Assembly (NCBI RefSeq): GCF_003014485.1
Contig: NZ_PYGA01000017.1
Location: 124,001-188,000, forward strand
Source of the DNA: Murinocardiopsis flavida
GTDB lineage: Bacteria; Actinomycetota; Actinomycetes; Streptosporangiales; Streptosporangiaceae
Length of the DNA stretch: 64,000 nucleotides
Direction of reading: 5' to 3'
This document shows positions 1-64,000 of this stretch, piece after piece. The translations under genes and the position numbers were made by a program. The notes beneath the pieces were generated by a model, which worked only from the letters and a program-made list of their open reading frames with translations, did no database searches and was not told where the DNA came from. The first letter of the stretch is position 1, and every line of letters starts with the position of its first letter.

Positions 1-489
1 CGCGTCGTCCCCGCCGCACCGCACGAGGTGGCGGCCGCGCTCGCAGCGGAGCCCGAGTACAGCGAGCCCGAGTCCGCGTTCCTGCGCGTGCTGCCGTTCC
101 CCCGGCCCCGCGCCGCCGAAGGGACCGGCCTGCACGTGGGCGGCCAACGCTCCGTCGCCTTCAATCCGCGCCGCTCACTCGGCATCGGCACCCGGCCCAC
201 ACCGCGCTCGATGCGCCTGGCCGTCACCGAGAGCGCCGTCGGGCCCGACGGCGGCCGCGTCCTGTTCACCGTGGTCCACGACGACACACTCGCCCGCTGG
301 TTGGACCTGAGGGAGGCGGAGGTGGAGTGGTCGGCGGCCCCCGGCGGGACCAGAGTGGCGTGGACCCTGCGCTACGACCGGACCTTCGACCCGTCCTGGT
401 ACTGGGGCCCGATCCAGGACTACGCCGTCGACCGCGCGGCCGGCTACCTGCTCGACACCTTCAGCACCCCCGGCACGGCGAGCCCCTGA
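1..489 (+). CDS. SRPBCC-like protein, 5' end cut off by window edge
   Basis: The frame is open from base 1, so the start lies outside the window. About 160 C-terminal residues are visible. The segment with a VEWSAAPGGTRVAWTLRYDR stretch, followed by a WYWGPIQDYAVDRAAGYLLD helix, looks like the last strands and the long C-terminal helix of the START/SRPBCC helix-grip fold. This is recognition of pattern, not a database match. No catalytic residue can be assigned. The next gene on the same strand is a membrane methyltransferase-like protein 376 bases downstream, across a G-rich repeat tract, so co-transcription is uncertain. Confidence 0.55.
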   Translation, partial: RVVPAAPHEVAAALAAEPEYSEPESAFLRVLPFPRPRAAEGTGLHVGGQRSVAFNPRRSLGIGTRPTPRSMRLAVTESAVGPDGGRVLFTVVHDDTLARWLDLREAEVEWSAAPGGTRVAWTLRYDRTFDPSWYWGPIQDYAVDRAAGYLLDTFSTPGTASP

Positions 490-865
490 GGAGACCGCCG
501 CGGCAGCGCGCCAAGGGCACCGTGGCCGCGAGGAGCGCCACGGCGCGGGGGCCGCGGTCGCAAGGGGCTCTGTGGCGAGGGGGCGGCGGCCGCAAGGGGC
601 GCCGTGGTTGGGGTGTGTGGCGCGGGGGCCGCGGTCGCGTGGGGCGCCGCGGCGCGGGAGCGGTCGCAAAGGGGCGGCGGCCGCACGGGGTGCTGTGGCG
701 CGGGGGTTGGCTGCCGTCGCGGTTGCGAAGCACCCGGCGGCGCGAAGCACCACGCTGAAGATGCCCGCCAGACCTGTACCCCGCACGGACGTCGCACTGG
801 CGACCGCGAGACCCCGACCCATCACCACAACCTGACGCCCACCGATCACCACCAGGGAGACGACC
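490..865. repeat. Intergenic tract with degenerate G-rich repeats
   Basis: This 376-base gap has no convincing gene. From about 540 to 720 it is an imperfect array in which a motif close to GGGGGCCGCGGTCGCAAGG recurs, interleaved with GCGCCGTGG-like segments, at intervals of roughly 28 to 46 bases. All frames are open on both strands, but the translations are low-complexity Arg/Gly/Pro-rich and differ from copy to copy, as expected for non-coding high-GC sequence. A ribosome-binding site (GGGAGA) for the next gene lies at its right end. Confidence 0.5.
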
Positions 866-2146
866 ATGGCCGATCCGGCGCTGATCCGCGCGGTCGCGTT
901 CTTCGGGCCGCTCCTCGCCGCGCTGGCGATCGCCGCCGTGCGGCCCCCCGGCCGCGCCGCCGTTGCGGCCGCGATCGTCGGCACCGCGTGGTGCGCCGCA
1001 TCGCTGTACGCCCTCAACCTGCTCGCCGTCCACGTGGGCTGGTGGACCTTCCACGCGGACGGGGCACTGGCGCGCGGCCTGCCCGTCGACCTCTGGCTGG
1101 GCTGGGCCGTGCTGTGGGGCGCCCTCCCCGCGCTCGTCGACCGGGGCGCGACAGCGGGACGCGGCGGGGCCGCCGAGGTCGTACTGACGGTCGCGGCCTT
1201 CGGCTGGATCGACGCCGCCGTGATGCCGCTCGGCGCGCCGGTGGTCGTCCTCGGTAAGTCGTGGCTGCTGGGGGAGGCCGTCGCGCTCGCCTGCTGCCTG
1301 CTCCCCGCCGTCCTGCTCGCCCGCTGGACCCGCCGGGGGACCCGCGTCACCGCGCGGATGTGGGCGCAGGCCGTCCTCGCCGGTGCCCTGATGCTGGGGC
1401 TGCCGCTGCACCTGCTGGAGGTCCGCGTCCCATGGTCCGACGCCGTGGCGGGCGCGGGACTCCAGGTGCTCGGCGCCGTGCTGCTCCCCGGGCTGGCCGC
1501 GGCGCGCGAGTTCGCCGCTGTCGGCCGCGGCACCCCACTGCCCTACGACCCCCCTCGCAGGCTCGTCACCGGCGGCCCCTACGCCTACGTGCGCAACCCC
1601 ATGCAGCTCAGTATGGCGCTCGGCTACGCCTGCTGCGCCGTGCTCTGCGCCGACCCGCGGCTGCTCGTCGGCACCGCCGTCGCCGTCGGCTACGGGGCGG
1701 GCTTCGCGGCCTGGCACGAGGGCGCCGAACTCGCCGCGGCGCACGGCGCCCGCTGGGCCCGCTACCGGGCGGGCGTGCGCCCGTGGCTGCCCCGGCTGCG
1801 GCCCTGGCCCGGCCGCCCGGACGCGGTGGTCTACCTCGCCGAAGGCTGCACGATGTGCTCGGGGCTGGCGCGGTGGCTGGCCGCGCGGGATCCGGTGGCG
1901 CTGCGCATCCGGGCCGCGGAGGACCACCCCGAACCGCTGCGTCGCATGGCCTACGTGGGCGCCGACGGGGTGGCGGCATCGGGGCCCGAGGCGCTCGCGC
2001 GCGCACTGGAGCACCTGCACCTGGGGTGGGCGCTGGCAGGGTGGGCGCTCGCCCTGCCGGGCGTCCGGCGCAGTGTCCGGTTCGCCGGGGACGCCTTCGG
2101 CGCTGGTCCGATGACGCCGCGCCCGGTGCGCGGCGCCGGGGCGTGA
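866..2146 (+). CDS. Membrane methyltransferase (ICMT/PEMT-like) fused to a C-terminal C-x2-C thioredoxin-like domain
   Basis: The 426-residue protein has about eight hydrophobic segments. Residues around 230-300 carry the isoprenylcysteine methyltransferase / phospholipid methyltransferase signature: a GPYAYVRNPMQLS loop and, further on, an E-x-x-LAAAHG-x-x-W-x-x-Y segment, which in this family binds SAM at the membrane surface. After residue 320 a soluble tail begins with VVYLAEGCTMCSGLARWL (Cys328 and Cys331), resembling DCC/DUF393 thiol-disulfide domains. The ATG at 866 follows a GGGAGA site. The fusion suggests either a redox-controlled methyltransferase or a membrane thiol-modifying enzyme. 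The substrate is unknown; actinobacterial proteins of this type are not tied to prenylated proteins. Confidence 0.65.
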   Translation: MADPALIRAVAFFGPLLAALAIAAVRPPGRAAVAAAIVGTAWCAASLYALNLLAVHVGWWTFHADGALARGLPVDLWLGWAVLWGALPALVDRGATAGRGGAAEVVLTVAAFGWIDAAVMPLGAPVVVLGKSWLLGEAVALACCLLPAVLLARWTRRGTRVTARMWAQAVLAGALMLGLPLHLLEVRVPWSDAVAGAGLQVLGAVLLPGLAAAREFAAVGRGTPLPYDPPRRLVTGGPYAYVRNPMQLSMALGYACCAVLCADPRLLVGTAVAVGYGAGFAAWHEGAELAAAHGARWARYRAGVRPWLPRLRPWPGRPDAVVYLAEGCTMCSGLARWLAARDPVALRIRAAEDHPEPLRRMAYVGADGVAASGPEALARALEHLHLGWALAGWALALPGVRRSVRFAGDAFGAGPMTPRPVRGAGA

Positions 2147-2412
2147 GGACGGGGCGTCCGGGCGTCCGCCACAGCGTCCCGTAGGCACGGGCGGGGTGTA
2201 CGGACGGGCCGTGCGGGGGAGGCCGGGGAGGGCCGCCCCCGCCGCCGCTGCCCCCGAGGACGGGGTCCGGTACGCGGTGCGGAACCGTACCTCCCCGGTG
2301 CCCGGCTGTGCCCGAGAGGCACGCTGGTGCATACTCGGTTCGGCGCACAACGGGCGGAGCGCACCGGGGGCACGGGACATCTGTCGGATCGGGTCACGGA
2401 AAATCGAGGGCA

Positions 2413-4659
2413 ATGGACGAACAGGCCATGCTCACGCGCGATCTCGTATTGCGCCTCTGCGCCAACGCGACGGAGTTCGACGAACACTGGTTGCGCACCG
2501 ACCACAAGGTCGTCGCGCCCTTCACCGCCGCGCGCGACACCACGCTCCTCAGCGCCATCGTCAACGCCGGCCGCGCCGTCGGGGTGGACCACCTGCTGGT
2601 CTGCCGCACCCGCGCCGAGCACGCGTACGAGCCGGTCACCCAGGTGCCCACCGACACGGCCGTCCTGATCGAGCTGATCCGCGAGTGGGGCAGCGAACCG
2701 ACCGACTTCCTCGTGGTCGTCGAGGACACGTCGGCGGCGATCCTGGTGACCGCCTCCATGCTGACCGTCGCTGTCGGTCCGGACGACTTCGTCCGGACCT
2801 TCGTGGGCGCCGACATCGCCCGCGCCCGCATCGAGTTCGCCGACGAGGCGCGGCTGAGCCGCGACCCGGACCTGCTGCGCGCCGCCCACCACTACAACTG
2901 CCTGGAGCAGGGCGGTCGGCACGCGCGCGGCGCCAGACGCGGCCCAGGACCCGACCTGGCCGAGCGCGTCCACGCGCGCGCGGCCCGCGTCCGCGAGGGC
3001 GCGCCCCGCGCCGCGGCCGCGTTCGGCGCCCTGCGCGGCGTGTGGGGGTGGCTCCTGGTCGCGGTGCTGGTCCTCGCCACACTGTTCGCCCCCGGCGTCT
3101 CGGCGACGGTCCCGCTGCTGCTGGGGACGCTGTGGCTGCTCGCCCAGCTCGCGCTGCCCGCACGCTCGCGCACCGTGAGCTTCGCGGCGCTGGTCCGGGT
3201 GATCGCGTTGGGCGCGCTTATGGCGTGGCCCATCGCGCTGGTGGAACTGGCGTTCGCCGGGGCCGTCGGCTTCGACCCCGAGGACCAGTACGCCTACGCC
3301 TACATCGCGGTCCCGGTGGAGGAGATCGCCAAGTTCGCTCCGCTGCTGCTGTGCTGGCTGGTGGCGCGGCGCCAGGTCAAGCGCCTCGCTGCGGTCGACT
3401 TCCTGCTGCTCGCCGCCGCCGCCGGAGCGGGGTTCCACCTCGCCGAGCAGCTCATGCTCACGGCCGCGACGATCGGCAGCGGGACGGAGGGCTGGTCGCC
3501 GGGCCGGCTCGGCGTGTTCGCCCTGCTGCCCGGCGGTGTGGAACTCCCCGTTGAGGGGATCCGCTTCTCCGGCCACGGGGTGACCGCCGCGCTTGTCGGG
3601 GGTGCGGTCGGGCTCGCGGTCGTCGGCCGGCGCATGTACGGGGTGTGGCTCTGGCTGCTCCCTCCGATCGCCATCGGGATCGCGGCGCTGGAGCACCTGA
3701 ACTACAACGCCGCCATGGCGCAGCTCGACCCCACAGCCGTCACCGCGTTCATGTTCGCCCTGGTCGGCAACGGCTTCGCCACACGCTGGCTGCTCCTCCT
3801 GCTGCTCGTCGCGGCGGTCGTCATGGACTTCCGGATCGCCCGGCTCGGCGCCGACACCACACCGCGGCTGCCGGGGCGCGCGCCCTTGACCGGGCTGCTG
3901 CGCTGGGCGCGCGGCCGGGCGGTGCGGGCGCGGGTGCGCGTACCCGGCGACATCGCGCCCGGTTTCCGGCGGGTGGCGCTGGGCTGGGCACGGGTTCCGG
4001 TGACCCTGGCGGAGGCGGCGTCGTCGATGCTGCACGAGTTCAACGTGACGCTGGTCGCGGCCTCGCGCGGCCCCGACACCCTGTTCACGGCCTGGCGGTT
4101 CCTGCGCCAGCGGCGGGGCTTCGCCATGGGCGCGGCGCGCGCCGGGGCGAAGGCGTGGCGCCGCAGCCCGAGCCGCGAGGAGCTCGCCGAGACGGAGACG
4201 GAGCTCGCGACCGCCATGGGTGTGGGCCCGCGCGCCGCCGGGGCCGCTGCCGTCGCGGCGGCGGCCGTCATGGTCCCCGTACTGCTCGTCGCGCCGGGAC
4301 CCGGGCCGGCGGCCGCGCCGGAGAACGGCGCCTACGCCCTGCTCCTCATGCGCGAGGCGACCGACTGGATCGGCACCCTCTCCGCCGCCGAGCGGGCATG
4401 GCTGTTCGCCGGGCTGGCGTCGATGCTCGGCCTCCTGGTCAGCGGCTGGAGCGTGCCCTACGCCAAGCCGAGCCTCCGGCACTTCCTGCGCGCGCCCGGC
4501 CGCGCCACCGGGTCGTTCCTCGGCGCGCTGGCGCCCGGCCAGGTGCCCTACGGGGTCGCGGCCCTGGTGGGCATGGCGCTCCCGAAGAGCACCGACACCC
4601 TGCTGAAGCGCCGAACCCGCCCCTCACCCCCCGGATCGGGCACTACCCAGGCGCGATGA
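2413..4659 (+). CDS. PrsW-family intramembrane metalloprotease with extra N- and C-terminal regions
   Basis: The start is placed at MDEQAM; upstream in-frame codons lack a better site. Residues 1-170 are soluble and unrecognised. The central membrane part carries the PrsW signatures: E303-E304-x2-K307, F341-x3-E345 (GFHLAEQ), His388 in SGHGVTAAL, and a later ALEHLNYN histidine. PrsW enzymes cleave membrane anti-sigma factors inside the bilayer, as in Bacillus site-1 cleavage of RsiW. The remaining 300 residues contain a basic cytosolic segment and two further hydrophobic segments, ending with a lysine/arginine-rich tail. At 748 residues it is more than twice the usual PrsW length. No anti-sigma substrate gene is adjacent. 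Confidence 0.7.
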   Translation: MDEQAMLTRDLVLRLCANATEFDEHWLRTDHKVVAPFTAARDTTLLSAIVNAGRAVGVDHLLVCRTRAEHAYEPVTQVPTDTAVLIELIREWGSEPTDFLVVVEDTSAAILVTASMLTVAVGPDDFVRTFVGADIARARIEFADEARLSRDPDLLRAAHHYNCLEQGGRHARGARRGPGPDLAERVHARAARVREGAPRAAAAFGALRGVWGWLLVAVLVLATLFAPGVSATVPLLLGTLWLLAQLALPARSRTVSFAALVRVIALGALMAWPIALVELAFAGAVGFDPEDQYAYAYIAVPVEEIAKFAPLLLCWLVARRQVKRLAAVDFLLLAAAAGAGFHLAEQLMLTAATIGSGTEGWSPGRLGVFALLPGGVELPVEGIRFSGHGVTAALVGGAVGLAVVGRRMYGVWLWLLPPIAIGIAALEHLNYNAAMAQLDPTAVTAFMFALVGNGFATRWLLLLLLVAAVVMDFRIARLGADTTPRLPGRAPLTGLLRWARGRAVRARVRVPGDIAPGFRRVALGWARVPVTLAEAASSMLHEFNVTLVAASRGPDTLFTAWRFLRQRRGFAMGAARAGAKAWRRSPSREELAETETELATAMGVGPRAAGAAAVAAAAVMVPVLLVAPGPGPAAAPENGAYALLLMREATDWIGTLSAAERAWLFAGLASMLGLLVSGWSVPYAKPSLRHFLRAPGRATGSFLGALAPGQVPYGVAALVGMALPKSTDTLLKRRTRPSPPGSGTTQAR

Positions 4660-5171
4660 TCCGAACGGCCGGACGGTGGCTCCGACAGCGATCGTCGAAC
4701 CTCGGCTGCCAGGCGTGGTGCACGGACGTGCCCCGTCCACTGAGCGGCCTTGTCCGCAGGCGGCCCACCGTCGTCTTGGGGAAGAGCGGCGCCAAGGGCG
4801 GCGGGTGCTCGGGGTGAGCGGTGCGCGGCACGGTTCCCGGGTGGGGGGAGCGGCACCGAGGGCGGCGGATGTCCGGGGCCGCGGTCACCTTCCCGATGTC
4901 TGATTCCTCCGCATTCCCCCGCTGATCTTGACGAAAGTGTTCCCTCAATCGCGGTCGAGGGAACGGTTTTTCGTCAAGATCAGCAAGAGAACCGGACGGA
5001 AGCGCCCACCCACCGCCCTTGGTGCCGCTTTTCCCGCAGACCACGCGCATGCCGCCCGGAGACAAGGCCGTCCCGCAGAGCTGCGGCCCAAGAACACCGA
5101 AGGTCCAGCCGCGGTCACAGGGAACCGGTTCGTCGAGATAGGCGAACAAGTGGGCGTGCGGTGGGCCGCCC
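4660..5171. repeat. Non-coding inverted-repeat element between the protease and the AbrB gene
   Basis: No gene is supported in these 512 bases. Two arms of about 63 bases, 4745-4807 and 5007-5070, are imperfect inverted copies: each contains CGGCCTTGTC, and each has a core of the form AAGAGCGGCGCCAAGGGCGG (right arm read on the minus strand, AAAAGCGGCACCAAGGGCGG). A third, direct copy of the core lies at 4842-4871. Between the arms is a long hairpin at 4921-4984. Nested inverted repeats with no open frame fit a palindromic intergenic repeat or a MITE-like element. No terminal direct duplication could be identified. Confidence 0.6.
4921..4984. repeat. Long hairpin at centre of inverted-repeat element
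   Basis: The left arm 4921-4946 begins GCTGATCTTGACGAAA and ends GTTCCCTC. The right arm 4957-4984 begins GAGGGAAC and ends TTTCGTCAAGATCAGC, the exact complement of the left outer 16 bases. About 24 base pairs form with a 2-base asymmetry, around a 10-base loop (4947-4956). There is no T run after it, so it is not a standard terminator. Confidence 0.8.
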
Positions 5172-5420
5172 TCAACCGCGGAGCAGTGCCATCAGTTCGT
5201 CGGTGCTCATCCCCGCGGTGTCCGGCGCTGTTCTGCTGACGCGCAGCCGCCGGACCATCCGCCGTCCACGGGTGTCCCTGCCGGGCACGCGGACGATCCG
5301 CGGCGCCTCGCCGTCCGCCACCACGTCGACCTCGTCGCCTTGGCGCGAGCCGAACCTGGACCGCAGCGCCGCGGGAATGGTCACCTGGCCCTTGGCATTG
5401 ATCCGCATCGTGTCACCCAT
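5172..5420 (-). CDS. AbrB/MazE/SpoVT-type DNA-binding protein
   Basis: The 82-residue protein opens with MGDTMRINAKGQVTIPAALR, the swapped-hairpin AbrB domain (residues 5-45, with the conserved KGQVTIP turn). This domain dimerises and binds DNA in transition-state regulators and in MazE/VapB antitoxins. A basic linker and a short helical tail (STDELMALLRG) follow, where antitoxins usually contact their toxin. The start could be either Met1 or Met5. No PIN, MazF or other toxin gene lies next to it, so it is either solitary or its partner has been lost. It is divergent from alr, and a perfect GTGGTACCAC palindrome sits just upstream, suggesting autoregulation. Confidence 0.8.
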   Translation of the reverse strand: MGDTMRINAKGQVTIPAALRSRFGSRQGDEVDVVADGEAPRIVRVPGRDTRGRRMVRRLRVSRTAPDTAGMSTDELMALLRG

Positions 5421-5435
5421 GGAGTGCGAATACCC

Positions 5436-5445
5436 GTGGTACCAC
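5436..5445. promoter_or_regulatory. Palindrome upstream of the AbrB-type gene
   Basis: The perfect 10-base palindrome GTGGTACCAC lies 16 bases upstream of the AbrB-type start codon, in the region shared with alr. AbrB/MazE-type proteins commonly bind palindromes in their own promoters, so this is a plausible operator. Binding is inferred only from position and symmetry. Confidence 0.35.
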
Positions 5446-5531
5446 CCCGCCGGTCTGACGGGCGGTGATTTTCCCGTGCGGGCCCTGGCGGACGGCCTTC
5501 GTAGGCGTGGCGGGCGTGCCAGACTTGGCGC

Positions 5532-6671
5532 ATGCCTCATTTCGCCGAAGCCCACATCGACCTGGGCGCCATCAGCGGCAACGTCGCCGCCTTGCGTGCG
5601 CGCGCGCCGCACGCCCAGGCCATGGGCGTCGTCAAGGCCGACGGGTACGGCCACGGGATGCTGCCGGCCGCGCGCGCCATGCTCGACGGCGGCGCCACCT
5701 GGTTGGGTACGGCGCTCGTCGAGGAGGCGCTGGAGCTGCGCCGCGCCGGGATCACCGTGCCGGTGGTCGCCTGGATCCTGCCGCCGAGCGCGCCCCTGTC
5801 CGAGGCCATCGCCGTGGGAATCGACCTGGGGGTGAGCTCCCTCCCCGTCCTCGACGCCGTGATCGCCGCGGCCGGTGCCGCCGGCCGCACCGCCCGCGTC
5901 CACCTCAAGGCCGACACCGGGCTGGGCCGCGGCGGGATCATGCCGGCCGAGTGGCCCGCGGCGACCGCGGCGGCGGCCCGCGCGGAGGCGGCGGAGCAGA
6001 TCGAGGTCATCGGGGTGTTCTCGCACTTCGCCTGCTCCGACGAACCCGGGCACCCGTCCATCGGTGCGCAGATCGCCGCGTTCCACGAGGCACTGGCGCA
6101 GGCGGAGAAGGCAGGACTGCGCCCCGAGGTGCGGCACATCGCCAACTCCGCAGCGGCCCTCACCCTGCCCGAGTCGCACTTCGACCTCGTCCGGCTGGGC
6201 ATCGCGTCCTACGGCCTGAGCCCCATCCCCGGCCTGCCCGACACCGGGCTGCGCCCGGCCATGACACTGCGCTCCGAGATCGCGCTGGTCAAGCGGGTCC
6301 CGGCCGGTGCGGGGGTGTCCTACGGGCACCGGTACACCACCGACCGCCCCACCTCGCTCGCCCTCGTGCCGCTCGGCTACGCCGACGGGGTGCCGCGCGC
6401 CGCGACCAACAAGGGCCCGGTGCTCGCCGCCGGGCGCCGCCGCACCATCGCGGGGACCGTGTGCATGGACCAGTTCATGCTCGACATCGGCGACGACAAC
6501 GCCCGGCCCGGCGACCACGCGGTGCTGTTCGGCCCCGGCGACGACGGCGAGGCCACCGCGCAGGACTGGGCCGACGTCCTCGACACGATCCCCTACGAGA
6601 TCGTCACCCGGATCGGCGCCCGGGTCCCCCGCGGCTACACGCGGCCGGACGGCGCCGGTGCGCGCGGGTGA
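5532..6671 (+). CDS. alr: Alanine racemase
   Basis: This 379-residue cytoplasmic PLP enzyme interconverts L- and D-alanine for peptidoglycan. The PLP-binding lysine is Lys35 in GVVKADGYGHG, and the catalytic tyrosine lies in AGVSYGHRY near residue 263. The substrate-side VCMDQFMLDIG motif of the C-terminal beta domain is also present. Length matches the family. There is no good ribosome-binding site before ATG 5532, so translation may be leaderless or start slightly differently. It heads the run alr-tsaE-tsaB-rimI-tsaD, an order conserved in many actinobacteria. Confidence 0.95.
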   Translation: MPHFAEAHIDLGAISGNVAALRARAPHAQAMGVVKADGYGHGMLPAARAMLDGGATWLGTALVEEALELRRAGITVPVVAWILPPSAPLSEAIAVGIDLGVSSLPVLDAVIAAAGAAGRTARVHLKADTGLGRGGIMPAEWPAATAAAARAEAAEQIEVIGVFSHFACSDEPGHPSIGAQIAAFHEALAQAEKAGLRPEVRHIANSAAALTLPESHFDLVRLGIASYGLSPIPGLPDTGLRPAMTLRSEIALVKRVPAGAGVSYGHRYTTDRPTSLALVPLGYADGVPRAATNKGPVLAAGRRRTIAGTVCMDQFMLDIGDDNARPGDHAVLFGPGDDGEATAQDWADVLDTIPYEIVTRIGARVPRGYTRPDGAGARG

Positions 6672-6803
6672 GCACGGCAGCCGCAACGACTCCGGAAAGT
6701 GCCTACCCTGGAGTCGTGCGGCGACACCGGCCGCATGACGCCCTGCGCGCCCCGCGCCCGCACCGACCGGCGGCGTCACCCACGCATACGACCCCGTGAG
6801 CGC

Positions 6804-7313
6804 ATGATCGAGACCACCCATGACCCCGCAGCCCGCAGCGACGACGGCGCATACGCCCAGGACGTCGTGGCGGCGACAGACGCCGACATGCGCGCGCTCG
6901 GCGGCCGCGTCGCGGCCCTCGCCCGAGCGGGCGACCTGCTGATCCTGTCCGGTCCGCTCGGCGCGGGCAAGACCACCTTCACCCAGGGCCTCGCCGCTGC
7001 GCTCGGAGTGCGCGGCCGGGTCACCTCGCCGACGTTCGTCATCGCGCGCACGCACCCGTCGCTCAACGGGGGACCCGACCTCGTCCACGTCGACGCCTAC
7101 CGCCTGGGCCGCGCCGAGGAACTCGACGACCTCGACCTCGACGCCGGGCTGCCCGACTCCGTGACGGTCGTGGAGTGGGGCGAGAACGTCGCGGAGGAGC
7201 TGAGCGAGGCCCGCCTCGAAATCGCGATCGAGCGCCGCCCCGATGACACGCGCGCCGTCAGGCTCACCGCGGTCGGTGCCCGCTGGGTCGGTGCCCTCAC
7301 AGGAATGGGCTGA
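6804..7313 (+). CDS. tsaE: tRNA t6A biosynthesis ATPase TsaE
   Basis: TsaE is the ATPase partner of TsaB-TsaD in making N6-threonylcarbamoyladenosine at A37 of ANN-decoding tRNAs. The Walker A motif is in LSGPLGAGKTTFTQGL, followed by the VTSPTFVIARTH switch segment and a VVEWGENV motif near the end. The start is taken at MIETTHDP (169 residues), which gives the family length. An upstream frame extension is open but Arg-rich and unlike TsaE. It ends 5 bases before tsaB, consistent with one transcript. Confidence 0.9.
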   Translation: MIETTHDPAARSDDGAYAQDVVAATDADMRALGGRVAALARAGDLLILSGPLGAGKTTFTQGLAAALGVRGRVTSPTFVIARTHPSLNGGPDLVHVDAYRLGRAEELDDLDLDAGLPDSVTVVEWGENVAEELSEARLEIAIERRPDDTRAVRLTAVGARWVGALTGMG

Positions 7314-7318
7314 ACGCC

Positions 7319-8002
7319 GTGCTGCTGCTCGCCTTCGACACCGCCACCCCCGCCGTCACCATGGCCGTCTGCGAACCCGACGGCGACGGTGCGCGGGTCC
7401 GCGCGCAGGCGTCCTCGGTCGACGCCCGCCGCCACGGCGAACTCCTCGCCCCCGGTATCGCGGCGGTGGTCGAGCAGGCCGGGGCGCGCCCCGCCGACCT
7501 CACCCACATCGCCGTCGGGATCGGCCCCGGCCCCTACACAGGGCTGCGGGTGGGGCTCGCGACCGCGCACGCCCTCGCCGACGCGCTCGGCATCGCCTGC
7601 CACGGCGTGCACACACTCGACGCCCTCGCGCTGGGCTCCGGGCGCGACACCCCCTTCGTGGCGGCGACCGACGCCCGCCGCAAGGAGGTGTTCTGGGCCC
7701 GCTACGCCGACGCCCGCACCCGCACCGGCGAGATCCGGGTCGACCGGCCCGCCGAGATCGACACCGGCGGCCTGCCCGCGATCGGGCAGGGCGCGCTGAT
7801 GTACCCGGCGGAGTTCGGACTCGACGGCGACGCCCCCGCGGCGGCCGAACCCCTCTACCCCTCGGCGGCCCACGTGGGCGGGTTCGCCCTGCGCGCACTG
7901 GCAGCGGGCGAACCGCTCCCCGAACCGCGGCCGCTGTACCTGCGCCGCCCCGACGCCGTCGAACCCGGCGGACCGAAGAAGGTGCGGCAGTGGCAGGCGT
8001 GA
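7319..8002 (+). CDS. tsaB: tRNA threonylcarbamoyladenosine biosynthesis protein TsaB
   Basis: TsaB is the non-catalytic ASKHA-fold partner that dimerises with TsaD. The GTG start gives MLLLAFDTATPAVTMAV, the usual N-terminus. The GIGPGPYTGLRVGLATA motif and the helix after it are the conserved TsaD-contact region. The C-terminal half is short and variable, as in other actinobacteria (227 residues total). It overlaps the proposed rimI start, which places it in a translationally coupled operon. Confidence 0.93.
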   Translation: MLLLAFDTATPAVTMAVCEPDGDGARVRAQASSVDARRHGELLAPGIAAVVEQAGARPADLTHIAVGIGPGPYTGLRVGLATAHALADALGIACHGVHTLDALALGSGRDTPFVAATDARRKEVFWARYADARTRTGEIRVDRPAEIDTGGLPAIGQGALMYPAEFGLDGDAPAAAEPLYPSAAHVGGFALRALAAGEPLPEPRPLYLRRPDAVEPGGPKKVRQWQA

Positions 8003-8481
8003 ACGCCGCGGCCGCCGTGCGGCCCATGACGGTCGCCGATGTCGCGCCGGTCATGGAGCTGGAGCGGTCCCTGTTCCCCAAGGACGCCTGGAGCGAGGGG
8101 ATGCTCCGCGACGAGCTGTCCCACGACTCCCGGTACTACCTGGTGGCGGAGGACCCCGCGGGGCCCGGCATCGTGGGCTACGCGGGCCTGCGGTCGGTCC
8201 CCCCTGAAGGCGACGTGCAGACCATCGCCGTCGACCCTGCCTGGCAGGGCCGCGGCGTCGGGACGCTGCTGCTGGAGGGCCTGCTCGCCGAAGCAGCGGC
8301 GCGCGCGAGCACCGAGGTGTTCCTGGAGGTCCGCGCCGAGAACCGGCGCGCGAAGGACCTCTACACGCGTTTCGGCTTCGTGCAGGTGGGCCTGCGCAAG
8401 GGCTACTACGCCGACGAGGACGCCATTGTGATGTGCCGCTCCGCGCCCAAGCCCGGTGACGCGGACGGGGCGTCCGGGTGA
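7990..8481 (+). CDS. rimI: Ribosomal protein S18-alanine N-acetyltransferase (RimI-like GNAT)
   Basis: The GNAT fold is clear: [18 protein letters not shown] opens it, and [19 protein letters not shown] is the acetyl-CoA pyrophosphate loop. [17 protein letters not shown] follows, with the conserved NxxAxxxYxxxGF pattern. In bacteria RimI acetylates the N-terminus of ribosomal protein S18 and is regularly placed between tsaB and tsaD. The GTG at 7990 has an AAGAAGG site 7 bases upstream. A second GTG at 7999 would make a 4-base overlap with the tsaB stop and is the alternative. Confidence 0.88.
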
Positions 8482-8593
8482 GCCCGGGCTCCGCCGCGCA
8501 CGGCGCCCAGGGCGGGAGTGGCGACCGGCCCCGCCCCGCCGCCGCACACGACGACGCGCCCGCCGATCGGGCGCCTGCGAACGGGAAGACGCG

Positions 8594-9634
8594 ATGAGCA
8601 CCTATGACCTGCCGCTGATCCTGGGGATCGAGACCTCCTGCGACGAGACCGGGGCCGCCCTGGTGCGCGGCTGCGAACTCCTGGGCGACGACGTGGCGTC
8701 CAGCGTCGACGAGCACGCCCGGTTCGGCGGCGTCGTCCCCGAGGTCGCGAGCCGCGCGCACCTGGAGGCCATGACCCCCACCGTGCGGCGGGCGCTCGAC
8801 TCCGCCGGGGTGCGGCTCGCCGACGTCGACGCGATCGCCGTCACGGCGGGGCCCGGCCTGGCCGGTGCGCTGCTGGTCGGTGTCTCGGCCGCGAAGGCCT
8901 ACGCCTACGCGGCCGGAAAGCCGCTGTACGGGGTCAACCACCTGGTCGGGCACGTGGCGGTCGACCAGTTGGAGCACGGCCCGGTGCCGAAGCCGGCCGT
9001 CGCGCTGCTGGTGTCGGGCGGGCACACGTCGCTGCTGCTGGTCCGCGACCTCGCCACCGACGTCGTCCAGCTCGGCGACACCGTCGACGACGCCGCCGGT
9101 GAGGCGTACGACAAGGTGGCGCGGCTGCTGGGGCTGCCCTACCCGGGCGGCCCGCCCATCGACGCCGCTGCCGCCGGGGGCGACCCCTCGGCGATCCGCT
9201 TCCCGCGCGGCAAGTGGGGCGACGGCAGCTTCGACTTCTCGTTCTCCGGGCTCAAGACCGCCGTCGCCCGCTGGGTGGAGGACGCCGACCGCAGCGGCGC
9301 CGCGTTGTCGGTGCCCGACGTCGCCGCGGCGTTCCAGGAGGCGGTCGTCGACGTGCTCACCGCGAAGGCGGTCGACGCCTGCCGCGCCCACGGGGTGCGG
9401 ACCCTCATCGTCAGCGGCGGGGTGGCGGCGAACTCCCGGCTGCGCGCCCTCGCCGCGCAGCGGTGCGAGGCGGCGGGGATCGAACTCCGGGTGCCGCGCC
9501 CGCGCCTGTGCACCGACAACGGCGCCATGATCGCCGCGCTGGGCGCCGAGGTCGTCGCCGCCGGCCTCCCGCCGTCGCCCCTCTCCCTGGCGACCGACAC
9601 GTCCCTCCCGGTCGGCCAGCCACTGGCCGGCTGA
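8594..9634 (+). CDS. tsaD: tRNA N6-adenosine threonylcarbamoyltransferase TsaD
   Basis: TsaD transfers the threonylcarbamoyl group from its adenylate to A37 of tRNA. The 346-residue protein begins [12 protein letters not shown], the ATP-binding ASKHA strand. It carries [16 protein letters not shown] and NHLVGHVA, whose histidines bind the catalytic iron, then [10 protein letters not shown] and [12 protein letters not shown]. All family motifs are intact. The start ATGAGCACC is preceded by GGGAAG. A gap of 112 bases separates it from rimI, wider than elsewhere in this operon. Confidence 0.95.
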
Positions 9635-9744
9635 CCAGGCACCCCCGCCCCCACGGCGACACCCGGGGACCCGCACGCCGGCACCGCCCCCAGGCGGTTC
9701 CCCGGCGGCCTTTCGATGCCGGCTCGGGGGCCTGAGACAAGGGT

Positions 9745-9769
9745 GGGGCGGCCCTTGGTGGGCCGCCCC
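9745..9769. terminator. Hairpin between convergent tsaD and the coiled-coil gene
   Basis: A perfect 10-base-pair stem, GGGGCGGCCC / GGGCCGCCCC, closes a 5-base loop. It lies between the two convergent stops and could end transcription from both sides. No T tract follows, which is usual for high-GC actinobacterial hairpins. Confidence 0.6.
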
Positions 9770-9798
9770 TGGGGCCGGGCCGGCGTCCTCCTCGGGGA

Positions 9799-12117
9799 CT
9801 ACTCGTCGTCCTCGTCGTCCTCGACGGCGGCGGCGCGCTTCTTCTTCTTGCCGTCGCGGCCGGGGCGCAGGAGGGCCTCGGCCAGGGCGAGCATGGTCTC
9901 CTCCAGGGAGGCGAGCCGCTTGGTGACGTCGTCGTGCGAGGTCTCGACGGCCTCGCTGATGGTCTCCTCGAACTCGTGGCGGTCGGGGCGCGCCCGCAGC
10001 TCGGTGAGGAGCGGCTCGAGGGCGTCGACCAGGCGCTGATCGATCGCGTCGAGGCGGTCGGAGTTGTCGATCACCGGCCGGTCGACCAGCTCGGTCAGGC
10101 GCCGGTGCACCTCGCTGACCTCAAGGGAGGCGGGGAGCTGGCCGAGGCGCTGGTTCAGCGACTCCAGCCGGTCGTCAAGGGCCTCCAGGCGGCCGTCGAC
10201 ACCGTCGAACTGGCCGTCGACCCCCGTGACGCGCCCTTCGATGCCGTCGAGGCGGCCGTTCAGGCCCTCGAACCGGCCTTCGACGCCCTCGAAACTGCCC
10301 TCGAAGTGCCCCTCGAAGGTGTCGAAGCGGTCGGCGAGCCGCCCGATGTTGTGCTCGAACCGGTTGTTGACCGCCTCGATGTGCGCGTCGACCTTGCCGG
10401 TCAGTTCGCGGTCCTGGCGGTCGAACCGCTCCTCGACGGCGGCGCGGAGCTGCTCCAGGCGTTCGATCTGGGCGGTGTGCCGCTCCTCGCTCTTCGCGGC
10501 GCTGGACTCGGCGTTCTCCGCGAGGGAGGCGGCGGCCAGCTCGTGGTTGTGCTCGTCGCGCTCACGCACCTCGGCCCGCTGGAGTTCGAGTTGCTCGTGC
10601 AGCTCACTGAGCTGCTGGCGGACGTGCCCGCGCAGTTCGTTCAGCTTCTCGTCGGTGGACTCGCCCATGGTGGCGAGCACTCCGCTGACGTCCGCGACAG
10701 CGGCGGTGGCCTCGGCGTGGTTCTCCTCGGCCTGGGTGCCGAGGAACTCGGCGCTCTCGGCGACCTTCGCCGTGAGCTGCTCGCGGTCCGCCTCGGCCCG
10801 CTCGCCGAGTGTGCGCACACCGTCGGCGATGGACTCGCCGAGGCCGGTGCGGGCCTCGCCCAGCGCCGCGGTGGCGGCGTCGTGGCGCTCCGCTGCCTTC
10901 GCGGCGGATTCGGCGTGCCGCTCGTCGGCGCGGGTGTCGAGCGACCGGACGCCGTCGGCGATCGCGCCGTCGACGCGGGTGCCGGTGTCGTCGAGCTTGG
11001 TGGTGAGTTCGTCCTGGGCGGTGTCGATGCGCGCGGTGAGGTCCTGGCCGGCGGTGTCGAGCTTGGTGGTGAGTTCGTCCTGGGCGGTGCCGATGCGCGC
11101 GGTGAGGTCCTGGCCGGCCGTATCGATCCGGGCGGCGAGGTCGTCCTGCGCAGTGGTGAGCCCGGCGGTCAGCCCGTCGCGGGTCGTGCCCAGCTCGGCG
11201 GTGAGCTCCTCCTTGGCGCTGTCGAGCCGCGCCGTGAGGGTCTCGCTGTTCTCGCCCAGCGTGGCGGCCAGCCCTTCGTGGGCCGCGCCGACCTTGGCCG
11301 CCAGCTCCTCCTGCGTGCTGTCGAGCTTCGCGGTGAGTGTGCCGTTCGCCTCGTCGATGCGCGACGTGAGCGCGTCGTGGCGGCCGCCGAACTCGGCGAG
11401 GACGGCGTCGCGGTGCTCCTCCGCGAGTGCGGCGAGCGCCTCGCGGTGCTCGCGCCGCTGCCGCTCCGCGGCCTCCCCTGCCTCGGAGATCGCGGTGCCC
11501 AGCGACTCGCGCGCCTCGGCGAGGGCAGCGGCCGCGGACTCGGTGCGCTCCTCGGAGCGCTCCATGGTCTCCTTGTGCTGGGCGGCGAGCCGTTCGTTGA
11601 CGCCGGTGAGCGAGTGCTCCAGCGCCTCGGTGCGCGCCTTCAGCGCCTCCATGGCCGCGTCGATGCCGTTGAACCGGGTCTCCAGGTCGTCGGCGACCTC
11701 CTGGACCCGCTCGCCGAGGGCGTCGACCTTCCCTGCGCTGCGGGCCGTGGTGTCGGCGATGCTCTGCAAGCGGTTCAGCACGGTGGGCAGGTCCGAGAGG
11801 GGCTTGACCCGGTCGCCGACCTTCTCTATGTGCTCGGCGAGCGTCTCGGCCCACTCGGGCGGGCGCGCGGCGAGGTCGTCGACCTGGCCCTGGACGGCGG
11901 TCACGGACTCGGTGAGGGCGGTGAACTCGCGCTCGCGGAACTCCCTGAGCAACCACTCCATGCCTTCGAGCCGCTGCCGCATCTCCTCGCTGACCGCGCC
12001 CTGCGACTTCTGCTCGGAGATCTGGTCCTGCGCCGCACGTGAGAGGAGGTCCCGCATGCGGTCGGAGATCCCGGTCTGACCTCCCGCGTTCAGGAAGTTG
12101 TGGTTGGTCTGTTCCAC
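9799..12117 (-). CDS. Large coiled-coil protein with hendecad and heptad repeats
   Basis: The GTG start has a perfect AAAGGAG site 7 bases before it and gives 772 residues. After a conserved-looking head (VEQTNHNFLNAGG...) the chain is almost wholly helical. In the middle, at least twelve 11-residue repeats follow each other without a gap, of the form LTARIDTAGQD / LTTKLDTAGQD. Towards the C-terminus, eight or more 7-residue units follow, such as RFEGLNG and RLDGIEG. It ends in a KKKK patch and an acidic EDDEDDE tail. There is no signal peptide or membrane segment. Hendecad coiled coils are typical of filament-forming actinobacterial proteins (Scy/FilP type), so a cytoskeletal or scaffold role is a reasonable inference. 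No sequence family was recognised. Confidence 0.8.
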   Translation of the reverse strand: MEQTNHNFLNAGGQTGISDRMRDLLSRAAQDQISEQKSQGAVSEEMRQRLEGMEWLLREFREREFTALTESVTAVQGQVDDLAARPPEWAETLAEHIEKVGDRVKPLSDLPTVLNRLQSIADTTARSAGKVDALGERVQEVADDLETRFNGIDAAMEALKARTEALEHSLTGVNERLAAQHKETMERSEERTESAAAALAEARESLGTAISEAGEAAERQRREHREALAALAEEHRDAVLAEFGGRHDALTSRIDEANGTLTAKLDSTQEELAAKVGAAHEGLAATLGENSETLTARLDSAKEELTAELGTTRDGLTAGLTTAQDDLAARIDTAGQDLTARIGTAQDELTTKLDTAGQDLTARIDTAQDELTTKLDDTGTRVDGAIADGVRSLDTRADERHAESAAKAAERHDAATAALGEARTGLGESIADGVRTLGERAEADREQLTAKVAESAEFLGTQAEENHAEATAAVADVSGVLATMGESTDEKLNELRGHVRQQLSELHEQLELQRAEVRERDEHNHELAAASLAENAESSAAKSEERHTAQIERLEQLRAAVEERFDRQDRELTGKVDAHIEAVNNRFEHNIGRLADRFDTFEGHFEGSFEGVEGRFEGLNGRLDGIEGRVTGVDGQFDGVDGRLEALDDRLESLNQRLGQLPASLEVSEVHRRLTELVDRPVIDNSDRLDAIDQRLVDALEPLLTELRARPDRHEFEETISEAVETSHDDVTKRLASLEETMLALAEALLRPGRDGKKKKRAAAVEDDEDDE
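10990..11121. repeat. Two near-identical 66-bp direct repeats inside the coiled-coil gene
   Basis: Units 10990-11055 and 11056-11121 differ at two positions out of 66. Each unit encodes two 11-residue repeats (22 codons), so gain or loss of a unit keeps the frame. The near identity points to a recent duplication, or to conversion, inside a protein whose other repeats have diverged. Confidence 0.85.
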
Positions 12118-12497
12118 CGAGTGCTCCTTTGAAGTGCGATGCCCTCGGTCCGTTCGGGCGGACGGAGGCGGACGGAGGTGAAGGGGTCTCGAAGGGCTCC
12201 GGCGGGCGGAGTCGGGGGGTCGGCGGATCGGGGGAACCACGTCGACTCGCGCATTGCTCACGGCAACGGTGCGCCTACGTGGAGTAGGACTGCGGGTCGT
12301 GGCGGTCGGTCGTGGATCCGGCGTTCCGCCGACCGGAACCGAGCCCCGATAGAGCCGTCGCCGGGAAAAGGGGATAAGGGCCCAGCGGGCTCAGTGTAAC
12401 GACAACCCTTCGACAGGCCCGTGGTGATGGGCGAACTCGTGGATTGCGCCCCTTCGGCACGGGTGCGCCGCTGTGCCGCCGATGCGCGGGATGCGGG
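12118..12497. other. Intergenic region upstream of the coiled-coil gene
   Basis: These 380 bases separate the coiled-coil gene from the methyltransferase gene on the same strand. The ribosome-binding site AAAGGAG of the coiled-coil gene is at its left edge (minus strand). I see no convincing promoter boxes, RNA structure or small gene in the rest. Confidence 0.4.
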
Positions 12498-13787
12498 TCA
12501 ATCTCCCGGTTCGCCGGCGTCCGCCGGACTCCTCCCCTGGGGGCCTGTGACCTCGGAACACAGCAGGTAGACCGGCCGCTCGGCGATCCGGGTGAGCACC
12601 ACGACCACCGAGTCGGGGCCGGCGGGCCGGAGATCGCGGCGCAGCTTCTCCACATCGACGGCCGAGCCGCGTTTCTTAATCGTTACGTTCCCGGCCTGCC
12701 GTGCGCGCACCGCCGCGCGGAGCCGTTTCAGCGAAAAGGGCGCCGTCTCCTCGATCGCGTAAGCGCGGCTGAACGGAGTGCCGACGAGCGTGTCGGAGGT
12801 GATGTAGGCGATCCGCGGGTCGAGCAGGCCGCCGTCGACCTCGGCCGCCGCCTCGGCCACGAGGTGCGCGCGGATCACCGCGCCGTCGGGCTCGTACAGG
12901 TAGCGGCCCGGTGCGCGCACTTCGGGTGCGCCGAGCCCGGGGTCGGCGGTCAGGGTCGCGGGCGGCGCCCCGGCGCGCTCGCCGGACTCCGCGGGGAGGA
13001 GGGTCGCGCGGCGCCCGGATCCGGCAAGTGAGCCGAACCACAGCGCCGCCTCCTTCACGTCGCCGCCGACCGAGACCCACTCGGCGTCGGCGCCCTCGGG
13101 GACGAGGTCGTGCGGGATGCCGGGGGCCGCTTTCACGCACGCGGCGGGGGCGCTCTGCGCGATGTCGACAACGGCGGCCCACGGCGGCGAGTACGCGTGC
13201 GGGTCGAAGATCCGGCCGCGCGCCCCCCGCCGCGCGGGGTCGCAGAACACCGCGTCGTAGTCGCCGCGGCCCAGCGCGGCGTCGCCTTCGCGCACCCGCG
13301 CGGATCCGGACAGGCCCAGCGCCTCGATGTTCGCCTCGGCGACCGCGACGGTGAAGGGGTCGCGGTCGACGCCTTCGACGGTGAGTCCGGCTTCGGCCAG
13401 CGCGACGAGGTCGGCGCCGATGCCGCAGCACAGGTCGGCCACGCGCGCCCCGCGGGGCAGCGCCGCGGCGATGCGCGCGGCGCGGTGGTCGGCGACGCTG
13501 CGGCGGGTGGCCTGCTCCAGCCCTGCCGGCGTGAAGTACATGCGCGCCGCGCGCGGGCCGAACTTGCGCGCGGCGCGGCCCCGCAGCCGCGCCTGGGTGA
13601 GCGCCGCCGCGACGAGGTCGGCCCGCGGCACCTCCAGGTCGTCCTCGCCGGGGAGCGGGCGGCTCCGCAGCCGGGTCGCGACGGCGAGCGGATCGGCGTC
13701 GATCTCGGCCGGATCCGCGGCGTCGAGCAGCCGGTCTCCCGCAGGTGTGCGCAGCGCCCGGAATGCCGGGAGGCTTCCGCCAGTCAC
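12498..13787 (-). CDS. Class I SAM methyltransferase with THUMP-like C-terminal domain
   Basis: The 429-residue protein contains the SAM-binding motif VADLCCGIGADLVALAEAG near residue 115. An acidic strand end (VEGVDRDP) and an F-C-DPARR motif replace the usual NPPY, as in RNA or protein methyltransferases of this actinobacterial family. The last 90 residues (KLRAAVRARQAGNVTIKKRG, then a beta-rich end) match the THUMP-like domain usually annotated here, which suggests RNA binding. The GTG start has a GGGGGA site. It is divergent from groES across a 192-base regulatory region, a pairing common in actinobacteria. The substrate is not known. Confidence 0.8.
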   Translation of the reverse strand: MTGGSLPAFRALRTPAGDRLLDAADPAEIDADPLAVATRLRSRPLPGEDDLEVPRADLVAAALTQARLRGRAARKFGPRAARMYFTPAGLEQATRRSVADHRAARIAAALPRGARVADLCCGIGADLVALAEAGLTVEGVDRDPFTVAVAEANIEALGLSGSARVREGDAALGRGDYDAVFCDPARRGARGRIFDPHAYSPPWAAVVDIAQSAPAACVKAAPGIPHDLVPEGADAEWVSVGGDVKEAALWFGSLAGSGRRATLLPAESGERAGAPPATLTADPGLGAPEVRAPGRYLYEPDGAVIRAHLVAEAAAEVDGGLLDPRIAYITSDTLVGTPFSRAYAIEETAPFSLKRLRAAVRARQAGNVTIKKRGSAVDVEKLRRDLRPAGPDSVVVVLTRIAERPVYLLCSEVTGPQGRSPADAGEPGD

Positions 13788-13813
13788 CGTTGTGTTCCCC
13801 CGTGACCTGTTGT

Positions 13814-13842
13814 TTGACGACTCGGTTGGGCAAGGCTACTGT
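13814..13842 (+). promoter_or_regulatory. Housekeeping-type promoter of groES-groEL
   Basis: TTGACG (13814-13819) and TACTGT (13837-13842) are spaced by 17 bases, matching the primary-sigma consensus well. The CIRCE element begins 6 bases after the -10 box, over the expected transcription start. Confidence 0.75.
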
Positions 13843-13847
13843 TCGGA

Positions 13848-13874
13848 CTGGCACTCTCATTGAGAGAGTGCTAA
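13848..13874 (+). promoter_or_regulatory. CIRCE operator (HrcA site)
   Basis: The right half GAGTGCTAA is identical to the CIRCE consensus. The left half CTGGCACTC matches at 7 of 9 positions, and the 9-base spacer is exact. HrcA repressor binding here is established for groESL operons in actinobacteria. The hrcA gene is not in the window. Confidence 0.9.
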
Positions 13875-13979
13875 CCGCGACGAGGCCGGTCTGGCACCCG
13901 CGACGACAGGCCGCCGTGGTCGCCCCTTTTACCAGCATGCCGTTTCGACATATCGAACCTGAAGGGGGAGGTCACAACC

Positions 13980-14297
13980 GTGTCGACCGCCACCGAGACC
14001 AAGACCGTGCTCAAGCCGCTTGAGGACCGTGTGGTCGTCAAGACCCTCGAAGCCGAGCAGACCACCGCCTCCGGCCTGGTCATCCCCGACACCGCCAAGG
14101 AGAAGCCCCAGGAGGGCGAGGTCCTGGCCGTGGGCCCGGGGCGCTGGGACGACGAGGGCGAGAACCGCATCCCGCTCGACGTCAAGGTCGGCGATGTCGT
14201 TCTGTACAGCAAGTACGGCGGCACCGAGGTCAAGTACAACAACGAGGAGTACCTCGTCCTCTCCGCCCGCGACCTGCTCGCGGTCATCGAGAAGTAA
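13980..14297 (+). CDS. groS: Co-chaperonin GroES
   Basis: The 105-residue Hsp10 subunit forms the heptameric lid of the GroEL folding chamber. The family core [24 protein letters not shown] is cut here to its start; the mobile loop region ([20 protein letters not shown]) and the roof segment ([19 protein letters not shown]) are intact. The GTG start lies after a GGGGGAGG site. It is controlled by the CIRCE element upstream and followed, before groEL, by a strong hairpin. Confidence 0.97.
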
Positions 14298-14366
14298 CAC
14301 CCGGCGCCTCCCGGCGCTCAACCGGCGCGAAACGCCTGCCGGGCGAGACCGAGTCGACGCTTGCGA

Positions 14367-14404
14367 CGCTCCGGCCGGCCTCAGGCCGGCCGGAGCGCTT
14401 TTCG
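14367..14404 (+). terminator. Hairpin between groES and groEL
   Basis: A perfect 14-base-pair stem, CGCTCCGGCCGGCC paired with GGCCGGCCGGAGCG, has a 3-base loop (14381-14383) and is followed by CTTTTCGTTT. It should terminate or attenuate part of the transcription before groEL. Alternatively it may be a processing site in the groESL transcript. Confidence 0.75.
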
Positions 14405-14497
14405 TTTCCGGCCGCCGCAGCGGAGAGCGCGGCGCCCCGCGCCGCCGCCGCTCCGCCTCGCGCACGCGCTCCGCGGTGCTTCGCGCCCACCCGATGA

Positions 14498-16144
<1,647 letters not shown>

Positions 16145-16174
16145 TCCGCGGCCCTGAGGGGCCGGTGTACTACC

Positions 16175-16217
16175 ATGCGTGTCCCGGAGCTGTCTCCGGG
16201 ACACGCATCATTTTTTG
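16175..16217 (+). terminator. Rho-independent terminator of groEL
   Basis: A 14-base-pair stem with arms 16175-16188 and 16195-16208 and loop GCTGTC is followed by a run of six T at 16211-16216. It is one of the two clearest intrinsic terminators of the window. Confidence 0.95.
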
Positions 16218-16306
16218 CGCCTATGGGGTGAAAATTCCCGAATGTAACCATTCTGTTGCCGGTAATCGTGACGTGTAAGTGTTCGCGTGAGGGCATCATT
16301 CGATAC

Positions 16307-16927
16307 GTGACGGATCCACGCGCCGCGGGGGGCGCGCTCGCAGAGCCGCCGAGCGCACAGCGCACAACGGACGACACAGAACTGAATGAGCTGACCACGC
16401 TGGCGGTCCAAGGCGACCACGGCGCGGTGGACTCCCTGATCCGCGAGATCCGCCCCATGGTGTTCCGGTACTGCCGGGCCCGCCTGGGGCGCGTATCCGG
16501 TTACGTCCACTATTCCGACGACGTCGCCCAAGAGGTCTGCATCGCGCTCCTCGCCGCGCTCCCGCGCTACCAGGACCGCGGCAGGCCCTTCGCCGCGTTC
16601 GTGTTCGGCATCGCGGCGCACAAGGTCGCCGACGCCCTCCGCGCTCCGAGCCGGGACGTCCCCACCGACACCGTGCCCGAACGCCCCGACGACGCACCGG
16701 GCCCCGAGGACTCCACGGTCCGCACCATCGAGGCCGAGCGCGCCAGGGCGCTGCTCGGCATGCTCCCCGAGCAGCAGCGCCGCCTCCTCGTCATGCGGGT
16801 CATCGCCGGGCTCTCCGCCGATGAGACCGGCCACCTGCTGGGCATGACCGCCGGAGCGGTGCGCGTGGCCCAGCACCGCGCGCTGGCGCGGCTGCGCGAG
16901 GTCGCGCTCGCGCAGCGGCTGTTCTGA
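16307..16927 (+). CDS. RNA polymerase sigma factor, SigD/ShbA type
   Basis: The 206-residue factor is of the sigma-70 ECF size class. Region 2 runs from [18 protein letters not shown] through [20 protein letters not shown]; region 4 is [19 protein letters not shown] followed by the [23 protein letters not shown]. Its place between groEL and guaB is that of mycobacterial sigD and streptomycete shbA; ShbA drives hrdB transcription in Streptomyces. The GTG at 16307 gives the family length; an upstream TTG would add an unlikely cysteine-containing extension. No anti-sigma gene follows. Confidence 0.85.
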
Positions 16928-17040
16928 GCGCGGCCGCGGGTCGCGCCGCCGCAACGATCCGCTGTGAACCGGCTCACTCGAACCCGTTGTGACCTGCGTA
17001 ATCGTGCATCGCTCGATCATGGGGGCGCGCGTCCGCCTAG

Positions 17041-18576
<1,536 letters not shown>

Positions 18577-18582
18577 GCGGTA

Positions 18583-18681
18583 CGGGGGTCGAAGGGGGTC
18601 GTCCCCCTGGGCGGTGCTGCACGGGCGGCGGTAGACGTTCGGGGGTCGAAGGGGGTCGTCCCCCTGGGCGGTGCTGCACGG
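18583..18681. repeat. Tandem 57-bp repeat with hairpins after guaB
   Basis: Two identical 42-base segments (18583-18624 and 18640-18681) are spaced by 57 bases. Each contains AGGGGGTCGTCCCCCT, a 6-base-pair hairpin. The flanking GGGCGGCGGTAG motif, which includes the guaB stop codon, also recurs at 18623-18634. It could be a double terminator for guaB. The remainder of the gap up to 18824 holds only the GAGGGGA ribosome-binding site of the next gene. Confidence 0.75.
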
Positions 18682-18824
18682 TAGGCGGTACGGGGGGTAG
18701 GCGGCCGCTCCGCGGGGGGCGGTCCGGCACCGTGCGCGGGGGCGTCCGCGCCGCCCGGCGGTAAACTCGCGGCGGCAGGACCTGCGGGGCCGCCCCGCGA
18801 TACGGCGACGAGGGGAACGAAGCG

Positions 18825-19937
18825 TTGGCACAGGTGGAGATCGGGCTTGGCAAGAACGGGCGGCGCGCCTACGAGCTCGACGAGATCGGGATCGTCCCGG
18901 CCCGTCGCACGCGCGACCCCGAAGAGGTGTCCATCACCTGGCAGATCGACGCCTACCGCTTCGAGACGCCGCTGATGGTGAGCCCCATGGACAGCGTGGT
19001 CTCGCCCAAGACCGCGATCGCGATCGGCGAGCTGGGCGGCCTCGGCGTCCTCGACCTCGAAGGGCTTTGGACCCGCTACGACGACCCCGACCCCCTGCTC
19101 GCCGAGATCCGGGAGCTCGACGACGCCGCGGCGACGCGGCGCTTGCAGGAGATCTACGCCGCGCCCATCCGCGAGGAGCTGATCGGCCGCCGCATCGAGG
19201 AGATCCGCGCCGCCGGGGTGGTCACGGCCGCGCGGTTGTCGCCGCAGCGCACCGCGCAGTTCCACAAGGCCGTTGTCGACGCGGGCGTCGACCTGTTCGT
19301 CATCCGCGGCACGACCGTCTCGGCGGAGCACGTCTCGGGCCGCGCCGAGCCGCTGAACCTCAAGCAGTTCATCTACGACCTCGACATCCCCGTGGTGGTC
19401 GGGGGCTGCGCCACCTACACGGCGGCGCTGCACCTGATGCGCACCGGCGCGGCCGGGGTCCTCGTCGGGTTCGGCGGCGGCTCGGGGCACACCACCCGCA
19501 GCGTGCTGGGTGTGGCGGTCCCCATGGCCAGTGCCATCGGCGACGTCGCCGCCGCCCGGCGCGATTACCTCGACGAGTCGGGGGGCCGCTACGTGCACGT
19601 CATCGCCGATGGCGGCATGACCCACAGCGGCGACATCTCCAAGGCCCTCGCCTGCGGCGCCGACGCGGTGATGGTGGGTTCGCCGCTGGCGCGCGCCAGC
19701 GAGGCGCCCGGCCGCGGGTACCACTGGGGCAGTGAGGCGCACCACAACGAGCTGCCGCGCGGGGAGCGGGTGAACGTCGGCACCATCGGCGACCTGTCGG
19801 CGGTGCTGCACGGCCCGTCCTCGACCAGCGACGGCTCGATGAACCTGGTGGGTGCGCTGCGCCGCACGATGGCCACCTCCGGGTACACCGAACTCAAGGA
19901 GTTCCAGCGGGTCGAGGTCGTCGTCAACCCGCACTGA
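18825..19937 (+). CDS. guaB3: GuaB3 family IMP dehydrogenase-related protein
   Basis: The 370-residue protein has the IMPDH/GMP reductase barrel without CBS domains, as in mycobacterial GuaB3. It starts with TTG after GAGGGGA. Phosphate-binding glycine motifs (VIADGGMTHSGDISKALA, then ADAVMVGSPLA) are intact, but the usual GSICTTR cysteine loop is replaced by GFGGGSGHTTRSVLG, which has no cysteine. Dehydrogenase chemistry of the GuaB kind is therefore unlikely. Family members are conserved next to guaB in actinobacteria; their reaction is debated, with GMP reductase-like activity reported for some relatives. Confidence 0.85.
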   Translation: MAQVEIGLGKNGRRAYELDEIGIVPARRTRDPEEVSITWQIDAYRFETPLMVSPMDSVVSPKTAIAIGELGGLGVLDLEGLWTRYDDPDPLLAEIRELDDAAATRRLQEIYAAPIREELIGRRIEEIRAAGVVTAARLSPQRTAQFHKAVVDAGVDLFVIRGTTVSAEHVSGRAEPLNLKQFIYDLDIPVVVGGCATYTAALHLMRTGAAGVLVGFGGGSGHTTRSVLGVAVPMASAIGDVAAARRDYLDESGGRYVHVIADGGMTHSGDISKALACGADAVMVGSPLARASEAPGRGYHWGSEAHHNELPRGERVNVGTIGDLSAVLHGPSSTSDGSMNLVGALRRTMATSGYTELKEFQRVEVVVNPH

Positions 19938-19950
19938 TCGCCGTCGGCCG

Positions 19951-19980
19951 GGGCGCCGCGCGCATCGGCGCGGGGCGCCC
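19951..19980 (+). terminator. Possible hairpin terminator after guaB3
   Basis: GGGCGCCGCGC and GCGC-GG-GGCGCCC can pair with a small bulge around GCATCG, 14 bases after the guaB3 stop. No T tract follows, so the call is tentative. Confidence 0.4.
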
Positions 19981-20118
19981 TCCGCCGTCCCGCCACGGCC
20001 CTGCCGGGCCGGGCGGCGGGCCGGCTTCGGTCGATATGCCCCCTCGGCCGCCGGGCCGTCGAGTAGGTTGATGCTTCGCCGGACGCGAATGTCTCCCGCG
20101 CGATCGAGAGAGGTATCC

Positions 20119-21015
20119 GTGCCCATTCCCTCCGCATCCTCCCCCGAGGCGACGGCCGCGACCGCGGGGACGCACGGCACCGCCCCCGCCGAGCGGCCCG
20201 CGCCGCGTGCGGGCGTCATGGCGGCGGTCGCCGTCGCCTCCGTGCTCGGTCTCACCGGTGCCGTTGCCGGGGCCGTGGCGGTGACCGACCTCTCCGCGGC
20301 CCCCGAGACCCTGCCGCCCGGTCCGCGCGACCGCGGCGGCCTGGTCGACCAGGAGCGCCCCGCCGACCAGGAGTCCCCGCCCGCGGGCGGTCGCACCGGC
20401 GCGCCCGGCGGAGACGGCGCCGAGGCGCGGCCGTCGCCCGCCGACGCGGCCCCGGCCCCCGCGGCGCAGTGGCTGGAGCGCACGGCCGACGCGACCGGCA
20501 TCCCGCCGCGTGCGCTGCGCGGTTACGCCGCCGCGCAGCTCCGCATGGAGGCCGACCAGCCCGAGTGCAGCCTCTCGTGGCCCACCATCGCCGGGATCGG
20601 ATCGGTCGAGTCCAAGCACGGGACGTTCACCGGCGGCGAGATCGGCCCCGACGGCAGGACGACGGTCGACGTGATCGGCATCCCGCTCAACGGGCGCGAC
20701 AACACCGCGGCCATCCGCGACACCGACAACGGCGCGCTCGACGGCGATTCCGAGTGGGACCGCGCCGTGGGCCCCATGCAGTTCATCCCGTCGACGTGGG
20801 AGACCTGGGGCACCGCCGCCGACGGCGGCGAGCCCGATCCGCACAACATCGACGACGCCGCGCTGAGCGCGGGGCGGTACCTGTGCGCCGACGGCCGCGA
20901 CATGACCACCGACGACGGCTGGTGGGCCGCCCTGATGTCCTACAACCGGTCGACCAGTTACGGCGAGGACGTCCTCCGCACCGCCAAGGGCTACGCCGAC
21001 GCCGCCGTCCGCTGA
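20119..21015 (+). CDS. Secreted or membrane-anchored lytic transglycosylase (SLT type)
   Basis: The GTG start, after AGAGAGG, gives 298 residues. A hydrophobic segment at about residues 32-58 (AGVMAAVAVASVLGLTGAVA) acts as signal anchor, followed by a Pro/Gly/Asp-rich linker. The catalytic domain has IAGIGSVESKHG with the general-acid glutamate, GPMQFIPSTWETWG, and a final MSYNRSTSYGEDVL helix. These are hallmarks of MltB/SLT_2 enzymes, which cleave the MurNAc-GlcNAc bond of peptidoglycan to 1,6-anhydro products. It is located outside the membrane in wall turnover. A hairpin follows the gene. Confidence 0.88.
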   Translation: MPIPSASSPEATAATAGTHGTAPAERPAPRAGVMAAVAVASVLGLTGAVAGAVAVTDLSAAPETLPPGPRDRGGLVDQERPADQESPPAGGRTGAPGGDGAEARPSPADAAPAPAAQWLERTADATGIPPRALRGYAAAQLRMEADQPECSLSWPTIAGIGSVESKHGTFTGGEIGPDGRTTVDVIGIPLNGRDNTAAIRDTDNGALDGDSEWDRAVGPMQFIPSTWETWGTAADGGEPDPHNIDDAALSAGRYLCADGRDMTTDDGWWAALMSYNRSTSYGEDVLRTAKGYADAAVR

Positions 21016-21041
21016 CGGCACCGGCGCCGGCCGCGGCACAC

Positions 21042-21067
21042 CGGGGAGGGCGGGCCCACCCTCCCCG
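21042..21067 (+). terminator. Hairpin after the lytic transglycosylase gene
   Basis: CGGGGAGGG pairs perfectly with CCCTCCCCG across an 8-base loop, 26 bases after the stop codon. There is no T tract. Confidence 0.6.
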
Positions 21068-21155
21068 AGCCGGGTCGACGTCCCGGCTAGCCTGGTGACA
21101 CTGGGAGAAACCGGGTAAACGTCCGGGTGACAGCTCCGTTGGAGAAAGGCGTGCA

Positions 21156-22880
21156 ATGACCGCAGCGCGGATGGGCCCTGACGAGCGAGCCGATGCGCTC
21201 GCAGCCATGGCAGGCAACGAACTCGACCTCCTGGTCGTCGGCGGTGGCATCGTCGGCGCGGGGGTCGCCCTTGACGCGGTGTCGCGGGGCCTCTCCGTGG
21301 GCCTGGTCGAGGCCCGCGACTTCGCCGCCGGCACCTCCAGCAAGTCCAGCAAGCTGGTGCACGGCGGGCTCCGCTACCTGGAGCAGCTCGACTTCGGGCT
21401 GGTCCGCGAGGCGTTGACGGAACGCGGCCTGCTGCTGAAGACGATCGCCCCGCACCTGGTGCGCCCGGTGCCGTTCCTCTACCCGTTGCAGCACCACGTG
21501 TGGGAGCGCGCCTACGTCGCGGCGGGTGTCACGCTGTACGACTCGCTCGCGCTGTCGTCGGGCACCGCGCGGGGGCTGCCGCACCACCGGCACCTGTCCC
21601 GCCGCGGAGCCATGCGGGTGTTCCCCGCGCTCAAGCGCGACGCCCTCGTGGGGGCCGTGCAGTACTGGGACGCCCAGGTCGACGACGCCCGCTTCGTGCT
21701 GACGGTGCTGCGCACCGCGGCGAACTACGGCGCGCGCATCGCCTCGCGGGTGCAGGCCACCGGGTTCCTGCGCGAAGGCGAGCACGTCACCGGCGCGCGG
21801 GTGGTCGACCTGGAGAACGGCGCGGAGTTCCAGATCCGCGCCAAGCAGGTCGTCAACGCGGCGGGGGTGTGGACCGACGACATCCAGGAGATGGTGGGCG
21901 GGCGCGGCCAGATCCACGTGCGCGCGTCCAAGGGCATCCACCTGGTGGTGCCGCGCGACCGCATCCAGGCGTCCTCGGGGCTGATCCTGCGCACCGAGAA
22001 GAGTGTGCTGTTCGTCATCCCGTGGGGGCGGCACTGGATCATCGGCACCACCGACACCGCCTGGGACCTCGACAAGGCGCACCCGGCGGCGAGCCGCACC
22101 GACATCGACTACATCCTCGACCACGTCAACACCGTCCTGCGGGTGCCGCTGAGCCGCGACGACGTCGAGGGCGTGTACGCGGGCCTGCGCCCGCTGCTGT
22201 CGGGGGAGTCCGACGAGACCTCGAAGCTATCGCGCGAGCACACGGTGGCGCACCCGGTGCCGGGGCTGGTCCTCATCGCGGGCGGCAAGTACACCACGTA
22301 CCGCATCATGGCCAAGGACGCCGTGGACGCCGTCGTGCACGGCCTCGGCGGCGGCACGCCGGAGTCCGTCACCGACAGAGTGCCGCTGGTCGGCGCCGAC
22401 GGCTACGCGGCGCTGTGGAACCAGCGGCGGATGATCGCCCGCGACTCCGGCCTGCACGTGTCGCGGGTGCAGCACCTGCTGCGCCGCTACGGCTCGATGA
22501 TCGACGAGCTGCTGGCGCTCATCGCCGAGCAGCCCGACCTGAAGGAGCCGCTGACCGGCGCCGACGACTACCTCCGCGCCGAGGTCGTCTACTCGGCGCG
22601 CTTCGAGGCGGCCCGGCACCTCGACGACGTCCTGAGCCGCCGCACCCGCATCTCGTTCGAGACGTGGGACCGCGGTATCGCCGTCGCCGAGGAGGCGGCC
22701 GCGCTCATGGCCGAGCCGCTGGGGTGGGACAAGAAGCAGGTCGAGCGTGAGGTCGAGTACTACCGCAAGCGCATCGAGGCCGAGCGCGCCGCCCAGGAGC
22801 AGATCAACGACCACGAGGCCGACGCCGTCCAGCACGGCGCCCCCGACATCGTCCCGGAGGCCAAGATCGCCGCACGGTGA
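21156..22880 (+). CDS. glpD: Aerobic glycerol-3-phosphate dehydrogenase
   Basis: This FAD enzyme oxidises glycerol-3-phosphate to dihydroxyacetone phosphate and feeds electrons to quinones at the membrane. The 574-residue protein has the dinucleotide motif DLLVVGGGIVGAGVALDA, the substrate-proximal SSKSSKLVHGGLRYLE, and the conserved GTTDTAWDLDKAHP region. The C-terminal helical domain is complete. A GGAGAAAGG site precedes the ATG at 21156. It is monocistronic, ending in a strong terminator, and its usual actinobacterial neighbourhood is guaB/guaB3. Confidence 0.95.
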   Translation: MTAARMGPDERADALAAMAGNELDLLVVGGGIVGAGVALDAVSRGLSVGLVEARDFAAGTSSKSSKLVHGGLRYLEQLDFGLVREALTERGLLLKTIAPHLVRPVPFLYPLQHHVWERAYVAAGVTLYDSLALSSGTARGLPHHRHLSRRGAMRVFPALKRDALVGAVQYWDAQVDDARFVLTVLRTAANYGARIASRVQATGFLREGEHVTGARVVDLENGAEFQIRAKQVVNAAGVWTDDIQEMVGGRGQIHVRASKGIHLVVPRDRIQASSGLILRTEKSVLFVIPWGRHWIIGTTDTAWDLDKAHPAASRTDIDYILDHVNTVLRVPLSRDDVEGVYAGLRPLLSGESDETSKLSREHTVAHPVPGLVLIAGGKYTTYRIMAKDAVDAVVHGLGGGTPESVTDRVPLVGADGYAALWNQRRMIARDSGLHVSRVQHLLRRYGSMIDELLALIAEQPDLKEPLTGADDYLRAEVVYSARFEAARHLDDVLSRRTRISFETWDRGIAVAEEAAALMAEPLGWDKKQVEREVEYYRKRIEAERAAQEQINDHEADAVQHGAPDIVPEAKIAAR

Positions 22881-22897
22881 CCGAGGTCACCCCGAGG

Positions 22898-22935
22898 GGG
22901 CGTTCCGGGCTATTATGCCCGGAACGCCCTTTTTT
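22898..22935 (+). terminator. Rho-independent terminator of glpD
   Basis: A perfect 13-base-pair stem GGGCGTTCCGGGC / GCCCGGAACGCCC with loop TATTAT is followed by six T. A short GGTGACC/GGTCACC palindrome overlaps the stop codon just before it. Confidence 0.95.
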
Positions 22936-22953
22936 CGCCCTTCCCCCACCGGA

Positions 22954-23673
22954 ATGCGGGCCCTCGTGCAGCAAGCCCCGATGCGGACGATCCGCCGCAC
23001 CCTCTTCCAGGCCGCAATGACGCTCGTCCTGGCCCTGTTCGTGCTGATGTGCGGCTTCGTCGGTGCCATGAGCACGCCTGTTTCAGGCTTTGGCACGACC
23101 GCGCTGGTCGGCCTGCTCCCCAGTGCCGGGACGGCCGTCGTCTGGACGATGGGCTGGTACTGCAAGGTGCGGGTCGGCCCGCAGGGCGTCGTGATCGTCA
23201 ACTGGCTCCACACGCACACAGTCCCGTGGTCGCAGGTCGCAGGTCGCAGGTCGCAGGTCGCGGACGTACGTCGGGCGGGAGCGTTCGCGCTCGTCCTGCG
23301 GTCCGGCGATCGGCTCACGTCCGTGCAGTACGGGGCGGCCCTGGCGGGGGAGCTCACGGGCTACGTGAGCCACCGGCGGCTGCGCGGGATCGTCGCGGAG
23401 CACTTCGAGCGCTACCGGGACGGCGATCCGGCGTTCGCCTACGCGCACCCTCTCGACCTGCGGATCGCCCGCCTGAAGCCGCCGGTCCTGCCTCTGCTCG
23501 CGGGGCTGTGTGCTGCTGAGGGGGTCGTCGTCGGTGCCGGGGGCTCGTCCTCGCGCTGGGGTAGCGCCGTCAGGGGGCGTCGGGGAGGAAGCGGGCGCGG
23601 AGGTCGGGGCGGAGGAACGCGGCGGGCGACGCGATGGACAGGCCGCCGTCGATCGGCAGCACCGTTCCGGTGA
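22954..23673 (+). CDS. PH-domain-like membrane protein with internal heptanucleotide repeat; 3' end doubtful
   Basis: Two hydrophobic segments (about residues 15-45 and 50-70) are followed by a PH-like stretch: VRVGPQGVVIVNWLHTHTVPW, then LRSGDRLTSVQYGAALAGELTGY. This is the layout of small actinobacterial PH-domain membrane proteins. Between them lies SQVAGRRSQVADV, coded by a 7-base repeat. After about residue 190 (VLPLLAGLCAAEG) the sequence becomes Arg/Gly-rich and runs over the 3' end of the convergent dehydrogenase gene. The expected last membrane helices are missing. The gene may be truncated or frameshifted near 23515. The start could also be ATG 22981; neither has a good ribosome-binding site. 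Confidence 0.5.
   Translation: MRALVQQAPMRTIRRTLFQAAMTLVLALFVLMCGFVGAMSTPVSGFGTTALVGLLPSAGTAVVWTMGWYCKVRVGPQGVVIVNWLHTHTVPWSQVAGRRSQVADVRRAGAFALVLRSGDRLTSVQYGAALAGELTGYVSHRRLRGIVAEHFERYRDGDPAFAYAHPLDLRIARLKPPVLPLLAGLCAAEGVVVGAGGSSSRWGSAVRGRRGGSGRGGRGGGTRRATRWTGRRRSAAPFR
23229..23263. repeat. Heptanucleotide tandem repeat (GTCGCAG)n
   Basis: Four perfect GTCGCAG units and a fifth with one change (GTCGCGG) lie head to tail inside the PH-like gene. Compared with the flanking pattern, three units (21 bases, seven codons) look like an in-frame insertion. Slippage by one or two units would shift the frame. Confidence 0.85.
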
Positions 23674-24358
23674 TGAACGACGCCGCGGCGGAGGAGAGGA
23701 ACACCACGGCCGCGGCGACCTCCTCCGGGGTGCCGGTCCGCCCCAGCGGGTAGCCCTCGTGGGCGTTCGGCAGGTCGCCGCCGCCGATGAGGCCCGGCGC
23801 GACCGCGTTGACCCGGATGCCGCGCGGCCCGTACTCCAGTGCGAGTTGGCGGGTCAGGGCCTCCACCCCGCCCTTGGCCGCGGCGTAGCCGGGCAGGCCG
23901 GGCGCCGCGAGGGTCGCGTTGACGGAGCCGACCATGGTGATGGCGGCGCCGCGCGGCAGCAGCGGGAGTGCCGCGCGGCAGGTGGCGAACGCCGAGCCGA
24001 GCGTGACGTCGATGGCCGCGCGCCACTGCGCGTCGGTGGTGTCCGCGGCGGCGGCGACCGGCATCACCGCCGCGGCGGGGACCACCGTGTCGAGCCCGCC
24101 GAGTTCCGCGTGCGCCCAGTGGACGGCGTCGGCGGCCTGGGCCGGGTCGGCGCAGTCTGCGGCGCGGGTGGCGGCGTAGCCGGGCGCGTCGAAGGGGTCG
24201 AGTGCGACGCCCGCGACGGCGGCCCCGGTGTCGGCGAAGGCGCGGGCGGCCGCTGCGGCGATCGCCGAGGAGCCGCCGACGATCAGCACCTTGCGCGCCG
24301 TCTCGGGCACCCCCGGCAGCGCCGTCTCAGGTGTTCCCGGCCGCGCCATCTCAGGCAC
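23570..24358 (-). CDS. Short-chain dehydrogenase/reductase of the sugar-acid cluster
   Basis: The 262-residue Rossmann protein has an atypical cofactor loop, VLIVGGSSAIAAAAARAF, in place of TGxxxGIG. It has the catalytic tyrosine and lysine in GYAAAKGGVEALTRQLALEY, the NAVAPGLI stretch and the final VLPIDGGLS strand. Its start overlaps the aldolase-family stop by 8 bases, so the two are coupled. In non-phosphorylative sugar pathways such dehydrogenases oxidise 2-keto-3-deoxy acids at C4 or act on the sugar itself. That role is inferred from context; the exact substrate is unknown. Confidence 0.8.
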   Translation of the reverse strand: MPEMARPGTPETALPGVPETARKVLIVGGSSAIAAAAARAFADTGAAVAGVALDPFDAPGYAATRAADCADPAQAADAVHWAHAELGGLDTVVPAAAVMPVAAAADTTDAQWRAAIDVTLGSAFATCRAALPLLPRGAAITMVGSVNATLAAPGLPGYAAAKGGVEALTRQLALEYGPRGIRVNAVAPGLIGGGDLPNAHEGYPLGRTGTPEEVAAAVVFLSSAAASFITGTVLPIDGGLSIASPAAFLRPDLRARFLPDAP

Positions 24359-25286
24359 CCCCGGCGGAGCGGGCGAGGACGGTCGCGTAGTCGTCCATCG
24401 GGAGGGCGTCGAGGACGGCGTCGAGACCGGCGCGGGTCCCCTCGTCCAGGTCCGCTGCCGGGAGCCGGACCGCCGCGGAGGCGATGACGCCCCGCCGCAC
24501 CAGCACCTCCTTGTGCACGGCCCAGGCGAGCCCGGCCTGCATTCCGAAGCGGATCAGCGGCAGCAGCCGGGTGAACGACCGGTGCGCCCCGGTGGTGTCG
24601 CCCTTGCCGACCAGCACGAGCACCTCGTCGAGCAGGTCGGTGAACTCGCAGGCCGGCATGGTGCCGACGGCGCCGGCGGCGTACTCCTCCAGCATGAAGA
24701 ACGCGTTCTGCCCGCCCAGGACGGCGAGGTCGCGGCCCGACTCCGCCAGCGCCCGCACGACGGCGGCGACCTTCGGCGCGGTGGGCTGCGCCTCGACCTT
24801 GACCGAGGTGACCCGGTCGAACGCCGCGATCTCCGCGATCGCCCCCGGCGGGATGGCCACCCCGGTGACGCCCGGGGCGTCCTGGATCATGACGTCGAGC
24901 CCGGTCGCCCCCGCCACCTGCCGGTAGAACTCCACGACCTGCGCCGGTCCGGGCTTGACCAGGAACGGCGGCAGCACCATGAGGCCGTCGGCGCCGTGGT
25001 CGGCCGCCTGGCGGGCCTGCTCGATCGCGACCTCGGTGCCGGTCCCGTTCACCCCCGCGGTGATGGTGAACCGGTCGCCGGCCTCGGAGCGGACGGTGTC
25101 GAGGATCCGGGCCCGTTCCGCCGCGGTGAGGGCGAAGCCCTCGCTGGCCATCCCGAAGACGGCGACACCGGCGGCGCCGGACGCGCGCTGGAAGCGCACC
25201 AGGCGGCGCAGTCCCTCGATGTCGAGGCCGCCGTCGGGGTGGAAGGGGGTGGCGAGGATGGGGTGCAGACCGTTGATCGGTTCCAT
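24351..25286 (-). CDS. DHDPS/NanA-family aldolase or dehydratase with altered active site
   Basis: The 311-residue TIM-barrel protein belongs to the dihydrodipicolinate synthase family. The Schiff-base lysine is Lys163 in VTSVKVEAQP. However, the segment that normally reads YN-x-PGRTG is IQDAPGVTG (Gln135-Asp136), so the usual catalytic tyrosine is missing, and GxTGE is replaced by FGMASEG. It is therefore not a lysine-pathway DapA. Next to an enolase-superfamily dehydratase it most likely cleaves or dehydrates a 2-keto-3-deoxy acid, for example 5-keto-4-deoxyglucarate. It begins 39 bases after the dehydratase stop. Confidence 0.8.
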   Translation of the reverse strand: MEPINGLHPILATPFHPDGGLDIEGLRRLVRFQRASGAAGVAVFGMASEGFALTAAERARILDTVRSEAGDRFTITAGVNGTGTEVAIEQARQAADHGADGLMVLPPFLVKPGPAQVVEFYRQVAGATGLDVMIQDAPGVTGVAIPPGAIAEIAAFDRVTSVKVEAQPTAPKVAAVVRALAESGRDLAVLGGQNAFFMLEEYAAGAVGTMPACEFTDLLDEVLVLVGKGDTTGAHRSFTRLLPLIRFGMQAGLAWAVHKEVLVRRGVIASAAVRLPAADLDEGTRAGLDAVLDALPMDDYATVLARSAGGA

Positions 25287-25325
25287 GGTGGCCTTTCGTC
25301 GTGGCGTGCCGGTGGGCAGGCCGGT

Positions 25326-26504
25326 TCAGCGCGTGGTGCGGTGGCGGACCGCGGCGTCGCGGACGGGCTGTTCGGCGATCGCCAGGCCCAGTCCGGGGCC
25401 GTCGGGCAGGGTGAACGCGTCGGCGCGCGCGCCGAGGTCGAATCCGAGGAGCCGGGCCGCGGCGTCGGCGGTCACGGGCTGGTACTCGAAGAACGGGCAG
25501 TCTTCGACGGCGGCGCTGAGGTGGAGGCCCGCGGCGAGCGTCGGGCCGAGGCCCACGGAGTGGTGCGGCGCGAGCGGGGCGTGGTGCGCCGCGGCGAGTT
25601 CGGCGATCGCCGCCGCCTCGGTGATGCCGGTGCGGCCGACGTCGGGCTGGGCGAGGCCGAGCGCCCCGGCGCGCAGCCACTGGGCGAACTCGTAGCGGTT
25701 GCGCAGGGCCTCGCCGACGGCGACGGGGAGTTCCAGCCGGTCGGCGAGGCGGCGGTGCCCCTCGACGTCCTCGGGCGCCATGGGCGCCTCCAGGAACAGG
25801 GCGCCGCGTTCGGCGAGGCCGCGGCCCAGCCGGGTCGCCTCGGGCAGGCCGTACCGCCAGTGCGCGTCCACCGCGAAGCCGATGCGGGGGGCGGCGGCCT
25901 GGACGGCGTCCACGGTGGCGAGGTCGGCCGCGACGCCGTTGCCGAGGTGCAGCTTGACCCGCTCGGCGCCCTTCTCCTGCCAGGCGGCGGCGAGTTCGGC
26001 GCGGCCCGCGTCGGTGGGGCTGGGCAGGCCGGAGACGTAGCAGGGGACCTCGGTCCGGAACGCCCCGCCGAGCAGGGTGGCGACGCTCTGCCCGGTGGCG
26101 TGCCCGGCAAGGTCCCACATGGCGATGTCGAGGGCGGCGAGCGCGTCGGCCTGGTGGCCGACCAGGTGGCCGCGTTCGCGCATGAGGGCGCGCAGCGCCG
26201 CGAAGGCGACCCGGGGGGCCCGCGCGTCCATGCCGATGACCTGCGGGGCGAGCAGCCGGTCGACGATCTCGGCGACGACCTCGGGGCCGACGGGCGCCAG
26301 CGCCTCGCCCCAGCCGGCCGTGCCGTCGTCGGCGGTGACCTTGACCAGCAGGGTCTCGAACCGTGCGGAGTAGAGGCTGCGCCACGGCGCGCGGACCACG
26401 TACCCGGCGTCGGCGGTCAGCTCCGAGCCGTCGGCGAGGGCGCCCAGATAGGGCATGTCGCTCTGCACCTTGAGGACGAAGGTCTGCACTTCGCGGACGT
26501 GCAT
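25326..26504 (-). CDS. Enolase-superfamily (mandelate racemase-like) sugar-acid dehydratase
   Basis: The 392-residue protein starts MHVREVQTF after a GGGAG site; earlier codons lie in the operator region. Metal ligands are in place: Asp213 (VDAHWRY), Glu239 (FLEAP) and Glu265 (VGEAL). A histidine base is available in APHHSVGLGP (His314/315). The second-strand base motif reads KLH (Lys184, His186) in place of the common KxK. This pattern fits the mandelate racemase subgroup, which includes acid-sugar dehydratases forming 2-keto-3-deoxy acids. It heads the minus-strand arm of the cluster, just downstream of an IclR-type operator. Confidence 0.82.
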   Translation of the reverse strand: MHVREVQTFVLKVQSDMPYLGALADGSELTADAGYVVRAPWRSLYSARFETLLVKVTADDGTAGWGEALAPVGPEVVAEIVDRLLAPQVIGMDARAPRVAFAALRALMRERGHLVGHQADALAALDIAMWDLAGHATGQSVATLLGGAFRTEVPCYVSGLPSPTDAGRAELAAAWQEKGAERVKLHLGNGVAADLATVDAVQAAAPRIGFAVDAHWRYGLPEATRLGRGLAERGALFLEAPMAPEDVEGHRRLADRLELPVAVGEALRNRYEFAQWLRAGALGLAQPDVGRTGITEAAAIAELAAAHHAPLAPHHSVGLGPTLAAGLHLSAAVEDCPFFEYQPVTADAAARLLGFDLGARADAFTLPDGPGLGLAIAEQPVRDAAVRHRTTR

Positions 26505-26561
26505 CAAATCTCCCAGCCGAGCGGATCTGTTTCGATAATTTTGCATCCATATTGCATTAGT

Positions 26562-26576
26562 TGCATGGACCATGCA
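26562..26576. promoter_or_regulatory. Probable IclR operator, copy 1 (divergent promoter region)
   Basis: TGCATGGACCATGCA is a perfect 15-base palindrome of the form TGCAT-N5-ATGCA. It lies between the divergent dehydratase and MHS transporter genes. Two extra TTGCAT half-sites occur at 26541-26560 in an AT-rich stretch that may hold the dehydratase promoter. Confidence 0.75.
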
Positions 26577-26702
26577 ATATCAGCGGTGGCCGACGGAGCC
26601 GGCACGCGACGGCGCCGCGGCGACGTCCCTGACCCCGGCCCCGCACACCGCCGGCCGTGTCCGGCACCAGCCCCCCGCACCCGAAAGAACGGCGAGATCG
26701 TC

Positions 26703-28028
26703 ATGACCAGCCAGGCAGGACAGCCGCACGGGACGGCGACAGCAGCCCCACCCACCAGGCGGGAGGTCCGCAAGGTCATCCTCACCGCCGGGCTCGGCCA
26801 TTTCGTCGAATGGTTCGAGATCGGCATCTACGGCGTCATGTCCGGGATCATCGCGGTGAACTTCTTCCCCTCGGCCGACCCGATGGCGGGCCTGCTGTCG
26901 ACCTTCGCGGTGTTCGCCATCGGTTTCGTGATCCGCCCGATCGGCGGCCTGTTCTGGGGCCCGCTGGGCGACCGGATCGGCCGCAACCGGATCCTCGCGA
27001 TCATCATCATGCTGACCTCGGGCTCGACCTTCGCGATCGGGCTCATCCCCTCCTACGCCGCGATCGGCGCACTGGCGCCCGCACTGCTCGTCGCGGTGCG
27101 GCTGGTGCAGGGCTTCGCCGCGGGCGGGGAGAACTCCAGCTCCATCACGCTGCTGTTCGAGTACGCGGAGCGCGACCGCCGCGCCTACGCGACGAGCTGG
27201 CTGACCACGATCGGGTTCGCGGCGTTCGTGTTCGGCTCGGGCCTGGTGCTGGCGATGACGCTGCTCCTCGGCGAGGGCGCCATGAACGACTGGGCGTGGC
27301 GCGTCCCGTTCCTCATCGCCCTGCCGCTCGGCCTGATCGGCCTCTACCTCCGGGTGCGGTTGCAGGACAGCCCGGAGTTCCGCTCGATGGAGGCGCGCGG
27401 CGAGCTCGCCGAGTCGCCGCTGAAGGAGACCTTCCGCTCCGGCGCGCGGGGGATGCTGGTCCTCGGCGCGCTCGCCATCACCAAGGCCGTCGCGCACTGG
27501 ACGCTCCAGACGTTCATGTTCTCCTACCTGGAGACGACCATGGGCTTCACCGTTGTGCAGGCGTTCCTCGCGGGGACGATCTGCCTCACCGTGTGCGCGC
27601 TGCTCATCCCGCCGATGGCGGTCCTGTCCGACCGGATCGGCCGCAAGCCGCTGCTGATCGCGGGCGCGGCCGGGTTCGTCGTGTTCAGCTACCCGGCGCT
27701 GTGGCTCACCTCGCTCGGCGACCCGGTCCTCGCCATCCTCGGCATGATCCTGCTCGGCGTCTGGGTCGCCGCGTTCGACAGCGCCCTCGGCGCCGCAATG
27801 GCCGAGCTGTTCCCGCCGCGGACCCGCAACGGCTCGATCTCGATCGCGTACAACGTCGCGGTGGCCCTGTTCGGCGGGACCGCGCCCTACATCGCGACCT
27901 GGCTGGTCGTGGCGACCGGGCACGACCTCGCGCCGGCGGGCTACATCGTCGCCATCGCGCTGGTGTCGCTGGTGACGGCGGTCCGCATCAGGGAGACCGC
28001 CGGCCCGCGGGCCGCGCCGGCCGCTTGA
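26703..28028 (+). CDS. MHS-family MFS transporter, copy 1
   Basis: The 441-residue protein has 12 predicted membrane segments. Early on it carries GHFVEWFEIGIYG, the signature of the metabolite:H+ symporter family (KgtP, ShiA, ProP). The loop DRIGRNRILA follows helix 3, and a second DRIGRKPLLIAG loop occurs after helix 8. It imports an organic acid with protons. It is a close paralog of the transporter at 29369-30694, with the same length and motif layout. It stands divergent from the dehydratase operon across operator copy 1. Confidence 0.9.
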   Translation: MTSQAGQPHGTATAAPPTRREVRKVILTAGLGHFVEWFEIGIYGVMSGIIAVNFFPSADPMAGLLSTFAVFAIGFVIRPIGGLFWGPLGDRIGRNRILAIIIMLTSGSTFAIGLIPSYAAIGALAPALLVAVRLVQGFAAGGENSSSITLLFEYAERDRRAYATSWLTTIGFAAFVFGSGLVLAMTLLLGEGAMNDWAWRVPFLIALPLGLIGLYLRVRLQDSPEFRSMEARGELAESPLKETFRSGARGMLVLGALAITKAVAHWTLQTFMFSYLETTMGFTVVQAFLAGTICLTVCALLIPPMAVLSDRIGRKPLLIAGAAGFVVFSYPALWLTSLGDPVLAILGMILLGVWVAAFDSALGAAMAELFPPRTRNGSISIAYNVAVALFGGTAPYIATWLVVATGHDLAPAGYIVAIALVSLVTAVRIRETAGPRAAPAA

Positions 28029-28139
28029 GAGGGCCGGGTCCGGCGGCGGCGCGGGCGCGGTAGGCCCCGCGCCCCGCTGGATCCGCGTCCTGATTCTGCG
28101 CACCATGTTTCCGGATTATTGCATCGCTATTGCGCTCAA

Positions 28140-28154
28140 TGCATTGATCATGCA
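28140..28154. promoter_or_regulatory. Probable IclR operator, copy 2
   Basis: TGCATTGATCATGCA has the same TGCAT-N5-ATGCA arms as the other two sites. It is 105 bases before the epimerase-like gene, and a further TTGCAT half-site lies at 28119-28125. Confidence 0.72.
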
Positions 28155-28259
28155 ATATCGACCGTGTGGGATCGCGTACCTGAGCGGCGCGGTCTCGGCA
28201 CGACAGTCGCCCGGACGGCGGACCGCCCGGGCACCACGCGGAGGAAGAGGGACCCGCCC

Positions 28260-29240
28260 ATGCGCATCGTCGTCACCGGCGCGGCCGGCCGGCTGGGACG
28301 CACACTCGTCCAGCGGCTGGCGGCCGACGGACACCGGACCACCGGTGTGGACCTCGCCGCCCCGCGCGACCGGGCCGCCGGGGCCGAGCACGTCGTGCTC
28401 GGCCTGGACGACCGGGCGGGGCTCGCCGCGGCCTTCGACGGCGCCGACGCCGTCGTCCACCTCGCCGCCATGATGTCCTGGAACCCGGCCGAACTCACCG
28501 ACATGTTCCGGGTGAACGTGCTGGGCACCGCGCACGTCGCCGACGCCGCAGCCACCGCCGGCGCGCGGCTGGTCCACGCGAGCAGCGGCGAGGTGTACCC
28601 GGAGATCAAGCCCGACTACCAGCCGCTGGACGAGGAGCACCCCCGCAACCCCGCCAGCCTCTACGGCCTCACGAAGAAGCTCGACGAGGACATCGTCGAC
28701 TTCTACCGGCGCACGCGCGGCCTGCGCGCCGTCGTGCTGCGCTTCTCGCACTTCCAGGACGCCGCCGAGCTGCTGGACGAGCGCGGCTTCTTCTCGGGGC
28801 CGCGGTTCTTCCTGCACCGGCGCATCGAGCAGCAGCGCGGGTTCGGCAACGACGCCATGGTCGCCGCCCTGCTGCCGCACGCCGTCGAAGGGGAGACCCG
28901 GCTGCTGCTCTCCCGCGGCAGCGACGGCACCCCGTTCCGCATGGGCATCCTCGACACCCGCGACCTCGCGTCCGGGGTCATCGCGGCGATCGGCACCCCC
29001 GAGGCCGACGGCGAGGCGATCGGCATCGGCGCCGACGACTCCGTCGGCTTCGACGCCCTCGTCCCCGAGATGGCGAAGCGGACGGGGCTCGGCTACGCCG
29101 ACGTCGCGCTGCCCGCTCCGGCCGTCCACTACACCACCTCCAACCGCAAGGCCCGCGACCTGCTCGGGTTCGTCCCCGAATGGCCCATCGACCGGATGCT
29201 CGACGAGGCGGTCGCCGCGCGCGCCGCCCGGCTGGGCTGA
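28260..29240 (+). CDS. NAD-dependent epimerase/dehydratase family protein, possible uronate dehydrogenase
   Basis: This extended SDR of 326 residues has VVTGAAGRLGRTLVQRL (NAD binding), HASSGEVYPEIKP (catalytic serine region) and YGLTKKLDE (Tyr and Lys). With a lactonase, a dehydratase and an aldolase-family enzyme in the same regulon, oxidation of a uronic acid to an aldarolactone is the natural first step. It is, however, longer than typical uronate dehydrogenases (about 265-270 residues), so another sugar or sugar acid is possible. The ATG follows a GAGGAAGAGGGA site. It probably leads a unit with the transporter and lactonase downstream. Confidence 0.75.
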   Translation: MRIVVTGAAGRLGRTLVQRLAADGHRTTGVDLAAPRDRAAGAEHVVLGLDDRAGLAAAFDGADAVVHLAAMMSWNPAELTDMFRVNVLGTAHVADAAATAGARLVHASSGEVYPEIKPDYQPLDEEHPRNPASLYGLTKKLDEDIVDFYRRTRGLRAVVLRFSHFQDAAELLDERGFFSGPRFFLHRRIEQQRGFGNDAMVAALLPHAVEGETRLLLSRGSDGTPFRMGILDTRDLASGVIAAIGTPEADGEAIGIGADDSVGFDALVPEMAKRTGLGYADVALPAPAVHYTTSNRKARDLLGFVPEWPIDRMLDEAVAARAARLG

Positions 29241-29368
29241 CGGCCGCCACCCCTCCGCGGCCGCCACCCCTCCGCGGCCGACGGCGCGCGAGCGGCGCAG
29301 CGGCGCAGCGGCGCGGACCGCGGCCCGCGCGTCCTCCGCGACCCTTCGAGAAAGGCGAGTGTCCTGCC

Positions 29369-30694
29369 ATGGCAGAGCAGACCTCCCCGGCGGCGGGAGC
29401 CGACCACGGCACGCCCCCCACGCGGCAGGAGACCCGAAAGGTCATGCTCGCGGCGGGGATGGGCCACTTCGTGGAATGGTTCGAGATGGGGATCTACGGC
29501 ACCCTCTCGACCGTCATCGCACTGAACTTCTTCCCCGCGGGCGACGGCGCGAGCGCGCTGCTGTCGACCTTCGCGGTGTTCGCCGTGGGCTTCCTGATCC
29601 GCCCGCTCGGCGGGTTCTTCTTCGGCCCGCTCGCCGACCGGATCGGCCGCAACCGGGTCCTCGCCCTCATCGTGATGCTGACCTCGGGCGCGACCTTCGC
29701 CATCGGCGTCATCCCCACCTACGCCTCCATCGGGGCGCTGGCGACCGGCCTGCTGGTGCTCGCGCGGCTGGTCCAGGGCTTCGCCGCCGGCGGCGAGTCG
29801 TCCAGCGCCGTCACCCTGCTCTTCGAGTACGCGCCGAAGAACCGGCGCGGCTACCTGACGAGCTGGGTGGACGTCTTCGGGTTCGCGGCGTTCGTGTTCG
29901 GATCGGGCCTGGTGCTGGCCATGACCATCGCGCTGGGCGACACCGCGATGCAGGAATGGGCTTGGCGGGTGCCGTTCCTGCTCGCCCTGCCGCTCGGCCT
30001 GGTGGGGCTCTACCTGCGGACCAGGCTGGAGGACAGCCCGGAGTTCCGCCGGATGGAGGCGCTGGGCGAGGTCACGGAGTCGCCGGTGCGCGAGACGTTC
30101 CGCACGGGGACCAAGGCGATGCTGGTGCTCGCCGGGATGGTCGTCATCAAGGCCGTGGCGCACTGGACGCTCCAGACCTACATGATCAGCTACCTCCAGG
30201 ACCCGATGGGGTTCACGACGCTCCAGTCGTTCACGGCGGGGACCATCTGCCTGCTGGTCGTCGCCGTACTCGTCCCGTTCATGGGGCGGCTGAGCGACCG
30301 GGTCGGCCGCAAGCCGCTGCTCATCGCGGGCGCGGGCGGGTTCGTGCTGTTCAGCTACCCGGCGTTCTGGCTGATGTCGCTGCACAGCACCGTTCTGGCG
30401 ATCGCCGCGATGGTCCTGCTCGGCGTGCTGATCGCCGCGTTCGACGGCGCCGTAAGCGCCGCCATGGCCGAGCTGTTCCCGCCGCGGGTGCGCAGCGGTG
30501 CCATCGCCATCCCGTACAACATCTCGGTGTCGCTGTTCGGCGGCACGGCGCCCTACATCGCGACCTCACTGGTCGTGTCGACCGGCTACGACCTCTCCCC
30601 GGCGTTCTACGTGATGGGGGTCGCGCTGATCTCGCTGATCACGGTGCTCCGCATCCGCGAGACCGCCGGGCCGCGCGCCCGCGCCGGGGCGTGA
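29369..30694 (+). CDS. MHS-family MFS transporter, copy 2
   Basis: This 441-residue proton symporter has the same helix and loop plan as copy 1: GHFVEWFEMGIYG, DRIGRNRVLA and DRVGRKPLLIAG. The two differ mainly in loops and a few helices, which may reflect different substrates. The start ATGGCAGAG follows AGAAAGGCGAG. The lactonase gene begins one base after its stop, so the two are translationally coupled. The 128-base gap before it holds short direct repeats (GCCGCCACCCCTCCGCG twice). Confidence 0.9.
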   Translation: MAEQTSPAAGADHGTPPTRQETRKVMLAAGMGHFVEWFEMGIYGTLSTVIALNFFPAGDGASALLSTFAVFAVGFLIRPLGGFFFGPLADRIGRNRVLALIVMLTSGATFAIGVIPTYASIGALATGLLVLARLVQGFAAGGESSSAVTLLFEYAPKNRRGYLTSWVDVFGFAAFVFGSGLVLAMTIALGDTAMQEWAWRVPFLLALPLGLVGLYLRTRLEDSPEFRRMEALGEVTESPVRETFRTGTKAMLVLAGMVVIKAVAHWTLQTYMISYLQDPMGFTTLQSFTAGTICLLVVAVLVPFMGRLSDRVGRKPLLIAGAGGFVLFSYPAFWLMSLHSTVLAIAAMVLLGVLIAAFDGAVSAAMAELFPPRVRSGAIAIPYNISVSLFGGTAPYIATSLVVSTGYDLSPAFYVMGVALISLITVLRIRETAGPRARAGA

Positions 30695-30695
30695 G

Positions 30696-31544
30696 GTGAT
30701 CCCGGTCGACCAGGTCACCGCGCCCCTCGCCGATCACGGCGAGGGGCCGGTGTGGTCGCCGGAGAACGGCGGCCTGCTCTGGGTCGACATGCGGGCGGGG
30801 GACCTCCTCACGCTGGACCCGGGGAGCGGAGCGGTGCGCCGCCGCAACGTCGCCGGGTTCCTCGCGGCGGTGCGGCCCCGCGCCGGGGGCGGGCTGGTCG
30901 CCGCGGTGCGGCGGGGCTTCGCGCTGGTCGAACCGGACGGCTCCGTGCGCGGCCTCGGCGCGCTGTGGTCCGATCCCGCCGTGCGGATGAACGACGGCGG
31001 GTGCGACCCCGACGGCCGGTTCTACTGCGGCACCCTCTCCGCGCCCGGGGCTCCGCCCGGCGGGCTGTACCGGCTCGACCCCGGCGGCGGGGCCACCCGG
31101 GTGCTCGACGGGGTGCGGGTCTCCAACGGGCTGGGCTTCAGCCCGGACGGCCGCACCTGCTATCACACCGACACGGCGGCCGGCCGGATCGACGCCCTCG
31201 ACTACGAAGGCGGCGAGCTGCGCGGCCGGCGCCCGTTCGCGCGCATCCCCGCCTCCGACGGCGCCCCCGACGGGCTCGCCGTCGACGCCGAGGGCGGGGT
31301 GTGGACCGCACTGTGGGGCGGTGGCGCCGTCCGCCGGTACGCACCCGACGGGGTGCCGGACGCCGTGGTGGCCGTGCCCGTGCGCGCCGCTACGGCATGC
31401 GCGTTCGGCGGCCCCGACCTCGGCGACCTGTACATCACCACCTCGCGCCGCGGCGCCGACCCGGGCGAGGCGGGCACCGCCGGCGCGGTGTTCCGCTGCC
31501 GGCCGGGGGTGGCCGGCGCGACGGCGGCGCCGTTCCGCGGGTGA
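30696..31544 (+). CDS. SMP-30/gluconolactonase family lactonase
   Basis: The 282-residue six-bladed propeller enzyme is expected to hydrolyse sugar lactones with a divalent metal. Metal-ligand motifs are visible: GEGPVW (Glu), RMNDGGCDPDGRFYCGT, VSNGLGFSPDG (Asn) and ASDGAPDGLAVDAEG (Asp). The GTG start sits directly after the transporter stop. In the pathway it would open the lactone made by the dehydrogenase to the free acid, which the enolase-superfamily enzyme then dehydrates. Confidence 0.9.
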   Translation: MIPVDQVTAPLADHGEGPVWSPENGGLLWVDMRAGDLLTLDPGSGAVRRRNVAGFLAAVRPRAGGGLVAAVRRGFALVEPDGSVRGLGALWSDPAVRMNDGGCDPDGRFYCGTLSAPGAPPGGLYRLDPGGGATRVLDGVRVSNGLGFSPDGRTCYHTDTAAGRIDALDYEGGELRGRRPFARIPASDGAPDGLAVDAEGGVWTALWGGGAVRRYAPDGVPDAVVAVPVRAATACAFGGPDLGDLYITTSRRGADPGEAGTAGAVFRCRPGVAGATAAPFRG

Positions 31545-31643
31545 GGCCGCCGGGCGGCGCGCGCCGCAGCGGTCCCGCCCGCGGCGGAACCCCGTGATCC
31601 GGCGGCCGCGGGACACGTAGAGTGCACTGGAAAATCCGAATCC

Positions 31644-31658
31644 TGCATGGCTCATGCA
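31644..31658. promoter_or_regulatory. Probable IclR operator, copy 3 (regulator's own promoter)
   Basis: TGCATGGCTCATGCA, extended by C and G to CTGCATGGCTCATGCAG, matches the two other sites. It lies 24 bases before the IclR start codon, where it would allow autoregulation. Confidence 0.75.
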
Positions 31659-31682
31659 GGACCGAGCGGAGAAGGAGGCCGC

Positions 31683-32474
31683 GTGGCCGTCGAACAGAGC
31701 GGCAACCAGTCGGTGGAGCGCGCCGTTGCGGTGCTGCGCGCGTTCCTCGCGGAGCGGCCCGAGCTGCGCGTGTCCGACATCGCCCGGCTCACCGGTATCG
31801 GCCAGTCCACGGTGTCGCGGCTGCTCGCCACCCTGGAGGCCGGCGGCCTGGTCGCCCGCGACGAGGCGAGCGGCTTCTTCCGGCTCGGCATGGACCACCT
31901 CTCGCTGGCCGCCGTCGCGCTCAACAACCACCCCGTGCACCGCGAGGCCCGCCCGGTGGCGCAGCGCCTCGCCGGCCGGCTGGGGCTGGGCGCCAACGTC
32001 GCCGTGCGCGACGGCGCGGCACTGTTCTACCTGTGCAACTTCGAGGGGGAGCTCGCACCGAAGTCGCACGTGCTCATGGGCTCCCGCAACCCGCTGCACG
32101 CCACCGGGCTGGGCAAGTGCCTGATGCTCTCGCTCGCACCCGACGGCGTCCGCGCACTGCTCGGGGCGGACCTGCCCTCCTACACCTCGGCCACGCGCAC
32201 CGACCACGAGAGCCTCGCCGCCGACCTGGAGCAGGGCCGGACCCGCGGCTACACGACCGAGGTCGAGGAGCTGGCGCTCGGCCGCGCCTGCGTCGCCGCG
32301 CCCATCCGCGACGGATCGGGCGGGGTCGTCGCCGCGCTGTCGCTGTCGGGCCCGCTCAGCGCGATCGACCTCGCCCGCCGCGAGGCGGTGCTGGCGTCGG
32401 AGGTCATCGAGGCGGCCGACCGCATCAGCCTCGCACTGGGCTACCAGGCCCACCGGTTCACCCCGGCCCGGTGA
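31683..32474 (+). CDS. IclR-family regulator of the sugar-acid cluster
   Basis: The GTG at 31683 follows GGAGG and gives 263 residues. The N-terminal winged HTH runs over SVERAVAVLRAFLAERPELR and VSDIARLTGIGQSTVSRLL. The rest is the GAF-like effector domain with LHATGLGKCLMLSLAPDG, DLEQGRTRGYTTEVEEL and the final VVAALSLSGPLSAID strand. IclR proteins bind catabolic promoters and respond to the pathway substrate or an intermediate. Three matching palindromes, two in front of the catabolic arms and one here, mark its likely regulon. Confidence 0.92.
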   Translation: MAVEQSGNQSVERAVAVLRAFLAERPELRVSDIARLTGIGQSTVSRLLATLEAGGLVARDEASGFFRLGMDHLSLAAVALNNHPVHREARPVAQRLAGRLGLGANVAVRDGAALFYLCNFEGELAPKSHVLMGSRNPLHATGLGKCLMLSLAPDGVRALLGADLPSYTSATRTDHESLAADLEQGRTRGYTTEVEELALGRACVAAPIRDGSGGVVAALSLSGPLSAIDLARREAVLASEVIEAADRISLALGYQAHRFTPAR

Positions 32475-32504
32475 CCCCGGGCCAGTGACCCCGGCCCCCG
32501 CCGG

Positions 32505-33161
32505 TCACGCGTCGCGCTCGGGCGCCGCCGGTTCGGGGGCCTCCGGTTCGGGCGGCAGGCCGGCGAGGAGCCGCAGGGCCACGCGGTAGAGGTCCAGCGG
32601 GGCGCCCGCGGGATCGGCCATGTTGACCAGCGCGACGCCGAGGTCCAGGGCGTTGAACAGGCGGGTCACCGAGGTGTCGGGCAGCCCGGCCAGCCCGCTG
32701 CCCTCGGGGACGAGCCGCCGGATGTACTCGGCGGAGTCCCGCGCGGAGTCGGCGTACAGCTCGGCGAGTTGCGCGCGGACGGCGGGCTGGTGCCGGCCGA
32801 GCAGGATGAACTCGATGAGCACCCAGGCGAAGTCGTACCGCTCGCCGCTCGACGCCACCCGCACCCATTCGCGCCCCCAGGCGTCCACACGCTCGGCGGG
32901 GCTGAGGCCGCCGTCGGCCAGGATCCCGGCGAACCGGGTCTGCTCGGGCCCGTCCGACCGGTGCCGGATGACCTGGGTGATCAGGTCCTCCTTGCCGTCG
33001 AAGTTGGAGTAGACGGCCCCCTTGGTCAGCCCCGCCTCGCGGGCGACGTCGTCGAGCGTGCCCTTGGTGATCCCCTCGCGTGCGAACACGCGCTCCGCGG
33101 CGAGCAGCAACCGCACCCGGTTGCGCTCCTGCTGCTCCCGCCGGGTCAGCCGTTCGGCCAC
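32505..33161 (-). CDS. TetR-family repressor of the adjacent ABC exporter
   Basis: The GTG start (VAERLTRREQQERN) after GAGGGG gives 218 residues. The HTH is ITKGTLDDVAREAGLTKGAV followed by YSNFDGKEDL, canonical for TetR. The C-terminal ligand domain is helical and variable, ending in a Glu/Pro-rich tail. It faces the ABC genes across 103 bases containing a double palindrome, so it probably represses both directions. Its stop lies 30 bases from the convergent IclR gene. Confidence 0.92.
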   Translation of the reverse strand: MAERLTRREQQERNRVRLLLAAERVFAREGITKGTLDDVAREAGLTKGAVYSNFDGKEDLITQVIRHRSDGPEQTRFAGILADGGLSPAERVDAWGREWVRVASSGERYDFAWVLIEFILLGRHQPAVRAQLAELYADSARDSAEYIRRLVPEGSGLAGLPDTSVTRLFNALDLGVALVNMADPAGAPLDLYRVALRLLAGLPPEPEAPEPAAPERDA

Positions 33162-33192
33162 CGTCGCCCCCTCGTCCGCCGGACACACGCCC

Positions 33193-33220
33193 TTGACACG
33201 CGGCAGGATATCCGAATACT
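33193..33220 (+). promoter_or_regulatory. Promoter of the ABC exporter genes
   Basis: TTGACA at 33193-33198 and AATACT at 33215-33220 are separated by 16 bases. The -10 box is also the first half-site of the TetR palindrome, so bound repressor would block polymerase directly. Confidence 0.6.
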
Positions 33221-33248
33221 GAAAAGTATTCGAATACTCAATAGTATT
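33215..33248. promoter_or_regulatory. Twin TetR operators
   Basis: Two palindromes of one design, AATACTGAAAAGTATT (33215-33230) and AATACTCAATAGTATT (33233-33248), lie with a centre-to-centre distance of 18 bases. They are AT-rich islands in a very GC-rich context and sit between the tetR and ABC start codons. TetR dimers would bind both, probably cooperatively. Confidence 0.85.
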
Positions 33249-33264
33249 TGAAATGTGGTGTCCC

Positions 33265-34215
33265 ATGGCAGTCCTCGAAGTCGACCATCTGGTCAAGCGC
33301 TATCGGCGCGGGCCGCGCGCCAACGACGGTGTGACCCTGCGCGCGGAGGAGGGCGAGGTCCTGGGTCTCCTCGGTCACAACGGCGCCGGCAAGACCACGC
33401 TCATCAACCAGGTCGTCGGCCTGGCCCGGCCGACATCCGGCACGATCCGGCTCGCCGGCGGGGACCCCGTCGCCGACCCCGCGTCCGCCCGCGCGGCCTG
33501 CGCGCTGATGCCCCAGTCCCAGGTCCCGCTCGACGGGATCACCCCGCGCCAGGCCGTCGAGACGACGGCCCGGATCCGCGGCGCACCCCGGCAACGCGCG
33601 CGGGCGCGCACCGGGGACCTGCTCGCGGCGCTCGACATCGAGGAATGGGCCGACACCGCGGGCGAGCACCTGTCCGGGGGAGTGCGGCGCCTCACCGCGT
33701 TCGCCATGACCGCGGCCGAACCCGGGCGGCTGGTGATCATGGACGAACCCACCAACGACGTCGACCCGGTACGCCGGCGCCTGCTGTGGGCGCAGGTCCG
33801 GGCGCTCGCTGCGGGCGGCCGCGCGGTCCTCCTGGTCACCCACAACGTGGCCGAGGCCGAGCGCAGCGCGGACCGGCTGGCCGTCATGGACTCCGGGCGG
33901 GTGGTCGCCGAGGGCACGCCCGCCGGGCTGCGCGCCGGTGTCGCGGGGGACCTGCGGCTCGACCTGCTCATGGCCGATGCCGACGCGCCCGAGGTGGCGT
34001 TCGCCGGGGCCGGGCGGCCGCACCGCGTCGGGCGCCGGATCATCGTGCCCCTCCCCGCCGATGCGGCCGACGCCGCACTCGCCTGTGCGCAGCGCCTGCG
34101 CGCGGCCGGGCGGATCGAGGAGTTCGCGCTGACGCCCGTCAGCCTGGAGGACGTCTACATCGGGCTGGTCGGCGGCGGCAGCGAGGAGGGGCACCATGGC
34201 GCACTGGCTGCGTAG
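33265..34215 (+). CDS. ABC transporter ATP-binding protein
   Basis: The 316-residue ATPase has Walker A GHNGAGKTTLI, signature HLSGGVRRLTAF (a variant of LSGGQ) and Walker B RLVIMDEPTNDVD with switch histidine in LLVTHNVAEAE. The C-terminal extension is typical of DrrA/NatA-like export ATPases, whose permease is a separate gene. Start MAVLEVDHL is chosen over an ATG 12 bases earlier that would add Met-Trp-Cys-Pro. It overlaps the permease gene by 20 bases. The substrate is not evident; drug efflux under TetR control is the common case. Confidence 0.93.
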   Translation: MAVLEVDHLVKRYRRGPRANDGVTLRAEEGEVLGLLGHNGAGKTTLINQVVGLARPTSGTIRLAGGDPVADPASARAACALMPQSQVPLDGITPRQAVETTARIRGAPRQRARARTGDLLAALDIEEWADTAGEHLSGGVRRLTAFAMTAAEPGRLVIMDEPTNDVDPVRRRLLWAQVRALAAGGRAVLLVTHNVAEAERSADRLAVMDSGRVVAEGTPAGLRAGVAGDLRLDLLMADADAPEVAFAGAGRPHRVGRRIIVPLPADAADAALACAQRLRAAGRIEEFALTPVSLEDVYIGLVGGGSEEGHHGALAA

Positions 34216-34933
34216 CTACGCCCTGCTGCTGAAGTGGAACGTCCTCGGCCTGCGCCTCATGCTGCCGTTCTTCGTCGCCGTCCAGGTCGTGTTGTCGGTC
34301 GGCATCGTGGTCGGGTTCTCGTTCCTCGTGCCCGACCTCGACCGCACCGCGGCCCTGTACCTCTCCACCGGCGCCCCCACTGTCAACCTGGTGCTCGTCG
34401 GGATGGTGCTCACTCCCAACGGGATCAGCACGAAGAAGCAGACGGGCGCGTTCGACCACCAGCGGGCGCTGCCGGTCCCGCGCCTGGCGCTGCTCGCCGC
34501 CGACACCACCCTGTGGATCGCCGCGGCCGTGCCCGGTGTCGTCGCCGGGCTCGGGGTCGCGGTCCTGCGGTTCGACATCAGCCTCACGATCGGCTGGACC
34601 GCCGTCCCCGCGCTGCTCCTGGTGGCGCTGACCTGCACCACGCTGGGCTACGCGCTGGCATACACCGCCACGCCGATGGTCACGGCCCTGGTGGCGCAGA
34701 TGGTGGTGTTCTTCACACTGATGTTCTCGCCGATCAACTTCCCCGCGGACCGGCTGCCCGAATGGTTCCAGGCGGTCCACGCGGTCCTGCCCTTCGCGCC
34801 CATGGCCCAGGCCGTCAGGGAGAGCCTCGCCGTACCGCCCGGCGGGCCGGCGGTCCTCCCGTTCGCCGTGCTCGCGGCCTACTGCGCACTCGGATTCGCG
34901 GTCTCCTACGCGGCCATGCTGCGCCGTCCGTGA
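34196..34933 (+). CDS. ABC-2 type transporter permease
   Basis: The 245-residue protein has six hydrophobic segments, beginning LKWNVLGLRLMLPFFVAVQ, and the ABC-2 region MFSPINFPADRLPEW followed by AVLPFAPMAQAVRESL before the last helices. It pairs with the ATPase just upstream to form an exporter. A hairpin terminator follows 63 bases after its stop. Confidence 0.9.
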   Translation: MAHWLRSYALLLKWNVLGLRLMLPFFVAVQVVLSVGIVVGFSFLVPDLDRTAALYLSTGAPTVNLVLVGMVLTPNGISTKKQTGAFDHQRALPVPRLALLAADTTLWIAAAVPGVVAGLGVAVLRFDISLTIGWTAVPALLLVALTCTTLGYALAYTATPMVTALVAQMVVFFTLMFSPINFPADRLPEWFQAVHAVLPFAPMAQAVRESLAVPPGGPAVLPFAVLAAYCALGFAVSYAAMLRRP

Positions 34934-34996
34934 CCGATTGGTACGAAACGGCGGGGACCAGGGGGATTTGAGGTAACAGAGAGGATTCTTCGGACT

Positions 34997-35024
34997 CGGG
35001 GGACAACCGGTCGTTTGTCCCCCG
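34997..35024 (+). terminator. Terminator after the ABC exporter operon
   Basis: CGGGGGACAA and TTGTCCCCCG form a perfect 10-base-pair stem with an 8-base loop, followed by CGTCTTCTTT. The rest of the gap up to 35208 shows no gene. Confidence 0.8.
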
Positions 35025-35208
35025 CGTCTTCTTTCCGAGGAAAGACGTTCGCCGCCTTTTGTACGGGCGTCGTTCACCTGTCCGGTCGCGCTCGTCGACC
35101 AGGTCCGAATGGGCGCCCGGAGCCGGCGCCGCGAACCCGCGCCGTCCTCGCAACACCCGCGCATACCGCGGGTCCGCCGTGCTGTAGTGCAATTACCGGG
35201 AGATGTGT

Positions 35209-38200
35209 GTGGTCACCCTCAGCGTCGTCGTGCCGATCTACAACGTAGAGCGCTATCTCGAAGAGTGCCTGCGCTCGCTGGCCGGCCAGAGCCTCGCCGA
35301 CCTCGAAGTGATCATGGTGGACGACGGCTCGCCCGACTCCAGCGCGGCGATCGCCGAGCGGTTCGCCGCCGACGACCCCCGGTTCGTCCTGGTCCGCCAG
35401 CCCAACGCCGGCCTCGGCGCCGCGCGCAACCGCGGCATCGACACCGCGGCGGGCGAGTACCTGACCTTCGTCGACAGCGACGACGTCATCCCGCCCTACG
35501 CCTTCGGCGCCATGGTCAATCGACTGCGCGAGAGCGGGTCGGACTTCGCCAGCGGCAACGTGCACCGCCTCAACGAGCTGGGCACCCACCAGTCGCCCAT
35601 GCACCGCAAGATCTTCCGCACCGAGGGCCGCCGCACCCACATCTCCGAGCGCGAGACCCTGCTCATCGACCGCCTCGCCACCAACAAGGTGTGGCGCCGC
35701 TCCTTCTGGGACACCCACAAGCTGCGGTTCCCCGAAGGCGTGCTGTACGAGGACGTCTCGGTCGTCATCCCGGCGCACTTCCTCGCCGAGGCGGTCGACG
35801 TCCTCACCGTCCCGGTGTACCTGTGGCGCGAGCGGCCCAGCGACGACAAGTCCATCACCCAGGACCGGCTGCACATCAAGGGCTTGCAGGACCGGTTCCG
35901 GGCGGTGCGCGAGGTCAGCGACTTCCTCCGCGAGCGGGGGCTCGACGAAGGCCGGCGCAACTGGGACGCAACGGCGCTCGGCAGCGACCTCCGGATCTTC
36001 ATGCAGGTCCTCGACGACGCGGGCGAGGAGTTCCGCGCGGAGTTCCTCCGACTCGGCAACGACTACCTCGACACCGTCGACCCCGCCACGCTGCCCCGGC
36101 TGAAGTCCATCGAGCGGCTGAAGTGGCACCTCGTCCGCCGCAGCATGCTCCCCGAGCTGCTGGAGGTCCTGACCTTCAACAAGAGCGTCGAGCAGCGCAA
36201 GGCCAGGGCGGTCCGGCACGGCACCCGGTACTACTCCGAGTACCCGTTCAAGGACGACCCCGCCGCCGCTGTGCCCCGCGAGGTGTACCGCCTCGACGGC
36301 GAACTCGTCATCCGGCAGAAGGCCGAGCGCATCGAATGGCGCGACGGCCGCCTCGTCGTCACCGGCCGGGCGTGCCTGCGGTCGCTGCGCCCCAATCGCC
36401 GCATCCAGCAGTACATGCGCGCCTGGCTGGTCAACCCCGAGACCGGCGCCCGGGTGCGGGTCCCCGTCACCGCGCACCGCGCCAACGAGTACCTGCTCCC
36501 GCCCGACGCCGCCACCGCCCGCCGCGACTGGGGCGGCTACGAGATCTCCATCGACCCCGCGAAGCTGCGGACCTCCGGTGGCTACGCGCCCGGGTCCTGG
36601 TTCGTGGAGCTGTGGATGCTCAACCGCGGCATCGTCCGCCGCGCACGGCTCGGCAAACCGCAGCCGGGCGCGCCGCAGCGCCCCGCGGCGCACGAGGTGG
36701 CACCGGGCGTGTGGGTGCGCCCCGGCTGGCAGGGCACCGACGGCCTCCGGCTCGACGTCGACCCGCTGCGCGCCCAGCTCACGGGCCACCGCACCGACGG
36801 CGGCGAACTGGAGCTCACCGGCGTGCTCGGAACGGGTTCGGGCGACGCGACCGGCCTGCGGCTCACCCGGCTGCCCGGTGACCACTGGATCGACATCGCG
36901 CTCGACCCCGCCGAACCCGCGGCAAAGGGCGGTGCCGGGTTCAGCGCCCGCGTCGCACTCGCCGACCTCGCCGACGGCTTCGCCGAGCGCAGCGCCATCG
37001 CCGGCGGCCCGGCGGCCTCCGAGCGGTGGGACCTCCGCCTGCTGCACGGCGACCGGGTCGGCGCCCGGCTGTCCCTCGCCGACACCGCCGAGGAGGGCCG
37101 CTACCACGGCGCGCACGGCGAGGCCGGAGTGGAGCGCGAGAGCGCCGGCTGGGCCCTCGTCCGCATGGGCAGGGCGCACCCCGTCATCACCGAGGCCGGG
37201 TGGGACGGCGACCGGCTGACCGTCGCCGGGGTCTTCCACGACTCCGGCGCCGGGCTGTCGCTCGTGGTCCGCGCCCAGGGCCGCATGGAGGAGCACGTCG
37301 TCCCGCTCACGCTCGACGACTCCCGGTTCCGGGTGTCGCTGCGGCCCACGGCGCTGCCGGCGTTCGGCGCCGAGGTCCCGCTGGGCCCGGGCGGCTACCG
37401 GTTCTCGGTGCGCCGCACACTGGGGCCCGACACCTTCGAGGACCGCTTCGCGCGGGTCGCCCACGCCCTGCTGCCCGAACTGCCGGCCCGCACCGAGGTC
37501 GGCGGCCGCGCCGTGTCGGTCGACGCGGTCCGCTACGACGTCCCGGTCCTGACCGTCGGTTCCGCGCTGCCGCCCGCCGAACAGGGCGCCTACGCCCAGC
37601 AGCGGCTCCGCGAACGCGTCTACCCGCGGCTGCGCGAGCAGCCGGTCGCGCCCGGCGCGCTGTTCGAGAGCTACAGCGGCAAGCAGTACTCCGACAGCCC
37701 GCGCGGCATCTACGAGGAGCTGCGCAGGCGGTCGCCCGACTTCCCGGCGTCCTGGATCGTCCGCGAACGCCAGATCGCCCTCCCCGAAGGGCTCACCGAG
37801 GTCCCGCACACCGGGCGCGGCTACTTCGAGGGCCTGGCCCGCTCGGAGCACGTGGTGACAAACGCCCACCTGCCGACCTGGTTCGCCAAGCGCCCCGGCC
37901 AGACCGTCGTGCAGACCTGGCACGGCTCGATGCTCAAGCGCATCGGATTCGACATCGAGCGCGTGCAGTTCGCCAGCCGCGACTACCACGAGCGGCTGGC
38001 CCGCGAGGTGGCGCAGTGGGACTACCTCGTCTCGCCGAGCCCCTGGGCCACCCCCATCCTGCGCCGGGCGTTCCGGTTCGAGGGCGAGATCCTCGAAACC
38101 GGGTACCCGCGCAACGACCTCTTCCACGCGCCCGAACGCGACGCCCTCACCGAACGGGTGCGCGAACGCCTCGGCCTGCCCGCGGGCAAGAAGGTCGTCC

Positions 38201-38814
38201 TCTACGCACCCACCTGGCGCGACGACAAGTTCTATTCGCGCGGCAAGTACAAGCTCGACCTGCACCTGGACCTCCAGGCCATGCAGCGGCGGCTCGGCGA
38301 CGACCACGTGCTGCTGGTCCGGCGGCACCCCAACATCGTCGACCGCGTGCCCAACACCGGGGGCGGGTTCGTCCACGACGTCTCGACCTACCCGGAGATC
38401 CAGGAGCTGTTCCTGGTCGCCGACGTCCTCATCACCGACTACTCCTCGCTGATGTTCGACTTCGCCAACACCGGCCGCCCGATGCTGTTCTTCACCTACG
38501 ACCTGGCGGACTACCGCGACAACCTGCGCGGCTTCTACTTCGACTTCGGCGAGACCGCGCCGGGCCCGCTGCTGGAGACCTCCGACCAGGTCATCGACGC
38601 CCTCCGCGACATCGACGCCGTCCACGCCGCGCACGCCGACCGCTACGAGGCGTTCACCGCGCAGTTCTGCCCGCTCGACGACGGCAAGGCGGCGGCCCGG
38701 ATCGCCGACCGGCTGTTCCCCGGCATCGCCGACCGCTCCGATCGCTCCGACGGCCCGGCGGCCGCCGGTACCCCGAACGCACCGCGACCGACCGAAGAGG
38801 ACGCGCACCGATGA
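35209..38814 (+). CDS. Bifunctional GT2 glycosyltransferase / CDP-glycerol glycerophosphotransferase
   Basis: This is a 1201-residue fusion. Residues 1-230 are a GT-A glycosyltransferase 2 domain (LSVVVPIYNVERYLEECL, MVDDGSPDSS, and the metal-binding VDSDD). After beta-rich middle segments, residues of about 810-1195 form a TagF-like domain: FESYSGKQYSDSP, VVQTWHGSMLKRIGFD, KKVVLYAPTWRDD, and ITDYSSLMFDFANTGRPMLF. Such enzymes polymerise glycerol phosphate from CDP-glycerol in teichoic acid synthesis at the cytoplasmic membrane face. A GGGAG site lies 6 bases before GTG 35209; ATG 35203 abuts it and is less likely. It overlaps the next gene by 4 bases. Confidence 0.88.
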   Translation: MVTLSVVVPIYNVERYLEECLRSLAGQSLADLEVIMVDDGSPDSSAAIAERFAADDPRFVLVRQPNAGLGAARNRGIDTAAGEYLTFVDSDDVIPPYAFGAMVNRLRESGSDFASGNVHRLNELGTHQSPMHRKIFRTEGRRTHISERETLLIDRLATNKVWRRSFWDTHKLRFPEGVLYEDVSVVIPAHFLAEAVDVLTVPVYLWRERPSDDKSITQDRLHIKGLQDRFRAVREVSDFLRERGLDEGRRNWDATALGSDLRIFMQVLDDAGEEFRAEFLRLGNDYLDTVDPATLPRLKSIERLKWHLVRRSMLPELLEVLTFNKSVEQRKARAVRHGTRYYSEYPFKDDPAAAVPREVYRLDGELVIRQKAERIEWRDGRLVVTGRACLRSLRPNRRIQQYMRAWLVNPETGARVRVPVTAHRANEYLLPPDAATARRDWGGYEISIDPAKLRTSGGYAPGSWFVELWMLNRGIVRRARLGKPQPGAPQRPAAHEVAPGVWVRPGWQGTDGLRLDVDPLRAQLTGHRTDGGELELTGVLGTGSGDATGLRLTRLPGDHWIDIALDPAEPAAKGGAGFSARVALADLADGFAERSAIAGGPAASERWDLRLLHGDRVGARLSLADTAEEGRYHGAHGEAGVERESAGWALVRMGRAHPVITEAGWDGDRLTVAGVFHDSGAGLSLVVRAQGRMEEHVVPLTLDDSRFRVSLRPTALPAFGAEVPLGPGGYRFSVRRTLGPDTFEDRFARVAHALLPELPARTEVGGRAVSVDAVRYDVPVLTVGSALPPAEQGAYAQQRLRERVYPRLREQPVAPGALFESYSGKQYSDSPRGIYEELRRRSPDFPASWIVRERQIALPEGLTEVPHTGRGYFEGLARSEHVVTNAHLPTWFAKRPGQTVVQTWHGSMLKRIGFDIERVQFASRDYHERLAREVAQWDYLVSPSPWATPILRRAFRFEGEILETGYPRNDLFHAPERDALTERVRERLGLPAGKKVVLYAPTWRDDKFYSRGKYKLDLHLDLQAMQRRLGDDHVLLVRRHPNIVDRVPNTGGGFVHDVSTYPEIQELFLVADVLITDYSSLMFDFANTGRPMLFFTYDLADYRDNLRGFYFDFGETAPGPLLETSDQVIDALRDIDAVHAAHADRYEAFTAQFCPLDDGKAAARIADRLFPGIADRSDRSDGPAAAGTPNAPRPTEEDAHR

Positions 38815-40202
38815 AGAAGATCCTGATCCGCTCGGGGAAGAGCCCGTTCGAGGCCGTGACGGTCGAGCAGACCATGCAGCAGAGGATCGGCGGCGCCAAC
38901 GTCGGCAACCTCGTCTTCAGCGACTCCGCGCACAAGATGCTGCTCACCGCCGACACCGAGGTCACCTCGACCCGGTTCACGACCGGGCGCGCGGACATCG
39001 CCCACATCAACGAGAACTACGACGTCTTCGTCATGCCCTTCGCCAACGCGTTCCGGCCCAAGTACGAGGCCAGCCTGAAGCGGTGGACGCGGATCATCGA
39101 AGGGCTCACCATCCCGGTCGTGGTGCTGGGCATCGGTGCGCAGTCCGACCTCGACTACGACATGGAGCCCATGCGCCCGCTCGACGCCACGGTCAAGCGG
39201 TTCGCCAAGGCCGTGCTCGACCGTTCGCCGAGCATCGGCGTCCGCGGCGAGTTCACCGAGCGCTACCTCAACAGCCTCGGGTTCTCCGACGTCGAGGTCA
39301 TCGGCTGCCCGTCGATGTTCCGCCACGGCGACCAGTTCAGCGTCGCGAAGCGGCGCCCGGAGCTCGACCGCGGCGCCAAGGTCGCGGTGTCGGTCACCGA
39401 GGGCCCCGTGGGCGACATCGCGCGCACCGTCGCCGCCACCTACGAGCGCTACCCCGATCTGCTCTACATCGCCCAGGACCTCACCGAGCTGGAGGCCATG
39501 TACTGGGGCGACACCTCCGAGGCGACCGCGACGACCGCGTCGCTGCCGCAGCACCGCACGCACCCGCTGTTCCGCGACAACCGGGTCCGCCTCTTCCTCG
39601 ACCCGGTCACCTGGATCAACGGCCTCGCCGAGTGCGACTTCGCGTTCGGCACCCGCATCCACGGCAACATCGCGGCGCTGCTCGGCGGCACCCCCAGCGT
39701 CGTCCTGTGCCACGACTCCCGCACCCTGGAGCTCAGCCGCTACTTCGAGATCCCGCACCGGTCGCTGCGCGACCTGCCGCCCGACATCGACGCGGCCGAG
39801 CTCTACGCCGAGGCCGACTACACCGGGCTCGTGAAGGGGCACGCCGAGCGCTTCGACCGCATGACGGGCTTCCTGCGCCGGCACGGCCTCGACAACGTCT
39901 ACCAGGACGGCGACAAGGGCGCGGCGTTCGAGGCGCGCATGCGCGCGACCGAGTTCGCCCCCGGGGTCGAGGCGTGGGCCGGTGCGGACGACGGCGGCAT
40001 CGGCTACCGCATCGGCTGGCTGAAGGAGAACGTCCGCCGCCTCAACGACCGCCAGGCAAAGGCCGACAAGCGCATCGACCAGCTGACCAAGCAGGTCGCC
40101 GCGTTGCAGAAGGCCGTCCAGCGGTCCCAGAACGGGCCGTACCGCAAGGTCCGCCGCGCTGTGGGCCGCCCGGTGCGCCGCATCCTGAAGGGCCGCGGGT
40201 AG
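38811..40202 (+). CDS. Polysaccharide pyruvyl transferase family protein
   Basis: The 463-residue protein has the family C-terminal signature FAFGTRIHGNIAALLGGTPS with VVLCHDSRTLELSRYFEIPH, and the N-terminal half VVVLGIGAQSDLD / SIGVRGEFTERYLNSLGF. These enzymes add pyruvate ketals from phosphoenolpyruvate to cell-surface glycans. A C-terminal coiled coil (DRQAKADKRIDQLTKQVAAL) ends in a strongly basic tail, perhaps for oligomerisation or membrane contact. The ATGA overlap with the GT2-TagF gene implies coupled synthesis, and therefore pyruvylation of its teichoic acid. Confidence 0.88.
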   Translation: MKKILIRSGKSPFEAVTVEQTMQQRIGGANVGNLVFSDSAHKMLLTADTEVTSTRFTTGRADIAHINENYDVFVMPFANAFRPKYEASLKRWTRIIEGLTIPVVVLGIGAQSDLDYDMEPMRPLDATVKRFAKAVLDRSPSIGVRGEFTERYLNSLGFSDVEVIGCPSMFRHGDQFSVAKRRPELDRGAKVAVSVTEGPVGDIARTVAATYERYPDLLYIAQDLTELEAMYWGDTSEATATTASLPQHRTHPLFRDNRVRLFLDPVTWINGLAECDFAFGTRIHGNIAALLGGTPSVVLCHDSRTLELSRYFEIPHRSLRDLPPDIDAAELYAEADYTGLVKGHAERFDRMTGFLRRHGLDNVYQDGDKGAAFEARMRATEFAPGVEAWAGADDGGIGYRIGWLKENVRRLNDRQAKADKRIDQLTKQVAALQKAVQRSQNGPYRKVRRAVGRPVRRILKGRG

Positions 40203-40298
40203 GCGCCGGCCGCCGCGGGCCCGCGGCGGCCCGCGCCGCGTGCGGTCCCGGTCGTCCACAGGCGTCCGAAATGCGGTGGTGGGGACCTGTCGGGGTGC

Positions 40299-40318
40299 AG
40301 CACACTGGACCCTGTGCT
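40299..40318. promoter_or_regulatory. Inverted repeat over the hen1 start
   Basis: AGCACA and TGTGCT are separated by 8 bases and overlap the GTG start of hen1. There is no ribosome-binding site before that start, so the message may be leaderless and this repeat a regulatory site. It is short and could be chance. Confidence 0.3.
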
Positions 40319-41720
40319 ACTGACGATCTCCACCACCCACCAGCCGGCCACCGATCTCGGGTACCTGCTGCACAAGCACCCCGACCGGGTCCAGGAGTTC
40401 ACGCAGTCCCATGGGACCGCGCACGTCTTCTACCCCGAGTCGCACGAGCACCGGTGCACCGCCGCGCTGCTGCTGGAGATCGACCCCCAATCCCTGCTGC
40501 GCACCCGCAAGAGCGTCAGCAGCCCCGATTTCGCGCTCGCGCAGTACGTCAACGACCGCCCCTTCGCCGCCTCGTCGCTGTTCGCCGTGGCGCTGGGCGA
40601 CGTCTTCCGCACGGCCCTCAAGGGCCGCTGCACCGCGCGCCCCGAACTGCCCGACCGCCGCCTGCCGCTGACCCTCAGCCTGCCCGCCGTGCCGTGCCGC
40701 GGCGGCCCCGAGTACGCCCGCCGGCTCTTCGAGCCGCTGGGCTGGCAGGTGCGGACCGAGCCCGTGCCGCTCGACCCCGGCCTGCCCGACTGGGGCGACT
40801 CCCGCTACGTCGGCCTCACCCTCACCGGCGAACACCGCCTCGCCGATGCCCTCAGTCACCTCTACGTCCTGCTCCCGGTGCTCGACGGCGCCAAGCACTA
40901 CTGGGTCGACGACGACGAGATCGAGAAGCTGCTGCGGGCCGGCGAGGGGTGGCTCGCCGGGCACCCCGAGCGCGCCGGCATCACCCGCCGCTACCTGTCG
41001 CGGCGCAACCGGCTGTTCCGGGTCGCGATCGCCCGGCTCGCCGAGGTCGACGACCTCGACCCCGGCGCCGACGACGGCGGCGAGACCCCCGCCATCACCG
41101 AGGAGGCCCCCGACAAACCGCCCGCGCTGGCCGAACAGCGCGCCGGGGCGGTGCTCGCCGCGCTCAAGGCCGCCAACGCCCGCAGCGTCCTCGACCTCGG
41201 CTGCGGCCCGGGCAAGCTCGTCGGGCGGCTCCTCGACGACCCCCAGTTCACGCAGGTCACCGGCGTCGATGTCAGCCAGGCCGCCATCCAGTTCGCGCAC
41301 GACCGGCTGCGGGTCGAGACCATGCCCGCGGCACAGCGCTCCCGGCTGACCCTGCTCACCGGCTCGGTGGTGTACCGCGACGACCGGTTCGCGGGCCACG
41401 ACGCCGCCGTCCTCATGGAGGTCATCGAGCACATCGACCCCTCCCGGCTGCCCGCCATGGAGCAGGTGGTGTTCGGCCGCGCCGCCCCGCGCGCCGTCGT
41501 CGTCACCACGCCCAACGCCGAGTACAACGCGCTCTACGAGGGGCTCGACCACGACGCCATGCGGCACACCGACCACCGCTTCGAGTGGGACCGCGCCCGG
41601 TTCGAGTCCTGGGCGCGCGAGGTCGCCGCCACGTACGGATACCAGGTGCGGTTCCTGCCCGTCGGGCACGAGGACCCGCAGCACGGCGCATCCACCCAGA
41701 TGGGGGTTTTCCACCGATGA
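40314..41720 (+). CDS. hen1: 3' terminal RNA ribose 2'-O-methyltransferase Hen1
   Basis: Bacterial Hen1 methylates the 2'-OH at the 3' end of cleaved RNA during repair, so that the religated site resists the same ribotoxin. The N-terminal half (MLLTISTTHQPATDLGYLLH) is the bacterial-specific domain that binds Pnkp. The C-terminal half is the methyltransferase: LDLGCGPGKLVGRLL (SAM) and MEVIEHID with metal ligands Glu369, Glu372 and His373. TPNAEYNALY follows, then MRHTDHRFEW with the remaining histidine ligand. The 468-residue length is normal. The stop overlaps the pnkp start in ATGA. Confidence 0.95.
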   Translation: MLLTISTTHQPATDLGYLLHKHPDRVQEFTQSHGTAHVFYPESHEHRCTAALLLEIDPQSLLRTRKSVSSPDFALAQYVNDRPFAASSLFAVALGDVFRTALKGRCTARPELPDRRLPLTLSLPAVPCRGGPEYARRLFEPLGWQVRTEPVPLDPGLPDWGDSRYVGLTLTGEHRLADALSHLYVLLPVLDGAKHYWVDDDEIEKLLRAGEGWLAGHPERAGITRRYLSRRNRLFRVAIARLAEVDDLDPGADDGGETPAITEEAPDKPPALAEQRAGAVLAALKAANARSVLDLGCGPGKLVGRLLDDPQFTQVTGVDVSQAAIQFAHDRLRVETMPAAQRSRLTLLTGSVVYRDDRFAGHDAAVLMEVIEHIDPSRLPAMEQVVFGRAAPRAVVVTTPNAEYNALYEGLDHDAMRHTDHRFEWDRARFESWAREVAATYGYQVRFLPVGHEDPQHGASTQMGVFHR

Positions 41721-44332
41721 CGCACTCCACCGAGCCGGCACCGGCCGGGCCGCCCCCTGTGCTGAGCATCCCCGAGACCGGCCTGGTGCTGCTCGTCGGC
41801 ATCTCCGGCTCCGGCAAGTCCACGTTCGCGGCCCAGCACTTCAAGCCCACCCAGGTCATCGCCTCCGACTACTGCCGGGGGCTCGTCAGCGACGACGAGA
41901 ACGACCAGGGCGCCAGCACCGACGCGTTCGCCCTGCTGCACTACATCGTCAACACCCGGCTGCGGCGCGGCCTGCTCACCGTCGTCGACGCCACCAACGT
42001 CCAGCGCAAGGCGCGCGAGCAGCTGGTGCGCATCGCCAAGGACAACGACGTCCTCTGCTCCGCCATCGTGCTCGACGTCACCGAGACCGTCGCCCGGCAC
42101 CGCAACAAGGCCCGGACCGACCGCGACTTCGGCGACCACGTCATCGCCCGGCAGCGCCGCGACCTCCGCAGCAACCTGCGCCGCCTCGACAAAGAGGGCA
42201 TCCGCAAGGTCCACATCCTGCGCGGCCCCGAGGAGATCTCCGCGGCGACCATCGCGCTGGAGAAGTCCTGGAACGACAAACGCCACCTCACCGGGCCGTT
42301 CGACATCATCGGCGACGTCCACGGCTGCCGGGCCGAACTCGAATCGCTGCTCACCGAACTCGGGTACCGCATCGAGTCCGACCCCTCCGGCCGCGCCGTG
42401 GGCGCCCGGCACCCCGAGGGCCGCACCGCGGTGTTCGTCGGCGACCTCGTCGACCGCGGGCCCGACACCCCGGGCGTGCTGCGGCTCGCCATGGGCATGA
42501 TCGACTCCGGCGACGCCCTGTGCGTCTCGGGCAACCACGAGCAGAAGCTCGCCCGGTCCCTCAAGGGCCGCAAGGTGCGGGTGTCGCACGGACTGGCCGA
42601 GTCGCTGGAGCAGCTCGCCGCGCAGGACGACGACTTCCAGCGCCGCGCCACCGCGTTCTGCGACGGCCTCATCAGCCACTACGTCCTCGACGGCGGCGAT
42701 CTCGTCGTCGCGCACGCCGGGCTCAAGGAGGAGTACCACGGCCGGTCGTCGGGCCGGGTGCGCTCGTTCGCCCTCTACGGCGACACCACCGGCGAGACCG
42801 ACGAATACGGCCTGCCGGTGCGGCTGCCGTGGGCCGAGCAGTACCGGGGCCGCGCCACCGTGGTCTACGGGCACACGCCCGTCCCCAAGGCCGAGTGGGT
42901 CAACAACACCATCTGCCTCGACACCGGCTGCGTGTTCGGCGGGCGGCTCACCGCACTGCGCTACCCCGAACGCGAGATCGTCGACGTCGCCGCCGAGCAC
43001 ACCTGGTACGAGCCCACCAGGCCGTTCCTCGACCCCGGCGACTCCGCCCCCGCCACCGGCACGGTGCGCGACCCCGGCCTCCTCGGCATCTCCGACCTCC
43101 CCGCCGGAGCCGACGGCGCCGACCACCCCGGCGGCGCCGTCGAGACCGCGTTCGGCCGGGTGCGCGTCCCGGGGCAGAACGCCCTCGCCGCGCTGGAGGT
43201 CATGAGCCGGTTCGCTGTCGACCCGCGCTGGCTGCTGTACCTGCCGCCGACCATGGCGCCCGCGCCCACCTCGGCCGACCCCGCGCTGCTGGAGCGTCCG
43301 GCCGAGGCGCTGTCGTACTACCGCGGCGAAGGGGTCGACCGCGTCGTGTGCCAGGAGAAGCACATGGGTTCGCGCGCGGTCGCCGTGGTCTGCCGCGACG
43401 AACACGCCGCTGCGCGGCGCTTCGTCCCCGGGACCCTCGGCACCGTCTACACCCGCACCGGGCGCCCGTTCTTCCGCGACCCCGGCACCGAGTCGGCGGT
43501 CCTCGCCGAGCTCCGCTCCGCCATCACCGCCGCGGGGCTCTGGGCCGAGCTCGACACCGACTGGCTGGCGCTCGACGGCGAACTCCTGCCGTGGTCCGCC
43601 AAGGCCGCCGGCCTCATCCGCGACCAGTACGCCTCCGTCGGCGCGGCCGGCCGCGCGGCGCTCCCGGCGGCGCAGGGCGTGCTGCGCGCGGCGGCCGACC
43701 GCGGCCTCGACGTCGCGGCCCTGGCCGGGCGCGTCGACCGCCGCCTCGACGGCATCGAGGCGTTCAGCGCGGTGTACCGCCGCTACACCTGGGACACCGA
43801 CGGCCCGGCGGGGCTGCGCTACGCCCCGTTCATGGTGCTGGCCGCCGAGGGCGCCGATTTCAGCGGCCGCGACCACCTCTGGCACATGAGCGTGGCCGAG
43901 CGCCTGGCCGAGGCCGCGCCCATGGTCCTGCCCACCCGCTACCTCGCGGTCGACACCACCGACCTCCACGAGGCCGACTCCGCCGACTCCTGGTGGCGCG
44001 GCCTGGTGTCGACCGGGGGCGAGGGCATGGTGGTCAAGCCCCTCGGTGGGCCGCTCACCAAGGGGCGCAAGAACCTCGTGCAGCCCGGCCTGAAGGTGCG
44101 CGGCCCGGAGTACCTGCGCATCATCTACGGTCCCGACTACCTCGACCCCGAGCGCCTCGCCACCCTGCGCGACCGCCGCCTGGGCCGCAAGAGCGGCCTG
44201 GCGCTCAGCGAGCACAAGCTGGGGGTCGAGTCGCTGGCCCGCCACGCCCGCGGCGAACCGCTGTGGCGGGTCCACGAACCGGTGTTCGGCGCGCTCGCCC
44301 TCGAATCCGAACCCGTCGACCCCCGGCTCTGA
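41717..44332 (+). CDS. pnkp: Polynucleotide kinase-phosphatase-adenylyltransferase Pnkp
   Basis: This is an 871-residue end-healing and end-sealing RNA repair enzyme with three domains. The 5' kinase has the P-loop LLVGISGSGKSTF (residues 25-37). The binuclear metallophosphatase has FDIIGDVHG, GDLVDRGPDTPG, VSGNHEQKLA and VVYGHTPV. The ligase-like adenylyltransferase has VCQEKHMGSRAV with the AMP-accepting Lys548 and a C-terminal EGMVVKPL motif. Together with Hen1 it restores tRNAs cut by ribotoxins; in the known system the ligase domain needs Hen1 to seal. All catalytic motifs are intact. Confidence 0.95.
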   Translation: MTHSTEPAPAGPPPVLSIPETGLVLLVGISGSGKSTFAAQHFKPTQVIASDYCRGLVSDDENDQGASTDAFALLHYIVNTRLRRGLLTVVDATNVQRKAREQLVRIAKDNDVLCSAIVLDVTETVARHRNKARTDRDFGDHVIARQRRDLRSNLRRLDKEGIRKVHILRGPEEISAATIALEKSWNDKRHLTGPFDIIGDVHGCRAELESLLTELGYRIESDPSGRAVGARHPEGRTAVFVGDLVDRGPDTPGVLRLAMGMIDSGDALCVSGNHEQKLARSLKGRKVRVSHGLAESLEQLAAQDDDFQRRATAFCDGLISHYVLDGGDLVVAHAGLKEEYHGRSSGRVRSFALYGDTTGETDEYGLPVRLPWAEQYRGRATVVYGHTPVPKAEWVNNTICLDTGCVFGGRLTALRYPEREIVDVAAEHTWYEPTRPFLDPGDSAPATGTVRDPGLLGISDLPAGADGADHPGGAVETAFGRVRVPGQNALAALEVMSRFAVDPRWLLYLPPTMAPAPTSADPALLERPAEALSYYRGEGVDRVVCQEKHMGSRAVAVVCRDEHAAARRFVPGTLGTVYTRTGRPFFRDPGTESAVLAELRSAITAAGLWAELDTDWLALDGELLPWSAKAAGLIRDQYASVGAAGRAALPAAQGVLRAAADRGLDVAALAGRVDRRLDGIEAFSAVYRRYTWDTDGPAGLRYAPFMVLAAEGADFSGRDHLWHMSVAERLAEAAPMVLPTRYLAVDTTDLHEADSADSWWRGLVSTGGEGMVVKPLGGPLTKGRKNLVQPGLKVRGPEYLRIIYGPDYLDPERLATLRDRRLGRKSGLALSEHKLGVESLARHARGEPLWRVHEPVFGALALESEPVDPRL

Positions 44333-44515
44333 ACGGATGAACCCGCCGTACCCGCGGCCGAATCCGCTCCGAGAATCGGGCCGCGGCCTAATGTGGAGCA
44401 TGCCGGACACCCGGGTACCACCCTGGGTAGCCTCTCCACTCCAGGAGGTATGCGTGATATGGGCATTGCGACCGTTGAGCGGACCCCGTGCGCCGATGCT
44501 GCGGAGGAGTCCCAA

Positions 44516-45100
44516 ATGACCGCCCATGAGACGTGGGAGCTCCTGTTGCGCGCATGGCAGGAGATCGACGTTCCGCAGGGTTGGCGGGCGGAGATCCATG
44601 GAGAGGAAATCGTCGTGGTCCCACCCCCGTCCGGTTCGCATGGCCTGATCGCTTCCGATATCCAATGGGAGCTGCGGAAACTCGCCCCGGAGGGCGGCAC
44701 GGCCGTGCAGAACCTCGGCGTGCAGATCCCCGCAGTGGGCCGGCTCTACATTCCGGACCTCGTGTTCGCCATGCGGAAGGACATCCCACTCGACTCCACG
44801 CCCATCGCGGCCGCCGATCTGCTGCTGGTCGTGGAGATCACCTCCCGGGGCAACGTCGAGGAGGACCGCGACGCCAAGCGTCGCGCCTACGCCTCCGGCG
44901 AGGTCCCCCTGTACCTGCTGATCGATTCCTGGGACAAGGCCGGGCCCACTGTCACGCTGTTCTCCGATCCCGGCAGCGGCGACTACGCGAGCGCGCGCAG
45001 GGAACCCTTCGGCACGCCCGTGCAGCTCCCCAAGCCGTTCGAGGTCGACCTGGAGACCTTCGAGTTCCCGGTGCACCCCGGCGTCGCGAAGCGTCGTTGA
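44516..45100 (+). CDS. Uma2-family (DUF820) putative PD-(D/E)xK nuclease-fold protein
   Basis: From the ATG after GGAGGAG (7-base spacing) the product is 194 residues, the family size. In-frame ATGs at 44450 and 44459 behind AGGAGG would add about 20 residues and cannot be excluded. The core carries IPDLVF, then LLLVVEITSRG and DAKRRAYASGEVPLYLLID, which provide the Asp, Glu and Lys of a PD-(D/E)xK fold. The family is abundant in cyanobacteria and actinobacteria, and its role is unknown. The position after the RNA-repair pair may be chance. Confidence 0.8.
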   Translation: MTAHETWELLLRAWQEIDVPQGWRAEIHGEEIVVVPPPSGSHGLIASDIQWELRKLAPEGGTAVQNLGVQIPAVGRLYIPDLVFAMRKDIPLDSTPIAAADLLLVVEITSRGNVEEDRDAKRRAYASGEVPLYLLIDSWDKAGPTVTLFSDPGSGDYASARREPFGTPVQLPKPFEVDLETFEFPVHPGVAKRR

Positions 45101-45160
45101 TCGGGGCCGTTGATCGGGGCCGTTGATCGGGGCCGTCGATCAGGGCCGTCGATCAGGGCC
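45096..45160. repeat. Five 13-bp tandem repeats containing GATC
   Basis: Three copies of GTTGATCGGGGCC are followed by two of GTCGATCAGGGCC, head to tail. The first copy includes the Uma2 stop codon. It separates that gene from the convergent methyltransferase. Confidence 0.85.
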
Positions 45161-45200
45161 GTCGAACCGGTCAGCCGACCCAGTCCGCTGACAGCGGCTG

Positions 45201-45944
45201 TCACCGGCCGCCGGGGGCGTTCTTCACGATGACGTAGCGCATGTGGCGCCAGTGCGGGTCGTTGTCGAACTCCTCGGCGGCGACGACCCGTGCGCCGTTC
45301 GCCGCGGCGAGGGCCCGCACGGCGTCGCCCGGCATGGTGTGCATGCGCATCGGGGCGGGGTAGCCCAGTACGTGCCGCTGCACGAGCCGGGCGAGCGGCC
45401 GGGGTGTGAAACGCGACAGCAGGCCCACGGCGCTGCGCCGGTACAGGTCGGGGATCCCCACGACCACCGCCCCGCCCGGGCGCAGCACCCGCAGGAACTC
45501 CCGCAGGTAGCCGGCCGCCAGTTCGGGCGGCATGTGCTGGAGGACCAGGTTGCTGTAGCAGAAGTCGATCGTCCCGGTCTGGAGGCAGGCGAGGTCGGGG
45601 CGGGTGTTGTGCAGGTAGCGCACCTGTCCGGCGCAGTCGAGCCGGCGCGCGTGCACCAGCATGGGTTCGGCGATGTCGATCCCGACCACTTCGGCGAAGT
45701 GGTCGGTGAGCGCGATGCTCAGCCGTCCCGCGCCGCACCCGAAGTCGAGCGCCCGTTCCGTGGCGGGGCGCACCCCGAGCCGGTCGAGCCAGGCGACGGC
45801 CGCGTCGATCTCGGTGCGGCCGGTCTCCAGGAACTCCCGCTCGTCCCATTGTCCGCCGCGCTTGTCCGCGTGCGACAGGATCGCCCACAAGGGGTCGTCG
45901 GTGCCGAGTCGGGTCCAGTCGTCGCGCACTTCGGCAAGGCTCAT
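45201..45944 (-). CDS. Class I SAM-dependent methyltransferase
   Basis: The 247-residue enzyme starts MSLAEVRDDWTRLG behind GAGGGGG. The SAM-binding strand is ALDFGCGAGRLSIALTDHF, followed by VVGIDIAEPML, then FCYSNLVLQHMPPE and the VLRPGGAVVVGIPD strand of small-molecule methyltransferases. The C-terminal part (TPRPLARLVQRHVLGYP...) may cap the active site. No pathway context points to its substrate. Confidence 0.85.
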   Translation of the reverse strand: MSLAEVRDDWTRLGTDDPLWAILSHADKRGGQWDEREFLETGRTEIDAAVAWLDRLGVRPATERALDFGCGAGRLSIALTDHFAEVVGIDIAEPMLVHARRLDCAGQVRYLHNTRPDLACLQTGTIDFCYSNLVLQHMPPELAAGYLREFLRVLRPGGAVVVGIPDLYRRSAVGLLSRFTPRPLARLVQRHVLGYPAPMRMHTMPGDAVRALAAANGARVVAAEEFDNDPHWRHMRYVIVKNAPGGR

Positions 45945-45960
45945 CGTCGTATGCCCCCTC

Positions 45961-46018
45961 TGTCGCCCTGCACTGTCGCGGGCGTCCCGTTGTCGCCCTG
46001 CGCTGTCGCAGGCGTTCC
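45961..46018. repeat. Two 28-bp direct repeats upstream of the methyltransferase
   Basis: TGTCGCCCTGCACTGTCGCG at 45961 and TGTCGCCCTGCGCTGTCGCA at 45991 continue as 28-base near-copies with a 30-base period. They lie in the divergent region between the methyltransferase and the lipoprotein genes. Confidence 0.7.
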
Positions 46019-46196
46019 TTGGTTCGAACGCAAAGCTACGGATCGGGGCGCGGCCGCACAGGAACCCCAGGGTCCCGTCCGAAGGTGGTGCTGGCGCCAC
46101 CCGCGTTGGCACCCGCGCATGGTGGTGGGAGCCGGACCGGCCGCGTGAGTATGGACCCCTGCAACACGACAGCAGCACGGGAGAGGTGGCACGGGA

Positions 46197-47171
46197 ATGG
46201 ACGCCAAGGCGGGCACGGCATTCGGGCGCGGACTGCGGTCGGCGGCGCCCATCGCACTGGCCGCGCTGGGGGTGTTCGCCCTGAGCGGCTGCGGGAGTGC
46301 GGCACTGGGCGATGCCACCGAGAAGCGCGCGGACGACTCCTACGGCGGGATCACCTCGCTGGACCTGCGCAACACCGACGGAGAGACCAGTGTCACCGGC
46401 GCCGACGTCGACGAGGTGCGGGTGGAGCGGGTCCACACCTACAGCGACAAGGCACCGAGCGAGAAGATCACCGACCACGGCGGCACTCTCCGGGTCGACT
46501 CCGGCGACTGCGGCGAGGAATGGACGTTCGTCGGCGGCCGGTGCACCACGGACTACACGGTCACCGTCCCCTTCGGCACGAAGGTGACGCTGCGCGGCGA
46601 CGACGGCGAGATCACCGTCGCCGACCCCCGCGCCGCCGTCGACATCAAGGCGACGGACGGCGACGTCACCCTCTCCGGCGCGGCGGGCGCCGTGAAGCTG
46701 GGCGCTGCGGACGGTTCCCTGCGGCTCGACGGCGTCACCGCCGATTCCATCGCCGCCACCACCCAGGACGGCTCGATCGACATCACCGCGAAGGACCGCC
46801 TCGGTTCCCTGGCAGCGAACGCCGAGGACGGCGACGTCACCGTCACCACCGGCAAGGAGGTCGGCAGCCTCAAGGCCGCGGCAAAGGACGGCGACGTCTC
46901 GATCGCCACCGAGGGGCGCGCCGGTTCACTCGCGGCCGACACGCACGACGGCGATGTGAGCGTCGCTGCCGGGGGAGCGTTCGGCGCGCTCGCGGCCACG
47001 ACCAAGGACGGCGACATCACCGTGGACACCCCGGTGGGCGGCGGGCCCTACGCGGTCAAGACCGACACCGGCGACGGGCCGGTCGAGGTCGACGTGCCGC
47101 GGAAGAAGGGCGCGGACGCCACGATCGACGCCTCGACCTCCGACGGCGCGATCACCGTCCGCGAACGCTGA
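46197..47171 (+). CDS. Lipoprotein with DUF4097-like beta-solenoid repeats
   Basis: The 324-residue protein has a signal peptide with lipobox LSGC (FALSGCGSAA, cysteine about residue 31), so it is anchored outside the cytoplasmic membrane. The mature part is built of about seven repeats of roughly 20 residues with the consensus DGDVTV...GSLAA, as in EDGDVTVTTGKEVGSLKAAA. This fits the DUF4097 / putative adhesin beta-solenoid. A disulfide is possible between the cysteines of DCGEEW and GRCTTD. Function is unknown; such proteins often act as surface or envelope-stress factors. Confidence 0.8.
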   Translation: MDAKAGTAFGRGLRSAAPIALAALGVFALSGCGSAALGDATEKRADDSYGGITSLDLRNTDGETSVTGADVDEVRVERVHTYSDKAPSEKITDHGGTLRVDSGDCGEEWTFVGGRCTTDYTVTVPFGTKVTLRGDDGEITVADPRAAVDIKATDGDVTLSGAAGAVKLGAADGSLRLDGVTADSIAATTQDGSIDITAKDRLGSLAANAEDGDVTVTTGKEVGSLKAAAKDGDVSIATEGRAGSLAADTHDGDVSVAAGGAFGALAATTKDGDITVDTPVGGGPYAVKTDTGDGPVEVDVPRKKGADATIDASTSDGAITVRER

Positions 47172-47270
47172 TCCGCGGGCCGGACGCCGCGCGGCGCCCC
47201 TCTCCGATCACCGTCTGAGCTGCGGGTTCCCCCCGGGCGCGGATCGGTCGAAGCGGCGGCGGGGACGGGC

Positions 47271-47299
47271 GCCGCGCCCGCGGGAAGAACGGGCGCGGC
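47271..47299 (+). terminator. Hairpin in the lipoprotein-galE gap
   Basis: GCCGCGCCCG and CGGGCGCGGC form a perfect 10-base-pair stem with a 9-base loop, 99 bases after the lipoprotein stop. It may end that transcript. The rest of the 276-base gap shows no gene, and galE has no clear ribosome-binding site. Confidence 0.5.
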
Positions 47300-47447
47300 A
47301 AGAAGATCACCGGCGCATGGCATCCGGCGGGGCCACCCCGGCGTCCTCAACCGAGTATCCGGGTTTGGTCCTACCCCAGGAAGGAGCCGACGAGGAGGGG
47401 ACACCCCGCCGCCGCCCCCAGGCGCCGGCGATCTCGTCGGGCATCTG

Positions 47448-48461
47448 ATGAACGTTCTTCTCACCGGCGGAGCCGGTTTCATCGGCACGCACACAGCGGT
47501 ACGGCTGCTCGCCGCCGGACACGATGTCGTCGTGCTCGACTCCCTCGTCAACGGGAGCGCCGAAGCGGTCCGCAGGGTCGAGCGCATCAGCGGTCGGCCC
47601 GTGCCGTTCTACTGCGGCGACAGCGCCGACGCGATCCTGGTCGACAAGGTCATCGCCGATCACGGCGTCGACGCCGTCGTGCACTGCGCGGGGCTGAAGG
47701 CCGTGGGCGAGTCCACCGGGCAGCCGCTGCGCTACTACCGCAACAACCTCGACGCGCTGCTCACCCTGTGCGAGGTCATGGAGGCGCGGGGGGTGCGACG
47801 GCTGGTGTACAGCTCGTCGGCGACCGTCTACGGCGACCCCGCCCAGGTGCCCATCACCGAGGACATGGCGCTGAGCTGCACCAACCCCTACGGTGCGACG
47901 AAGCTGTTCGGCGAGCGGATCCTCGGCGACCTCGCCGCGGCCGCGCCGGAGTGGCACATCATCGCGCTGCGCTACTTCAACCCGGTCGGCGCGCACTCCA
48001 GCGGGCTCATCGGCGAGGACCCGCAGGGCGTGCCGAACAACCTGTTCCCCTACATCACGCAGGTCGCCGCGGGGCGCCGGGACCGCCTGCGGGTGTACGG
48101 CGACGACTACGCGACCCCCGACGGCACCGGGGTGCGCGACTACCTGCACGTGGACGACCTCGCCCGCGGGCATGTGGCGGCGATCGAGCACCTCGGCGCG
48201 GCGCCCGGCTACCGGGCCTACAACCTCGGCAGCGGGCACGGGGTCTCGGTGCTCGAAGCGGTGCGCGCCTTCGAGCGGGCGAGCGGGGCCGAGGTGCCCT
48301 TCGAGGTGGTCGAACGGCGGCCCGGCGACATCGCCGCCTGCTACGCCGACCCGTCGGCGGCGCGGCGCGACCTCGGGTGGACCGCCGTCAAGACCATCGA
48401 CGACGCCTGCGCCGACTCCTGGCGCTGGCAGACGGCCAACCCGGTGGGCTACGGCGACTGA
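47448..48461 (+). CDS. galE: UDP-glucose 4-epimerase
   Basis: The 337-residue NAD enzyme interconverts UDP-glucose and UDP-galactose for cell-surface glycans. It has MNVLLTGGAGFIGTHTAVRL, the catalytic YSSSATVYGDP, NPYGATKLFGE (Tyr and Lys), and the sugar-binding ALRYFNPVGAHSSGLIGEDP. All key residues are present. The stop lies 3 bases from the end of the convergent monooxygenase gene. Confidence 0.95.
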   Translation: MNVLLTGGAGFIGTHTAVRLLAAGHDVVVLDSLVNGSAEAVRRVERISGRPVPFYCGDSADAILVDKVIADHGVDAVVHCAGLKAVGESTGQPLRYYRNNLDALLTLCEVMEARGVRRLVYSSSATVYGDPAQVPITEDMALSCTNPYGATKLFGERILGDLAAAAPEWHIIALRYFNPVGAHSSGLIGEDPQGVPNNLFPYITQVAAGRRDRLRVYGDDYATPDGTGVRDYLHVDDLARGHVAAIEHLGAAPGYRAYNLGSGHGVSVLEAVRAFERASGAEVPFEVVERRPGDIAACYADPSAARRDLGWTAVKTIDDACADSWRWQTANPVGYGD

Positions 48462-48464
48462 CCC

Positions 48465-49730
48465 TCAGCCGCGCGGCACGGGGCGCTCGGGCGAGCGCAC
48501 GTGCTCGGGGCGGATGCCGTACACCATCGACCGGGCGATGAAGGACGACCACGCCCTGCTGCCCGCCACGGCGCGCAGCGGTGCGGGGAGCGCCGCCATC
48601 CCGCCGCCGCGGAGCAGGGCGCGTTCGAGCACCTGGGTCTGGATGAGGCGCTGGATCGCCTGGGTGCCCACCGTCGGCGTCCACCGTTGCCGGCGGACCT
48701 GCGCCAGCAGGTCGGGGTTGAGCGTCCTGGTGAACCGGTCGGGGTGGCCCTGTGCGTCGTGCAGCCGCTCGGCCAGCAGGTTCGCCGTGGCGACCGCGTC
48801 CTGGACGGCGAGGTTGATGCCGACCCCGCCCACCGGTGACATGGCGTGTGCGGCGTCGCCGATGGCGAGGAACCCGGCCCGGTGCCAGGTGGGCAGCCGG
48901 TTGAGCTCCACGTTCAGGAACGCGACCCGGTCGAACGAGTGGACCTCCTCGGTGACCCGCCCGTCGAGGAACGGCAGGAGTTCCACCAGCCGGTCCTGGA
49001 AGACCTTGATCCCGTCGGCCTTGACCTGCTCGATGCCGCCCTTGGGGATGAGGTAGGCGAGCTGCCAGTAGTCGCCGCGGTCGACCGCGACGACCATGGC
49101 GCCGGAGCCGAGGCGCCCGTTCAGGCCGTCGGGGTCGTCCGGGCGGCGGCTCACTTGCAGCCACAGCACGTCGATGGGCGCCCCGAGGTTCACCGGGGTC
49201 AGCCCGGCGGCGTCGCGCAGCGCGGAGTCGCGGCCCTCGGCGGAGACGGTGAGGACGGCGCGCAGTTCGTGGCTGCCCTCGGCGTCCTCGTACACCAGGC
49301 CGCGGGTGGCGCCGCCCTCGTCGAGGAGGCCGGTGCTCTTGGCGTTCATGCGCAGCCGGAACCCCGGGTAGCGCGCCGCGTGCTCCGTGAGCATGGTGAG
49401 GAAGTCCCACTGGGGGATCATCGCGATGTGCTTGTAGCGCCCCGGCAGCTTGGCGAGGTCGCCGTTGACGAAGGGCTGCTCGGGCGAGCCGATGGTCAGC
49501 CGGTGCAGCTTGCGGTGCGGGATGCGGTCGATCTGCCCGCCGAGCCCGAGTTCGTCAAGGGTCTCCAGGGTGGACGGGTGCACGGTGTCGCCGCGGAAGT
49601 CGCGCAGGAAGTCGCCGTGCTTTTCGAGGACCGTGACCTCGACGCCCGCGCGGGCGAGCAGCAGGCCGAGCATGATCCCGGCGGGGCCGCCGCCGGATAC
49701 GGCGACGGTGGTGGTCTCGTTGCGGTCCAT
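48465..49730 (-). CDS. FAD-dependent monooxygenase (PHBH-like)
   Basis: The 421-residue flavoprotein starts MDRNETTTVAVSGGGPAGIM, with the FAD GxGxxG region and the group A motif VLEKHGDFLRDFRGDTVHP. The second FAD motif is AGFLAIGDAAHAMSPVGGVG. It has no C-terminal thioredoxin-like domain. The pattern is that of single-component aromatic hydroxylases using NAD(P)H and O2, or of related halogenases and reductases. The substrate is unknown, and no aromatic pathway is nearby. Confidence 0.85.
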   Translation of the reverse strand: MDRNETTTVAVSGGGPAGIMLGLLLARAGVEVTVLEKHGDFLRDFRGDTVHPSTLETLDELGLGGQIDRIPHRKLHRLTIGSPEQPFVNGDLAKLPGRYKHIAMIPQWDFLTMLTEHAARYPGFRLRMNAKSTGLLDEGGATRGLVYEDAEGSHELRAVLTVSAEGRDSALRDAAGLTPVNLGAPIDVLWLQVSRRPDDPDGLNGRLGSGAMVVAVDRGDYWQLAYLIPKGGIEQVKADGIKVFQDRLVELLPFLDGRVTEEVHSFDRVAFLNVELNRLPTWHRAGFLAIGDAAHAMSPVGGVGINLAVQDAVATANLLAERLHDAQGHPDRFTRTLNPDLLAQVRRQRWTPTVGTQAIQRLIQTQVLERALLRGGGMAALPAPLRAVAGSRAWSSFIARSMVYGIRPEHVRSPERPVPRG

Positions 49731-49917
49731 GGAGAGTCCCTCGGAAGTGGGCGGGCGGCGCGTGCGGGTCACCTCGACATGTAATGAATCGAACGCGCCG
49801 CCCGGCCGCTTGTCCAGTGCACCGGACGTCCATTTCCGGCCGCGGACCCGCCCCGGGCGCCACACCTCGGTTACCGCCGGGTAGTCAATGGCGGGTGCTG
49901 GAATTAAGCTTCCCGGC

Positions 49918-51480
49918 ATGGGCAACGCCACGCACACCGCCACCCTCTCCGCGGACCTCGTCGACCGCCTCACCCGGCACGTGGTCAGCGGCGGCGGCGA
50001 GAAGACCGCCACCGTCGCGCCCTTCACCGGCAAGCCGCTGGTCGAACTCCCGGTGAGCACGGCGGGCGACGTCGCGGCGGCGTTCTCCCGGGCCCGCGCG
50101 GCCCAGCGCGACTGGGCGGCGATGCCGCCGCGCGACCGCGTCGAACCCTTCCTGCGCTTCCACGACCTCGTCCTCGACCGCCAGACCGAGATCCTCGACA
50201 TCCTGCAATGGGAGACCGGCAAGGCGCGCAGGCACGCCTTCGAGGAGGTGTACGACGCCGCGGCCGGCACGCTGTACTACGCGCGCCAGGCCCCGCGGCT
50301 GCTGCGCCGCAGCCGCACCATGGGCGCCGTCCCCCTGGCGACCCGCACCTACGTGCACCGGCAGGCCAAAGGCGCGGTCAGCGTCATCACCCCGTGGAAC
50401 TACCCGCTGGCGCTGCCGGTGGGCGACGCCGTCCCCGCGCTCCTCGCCGGCAACGCCGTCGTCGCCAAGCCCGACACCCAGACCGCGCTCACCGCGCTGT
50501 GGGCCATCGACCTGCTCATCGAGGCCGGGCTGCCGGCCGACCTGTGGCTGCCGGTGCTCGGCGAGCCCGCGCAGATCGGCGACCCGCTCATCGAGCACGC
50601 CGATTACGTCGCGTTCACCGGGTCCTCCGCCGCGGGCGCCGCCGTCGCGCAGAAGGCCGCCGCCCGGCTCATCGGCTGCTCCGCCGAGCTCGGCGGCAAG
50701 AACCCGATGATCGTCTGCGAGGACGCCCATCTCGACAGCACCGTCGAGGGCGCCCTGCGGGCGTGCTTCTCCAACGCCGGGCAGCTGTGCATCGCCATGG
50801 AGCGGGTGTACGTCCACGAATCCCGCTTCGACGAGTTCACCGCGAAGTTCGCGGCGGCGGTGGGCGACATGACCCTCAACTCGGAACTCGACTTCTCCGC
50901 CGACATGGGCTCGCTCACCTACCAGCGCCAACTCGACCGGGTGGCGGCGCACGTCGACGACGCCCGCGCCAAGGGGGCCACCGTCCTCGCCGGGGGCCGC
51001 CCCCGCCCCGACCTCGGCCCGCTGTTCTACGAGCCAACGGTCCTCAGCGGCGTGCGGCCCGCCATGAGCGCCTGCGCCGAGGAGACCTTCGGCCCGGTCG
51101 TCTCCGTGTACGCCTTCACCGACGAGAACGACGCCGTCGAGCGCGCCAACGACACCGAGTTCGGGCTGAACGCCAGCGTGTGGACCAAGGACGTCGCACG
51201 GGGCCGCCGCATCGCCGAGCGCATCCGCGCGGGCACCGTCAACATCAACGAGGGCTACGGTGCCGCCTGGGCGAGCTACGGCGCGCCGATGGGCGGCATG
51301 AAGCGCTCCGGGCTGGGCCGCCGCCACGGCCACGAGGGGCTGCTGCGCTACACCGAGGCCCAGACCATCGCCAGCCAGCACTTCGTCGGCCTGGCCGGGC
51401 CGCCCGGCACCAGCGGGCAGATGCTCGCCAAGGCCATGACCACGGGCGCCCGGCTGATGAAGCGGTTCCGCATCCGCTGA
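49918..51480 (+). CDS. Succinate-semialdehyde dehydrogenase family enzyme (GabD2-like)
   Basis: The NAD(P)-dependent aldehyde dehydrogenase has [20 protein letters not shown], the general base ELGGKN, the catalytic cysteine in [14 protein letters not shown] and [13 protein letters not shown]. It is close to actinobacterial succinic semialdehyde dehydrogenases that lie before guaA. Start [11 protein letters not shown] gives 520 residues; ATG 49888 would add ten. It might also oxidise 2-oxoglutarate semialdehyde, which the sugar-acid cluster could produce, but it is 18 kb away and not under a matching operator. Confidence 0.88.
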
Positions 51481-51614
51481 GGAGAGCGGTCCGCGGCGCG
51501 GCGCCCCCCGCGGTCCGCCCGTGGTTCCGCGGTCGCGCGGAGCACCGCCCGCGGTGTGCTCGCGGGGTCCTAGACTGGTGGCAATCAACAACCCACCTGC
51601 GGGAAGGCCGCCAC

Positions 51615-53201
51615 GTGTCCGTTGCCGGTGCTGCCGACAGCACGTTCGACACCGTCCTCGTCATCGACTTCGGTGCGCAGTACGCCCAGTTGATCGCGCG
51701 GCGCGTGCGCGAATGCCACGTGTACAGCGAGATCGTCCCCTCGACCATGCCCGTCGCCGAGATGCTGGCGAAGCGGCCCAAGGCCATCATCCTGTCGGGC
51801 GGTCCGGCGTCCATCTACGCCGACGGCGCCCCGCAGGTCCCCGAGGGCCTGTTCGAGACCGGCATCCCGACCCTCGGCATCTGCTACGGCTTCCAGGCCA
51901 TGGTGCGCGGGCTGGGCGGCTCGGTCGAACGCACCGGGCGGTCGGAGTTCGGCCGCACCCGGCTCGACTGCGCCACCGACACCGTGCTGTTCCACACCCT
52001 CCCCGGTGTGCAGTCGGTGTGGATGTCGCACGGCGACTCCGTGGTCGAGGCGCCCGCCGGGTTCCGGGTCAGCGGCAGTACCGCCAGCACCCCCGTCGCC
52101 GCCATGGAGGACCCCGAGCGCGCGCTGTTCGGTGTCCAGTTCCACCCCGAGGTCATGCACACCGAGCACGGCCAGGCGCTGCTGCGGCACTTCCTGTACG
52201 ACGGCGCGGGCTGCCGGCCCAACTGGACGATGGTCAACATCGTCGAGGAGCAGGTCGCCCGGGTGCGCTCCGAGGTCGGCGCCAAGCGGGTCGTCTGCGC
52301 ACTCAGCGGCGGCGTCGACTCCGCGGTCGCGGGCGCGCTCGTGCAGCGCGCCATCGGCGACCAGCTCACCTGCGTCTTCGTCGATCACGGGCTGCTGCGC
52401 AAGGGCGAGGCCGAGCAGGTCGAGAAGGACTTCGTCGCGGCCACCGGCGTCTCGCTGAAGGTGGTGGACGCCCAGGACCGCTTCCTCGACGCGCTCGCCG
52501 GGGTCAGCGACCCCGAGGAGAAGCGCAAGATCATCGGCCGCGAGTTCATCCGCGTCTTCGAGCAGGCCGCCCGCGAGGTGGTCGCCGCGGGCGGCGCCGC
52601 CGACGAACCCGTGGAGTTCCTCGTCCAGGGCACCCTGTACCCCGACGTGGTGGAGTCCGGCGGCGGCACCGGTACCGCGAACATCAAGTCGCACCACAAC
52701 GTGGGCGGCCTCCCGGAGGATCTTCGGTTCACCCTGGTCGAGCCGCTGCGCGAGCTGTTCAAGGACGAGGTGCGGCGGGTCGGCGAGGAACTGGGGCTGC
52801 CCGCCGAGATGGTGTGGCGCCAGCCGTTCCCGGGGCCCGGCCTCGGCATCCGCATCATCGGCTCCGTCACCCGCGAACGCCTCGACATCCTGCGCGAGGC
52901 CGACGCCATCGCCCGCGACGAGCTGTCGCGCGCGGGGCTCGACCGCCACATCTGGCAGTGCCCGGTCGTGCTGCTGGCCGACGTCCGGTCGGTGGGTGTG
53001 CAGGGCGACGGCCGCACCTACGGCCACCCGGTGGTGCTGCGCCCTGTCACCAGCGAGGACGCCATGACCGCCGACTGGGCCCAGGTCCCCTACGAGGTGT
53101 TGGGCACCATCTCCAACCGCATCACCAACGAGGTCCCCGAGATCAACCGGGTGACCCTCGACGTCACCAGCAAGCCCCCGGGCACCATCGAGTGGGAGTA
53201 G
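51615..53201 (+). CDS. guaA: GMP synthase (glutamine-hydrolysing)
   Basis: The 528-residue enzyme converts XMP to GMP. The amidotransferase half has [19 protein letters not shown] with nucleophile Cys90, and [15 protein letters not shown]. The synthetase half has the PP-loop [17 protein letters not shown], then [15 protein letters not shown] and the C-terminal dimerisation segment ending [11 protein letters not shown]. The GTG start has a GGAAGG site 7 bases before it. A TAGACT box at 51574 may be its -10 promoter element. Confidence 0.97.
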
Positions 53202-53273
53202 CCGGCGGATGACCGGGCGGGGCACGGCCGCGGCGCCGCGCCCCGCCCGGCCGCCCGCGCCGTCCCGGTGGCG

Positions 53274-55448
53274 CTATTCGCCGTCGAGGAGCGCGATCGC
53301 GGCGCCGGTGCCCTCCTGCTCGCAGGAGCCGATCGGTTCGCCGGGCACCTGCATGCCGAGCGGCACCCAGCCGCACTCCCACCCCTCGTAGGTGCCGAAT
53401 GCGCCGCTGCCTTGGATCTCCTCGGGCGGCAGCGCGAAGTAGCCCTCCAGGACGTCCACGGCCTCCGCGCAGGTGACGCCCGGTGTCGCCGGTTCCAAGG
53501 CGATGGCCTCGTTGTTGTTCGGGGAGACCACCTCCTCGTCGCACCTGCCCGCGACGACCTCTGACGGCTTCGGCTCCGGGATCTCCACCGGTTGGTCGAA
53601 GGCCGAGTACGACACGGTGGTCTGCCGTGCGCCGATGTCGGCCCCGTCGTCGAACGCCGCCTCCGAGCGGAGCGGGAAGCCCTCGGCGTCGATCCACACG
53701 TCGAACTCCGCCGCGGCGTCGACCTGCTCCCCGGAGTCCCGGTCGACGACGGTGGCCGTGAAGGAGCCGGTGTAGTGGGTGGCGGGGGTCCCGTCGAGCT
53801 CGGTGTCCTCCTCGTGCTCGGTGATCTCCGAACCGTCGGCCATCGCCCGCAGGTCGGCGGCGATCCACTCGGGGGAGTAGTACTCCATCCCCGGCGCGGG
53901 CGTTTCGGGGTCCGGGTCCTCGCTGGTCCACCCGTCCGCGACGCGGTACACCAGGGTCTCGCCGATCCGGGCCGACCCGGTGACCGCGTCGTCGCCCTGT
54001 TCGCGCTCGACGACGATCTGGCTGTAGTCCGCGGCCGACTCCGCGTTGTACCGGTGCTCGGTCACCTCTTCGACGACGGCGTCGGGGGACTCGGCTCCGT
54101 CGAGCGTGAACTCGTCCGTCTGCCGCGCTTGGAAGCTGCGGGAGTCCGAGACGAGCCGCGCCGCCCGGTCGAGGGTCTCGGCGGGGGTCAGCGCGGTCAG
54201 CGCCCCGTAGGCGTAGTACCCGCCGCCGCCCGCTGCCCCGGCCGCGAGTGCCCCGGCGGCCACGAGCCCGGCGAGTTTGGTCCCCGCGGCCGTGGCGGCG
54301 CCCGCTGTCGCGGTCCCCGCGGCCGCCGTCCCCGCTGACCCCGCGACGGCGGCGGAACCGGCACCGCCCGCCGCTGCGCCGCCCGCGCCCGCGGCCCCGC
54401 TCGCCCCGACGGCGCCGCCCGTGCCGACGGCGCCCGCCAGTACCGTCCCGCCTGCGGCGCCGAGGACGGGGGCTGCGGCCAGCCAGAGCGCCGGCCGGTG
54501 CCACGGAGCGTCGAACCCGGTCCACACTCGCCGCAGCAGCTCGCCGAGGCTGCCGCCGGGGGAGGGCGCGGGTACCGCGTCCGCCCCGGTGCCGGGGGTG
54601 CTCTCCGCACGGGCGAGGACGGCGTGGAACGCCTCCTCGGAGCTCGGCCGGGTGCCCGGATCCTTAGACAGCGCCCGTTCCACCAGGGGCAGCAGCTCCG
54701 CGGGGACACCCTCGATGTCGGGCGGATCCTCGCGGGTCCGGCGCAGCAGTTCGCGCGCCTCGGCGCGGCCGAAGGGGGCGCGCCCCGTGGCGGCGAAGGC
54801 GACCATGCCGCCCCAGGCGAACATGTCGCCCGCGGCGGTGGGTTCGGCGCCGCTGAGGCGTTCGGGGCTCATCCACCCGGGGGAGCCGAACACGCCTTCG
54901 CCCGCCGGGGTCGAGGCCGTGACGGTGCGGGCGATCCCGAAGTCGAGGACCTTGGGGCCGTCGGGGGAGAGGATGACGTTGGCGGGCTTGACGTCGCAGT
55001 GCACGATCCCGGCGGCGTGGACGGACGCCAGCGCCTCCGCCGTACCCGCGGCGAACGCGTCGAGGACCTCCCCGGTCAGCGGGCCGAGTTCGCCGACGTG
55101 GGCCCGCAGCGTCCGCCCGGCGACGAACTCGGTGGCCATCCACGGCCGCGGCGCCGCGGCATCGGCGGCCAGGACCTCGGCGGTGCAGAGGCCGCCGACA
55201 CGGCGCATCAGTTCGACCTCGCGGGCGAAGGCGGTGCGGAATCGCGGGTCGGCGGCGAACTTCGGATGCACGACCTTGACCGCGATGCAGCGTCCGGAGT
55301 CGTCCAGCGCCCCGTAGACGGCGCCCATTCCGCCCGCACCGAGGCGTCCGACGACGCGGTAGGGGCCGATGCGGGCGGGGTCGCCGCGGACAAGCGGCGC
55401 CAGCTCCGGGGGAAGCTCCGAGGCCGGGGGTGAACCAGGGGAGGCCAT
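53274..55448 (-). CDS. Transmembrane Ser/Thr protein kinase with LppX/LprG-like extracellular domain
   Basis: The 724-residue protein has a kinase domain at residues 28-270: GRLGAGGMGAVYGA, IAVKVV (ATP lysine), VHCDVKPANVIL, KVLDFGIA and GSPGWMSPE. The catalytic loop is HCD rather than HRD, a non-RD kinase. Then come a Trp-containing hydrophobic stretch, a long Ala/Gly linker and a second hydrophobic segment (LAGLVAAGALAAGAAGGGG). The outer 290 residues start ETLDRAARLVSDSRSFQARQ and contain FDVWIDAEGFPLRSEAAF, a pattern of LppX/LprAFG lipoproteins that bind lipids. It has no PASTA repeats. It may sense a lipid or envelope state. Confidence 0.85.
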   Translation of the reverse strand: MASPGSPPASELPPELAPLVRGDPARIGPYRVVGRLGAGGMGAVYGALDDSGRCIAVKVVHPKFAADPRFRTAFAREVELMRRVGGLCTAEVLAADAAAPRPWMATEFVAGRTLRAHVGELGPLTGEVLDAFAAGTAEALASVHAAGIVHCDVKPANVILSPDGPKVLDFGIARTVTASTPAGEGVFGSPGWMSPERLSGAEPTAAGDMFAWGGMVAFAATGRAPFGRAEARELLRRTREDPPDIEGVPAELLPLVERALSKDPGTRPSSEEAFHAVLARAESTPGTGADAVPAPSPGGSLGELLRRVWTGFDAPWHRPALWLAAAPVLGAAGGTVLAGAVGTGGAVGASGAAGAGGAAAGGAGSAAVAGSAGTAAAGTATAGAATAAGTKLAGLVAAGALAAGAAGGGGYYAYGALTALTPAETLDRAARLVSDSRSFQARQTDEFTLDGAESPDAVVEEVTEHRYNAESAADYSQIVVEREQGDDAVTGSARIGETLVYRVADGWTSEDPDPETPAPGMEYYSPEWIAADLRAMADGSEITEHEEDTELDGTPATHYTGSFTATVVDRDSGEQVDAAAEFDVWIDAEGFPLRSEAAFDDGADIGARQTTVSYSAFDQPVEIPEPKPSEVVAGRCDEEVVSPNNNEAIALEPATPGVTCAEAVDVLEGYFALPPEEIQGSGAFGTYEGWECGWVPLGMQVPGEPIGSCEQEGTGAAIALLDGE

Positions 55449-55627
55449 GATCCGATTCTCACCGGGACCCGTCCGTCACGACAGGGGTCCAGAGACGATT
55501 TCGGCACCACGGTGCGCGCAGATCCTCCGAATCCCGCGGCCGACCTCGCGGCCCTGTCGGGGCGGACGGCGTCATGCCGGGGGCGGACGGTGCCATCGGG
55601 AGAGGTCGAGGCGTTCGGTCCGTTCGC

Positions 55628-56188
55628 TCAGCCCGCGCGCCAGGCGCTTCCGGCCAGGTCAAAGGCGAGGTAGCACCAGACCTGGCGGTGGCTCGGGAAA
55701 CCGTTGTCGCCCCAGGACGTGGACAGCGCATCGACGATGGCGAGGCCGCGCCCGGCCGTTGCGAGCGGGTCGATGTCGGGCTCGGGCACCGAGAGGTAAT
55801 GGCGTTCCCGGTGGTCGTAGCGGCGACCGCCCTTTTCCCCCTCGTCACGGCAGGTGAGCGTCAGCCCGCCGGTGGAGCGGTCGACCCGCAGCGTGTAGGT
55901 GCCGCCCGGCTCACCGGATCGTGAGTGCCGGAGTGCGTTTCCGACGAGTTCGGTGCCGAGCAGGTCGAACACGTACCGGTACTCGCCGTCTCCGTGCGTG
56001 GCGCAGGACGCCAGGAACGCGTGTACCAGGGGCATGAGTACTTTCTCCCCGCGGAACTGGAACGCCCGCCGGGTGAAGGGCACCGGGTCGGCGGCGGAGT
56101 CGAAGTAGCTCTCCTTGCCCGACGGGATGAGCAGAGCGAGCGGGATAGTGACGGAGGGTAGCGGCGGGAGAATGGAAACGGCGGGCAT
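55628..56188 (-). CDS. ATP-binding protein, anti-sigma regulatory (HATPase_c_2) type
   Basis: The 186-residue protein has the GHKL N-box ELVGNALRHSRSGEP, the G1 box LTCRDEGEKG and the G2 box TAGRGLAIVDALSTSWG. This is the RsbW/SpoIIAB-like fold that is very frequent in actinobacteria. Such stand-alone proteins often accompany XRE-DUF397 pairs; here that pair is divergent across a 216-base regulatory region. It may act as an anti-sigma kinase or as a modulator of the XRE protein. No sigma or anti-anti-sigma gene is adjacent. Confidence 0.85.
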   Translation of the reverse strand: MPAVSILPPLPSVTIPLALLIPSGKESYFDSAADPVPFTRRAFQFRGEKVLMPLVHAFLASCATHGDGEYRYVFDLLGTELVGNALRHSRSGEPGGTYTLRVDRSTGGLTLTCRDEGEKGGRRYDHRERHYLSVPEPDIDPLATAGRGLAIVDALSTSWGDNGFPSHRQVWCYLAFDLAGSAWRAG

Positions 56189-56330
56189 GCGGACTCCTCG
56201 GGACGCAGCGCGGCGGCGCGCTGGCGGACAGGATGGTGCCCGCGGATCGGTCCGTTCCCAGGACGAGGAGGCGGGCGGTGCGTAGCGTGACCTGGTGGGC
56301 CGTGGAGGACGCCGTGGTCACTGCCGGATC

Positions 56331-56379
56331 TTCACAATAAAAGTGAATCTCACTATAGTCAATTGAAAGTAGTGAGATT
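56331..56379. promoter_or_regulatory. AT-rich inverted repeats before the XRE gene
   Basis: TTCAC-N7-GTGAA at 56331-56347 is followed by AATCTCACTA (56346-56355) paired with TAGTGAGATT (56370-56379). The AT-rich island lies in the shared upstream region of the XRE and ATP-binding genes. It likely contains the promoter and the XRE operator. Confidence 0.7.
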
Positions 56380-56404
56380 TCTTGTTTTGGTGAAGGTTAG
56401 GATC

Positions 56405-57271
56405 ATGCCCATGCAGCACCCCCGGAGCCCCTCGATTCGTCGGCGCCGCCTGTCGGCCGAACTGCGCCGCGCGCGCGATGCGGCCGGCCTCACGACGACC
56501 CAGACCGTCCAAGCGCTCGGTTGGGCCGCGGGCAAGCTCAGCAAGATCGAGAACGCCGACACGCAGACGGTCAAGGCCGCCGACCTCGACCGAATGCTGG
56601 ACCTGTACAAGGTCGACGACGGAGAGATTCGCGCAGCAATGCACCAGCTCGCGCGCGACGCCAAGGAGCGGGGCTGGTGGTCGAAGTACCGCGATGTCTT
56701 CAAGAACGAGACGCTGCCCGACTTCGAGGCCGAGGCATCCAGCATCCGGACCTATCAATCGCAGGTCATCCCTGGGTTGCTACAGACGCCGAGCTATGCC
56801 GAAGCCATCTTTCTTGGCGGCAGGTATGCGGGGACGGATGAGATTCGTCGCCGCGTTGAAGCTCGGATGGCCCGCCGTGAGGTCCTGATCAGATTCACCC
56901 CTGTGCACTTGCGGGTGGTCATGGATGAGTCTGCTCTTCAACGATGCATCGGCGGGGCGGAGGTAATGACCAACCAGATCAGGCACCTGTTGCATATGGC
57001 GAAGATGCCCAACGTGGACGTCCAGGTCCTGCCGCTGAACGTGGGTGCACACGCAGCTCTGACGGCACCATTCACGATATTGGACTTTCCCAACCCTCTC
57101 GATCCCACCATCGTCTGTGTCGAGACGCTGACTGATGCGCTTTACCTTGAGCTTCCAGAGGACGTGCAGCGATATAACGTGACGTTCGGGGACGTACAGG
57201 GCTCTGCTGTGAGCACCGCCCGATCCGCCACAATCATGTCCGATGCACTTAAGGCTTTAGAGAGCGGCTGA
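56405..57271 (+). CDS. XRE-type regulator with DUF5753-like C-terminal domain
   Basis: The 288-residue protein begins MPMQHPRSPS. The HTH covers RRARDAAGLTTTQTVQALGW followed by AAGKLSKIENADTQTVKAAD. The rest (YQSQVIPGLLQTPSYAEAIF, then RRVEARMARREVL and VDVQVLPLNVGAHAAL) is the DUF5753 effector domain typical of WhiJ/Scr1-like regulators. In Streptomyces such XRE-DUF397 pairs influence development and antibiotic production, and some behave like toxin-antitoxin modules. The stop TGA overlaps the DUF397 start by one base. Its third-position GC is lower than in surrounding genes, suggesting transfer. Confidence 0.9.
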   Translation: MPMQHPRSPSIRRRRLSAELRRARDAAGLTTTQTVQALGWAAGKLSKIENADTQTVKAADLDRMLDLYKVDDGEIRAAMHQLARDAKERGWWSKYRDVFKNETLPDFEAEASSIRTYQSQVIPGLLQTPSYAEAIFLGGRYAGTDEIRRRVEARMARREVLIRFTPVHLRVVMDESALQRCIGGAEVMTNQIRHLLHMAKMPNVDVQVLPLNVGAHAALTAPFTILDFPNPLDPTIVCVETLTDALYLELPEDVQRYNVTFGDVQGSAVSTARSATIMSDALKALESG

Positions 57272-57522
57272 TGACCAACGTGTTGGCTTTCCGTAAGAGC
57301 AGCTACAGCGGCCAAGGCGTGGACTGCGTGGAAGTAGCCTCCATCCCCACTGGCTTCCGCAAGAGCAGCTATAGCGGCGCGGGACAAGACTGCGTCGAGG
57401 TGGCCGACGGCTCCTCCGGTGCGGCCCTGCGCGATTCGAAGTACCCGGCCGCCGGGCACCTTTCCTTCCCCACTCCCGAGTGGGACGCCTTCCTCACCGC
57501 CGCGCGGGCCGCGGAACTGTAG
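57271..57522 (+). CDS. DUF397 protein with duplicated N-terminal motif
   Basis: In the 83-residue partner of the XRE protein the DUF397 core FRKSSYSGAGQDCVEVADG, then LRDSKYPAAGHLSFPTPEW and FLTAARAAEL, is complete from residue 29. It is preceded by a near copy of its first 17 residues, FRKSSYSGQGVDCVEVA, encoded by a partial internal duplication. DUF397 proteins are small actinobacterial partners of XRE regulators; the biochemical activity is unknown. Confidence 0.9.
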   Translation: MTNVLAFRKSSYSGQGVDCVEVASIPTGFRKSSYSGAGQDCVEVADGSSGAALRDSKYPAAGHLSFPTPEWDAFLTAARAAEL

Positions 57523-57914
57523 CGGGCAGCCCCCGGCCCTGGCGGACTGTTCGTGTGGAGGGGGCACTCACCGGCCACCGGCCGGAACATGATGGCCCCT
57601 TCCGCCCGATCACCAAGGGCGACCGTTAGCCCCAATGCCGTTGGCTTTGCGGGCGGGTGCCGCTGGTCCGGGGTGTGGCCCGGATGCACACTGGTGGTAG
57701 GTGCCGAGAGCGTCCTTCCTCACAGTGGACCTGGGCAAGGCTGCCGGGAAGCCTGCGCAGCAGCGCAGGCTTCCCGGCAGCCTGGCTCCTGTCCCCTGGG
57801 GTCAAGGACGCCCTCGCTCCCGGGTGCCTGCGTCCGCTGCTGCGCAGCGGCAGCCCTTCTATCGCCCAGGTCGGTGAACACGCCTTCGTTCCCGTTAATT
57901 CAACGGCATTGCGG
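57523..57914. other. Gap between convergent DUF397 and rhodanese genes
   Basis: No gene is supported in these 392 bases. The main structure is the long hairpin at 57739-57782. A smaller 7-base-pair hairpin (CCGCTGC / GCAGCGG) lies near 57834-57850. Confidence 0.5.
57739..57782. terminator. Very long perfect hairpin between convergent genes
   Basis: A 20-base arm (GGCTGCCGGGAAGCCTGCGC) is followed by loop AGCA and its exact reverse complement at 57763-57782. No T tract flanks it. It can serve as a bidirectional terminator, though the length is unusual. Confidence 0.6.
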
Positions 57915-58328
57915 TCAGCCCTCGGTGTCCTCTGTCACCGGCAGGCCAGCGGCGGCCCAGGCGCGGAAGCCGCCGATCAGGTCCGTGGCCCTGGGCAGGC
58001 CCATGTCGATGAGGGCGGCCGCGGCGAGGCTGGAGGCGTAGCCCTCGTTGCAGAACACGATGACGCGGCGGTCGGGGTCGTCGGCTTCGGGGATCCGGTC
58101 GGGGCTGGTGGGGTCGAGCCGCCACTCCAGGACGTTGCGGTCGACGACGAGGGCGCCGGGGATCACGCCCTCCGCGCGCCTGTTGTGCACGGGCCGGGTG
58201 TCCACGAGCAGCGCACCGGCGGCGGCCGCTTCGTGTGCCTCGTGCGGGCCGACCCGGTGCAGTGCGGTGCGGGTGCGTTGCAGGAGCCGTTCGACGGCGC
58301 TCGCCGTCCGTTCGCCCTGGGCGGTCAC
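57915..58328 (-). CDS. Rhodanese-like domain protein
   Basis: The 137-residue single-domain protein has LLVDTRPVHNRRAEGVIPGA and the active-site loop VIVFCNEGYASSLAAAAL, with the sulfur-accepting cysteine, then LIGGFRAWAAAGLPV. It transfers sulfane sulfur or acts in sulfur trafficking. Its GTG start overlaps the TGA of the cysteine dioxygenase gene, so both are made together and probably handle products of cysteine breakdown. Confidence 0.88.
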   Translation of the reverse strand: MTAQGERTASAVERLLQRTRTALHRVGPHEAHEAAAAGALLVDTRPVHNRRAEGVIPGALVVDRNVLEWRLDPTSPDRIPEADDPDRRVIVFCNEGYASSLAAAALIDMGLPRATDLIGGFRAWAAAGLPVTEDTEG

Positions 58329-58876
58329 CGGGTGGTCCCGGTGCGGGAGGGGACCGCGTCGAGGGTCGGGACATCGGGCTCGGGGTCGTGGGTGAGGACG
58401 CTGTGCGTCCGCCGCAGCGCCCCGGCGTCGTCCACCCTGTAGTAGGACATGGCGGTGAGCGGCGGCGAGTAGGCGTGCACGCTCACCGCCGGTGCGCTGC
58501 GGGTGTTCACCACGTCGTGCACGTAGCCGACGGGGAATCCGACGCTGCGCCCGGTGGCGAGGGCGCGGTCGCGGAGCCCCGAGGGGCGCCATACGCGCTC
58601 GGTCAGGTCGCCGTCGACAACGGTCAGCGCGCCGAGTGAACCGGCGTGGTCGTGGAGCAGCGTGGACTGGTCCTCGGTCCAGGTGATGAGCCACACGTCG
58701 GCGTAGGTGTGCGCGTGCAGCCGGACGGACCAGCGGTTCTCGGCGTCGAACCGGACCTCGTGCAGGCCGGCGCGGACGTCGGCCGCGGTGTCGCGCGTGA
58801 GTTCGACAAGGGCGTCGAGGGTCAGCGGGGTAGGCGCGTGCCCGCGCGCGCGGGCACTGGTCGGGGCGGTGGTCAA
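58325..58876 (-). CDS. Cysteine dioxygenase
   Basis: This cupin iron enzyme oxidises cysteine to cysteine sulfinate. Iron ligands are the two histidines in LLHDHAGSLGAL and the third in VGYVHDVVN. The tyrosine of HAYSPPLTAMSYY is conserved, while the cross-linking cysteine of the animal enzyme is replaced by glycine (VDGDLTERVW), as in most bacterial forms. TTG at 58876, after GAGAGG, is preferred as start (183 residues); ATG 58930 would add 18. The region upstream (58985-59035) is AT-rich and probably holds the promoter. Confidence 0.9.
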   Translation of the reverse strand: MTTAPTSARARGHAPTPLTLDALVELTRDTAADVRAGLHEVRFDAENRWSVRLHAHTYADVWLITWTEDQSTLLHDHAGSLGALTVVDGDLTERVWRPSGLRDRALATGRSVGFPVGYVHDVVNTRSAPAVSVHAYSPPLTAMSYYRVDDAGALRRTHSVLTHDPEPDVPTLDAVPSRTGTTR

Positions 58877-59089
58877 GGTGCCTCTCTCGGGTCGCCGGTT
58901 CCTGATCAGTGGGATCGGGTCCGGCGACATCGCCGAGCGGGGGCACCGCCTCGGCCTCCCCTGTCGATCACGGTAGTGACGCGCATGGAGGCCAGTTAAC
59001 CATATTCCCTACAAGAAAAGTATGACTTGATGCGTGTGTCCAGAGGATAGCGGCGCGGTCGTCGGCGCCGGTCTCCGTGCGGACACCGT

Positions 59090-59851
59090 TCAACGGCGAT
59101 TGCGCCGCCCGAGCAGCCAGCGGAGCAGCAGCAGCGCGAGCACCACCGCCACCGCCGCGGGGACGACCCGTCGCACCACCGCTCCGCCCGCGACGTCGAA
59201 GAGGTCGAGCGAGTCGTCGCGGCTCGCGCCGGTGCGGTCGGCCGCGACCGGACGGCGGCCGTCCGGCGACGCGCCGCTCGCTGCCCCCGTGCTCGCCGCC
59301 ACCGCTCCCGCCGCTCCCGCCGCCGGGACGGCAGCCCCGGCCGGCGCTGGAGCCGCGGCGCCGTCGTCCGCCCCGCCGTCCGCGCCCTTGTCCGCGCTGG
59401 TGTCGCGCCCCAGTTCCGCCGCGAGGTTCGCGGCGAACCGGTCCACGAGCTTCGCGCTGACGTCGGCCATGACCCCGCGGCCGAACTGGGCCACGCGGCC
59501 CGTCACGTTGAGGTCGGTGTCGACGGTGACCCGGGTGCCGTCGCCCTCGGCGCTGAGGGAGGCGGTGACCTTCGCCGCCGCGGTGCCCGAACCGCGCGCC
59601 TCCTTGCCGTTGGCGTCCACGGCGACCGAACGGGTCGCGGCGTCCTTGTCGGTGAACCGGGCCTCGCCGCGGTAGGTGACCGTGATCGGGCCGACCTTCA
59701 CCTTCACCTTGCCGGTGAAGGTGTCGCCGTCGACCGAGTCCAGCGAGGCCCCCGGCATGCACGGCGCGATCCGTTCGACGTCGAGCAGCACCTCCCACGC
59801 CTCGTCGACCGGGACCGGAACGGTGAACTCGTTGTGCAGTTTCGTCGCCAT
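59090..59851 (-). CDS. CoxG-like SRPBCC protein with C-terminal membrane anchor
   Basis: The 253-residue protein starts MATKLHNEFTVPVPVDEAWE, followed by VERIAPCMPGASLDSVDGD and VGPITVTYRGEARF, the CoxG/SRPBCC domain (residues 1-150). Next is a low-complexity Ala/Gly/Asp linker, then a hydrophobic anchor (VPAAVAVVLALLLLRWLLG) ending in Arg residues. CoxG recruits the CO dehydrogenase to the membrane and links it to the quinone pool. The gene ends the molybdenum hydroxylase operon; a strong hairpin separates it from coxM. Confidence 0.88.
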   Translation of the reverse strand: MATKLHNEFTVPVPVDEAWEVLLDVERIAPCMPGASLDSVDGDTFTGKVKVKVGPITVTYRGEARFTDKDAATRSVAVDANGKEARGSGTAAAKVTASLSAEGDGTRVTVDTDLNVTGRVAQFGRGVMADVSAKLVDRFAANLAAELGRDTSADKGADGGADDGAAAPAPAGAAVPAAGAAGAVAASTGAASGASPDGRRPVAADRTGASRDDSLDLFDVAGGAVVRRVVPAAVAVVLALLLLRWLLGRRNRR

Positions 59852-59892
59852 CGCTGTGCCTTCCGCTCGCACCCCGCCGCGCGCATGGCGGG

Positions 59893-59919
59893 GTGGGCGC
59901 CCCGTTCCGGGGCGCCCAC
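59893..59919 (-). terminator. Hairpin between coxM and coxG
   Basis: GTGGGCGCCCC pairs with GGGGCGCCCAC around a 5-base loop. In the direction of the operon it follows coxM and may lower coxG expression or stabilise the upstream message. There is no T tract. Confidence 0.6.
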
Positions 59920-59945
59920 TTCTGCTGCCAGTGCCGTGGATCCGA

Positions 59946-60793
59946 TCAGATGCCCGCCGCCGCGGCGAGGGCGCGGCCGGTCAGCACCCGGGACAGGTGC
60001 CGCCGGTAGTCGGCCTGGGCGTTGACGTCGCTGGGCGGCGCGGACTCCGCGTCGGCGACGTCGGCGGCCCGGCGCAGAGCGTCGCGCTGCGCCGGCACGC
60101 CCGCCACCGCGGACTCGACCGTGCGGGCCCTGATGGGCGTGCTGCCCATGTTGGTCAGGCCGACACGGGCCTCGGCGACCGCGCCGTTGTCGCGCCGGAC
60201 CGCCGCCGCGACACCCACCACCGCCCAGGACTGCGCGGTCCGGGTGAACTTCTCGTAGTGGAACGTCCAGCCGTCGAGCTTGGGCACCCGCACGCCGGTG
60301 AGGACGTCCTCGGGTTCCAGCGCCGTGGTCAGGTAGTCGGCGAAGAACTCCGCGGCGGGCACGGCGCGGTCGCCGTCGGGCCCGGAGATAAGGAACTCCG
60401 CGTCCAACGCCAGTGCCACCGCGGGCAGGTCGCCCGCGGGGTCGGCGTGCGAGAGCGACCCGCCGATGGTGCCGCGGTGCCGGACCGCAGGGTCGGCCAC
60501 GGTGCCCGTGGCCTGCGCGATCAGGGCCGCGTGCGCCGCGATGAGCGGATCGCGGACCACCTCGTAGTGCGTGGTCATGGCGCCGATCCACAGCGCGTCG
60601 CCTTCGTCGCGGACGCCGCGCAGCTCGTCCAGGCCGCCCAGGTCCACGACGACATCGGGGTAGGCCAGCCGGAACCGCAGCAGCGGCATCAGGCTCTGCC
60701 CGCCGGCCAGGACCTTGGGCTCCTCGCTCTCGGAGAGGACGCTGACCGCCTCGGCGACGCCGCCGGGTTTCACATAGTCGAAGCGTGGCGGGA

Positions 60794-60797
<4 letters not shown>
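59946..60797 (-). CDS. Molybdenum hydroxylase FAD subunit (CoxM-like)
   Basis: The 283-residue medium subunit has the FAD motifs VLAGGQSLMPLLRFRLAYPD and HRGTIGGSLSHADPAGDLPA. It carries FAD between the iron-sulfur and molybdenum subunits. The ATG overlaps the large-subunit stop in ATGA, and the product length is typical for CoxM/CutM. Confidence 0.92.
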
Positions 60798-63273
<2,476 letters not shown>

Positions 63274-63277
<4 letters not shown>

Positions 63278-63834
63278 GACGCCGCACCTCCGCTCGCCGC
63301 GTGCGCCGGCGCCGCGGGTTCGGCGTCGGCCTGGCGGGGGACACCGCCGTGTGCGGGCGCCGCGGTCTCGGCCCGCATGGCGGCCGCCGCGCTGCGCACG
63401 GCCCGGACGATGTTGGCGTAGCCCGTGCAGCGGCACAGGTTGCCTTCGATCCCCTCGCGGATCTCCGCGTCGGTGGGGTCGGGGTTCTCCCTGATCAGGT
63501 CGATGGTCGCCATGATCATGCCGGGCGTGCAGTAGCCGCACTGCAAGGCGTGGTTCTCGTGGAAGGCGCGCTGGACGGGGTGCCATTGCCCGTCGGTCGC
63601 GAGCCCTTCGACGGTGGTGATGTCGTGCCCGTCGGTCTGGACGGCGAGCACCGAGCAGCTCTTCGCGGAGAGCCCGTCGAGCAGGACGGTACAGGCTCCG
63701 CAATTGGTGGTGTCGCACCCGACCGGGGTGCCGACCTTGCCCAATTGCTCCCGCAGATAATGGACGAGGAGTCGGCGGGCTTCGACCTGATCGTCGTAGC
63801 GGACGCCGTCTACGGTCACGCGGATTTGTGGCAT
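63274..63834 (-). CDS. Molybdenum hydroxylase [2Fe-2S] subunit (CoxS-like)
   Basis: The 186-residue small subunit has the plant-type cluster motif [17 protein letters not shown] with a later C (SCSVLAVQ), and the second cluster motif [11 protein letters not shown] and [13 protein letters not shown]. It passes electrons from the molybdenum site to FAD. After about residue 155 an Ala/Pro-rich tail is added that most family members lack. It is the first gene of the operon. Confidence 0.93.
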
Positions 63835-64000
63835 TAGTGCTTAGACCTCCCGAAGTAGCGGCCTCGGTACTACCGGCAGAGGTAAGCACAAACGTAGATG
63901 ACGAGTCCGGCACCACACCAGGCCCGCAATCGGGTAAATTCAATAATTGACCGGATCGAGGAAGGTCGGCCTACTTCCGGTAATCAGTATTAACACTGAG
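63835..64000 (-). promoter_or_regulatory. Upstream region of the molybdenum hydroxylase operon
   Basis: A GGGAGG site lies 10 bases before the small-subunit start. CGGTACTACCG at 63865-63875 is a perfect 11-base palindrome that may be an operator. An AT-rich stretch at 63936-63952 could hold the promoter. The regulator is not in the window. Confidence 0.35.

Follow-up and report, generated by a model that had tools for sequence, protein, structure and literature searches.

DivIVA, FilP, Scy and PolyDIV are actinobacterial scaffolds with one common N-terminal domain, and the DivIVA-like superfamily that comprises them is defined, in the portion of the source drawn on here, by the motif GYDxxEVD placed before a dimeric heptad coil (PMC9858780). 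The same portion states that small core residues, alanine above all, permit hendecad dimers (PMC9858780). Scy diverges fast and best-hit searches for it are unreliable, and its orthologues adjoin filP outside Streptomyces too, according to the excerpted part of a second study (PMC4255298).

The locus described here lies in a 64,000-nucleotide stretch of Murinocardiopsis flavida DNA, the whole of which is called the window. The original prediction had linked its product to the Scy/FilP class; we find a member of a two-capped rod family that is real, well conserved and without a name so far, and that occurs in many soil bacteria with filamentous growth. The features of the locus are listed below, from the coding sequence to its neighbors.

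9799..12117, minus strand: coding sequence of the two-capped coiled-coil rod protein, 772 aa and a stop, GTG start (translation)
12124..12130, minus strand: Shine-Dalgarno sequence AAAGGAG, read as CTCCTTT on the plus strand (sequence)
11773..12117, minus strand: N-cap, residues 1-115; 22 columns are invariant in the 25 loci, and the AlphaFold model of residues 1-200 has a mean pLDDT of 85
10975..11370, minus strand: 12 consecutive hendecads, residues 250-381, within the continuous predicted helix 124-469
10138..10317, minus strand: glycine-rich heptads, residues 601-660 (period 3.48 over residues 600-690)
9847..10137, minus strand: C-terminal helical region, residues 661-757; 13 columns are invariant in the 25 loci, and helices are predicted between residues 667 and 750
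9802..9846, minus strand: tail, residues 758-772, a basic patch and then acidic EDDEDDE (sequence)
8456..9634, plus strand: tsaD, convergent neighbor, ORF as listed (TIGR03723, 419 bits, cut-off 296.1)
12498..13787, minus strand: THUMP-like SAM methyltransferase, upstream neighbor, ORF as listed (PF18096, 74.1 bits, cut-off 26)

Changes among the homologues fall mostly at third codon positions of the minus-strand coding frame, and two plus-strand antisense ORFs (702 and 671 aa) were set aside as by-products because the codon changes follow the minus frame. The sequence AGGAG precedes the start in 22 of the 25 loci, window counted. The gene is apparently single-copy: a protein search of its own genome returned one match, and the remaining DNA matches were short pieces.

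The N-cap consists of a short disordered conserved leader, a helix at residues 15-84, a conserved RPPEW break and a helix at 88-108; the C-cap, LxxLEExMLALAEALLRP, occupies residues 735-752. Between them the architecture read from the letters was largely borne out. The twelve gapless 11-residue repeats that had been proposed are present as 12 uninterrupted hendecads at residues 250-381, with Leu at one core position (12/12), Ile/Leu/Val four residues on (12/12) and mostly Ala/Thr at the third (11/12); the literal string LTARIDTAGQD is a consensus and does not itself occur in the protein. The eight or more 7-residue repeats correspond to about nine glycine-rich heptads, and both the KKKK patch and the EDDEDDE tail are found in the translation. 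The predicted absence of a membrane segment also held, the maximum 19-residue Kyte-Doolittle mean being 0.84, and membrane insertion was rejected since a hydrophobic span was not found. The hydrophobic period was 3.67 at residues 250-435 (power 28.0, the highest of 500 shuffles reaching 10.7), 3.66 at residues 435-600 (16.7 vs 11.0) and 3.48 at residues 600-690 (12.7 vs 8.9), with the same number of shuffles in each case.

The full-length AlphaFold model (63 sequences; mean pLDDT 70.5, pTM 0.26) is a monomer model of modest confidence, uninformative on oligomers, with helices at residues 17-84, 88-103, 124-469, 477-599, 642-659, 667-678, 686-708 and 713-750. A structure without continuous helices had been named as a refutation of the original prediction; the helices predicted at 124-469 and 477-599 are of the continuous kind. 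The N-terminal 200 residues modeled alone (51 sequences) gave a mean pLDDT of 85.0, a pTM of 0.35 and helices at 15-84, 88-108 and 112-199. The glycine-rich stretch 600-641 is non-helical in the monomer model (pLDDT about 40); its periodicity would suggest a coiled coil, and the model a segment that may be a hinge or may need a partner chain. Foldseek, which is weakly informative for long helices, returned a PDB match neither for the N-cap model nor for the full model, and PDB profile matches of the N-cap (noelin, designed coils and 14-3-3, all E>=0.02) were treated as noise.

Both the N-cap motif SDRMRELLxRAAQD and the C-cap motif LEETMLALAEALLRP occur in all 102 full-length proteins, window included, at homologue lengths of 270-850 aa. 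This set joins the window protein and 24 homologues to the named-record proteins (79, from the best 80 of 236 loci encoding a relative), so that one genome may count twice; L087 was left out, the motif not being found in it, and L081 and L133, which run off their stretch, are not full length. Members were recruited through the N-terminus or the whole window protein, and the C-cap count is therefore the informative one. The 13 invariant C-terminal columns over 25 loci form the block LxxLEExxLxLAEALLRP.

A profile built from residues 1-121 of the 25 loci (A1) matched 269 of 297 genomes of the window's order and left 28 without a match; there was one match per genome except in six genomes that had two. 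It also matched 53 of 394 genomes in a class sample, where the 40 strongest matches (E below 1e-50, own genome included) all belonged to the window's taxonomic family. Genera among the named records, again from the best 80 of 236 loci, were Nocardiopsis, Streptomonospora, Thermobifida, Marinactinospora, Allosalinactinospora and Actinomadura. The head and the second repeat type had been described as unlike those of familiar Scy/FilP proteins. No NCBIfam model passed its cut-off for the window protein, and neither NCBIfam nor Pfam returned a curated family that names it. The three Pfam models over cut-off (apolipoprotein, Baculo_PEP_C and NPV_P10) were built for the repeats or coiled coils of other proteins. 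Automatic annotation may label the rod gene by these models. A publication on the family was not recognised by title or abstract in the open-licence literature.

The remaining 13 class matches were weak (E 3e-7 to 8e-4), and all were fetched. The N-cap core is present in eleven of them (L153-L158, L160, L161, L163-L165), whose last residues are WWRPG or WWKPG. These proteins resemble the window family in the N-cap core (S/A-D/E-RMQ-x-L-L/M ... EQR) and in a similar C-cap, but differ in a long acidic stretch after the C-cap, in the WWRPG/WWKPG end and in lying at another locus. The C-cap-like block (DEAVLALAEALL type) aligns in 10 of 10 aligned relatives, and a pattern search shows it in L164, the remaining one; such a search by itself finds it in 7 of the 11. 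A MoeZ-type motif follows the WW motif on the same strand after 141-571 bases in 11/11, and a Ku-type motif lies upstream in 10/11, the eleventh, L163, beginning near a contig end; we take these genes to be Ku and MoeZ from their motifs. A search of the 13 distant loci turned up neither tsaD nor groEL. Of the two remaining matches, L159 shows cap-like segments and lies at a different locus, and the contig of L162 ends before the C-terminus. In the reverse direction, a profile of ten relatives found only the rod gene in the window's genome (N-part E=1.9e-12; C-part E=7.6e-9, the match extending past the stop codon).

A combined N-cap profile (A6), which in a control found 10 of 10 family-bearing genomes and 0 of 2 Scy-bearing ones, matched 4 of 396 phylum genomes, own included. 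In the other three (E 1e-6 to 8e-5), long frames of helical appearance have an N-cap-like segment of RAVDRQIAEQRALREALNDLR type (EQRxL-type) close to their start. The strict RM pattern was not found in these frames, which are candidate distant relatives outside the class by sequence resemblance. A C-cap-like block and WWRPG were not found by pattern in the complete frame, L215, and the other two frames run off their stretch. No other genome from the window's family or from the MoeZ-type families appeared among the matches, so the phylum sample seems to hold few such genomes.

To compare rod lengths, 65 nearest pairs with identity >=60% were taken from 97 distinct proteins, and rod indels of 5-60 residues were recorded. 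Eighty-four of the 92 indels deviated by no more than 0.8 residue from a whole number of 3.6-residue turns, a range into which uniform lengths would put 39% (binomial p about 1e-25, for a crude uniform-length null and non-independent pairs), and with other gap costs 91 of 98 kept phase; the length steps were 7, 11, 18 and 22. Since repeat alignment favors in-register gaps, 122 pairs with a single rod gap were also used, in which the size of the gap is independent of aligner placement, although many of these pairs share one event. Their gap sizes were 11 (n = 86), 7 (n = 18), 22 (n = 6), 10 (n = 5) and 36 (n = 2), with 14, 18, 44, 62 and 66 once each. Phase was broken by 8 of the 92 indels and by the 10-residue single gaps. 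The pattern could be partly mutational, through duplication of repeat units, or favored by alignment; only 15 of 97 inserted segments were >=60% identical to their neighbor, and recent unit duplication is thus not the whole story.

Raw codon counts over six close pairs gave 44 synonymous against 7 amino-acid changes in the N-cap, 290 against 267 in the rod (codons 116-590) and 44 against 24 after codon 590, meaning that the N-cap is almost frozen and the C-terminal region overall intermediate, with its last block kept. On the simplest reading of these comparisons, the ends would be the working parts and the rod one continuous in-phase helix whose length carries little weight.

The gene usually lies between tsaD and the THUMP-like methyltransferase, with groES nearby. 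Within the window the TsaD match begins at residue 55 of the listed ORF. In 23 of 24 homologous loci the methyltransferase is adjacent to the rod gene and codirectional with it, groES is within the fetched stretch in 22/24, and tsaD is found in 20/24, two of the four loci without it ending at contig ends. The placement in the middle of core genes that had been pointed out is accordingly a conserved synteny, but the neighbors (tsaD, the methyltransferase and groESL) offer no functional link, and the distant relatives, at another locus near MoeZ, mean that synteny is not functional evidence. Twelve of the 28 match-free genomes were probed with the methyltransferase; 11 regions were fetched, and nine of these (six genera) had tsaD. 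The rod gene was gone from the site in all nine testable genomes, six with about 80-140 bases between the flanking matches and three with other reading frames, so that it is dispensable in some lineages.

With moderate confidence, we interpret the protein as a coiled-coil scaffold of the cytosol, in which two chains most likely pair in parallel. The end caps would bind partners or each other, and the hendecad rod would act as a spacer, free in length and obligatory in helical phase. A core of Leu, Ile/Leu/Val and mostly Ala/Thr favors pairing of two chains as a dimer, following the alanine rule in the portion of PMC9858780 drawn on here. Residues 124-599 alone would span an estimated 70 nm or so, at 0.15 nm per residue. 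Such molecules could join cap to cap in end-to-end strands, or each could tether two partners; because unit length varies while the end motifs are kept, strands or a tether are more plausible than a molecular ruler or a filament packed with a lateral stagger. Filament formation is possible, and roles in hyphal growth or cell organisation may be envisaged. That the strands, of arbitrary unit length, constitute a new actinomycete cytoskeletal system that organises growth or the cytoplasm where the strict Scy model finds no Scy is a more speculative idea, which we regard as rather doubtful.

Among the other explanations, a chromosome- or DNA-associated protein, SMC-like or of the nucleoid, that binds through the KKKK/RR patch would account for the basic patch followed by an acidic tail, and the protein has a weak coiled-coil match to TIGR02168. 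That match reaches 40.4 bits against a cut-off of 567 and the SMC head domain is not among the Pfam matches at E<=1, on which SMC membership fails; moreover, tails resembling the window's are found in most Nocardiopsis-type homologues, whereas the Actinomadura-type ones have short tails without the long basic-acidic stretch, and the net charge of the protein is -76. A role of this kind is unlikely.

Less probable still is that the rod is a largely neutral, low-complexity and dispensable structural filler, which the caps merely keep soluble or dimeric. The fast drift of the rod and the losses of the gene from its site are what such a filler would leave, yet the gene is kept in roughly nine out of ten genomes sampled from the order, its N-cap has barely changed and the helical phase is mostly preserved.

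An apolipoprotein-like coat on a lipid droplet or membrane, formed by the 11-residue amphipathic repeats or through membrane contact of the N-cap, was given equally little credence. PF01442 scores 102.5 bits against a cut-off of 90 and the top sequence match in the PDB is ApoA-IV (E=7e-6), but PF01442 may score for any 11-residue helical repeat, and its match on the rod probably reflects the common 11-residue periodicity. Large hydrophobic residues make up 18% of the hendecads vs 25% in ApoA-IV, and the rod segments are net negative (-11, -15 and -21). A lipid-binding discriminant, an estimate and not an assay, which at the same two helix angles is passed by 33-35 of 201 ApoA-IV windows, was passed by none of 425 windows in three rod segments (124-250, 250-381 and 384-600), weakening the lipid-coat reading for the rod, and by 6 of 21 windows in residues 87-124; membrane contact through the N-cap is conceivable. 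The window's N-cap has no apolipoprotein match at E<=1, and 7 of 25 N-caps match weakly (best 0.0027).

A divergent polar growth protein of the Scy/FilP/DivIVA kind is the least probable of these readings. The protein does have the Scy/FilP trait of a hendecad rod with small core residues (period 3.67; Leu, Ile/Leu/Val, Ala/Thr), it is actinobacterial, it has no membrane span and a conserved N-terminal segment precedes its rod, and the fast divergence of Scy, which makes best-hit searches unreliable in the excerpted account of PMC4255298, would leave room for a missed relationship. The link made in the original prediction nevertheless fell, GYDxxEVD and the DivIVA and Scy models all being absent from the window protein. 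The string GYD occurs in none of 25 proteins (the window's and 24 homologues) and in one of 79 named homologues, L090, within the acidic tail; the 15 Pfam matches at E<=1 do not include DivIVA (PF05103), and the Scy model (NCBIfam NF041483, cut-off 1040 bits) leaves the protein unmatched at E<=0.1, its best score in the same genome being 20.3 bits, at other loci. Four other frames of this genome carry GYD, presumably one DivIVA, two FilP-like proteins, one of which scores below the Pfam cut-off, and one PolyDIV-like protein with several DivIVA matches; BLASTP of the rod protein against the four gave a best E of 0.24. Membership is refuted by motif and profiles, and hendecads alone are not diagnostic of the class. 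Of 296 class genomes, 27 scored above the cut-off of the Scy model; these belong to a single genus and none is among the 53 matched by the rod-family profile, although so strict a model may miss divergent orthologues.

A phage tail origin, finally, was rejected, tblastn at 1e-5 matching none of 50,697 phage records, while PHROGs tail matches were weak (best 3.1e-4) and the stronger ones of unknown function (best phrog_5553, 9.4e-14).

The rod design with a cap at each end is present in most of the genomes sampled from the order, and relatives occur in other parts of the class and possibly of the phylum. The natural series of rod lengths, in whole repeats, makes it possible to ask directly if a particular length is necessary to a bacterial rod protein or if helical phase alone suffices.

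Likeness to known systems differs from case to case. The matches to Baculo_PEP_C (PF04513; 49.9 vs a cut-off of 38 bits, residues 317-381) and NPV_P10 (PF05531; 30.4 vs 29.8 bits, residues 117-178) are read as repeat resemblance. The apolipoprotein A1/A4/E domain (PF01442) has 11-residue amphipathic helical repeats, as the rod protein does, but the latter has a less hydrophobic, acidic rod and conserved caps. Crescentin and lamin, intermediate-filament-like proteins, resemble the protein in combining a head-rod-tail plan with a long coiled coil; packing with a lateral stagger would presumably demand a conserved rod length, whereas the length of the rod described here is not conserved. With FilP and Scy, so far as the sources drawn on here describe them, the protein shares long hendecads, small core residues, a conserved N-terminal segment and a variable rod length; it differs from them in having no GYDxxEVD and in a second conserved cap at the C-terminus, and the two-capped rod would stand as a second, apparently independent scaffold design beside the DivIVA, FilP, Scy and PolyDIV superfamily, as the latter is presented in the portion of PMC9858780 cited above.

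The first 14 residues of the 772-residue rod protein (window 12076-12117) form a leader of the NHNFLxxGGQ type that is predicted to be disordered, and this leader is kept in many homologues within the order, pointing to a putative short binding motif. Towards the other end of the protein, residues 601-660 (window 10138-10317) consist of glycine-rich heptads in which the 3.5 period is kept; in the monomer model no helix was predicted in them up to residue 641, and the same residues matched phrog_5553, of unknown function (9.4e-14).

Two very long antisense ORFs overlap the rod-protein gene, and both were taken as by-products of codon composition:
9934-12042, plus strand, very long antisense ORF of 702 aa
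10064-12079, plus strand, very long antisense ORF of 671 aa

At three loci from genomes outside the class (L214, L215 and L216), EQRxL segments resembling the N-cap lie close to where long coiled-coil-like frames begin, and these frames are possible relatives of the two-capped rod family from the phylum's other classes. Within the actinomycetes, eleven distant relatives (L153-L158, L160, L161 and L163-L165) form a protein family with a MoeZ-type gene shortly downstream, whose tail comprises a long acidic stretch followed by a conserved C-terminal WW(R/K)PG(D/G); we know of no earlier description of this tail. The homologue at L095, a record titled Glycomyces fuscus, was 95% identical to the Nocardiopsis homologue at L102, and the record may therefore be misnamed.

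Elsewhere in the M. flavida genome, a putative DivIVA is encoded on contig C19, and two FilP-like frames with GYD were found (C3:245467 and C35:26467). Several tandem DivIVA-model matches fell in a 537-residue frame on contig C3 (C3:285891-286547; loci L181, L185 and L186), which looks like a PolyDIV protein of the type that PMC9858780 describes.
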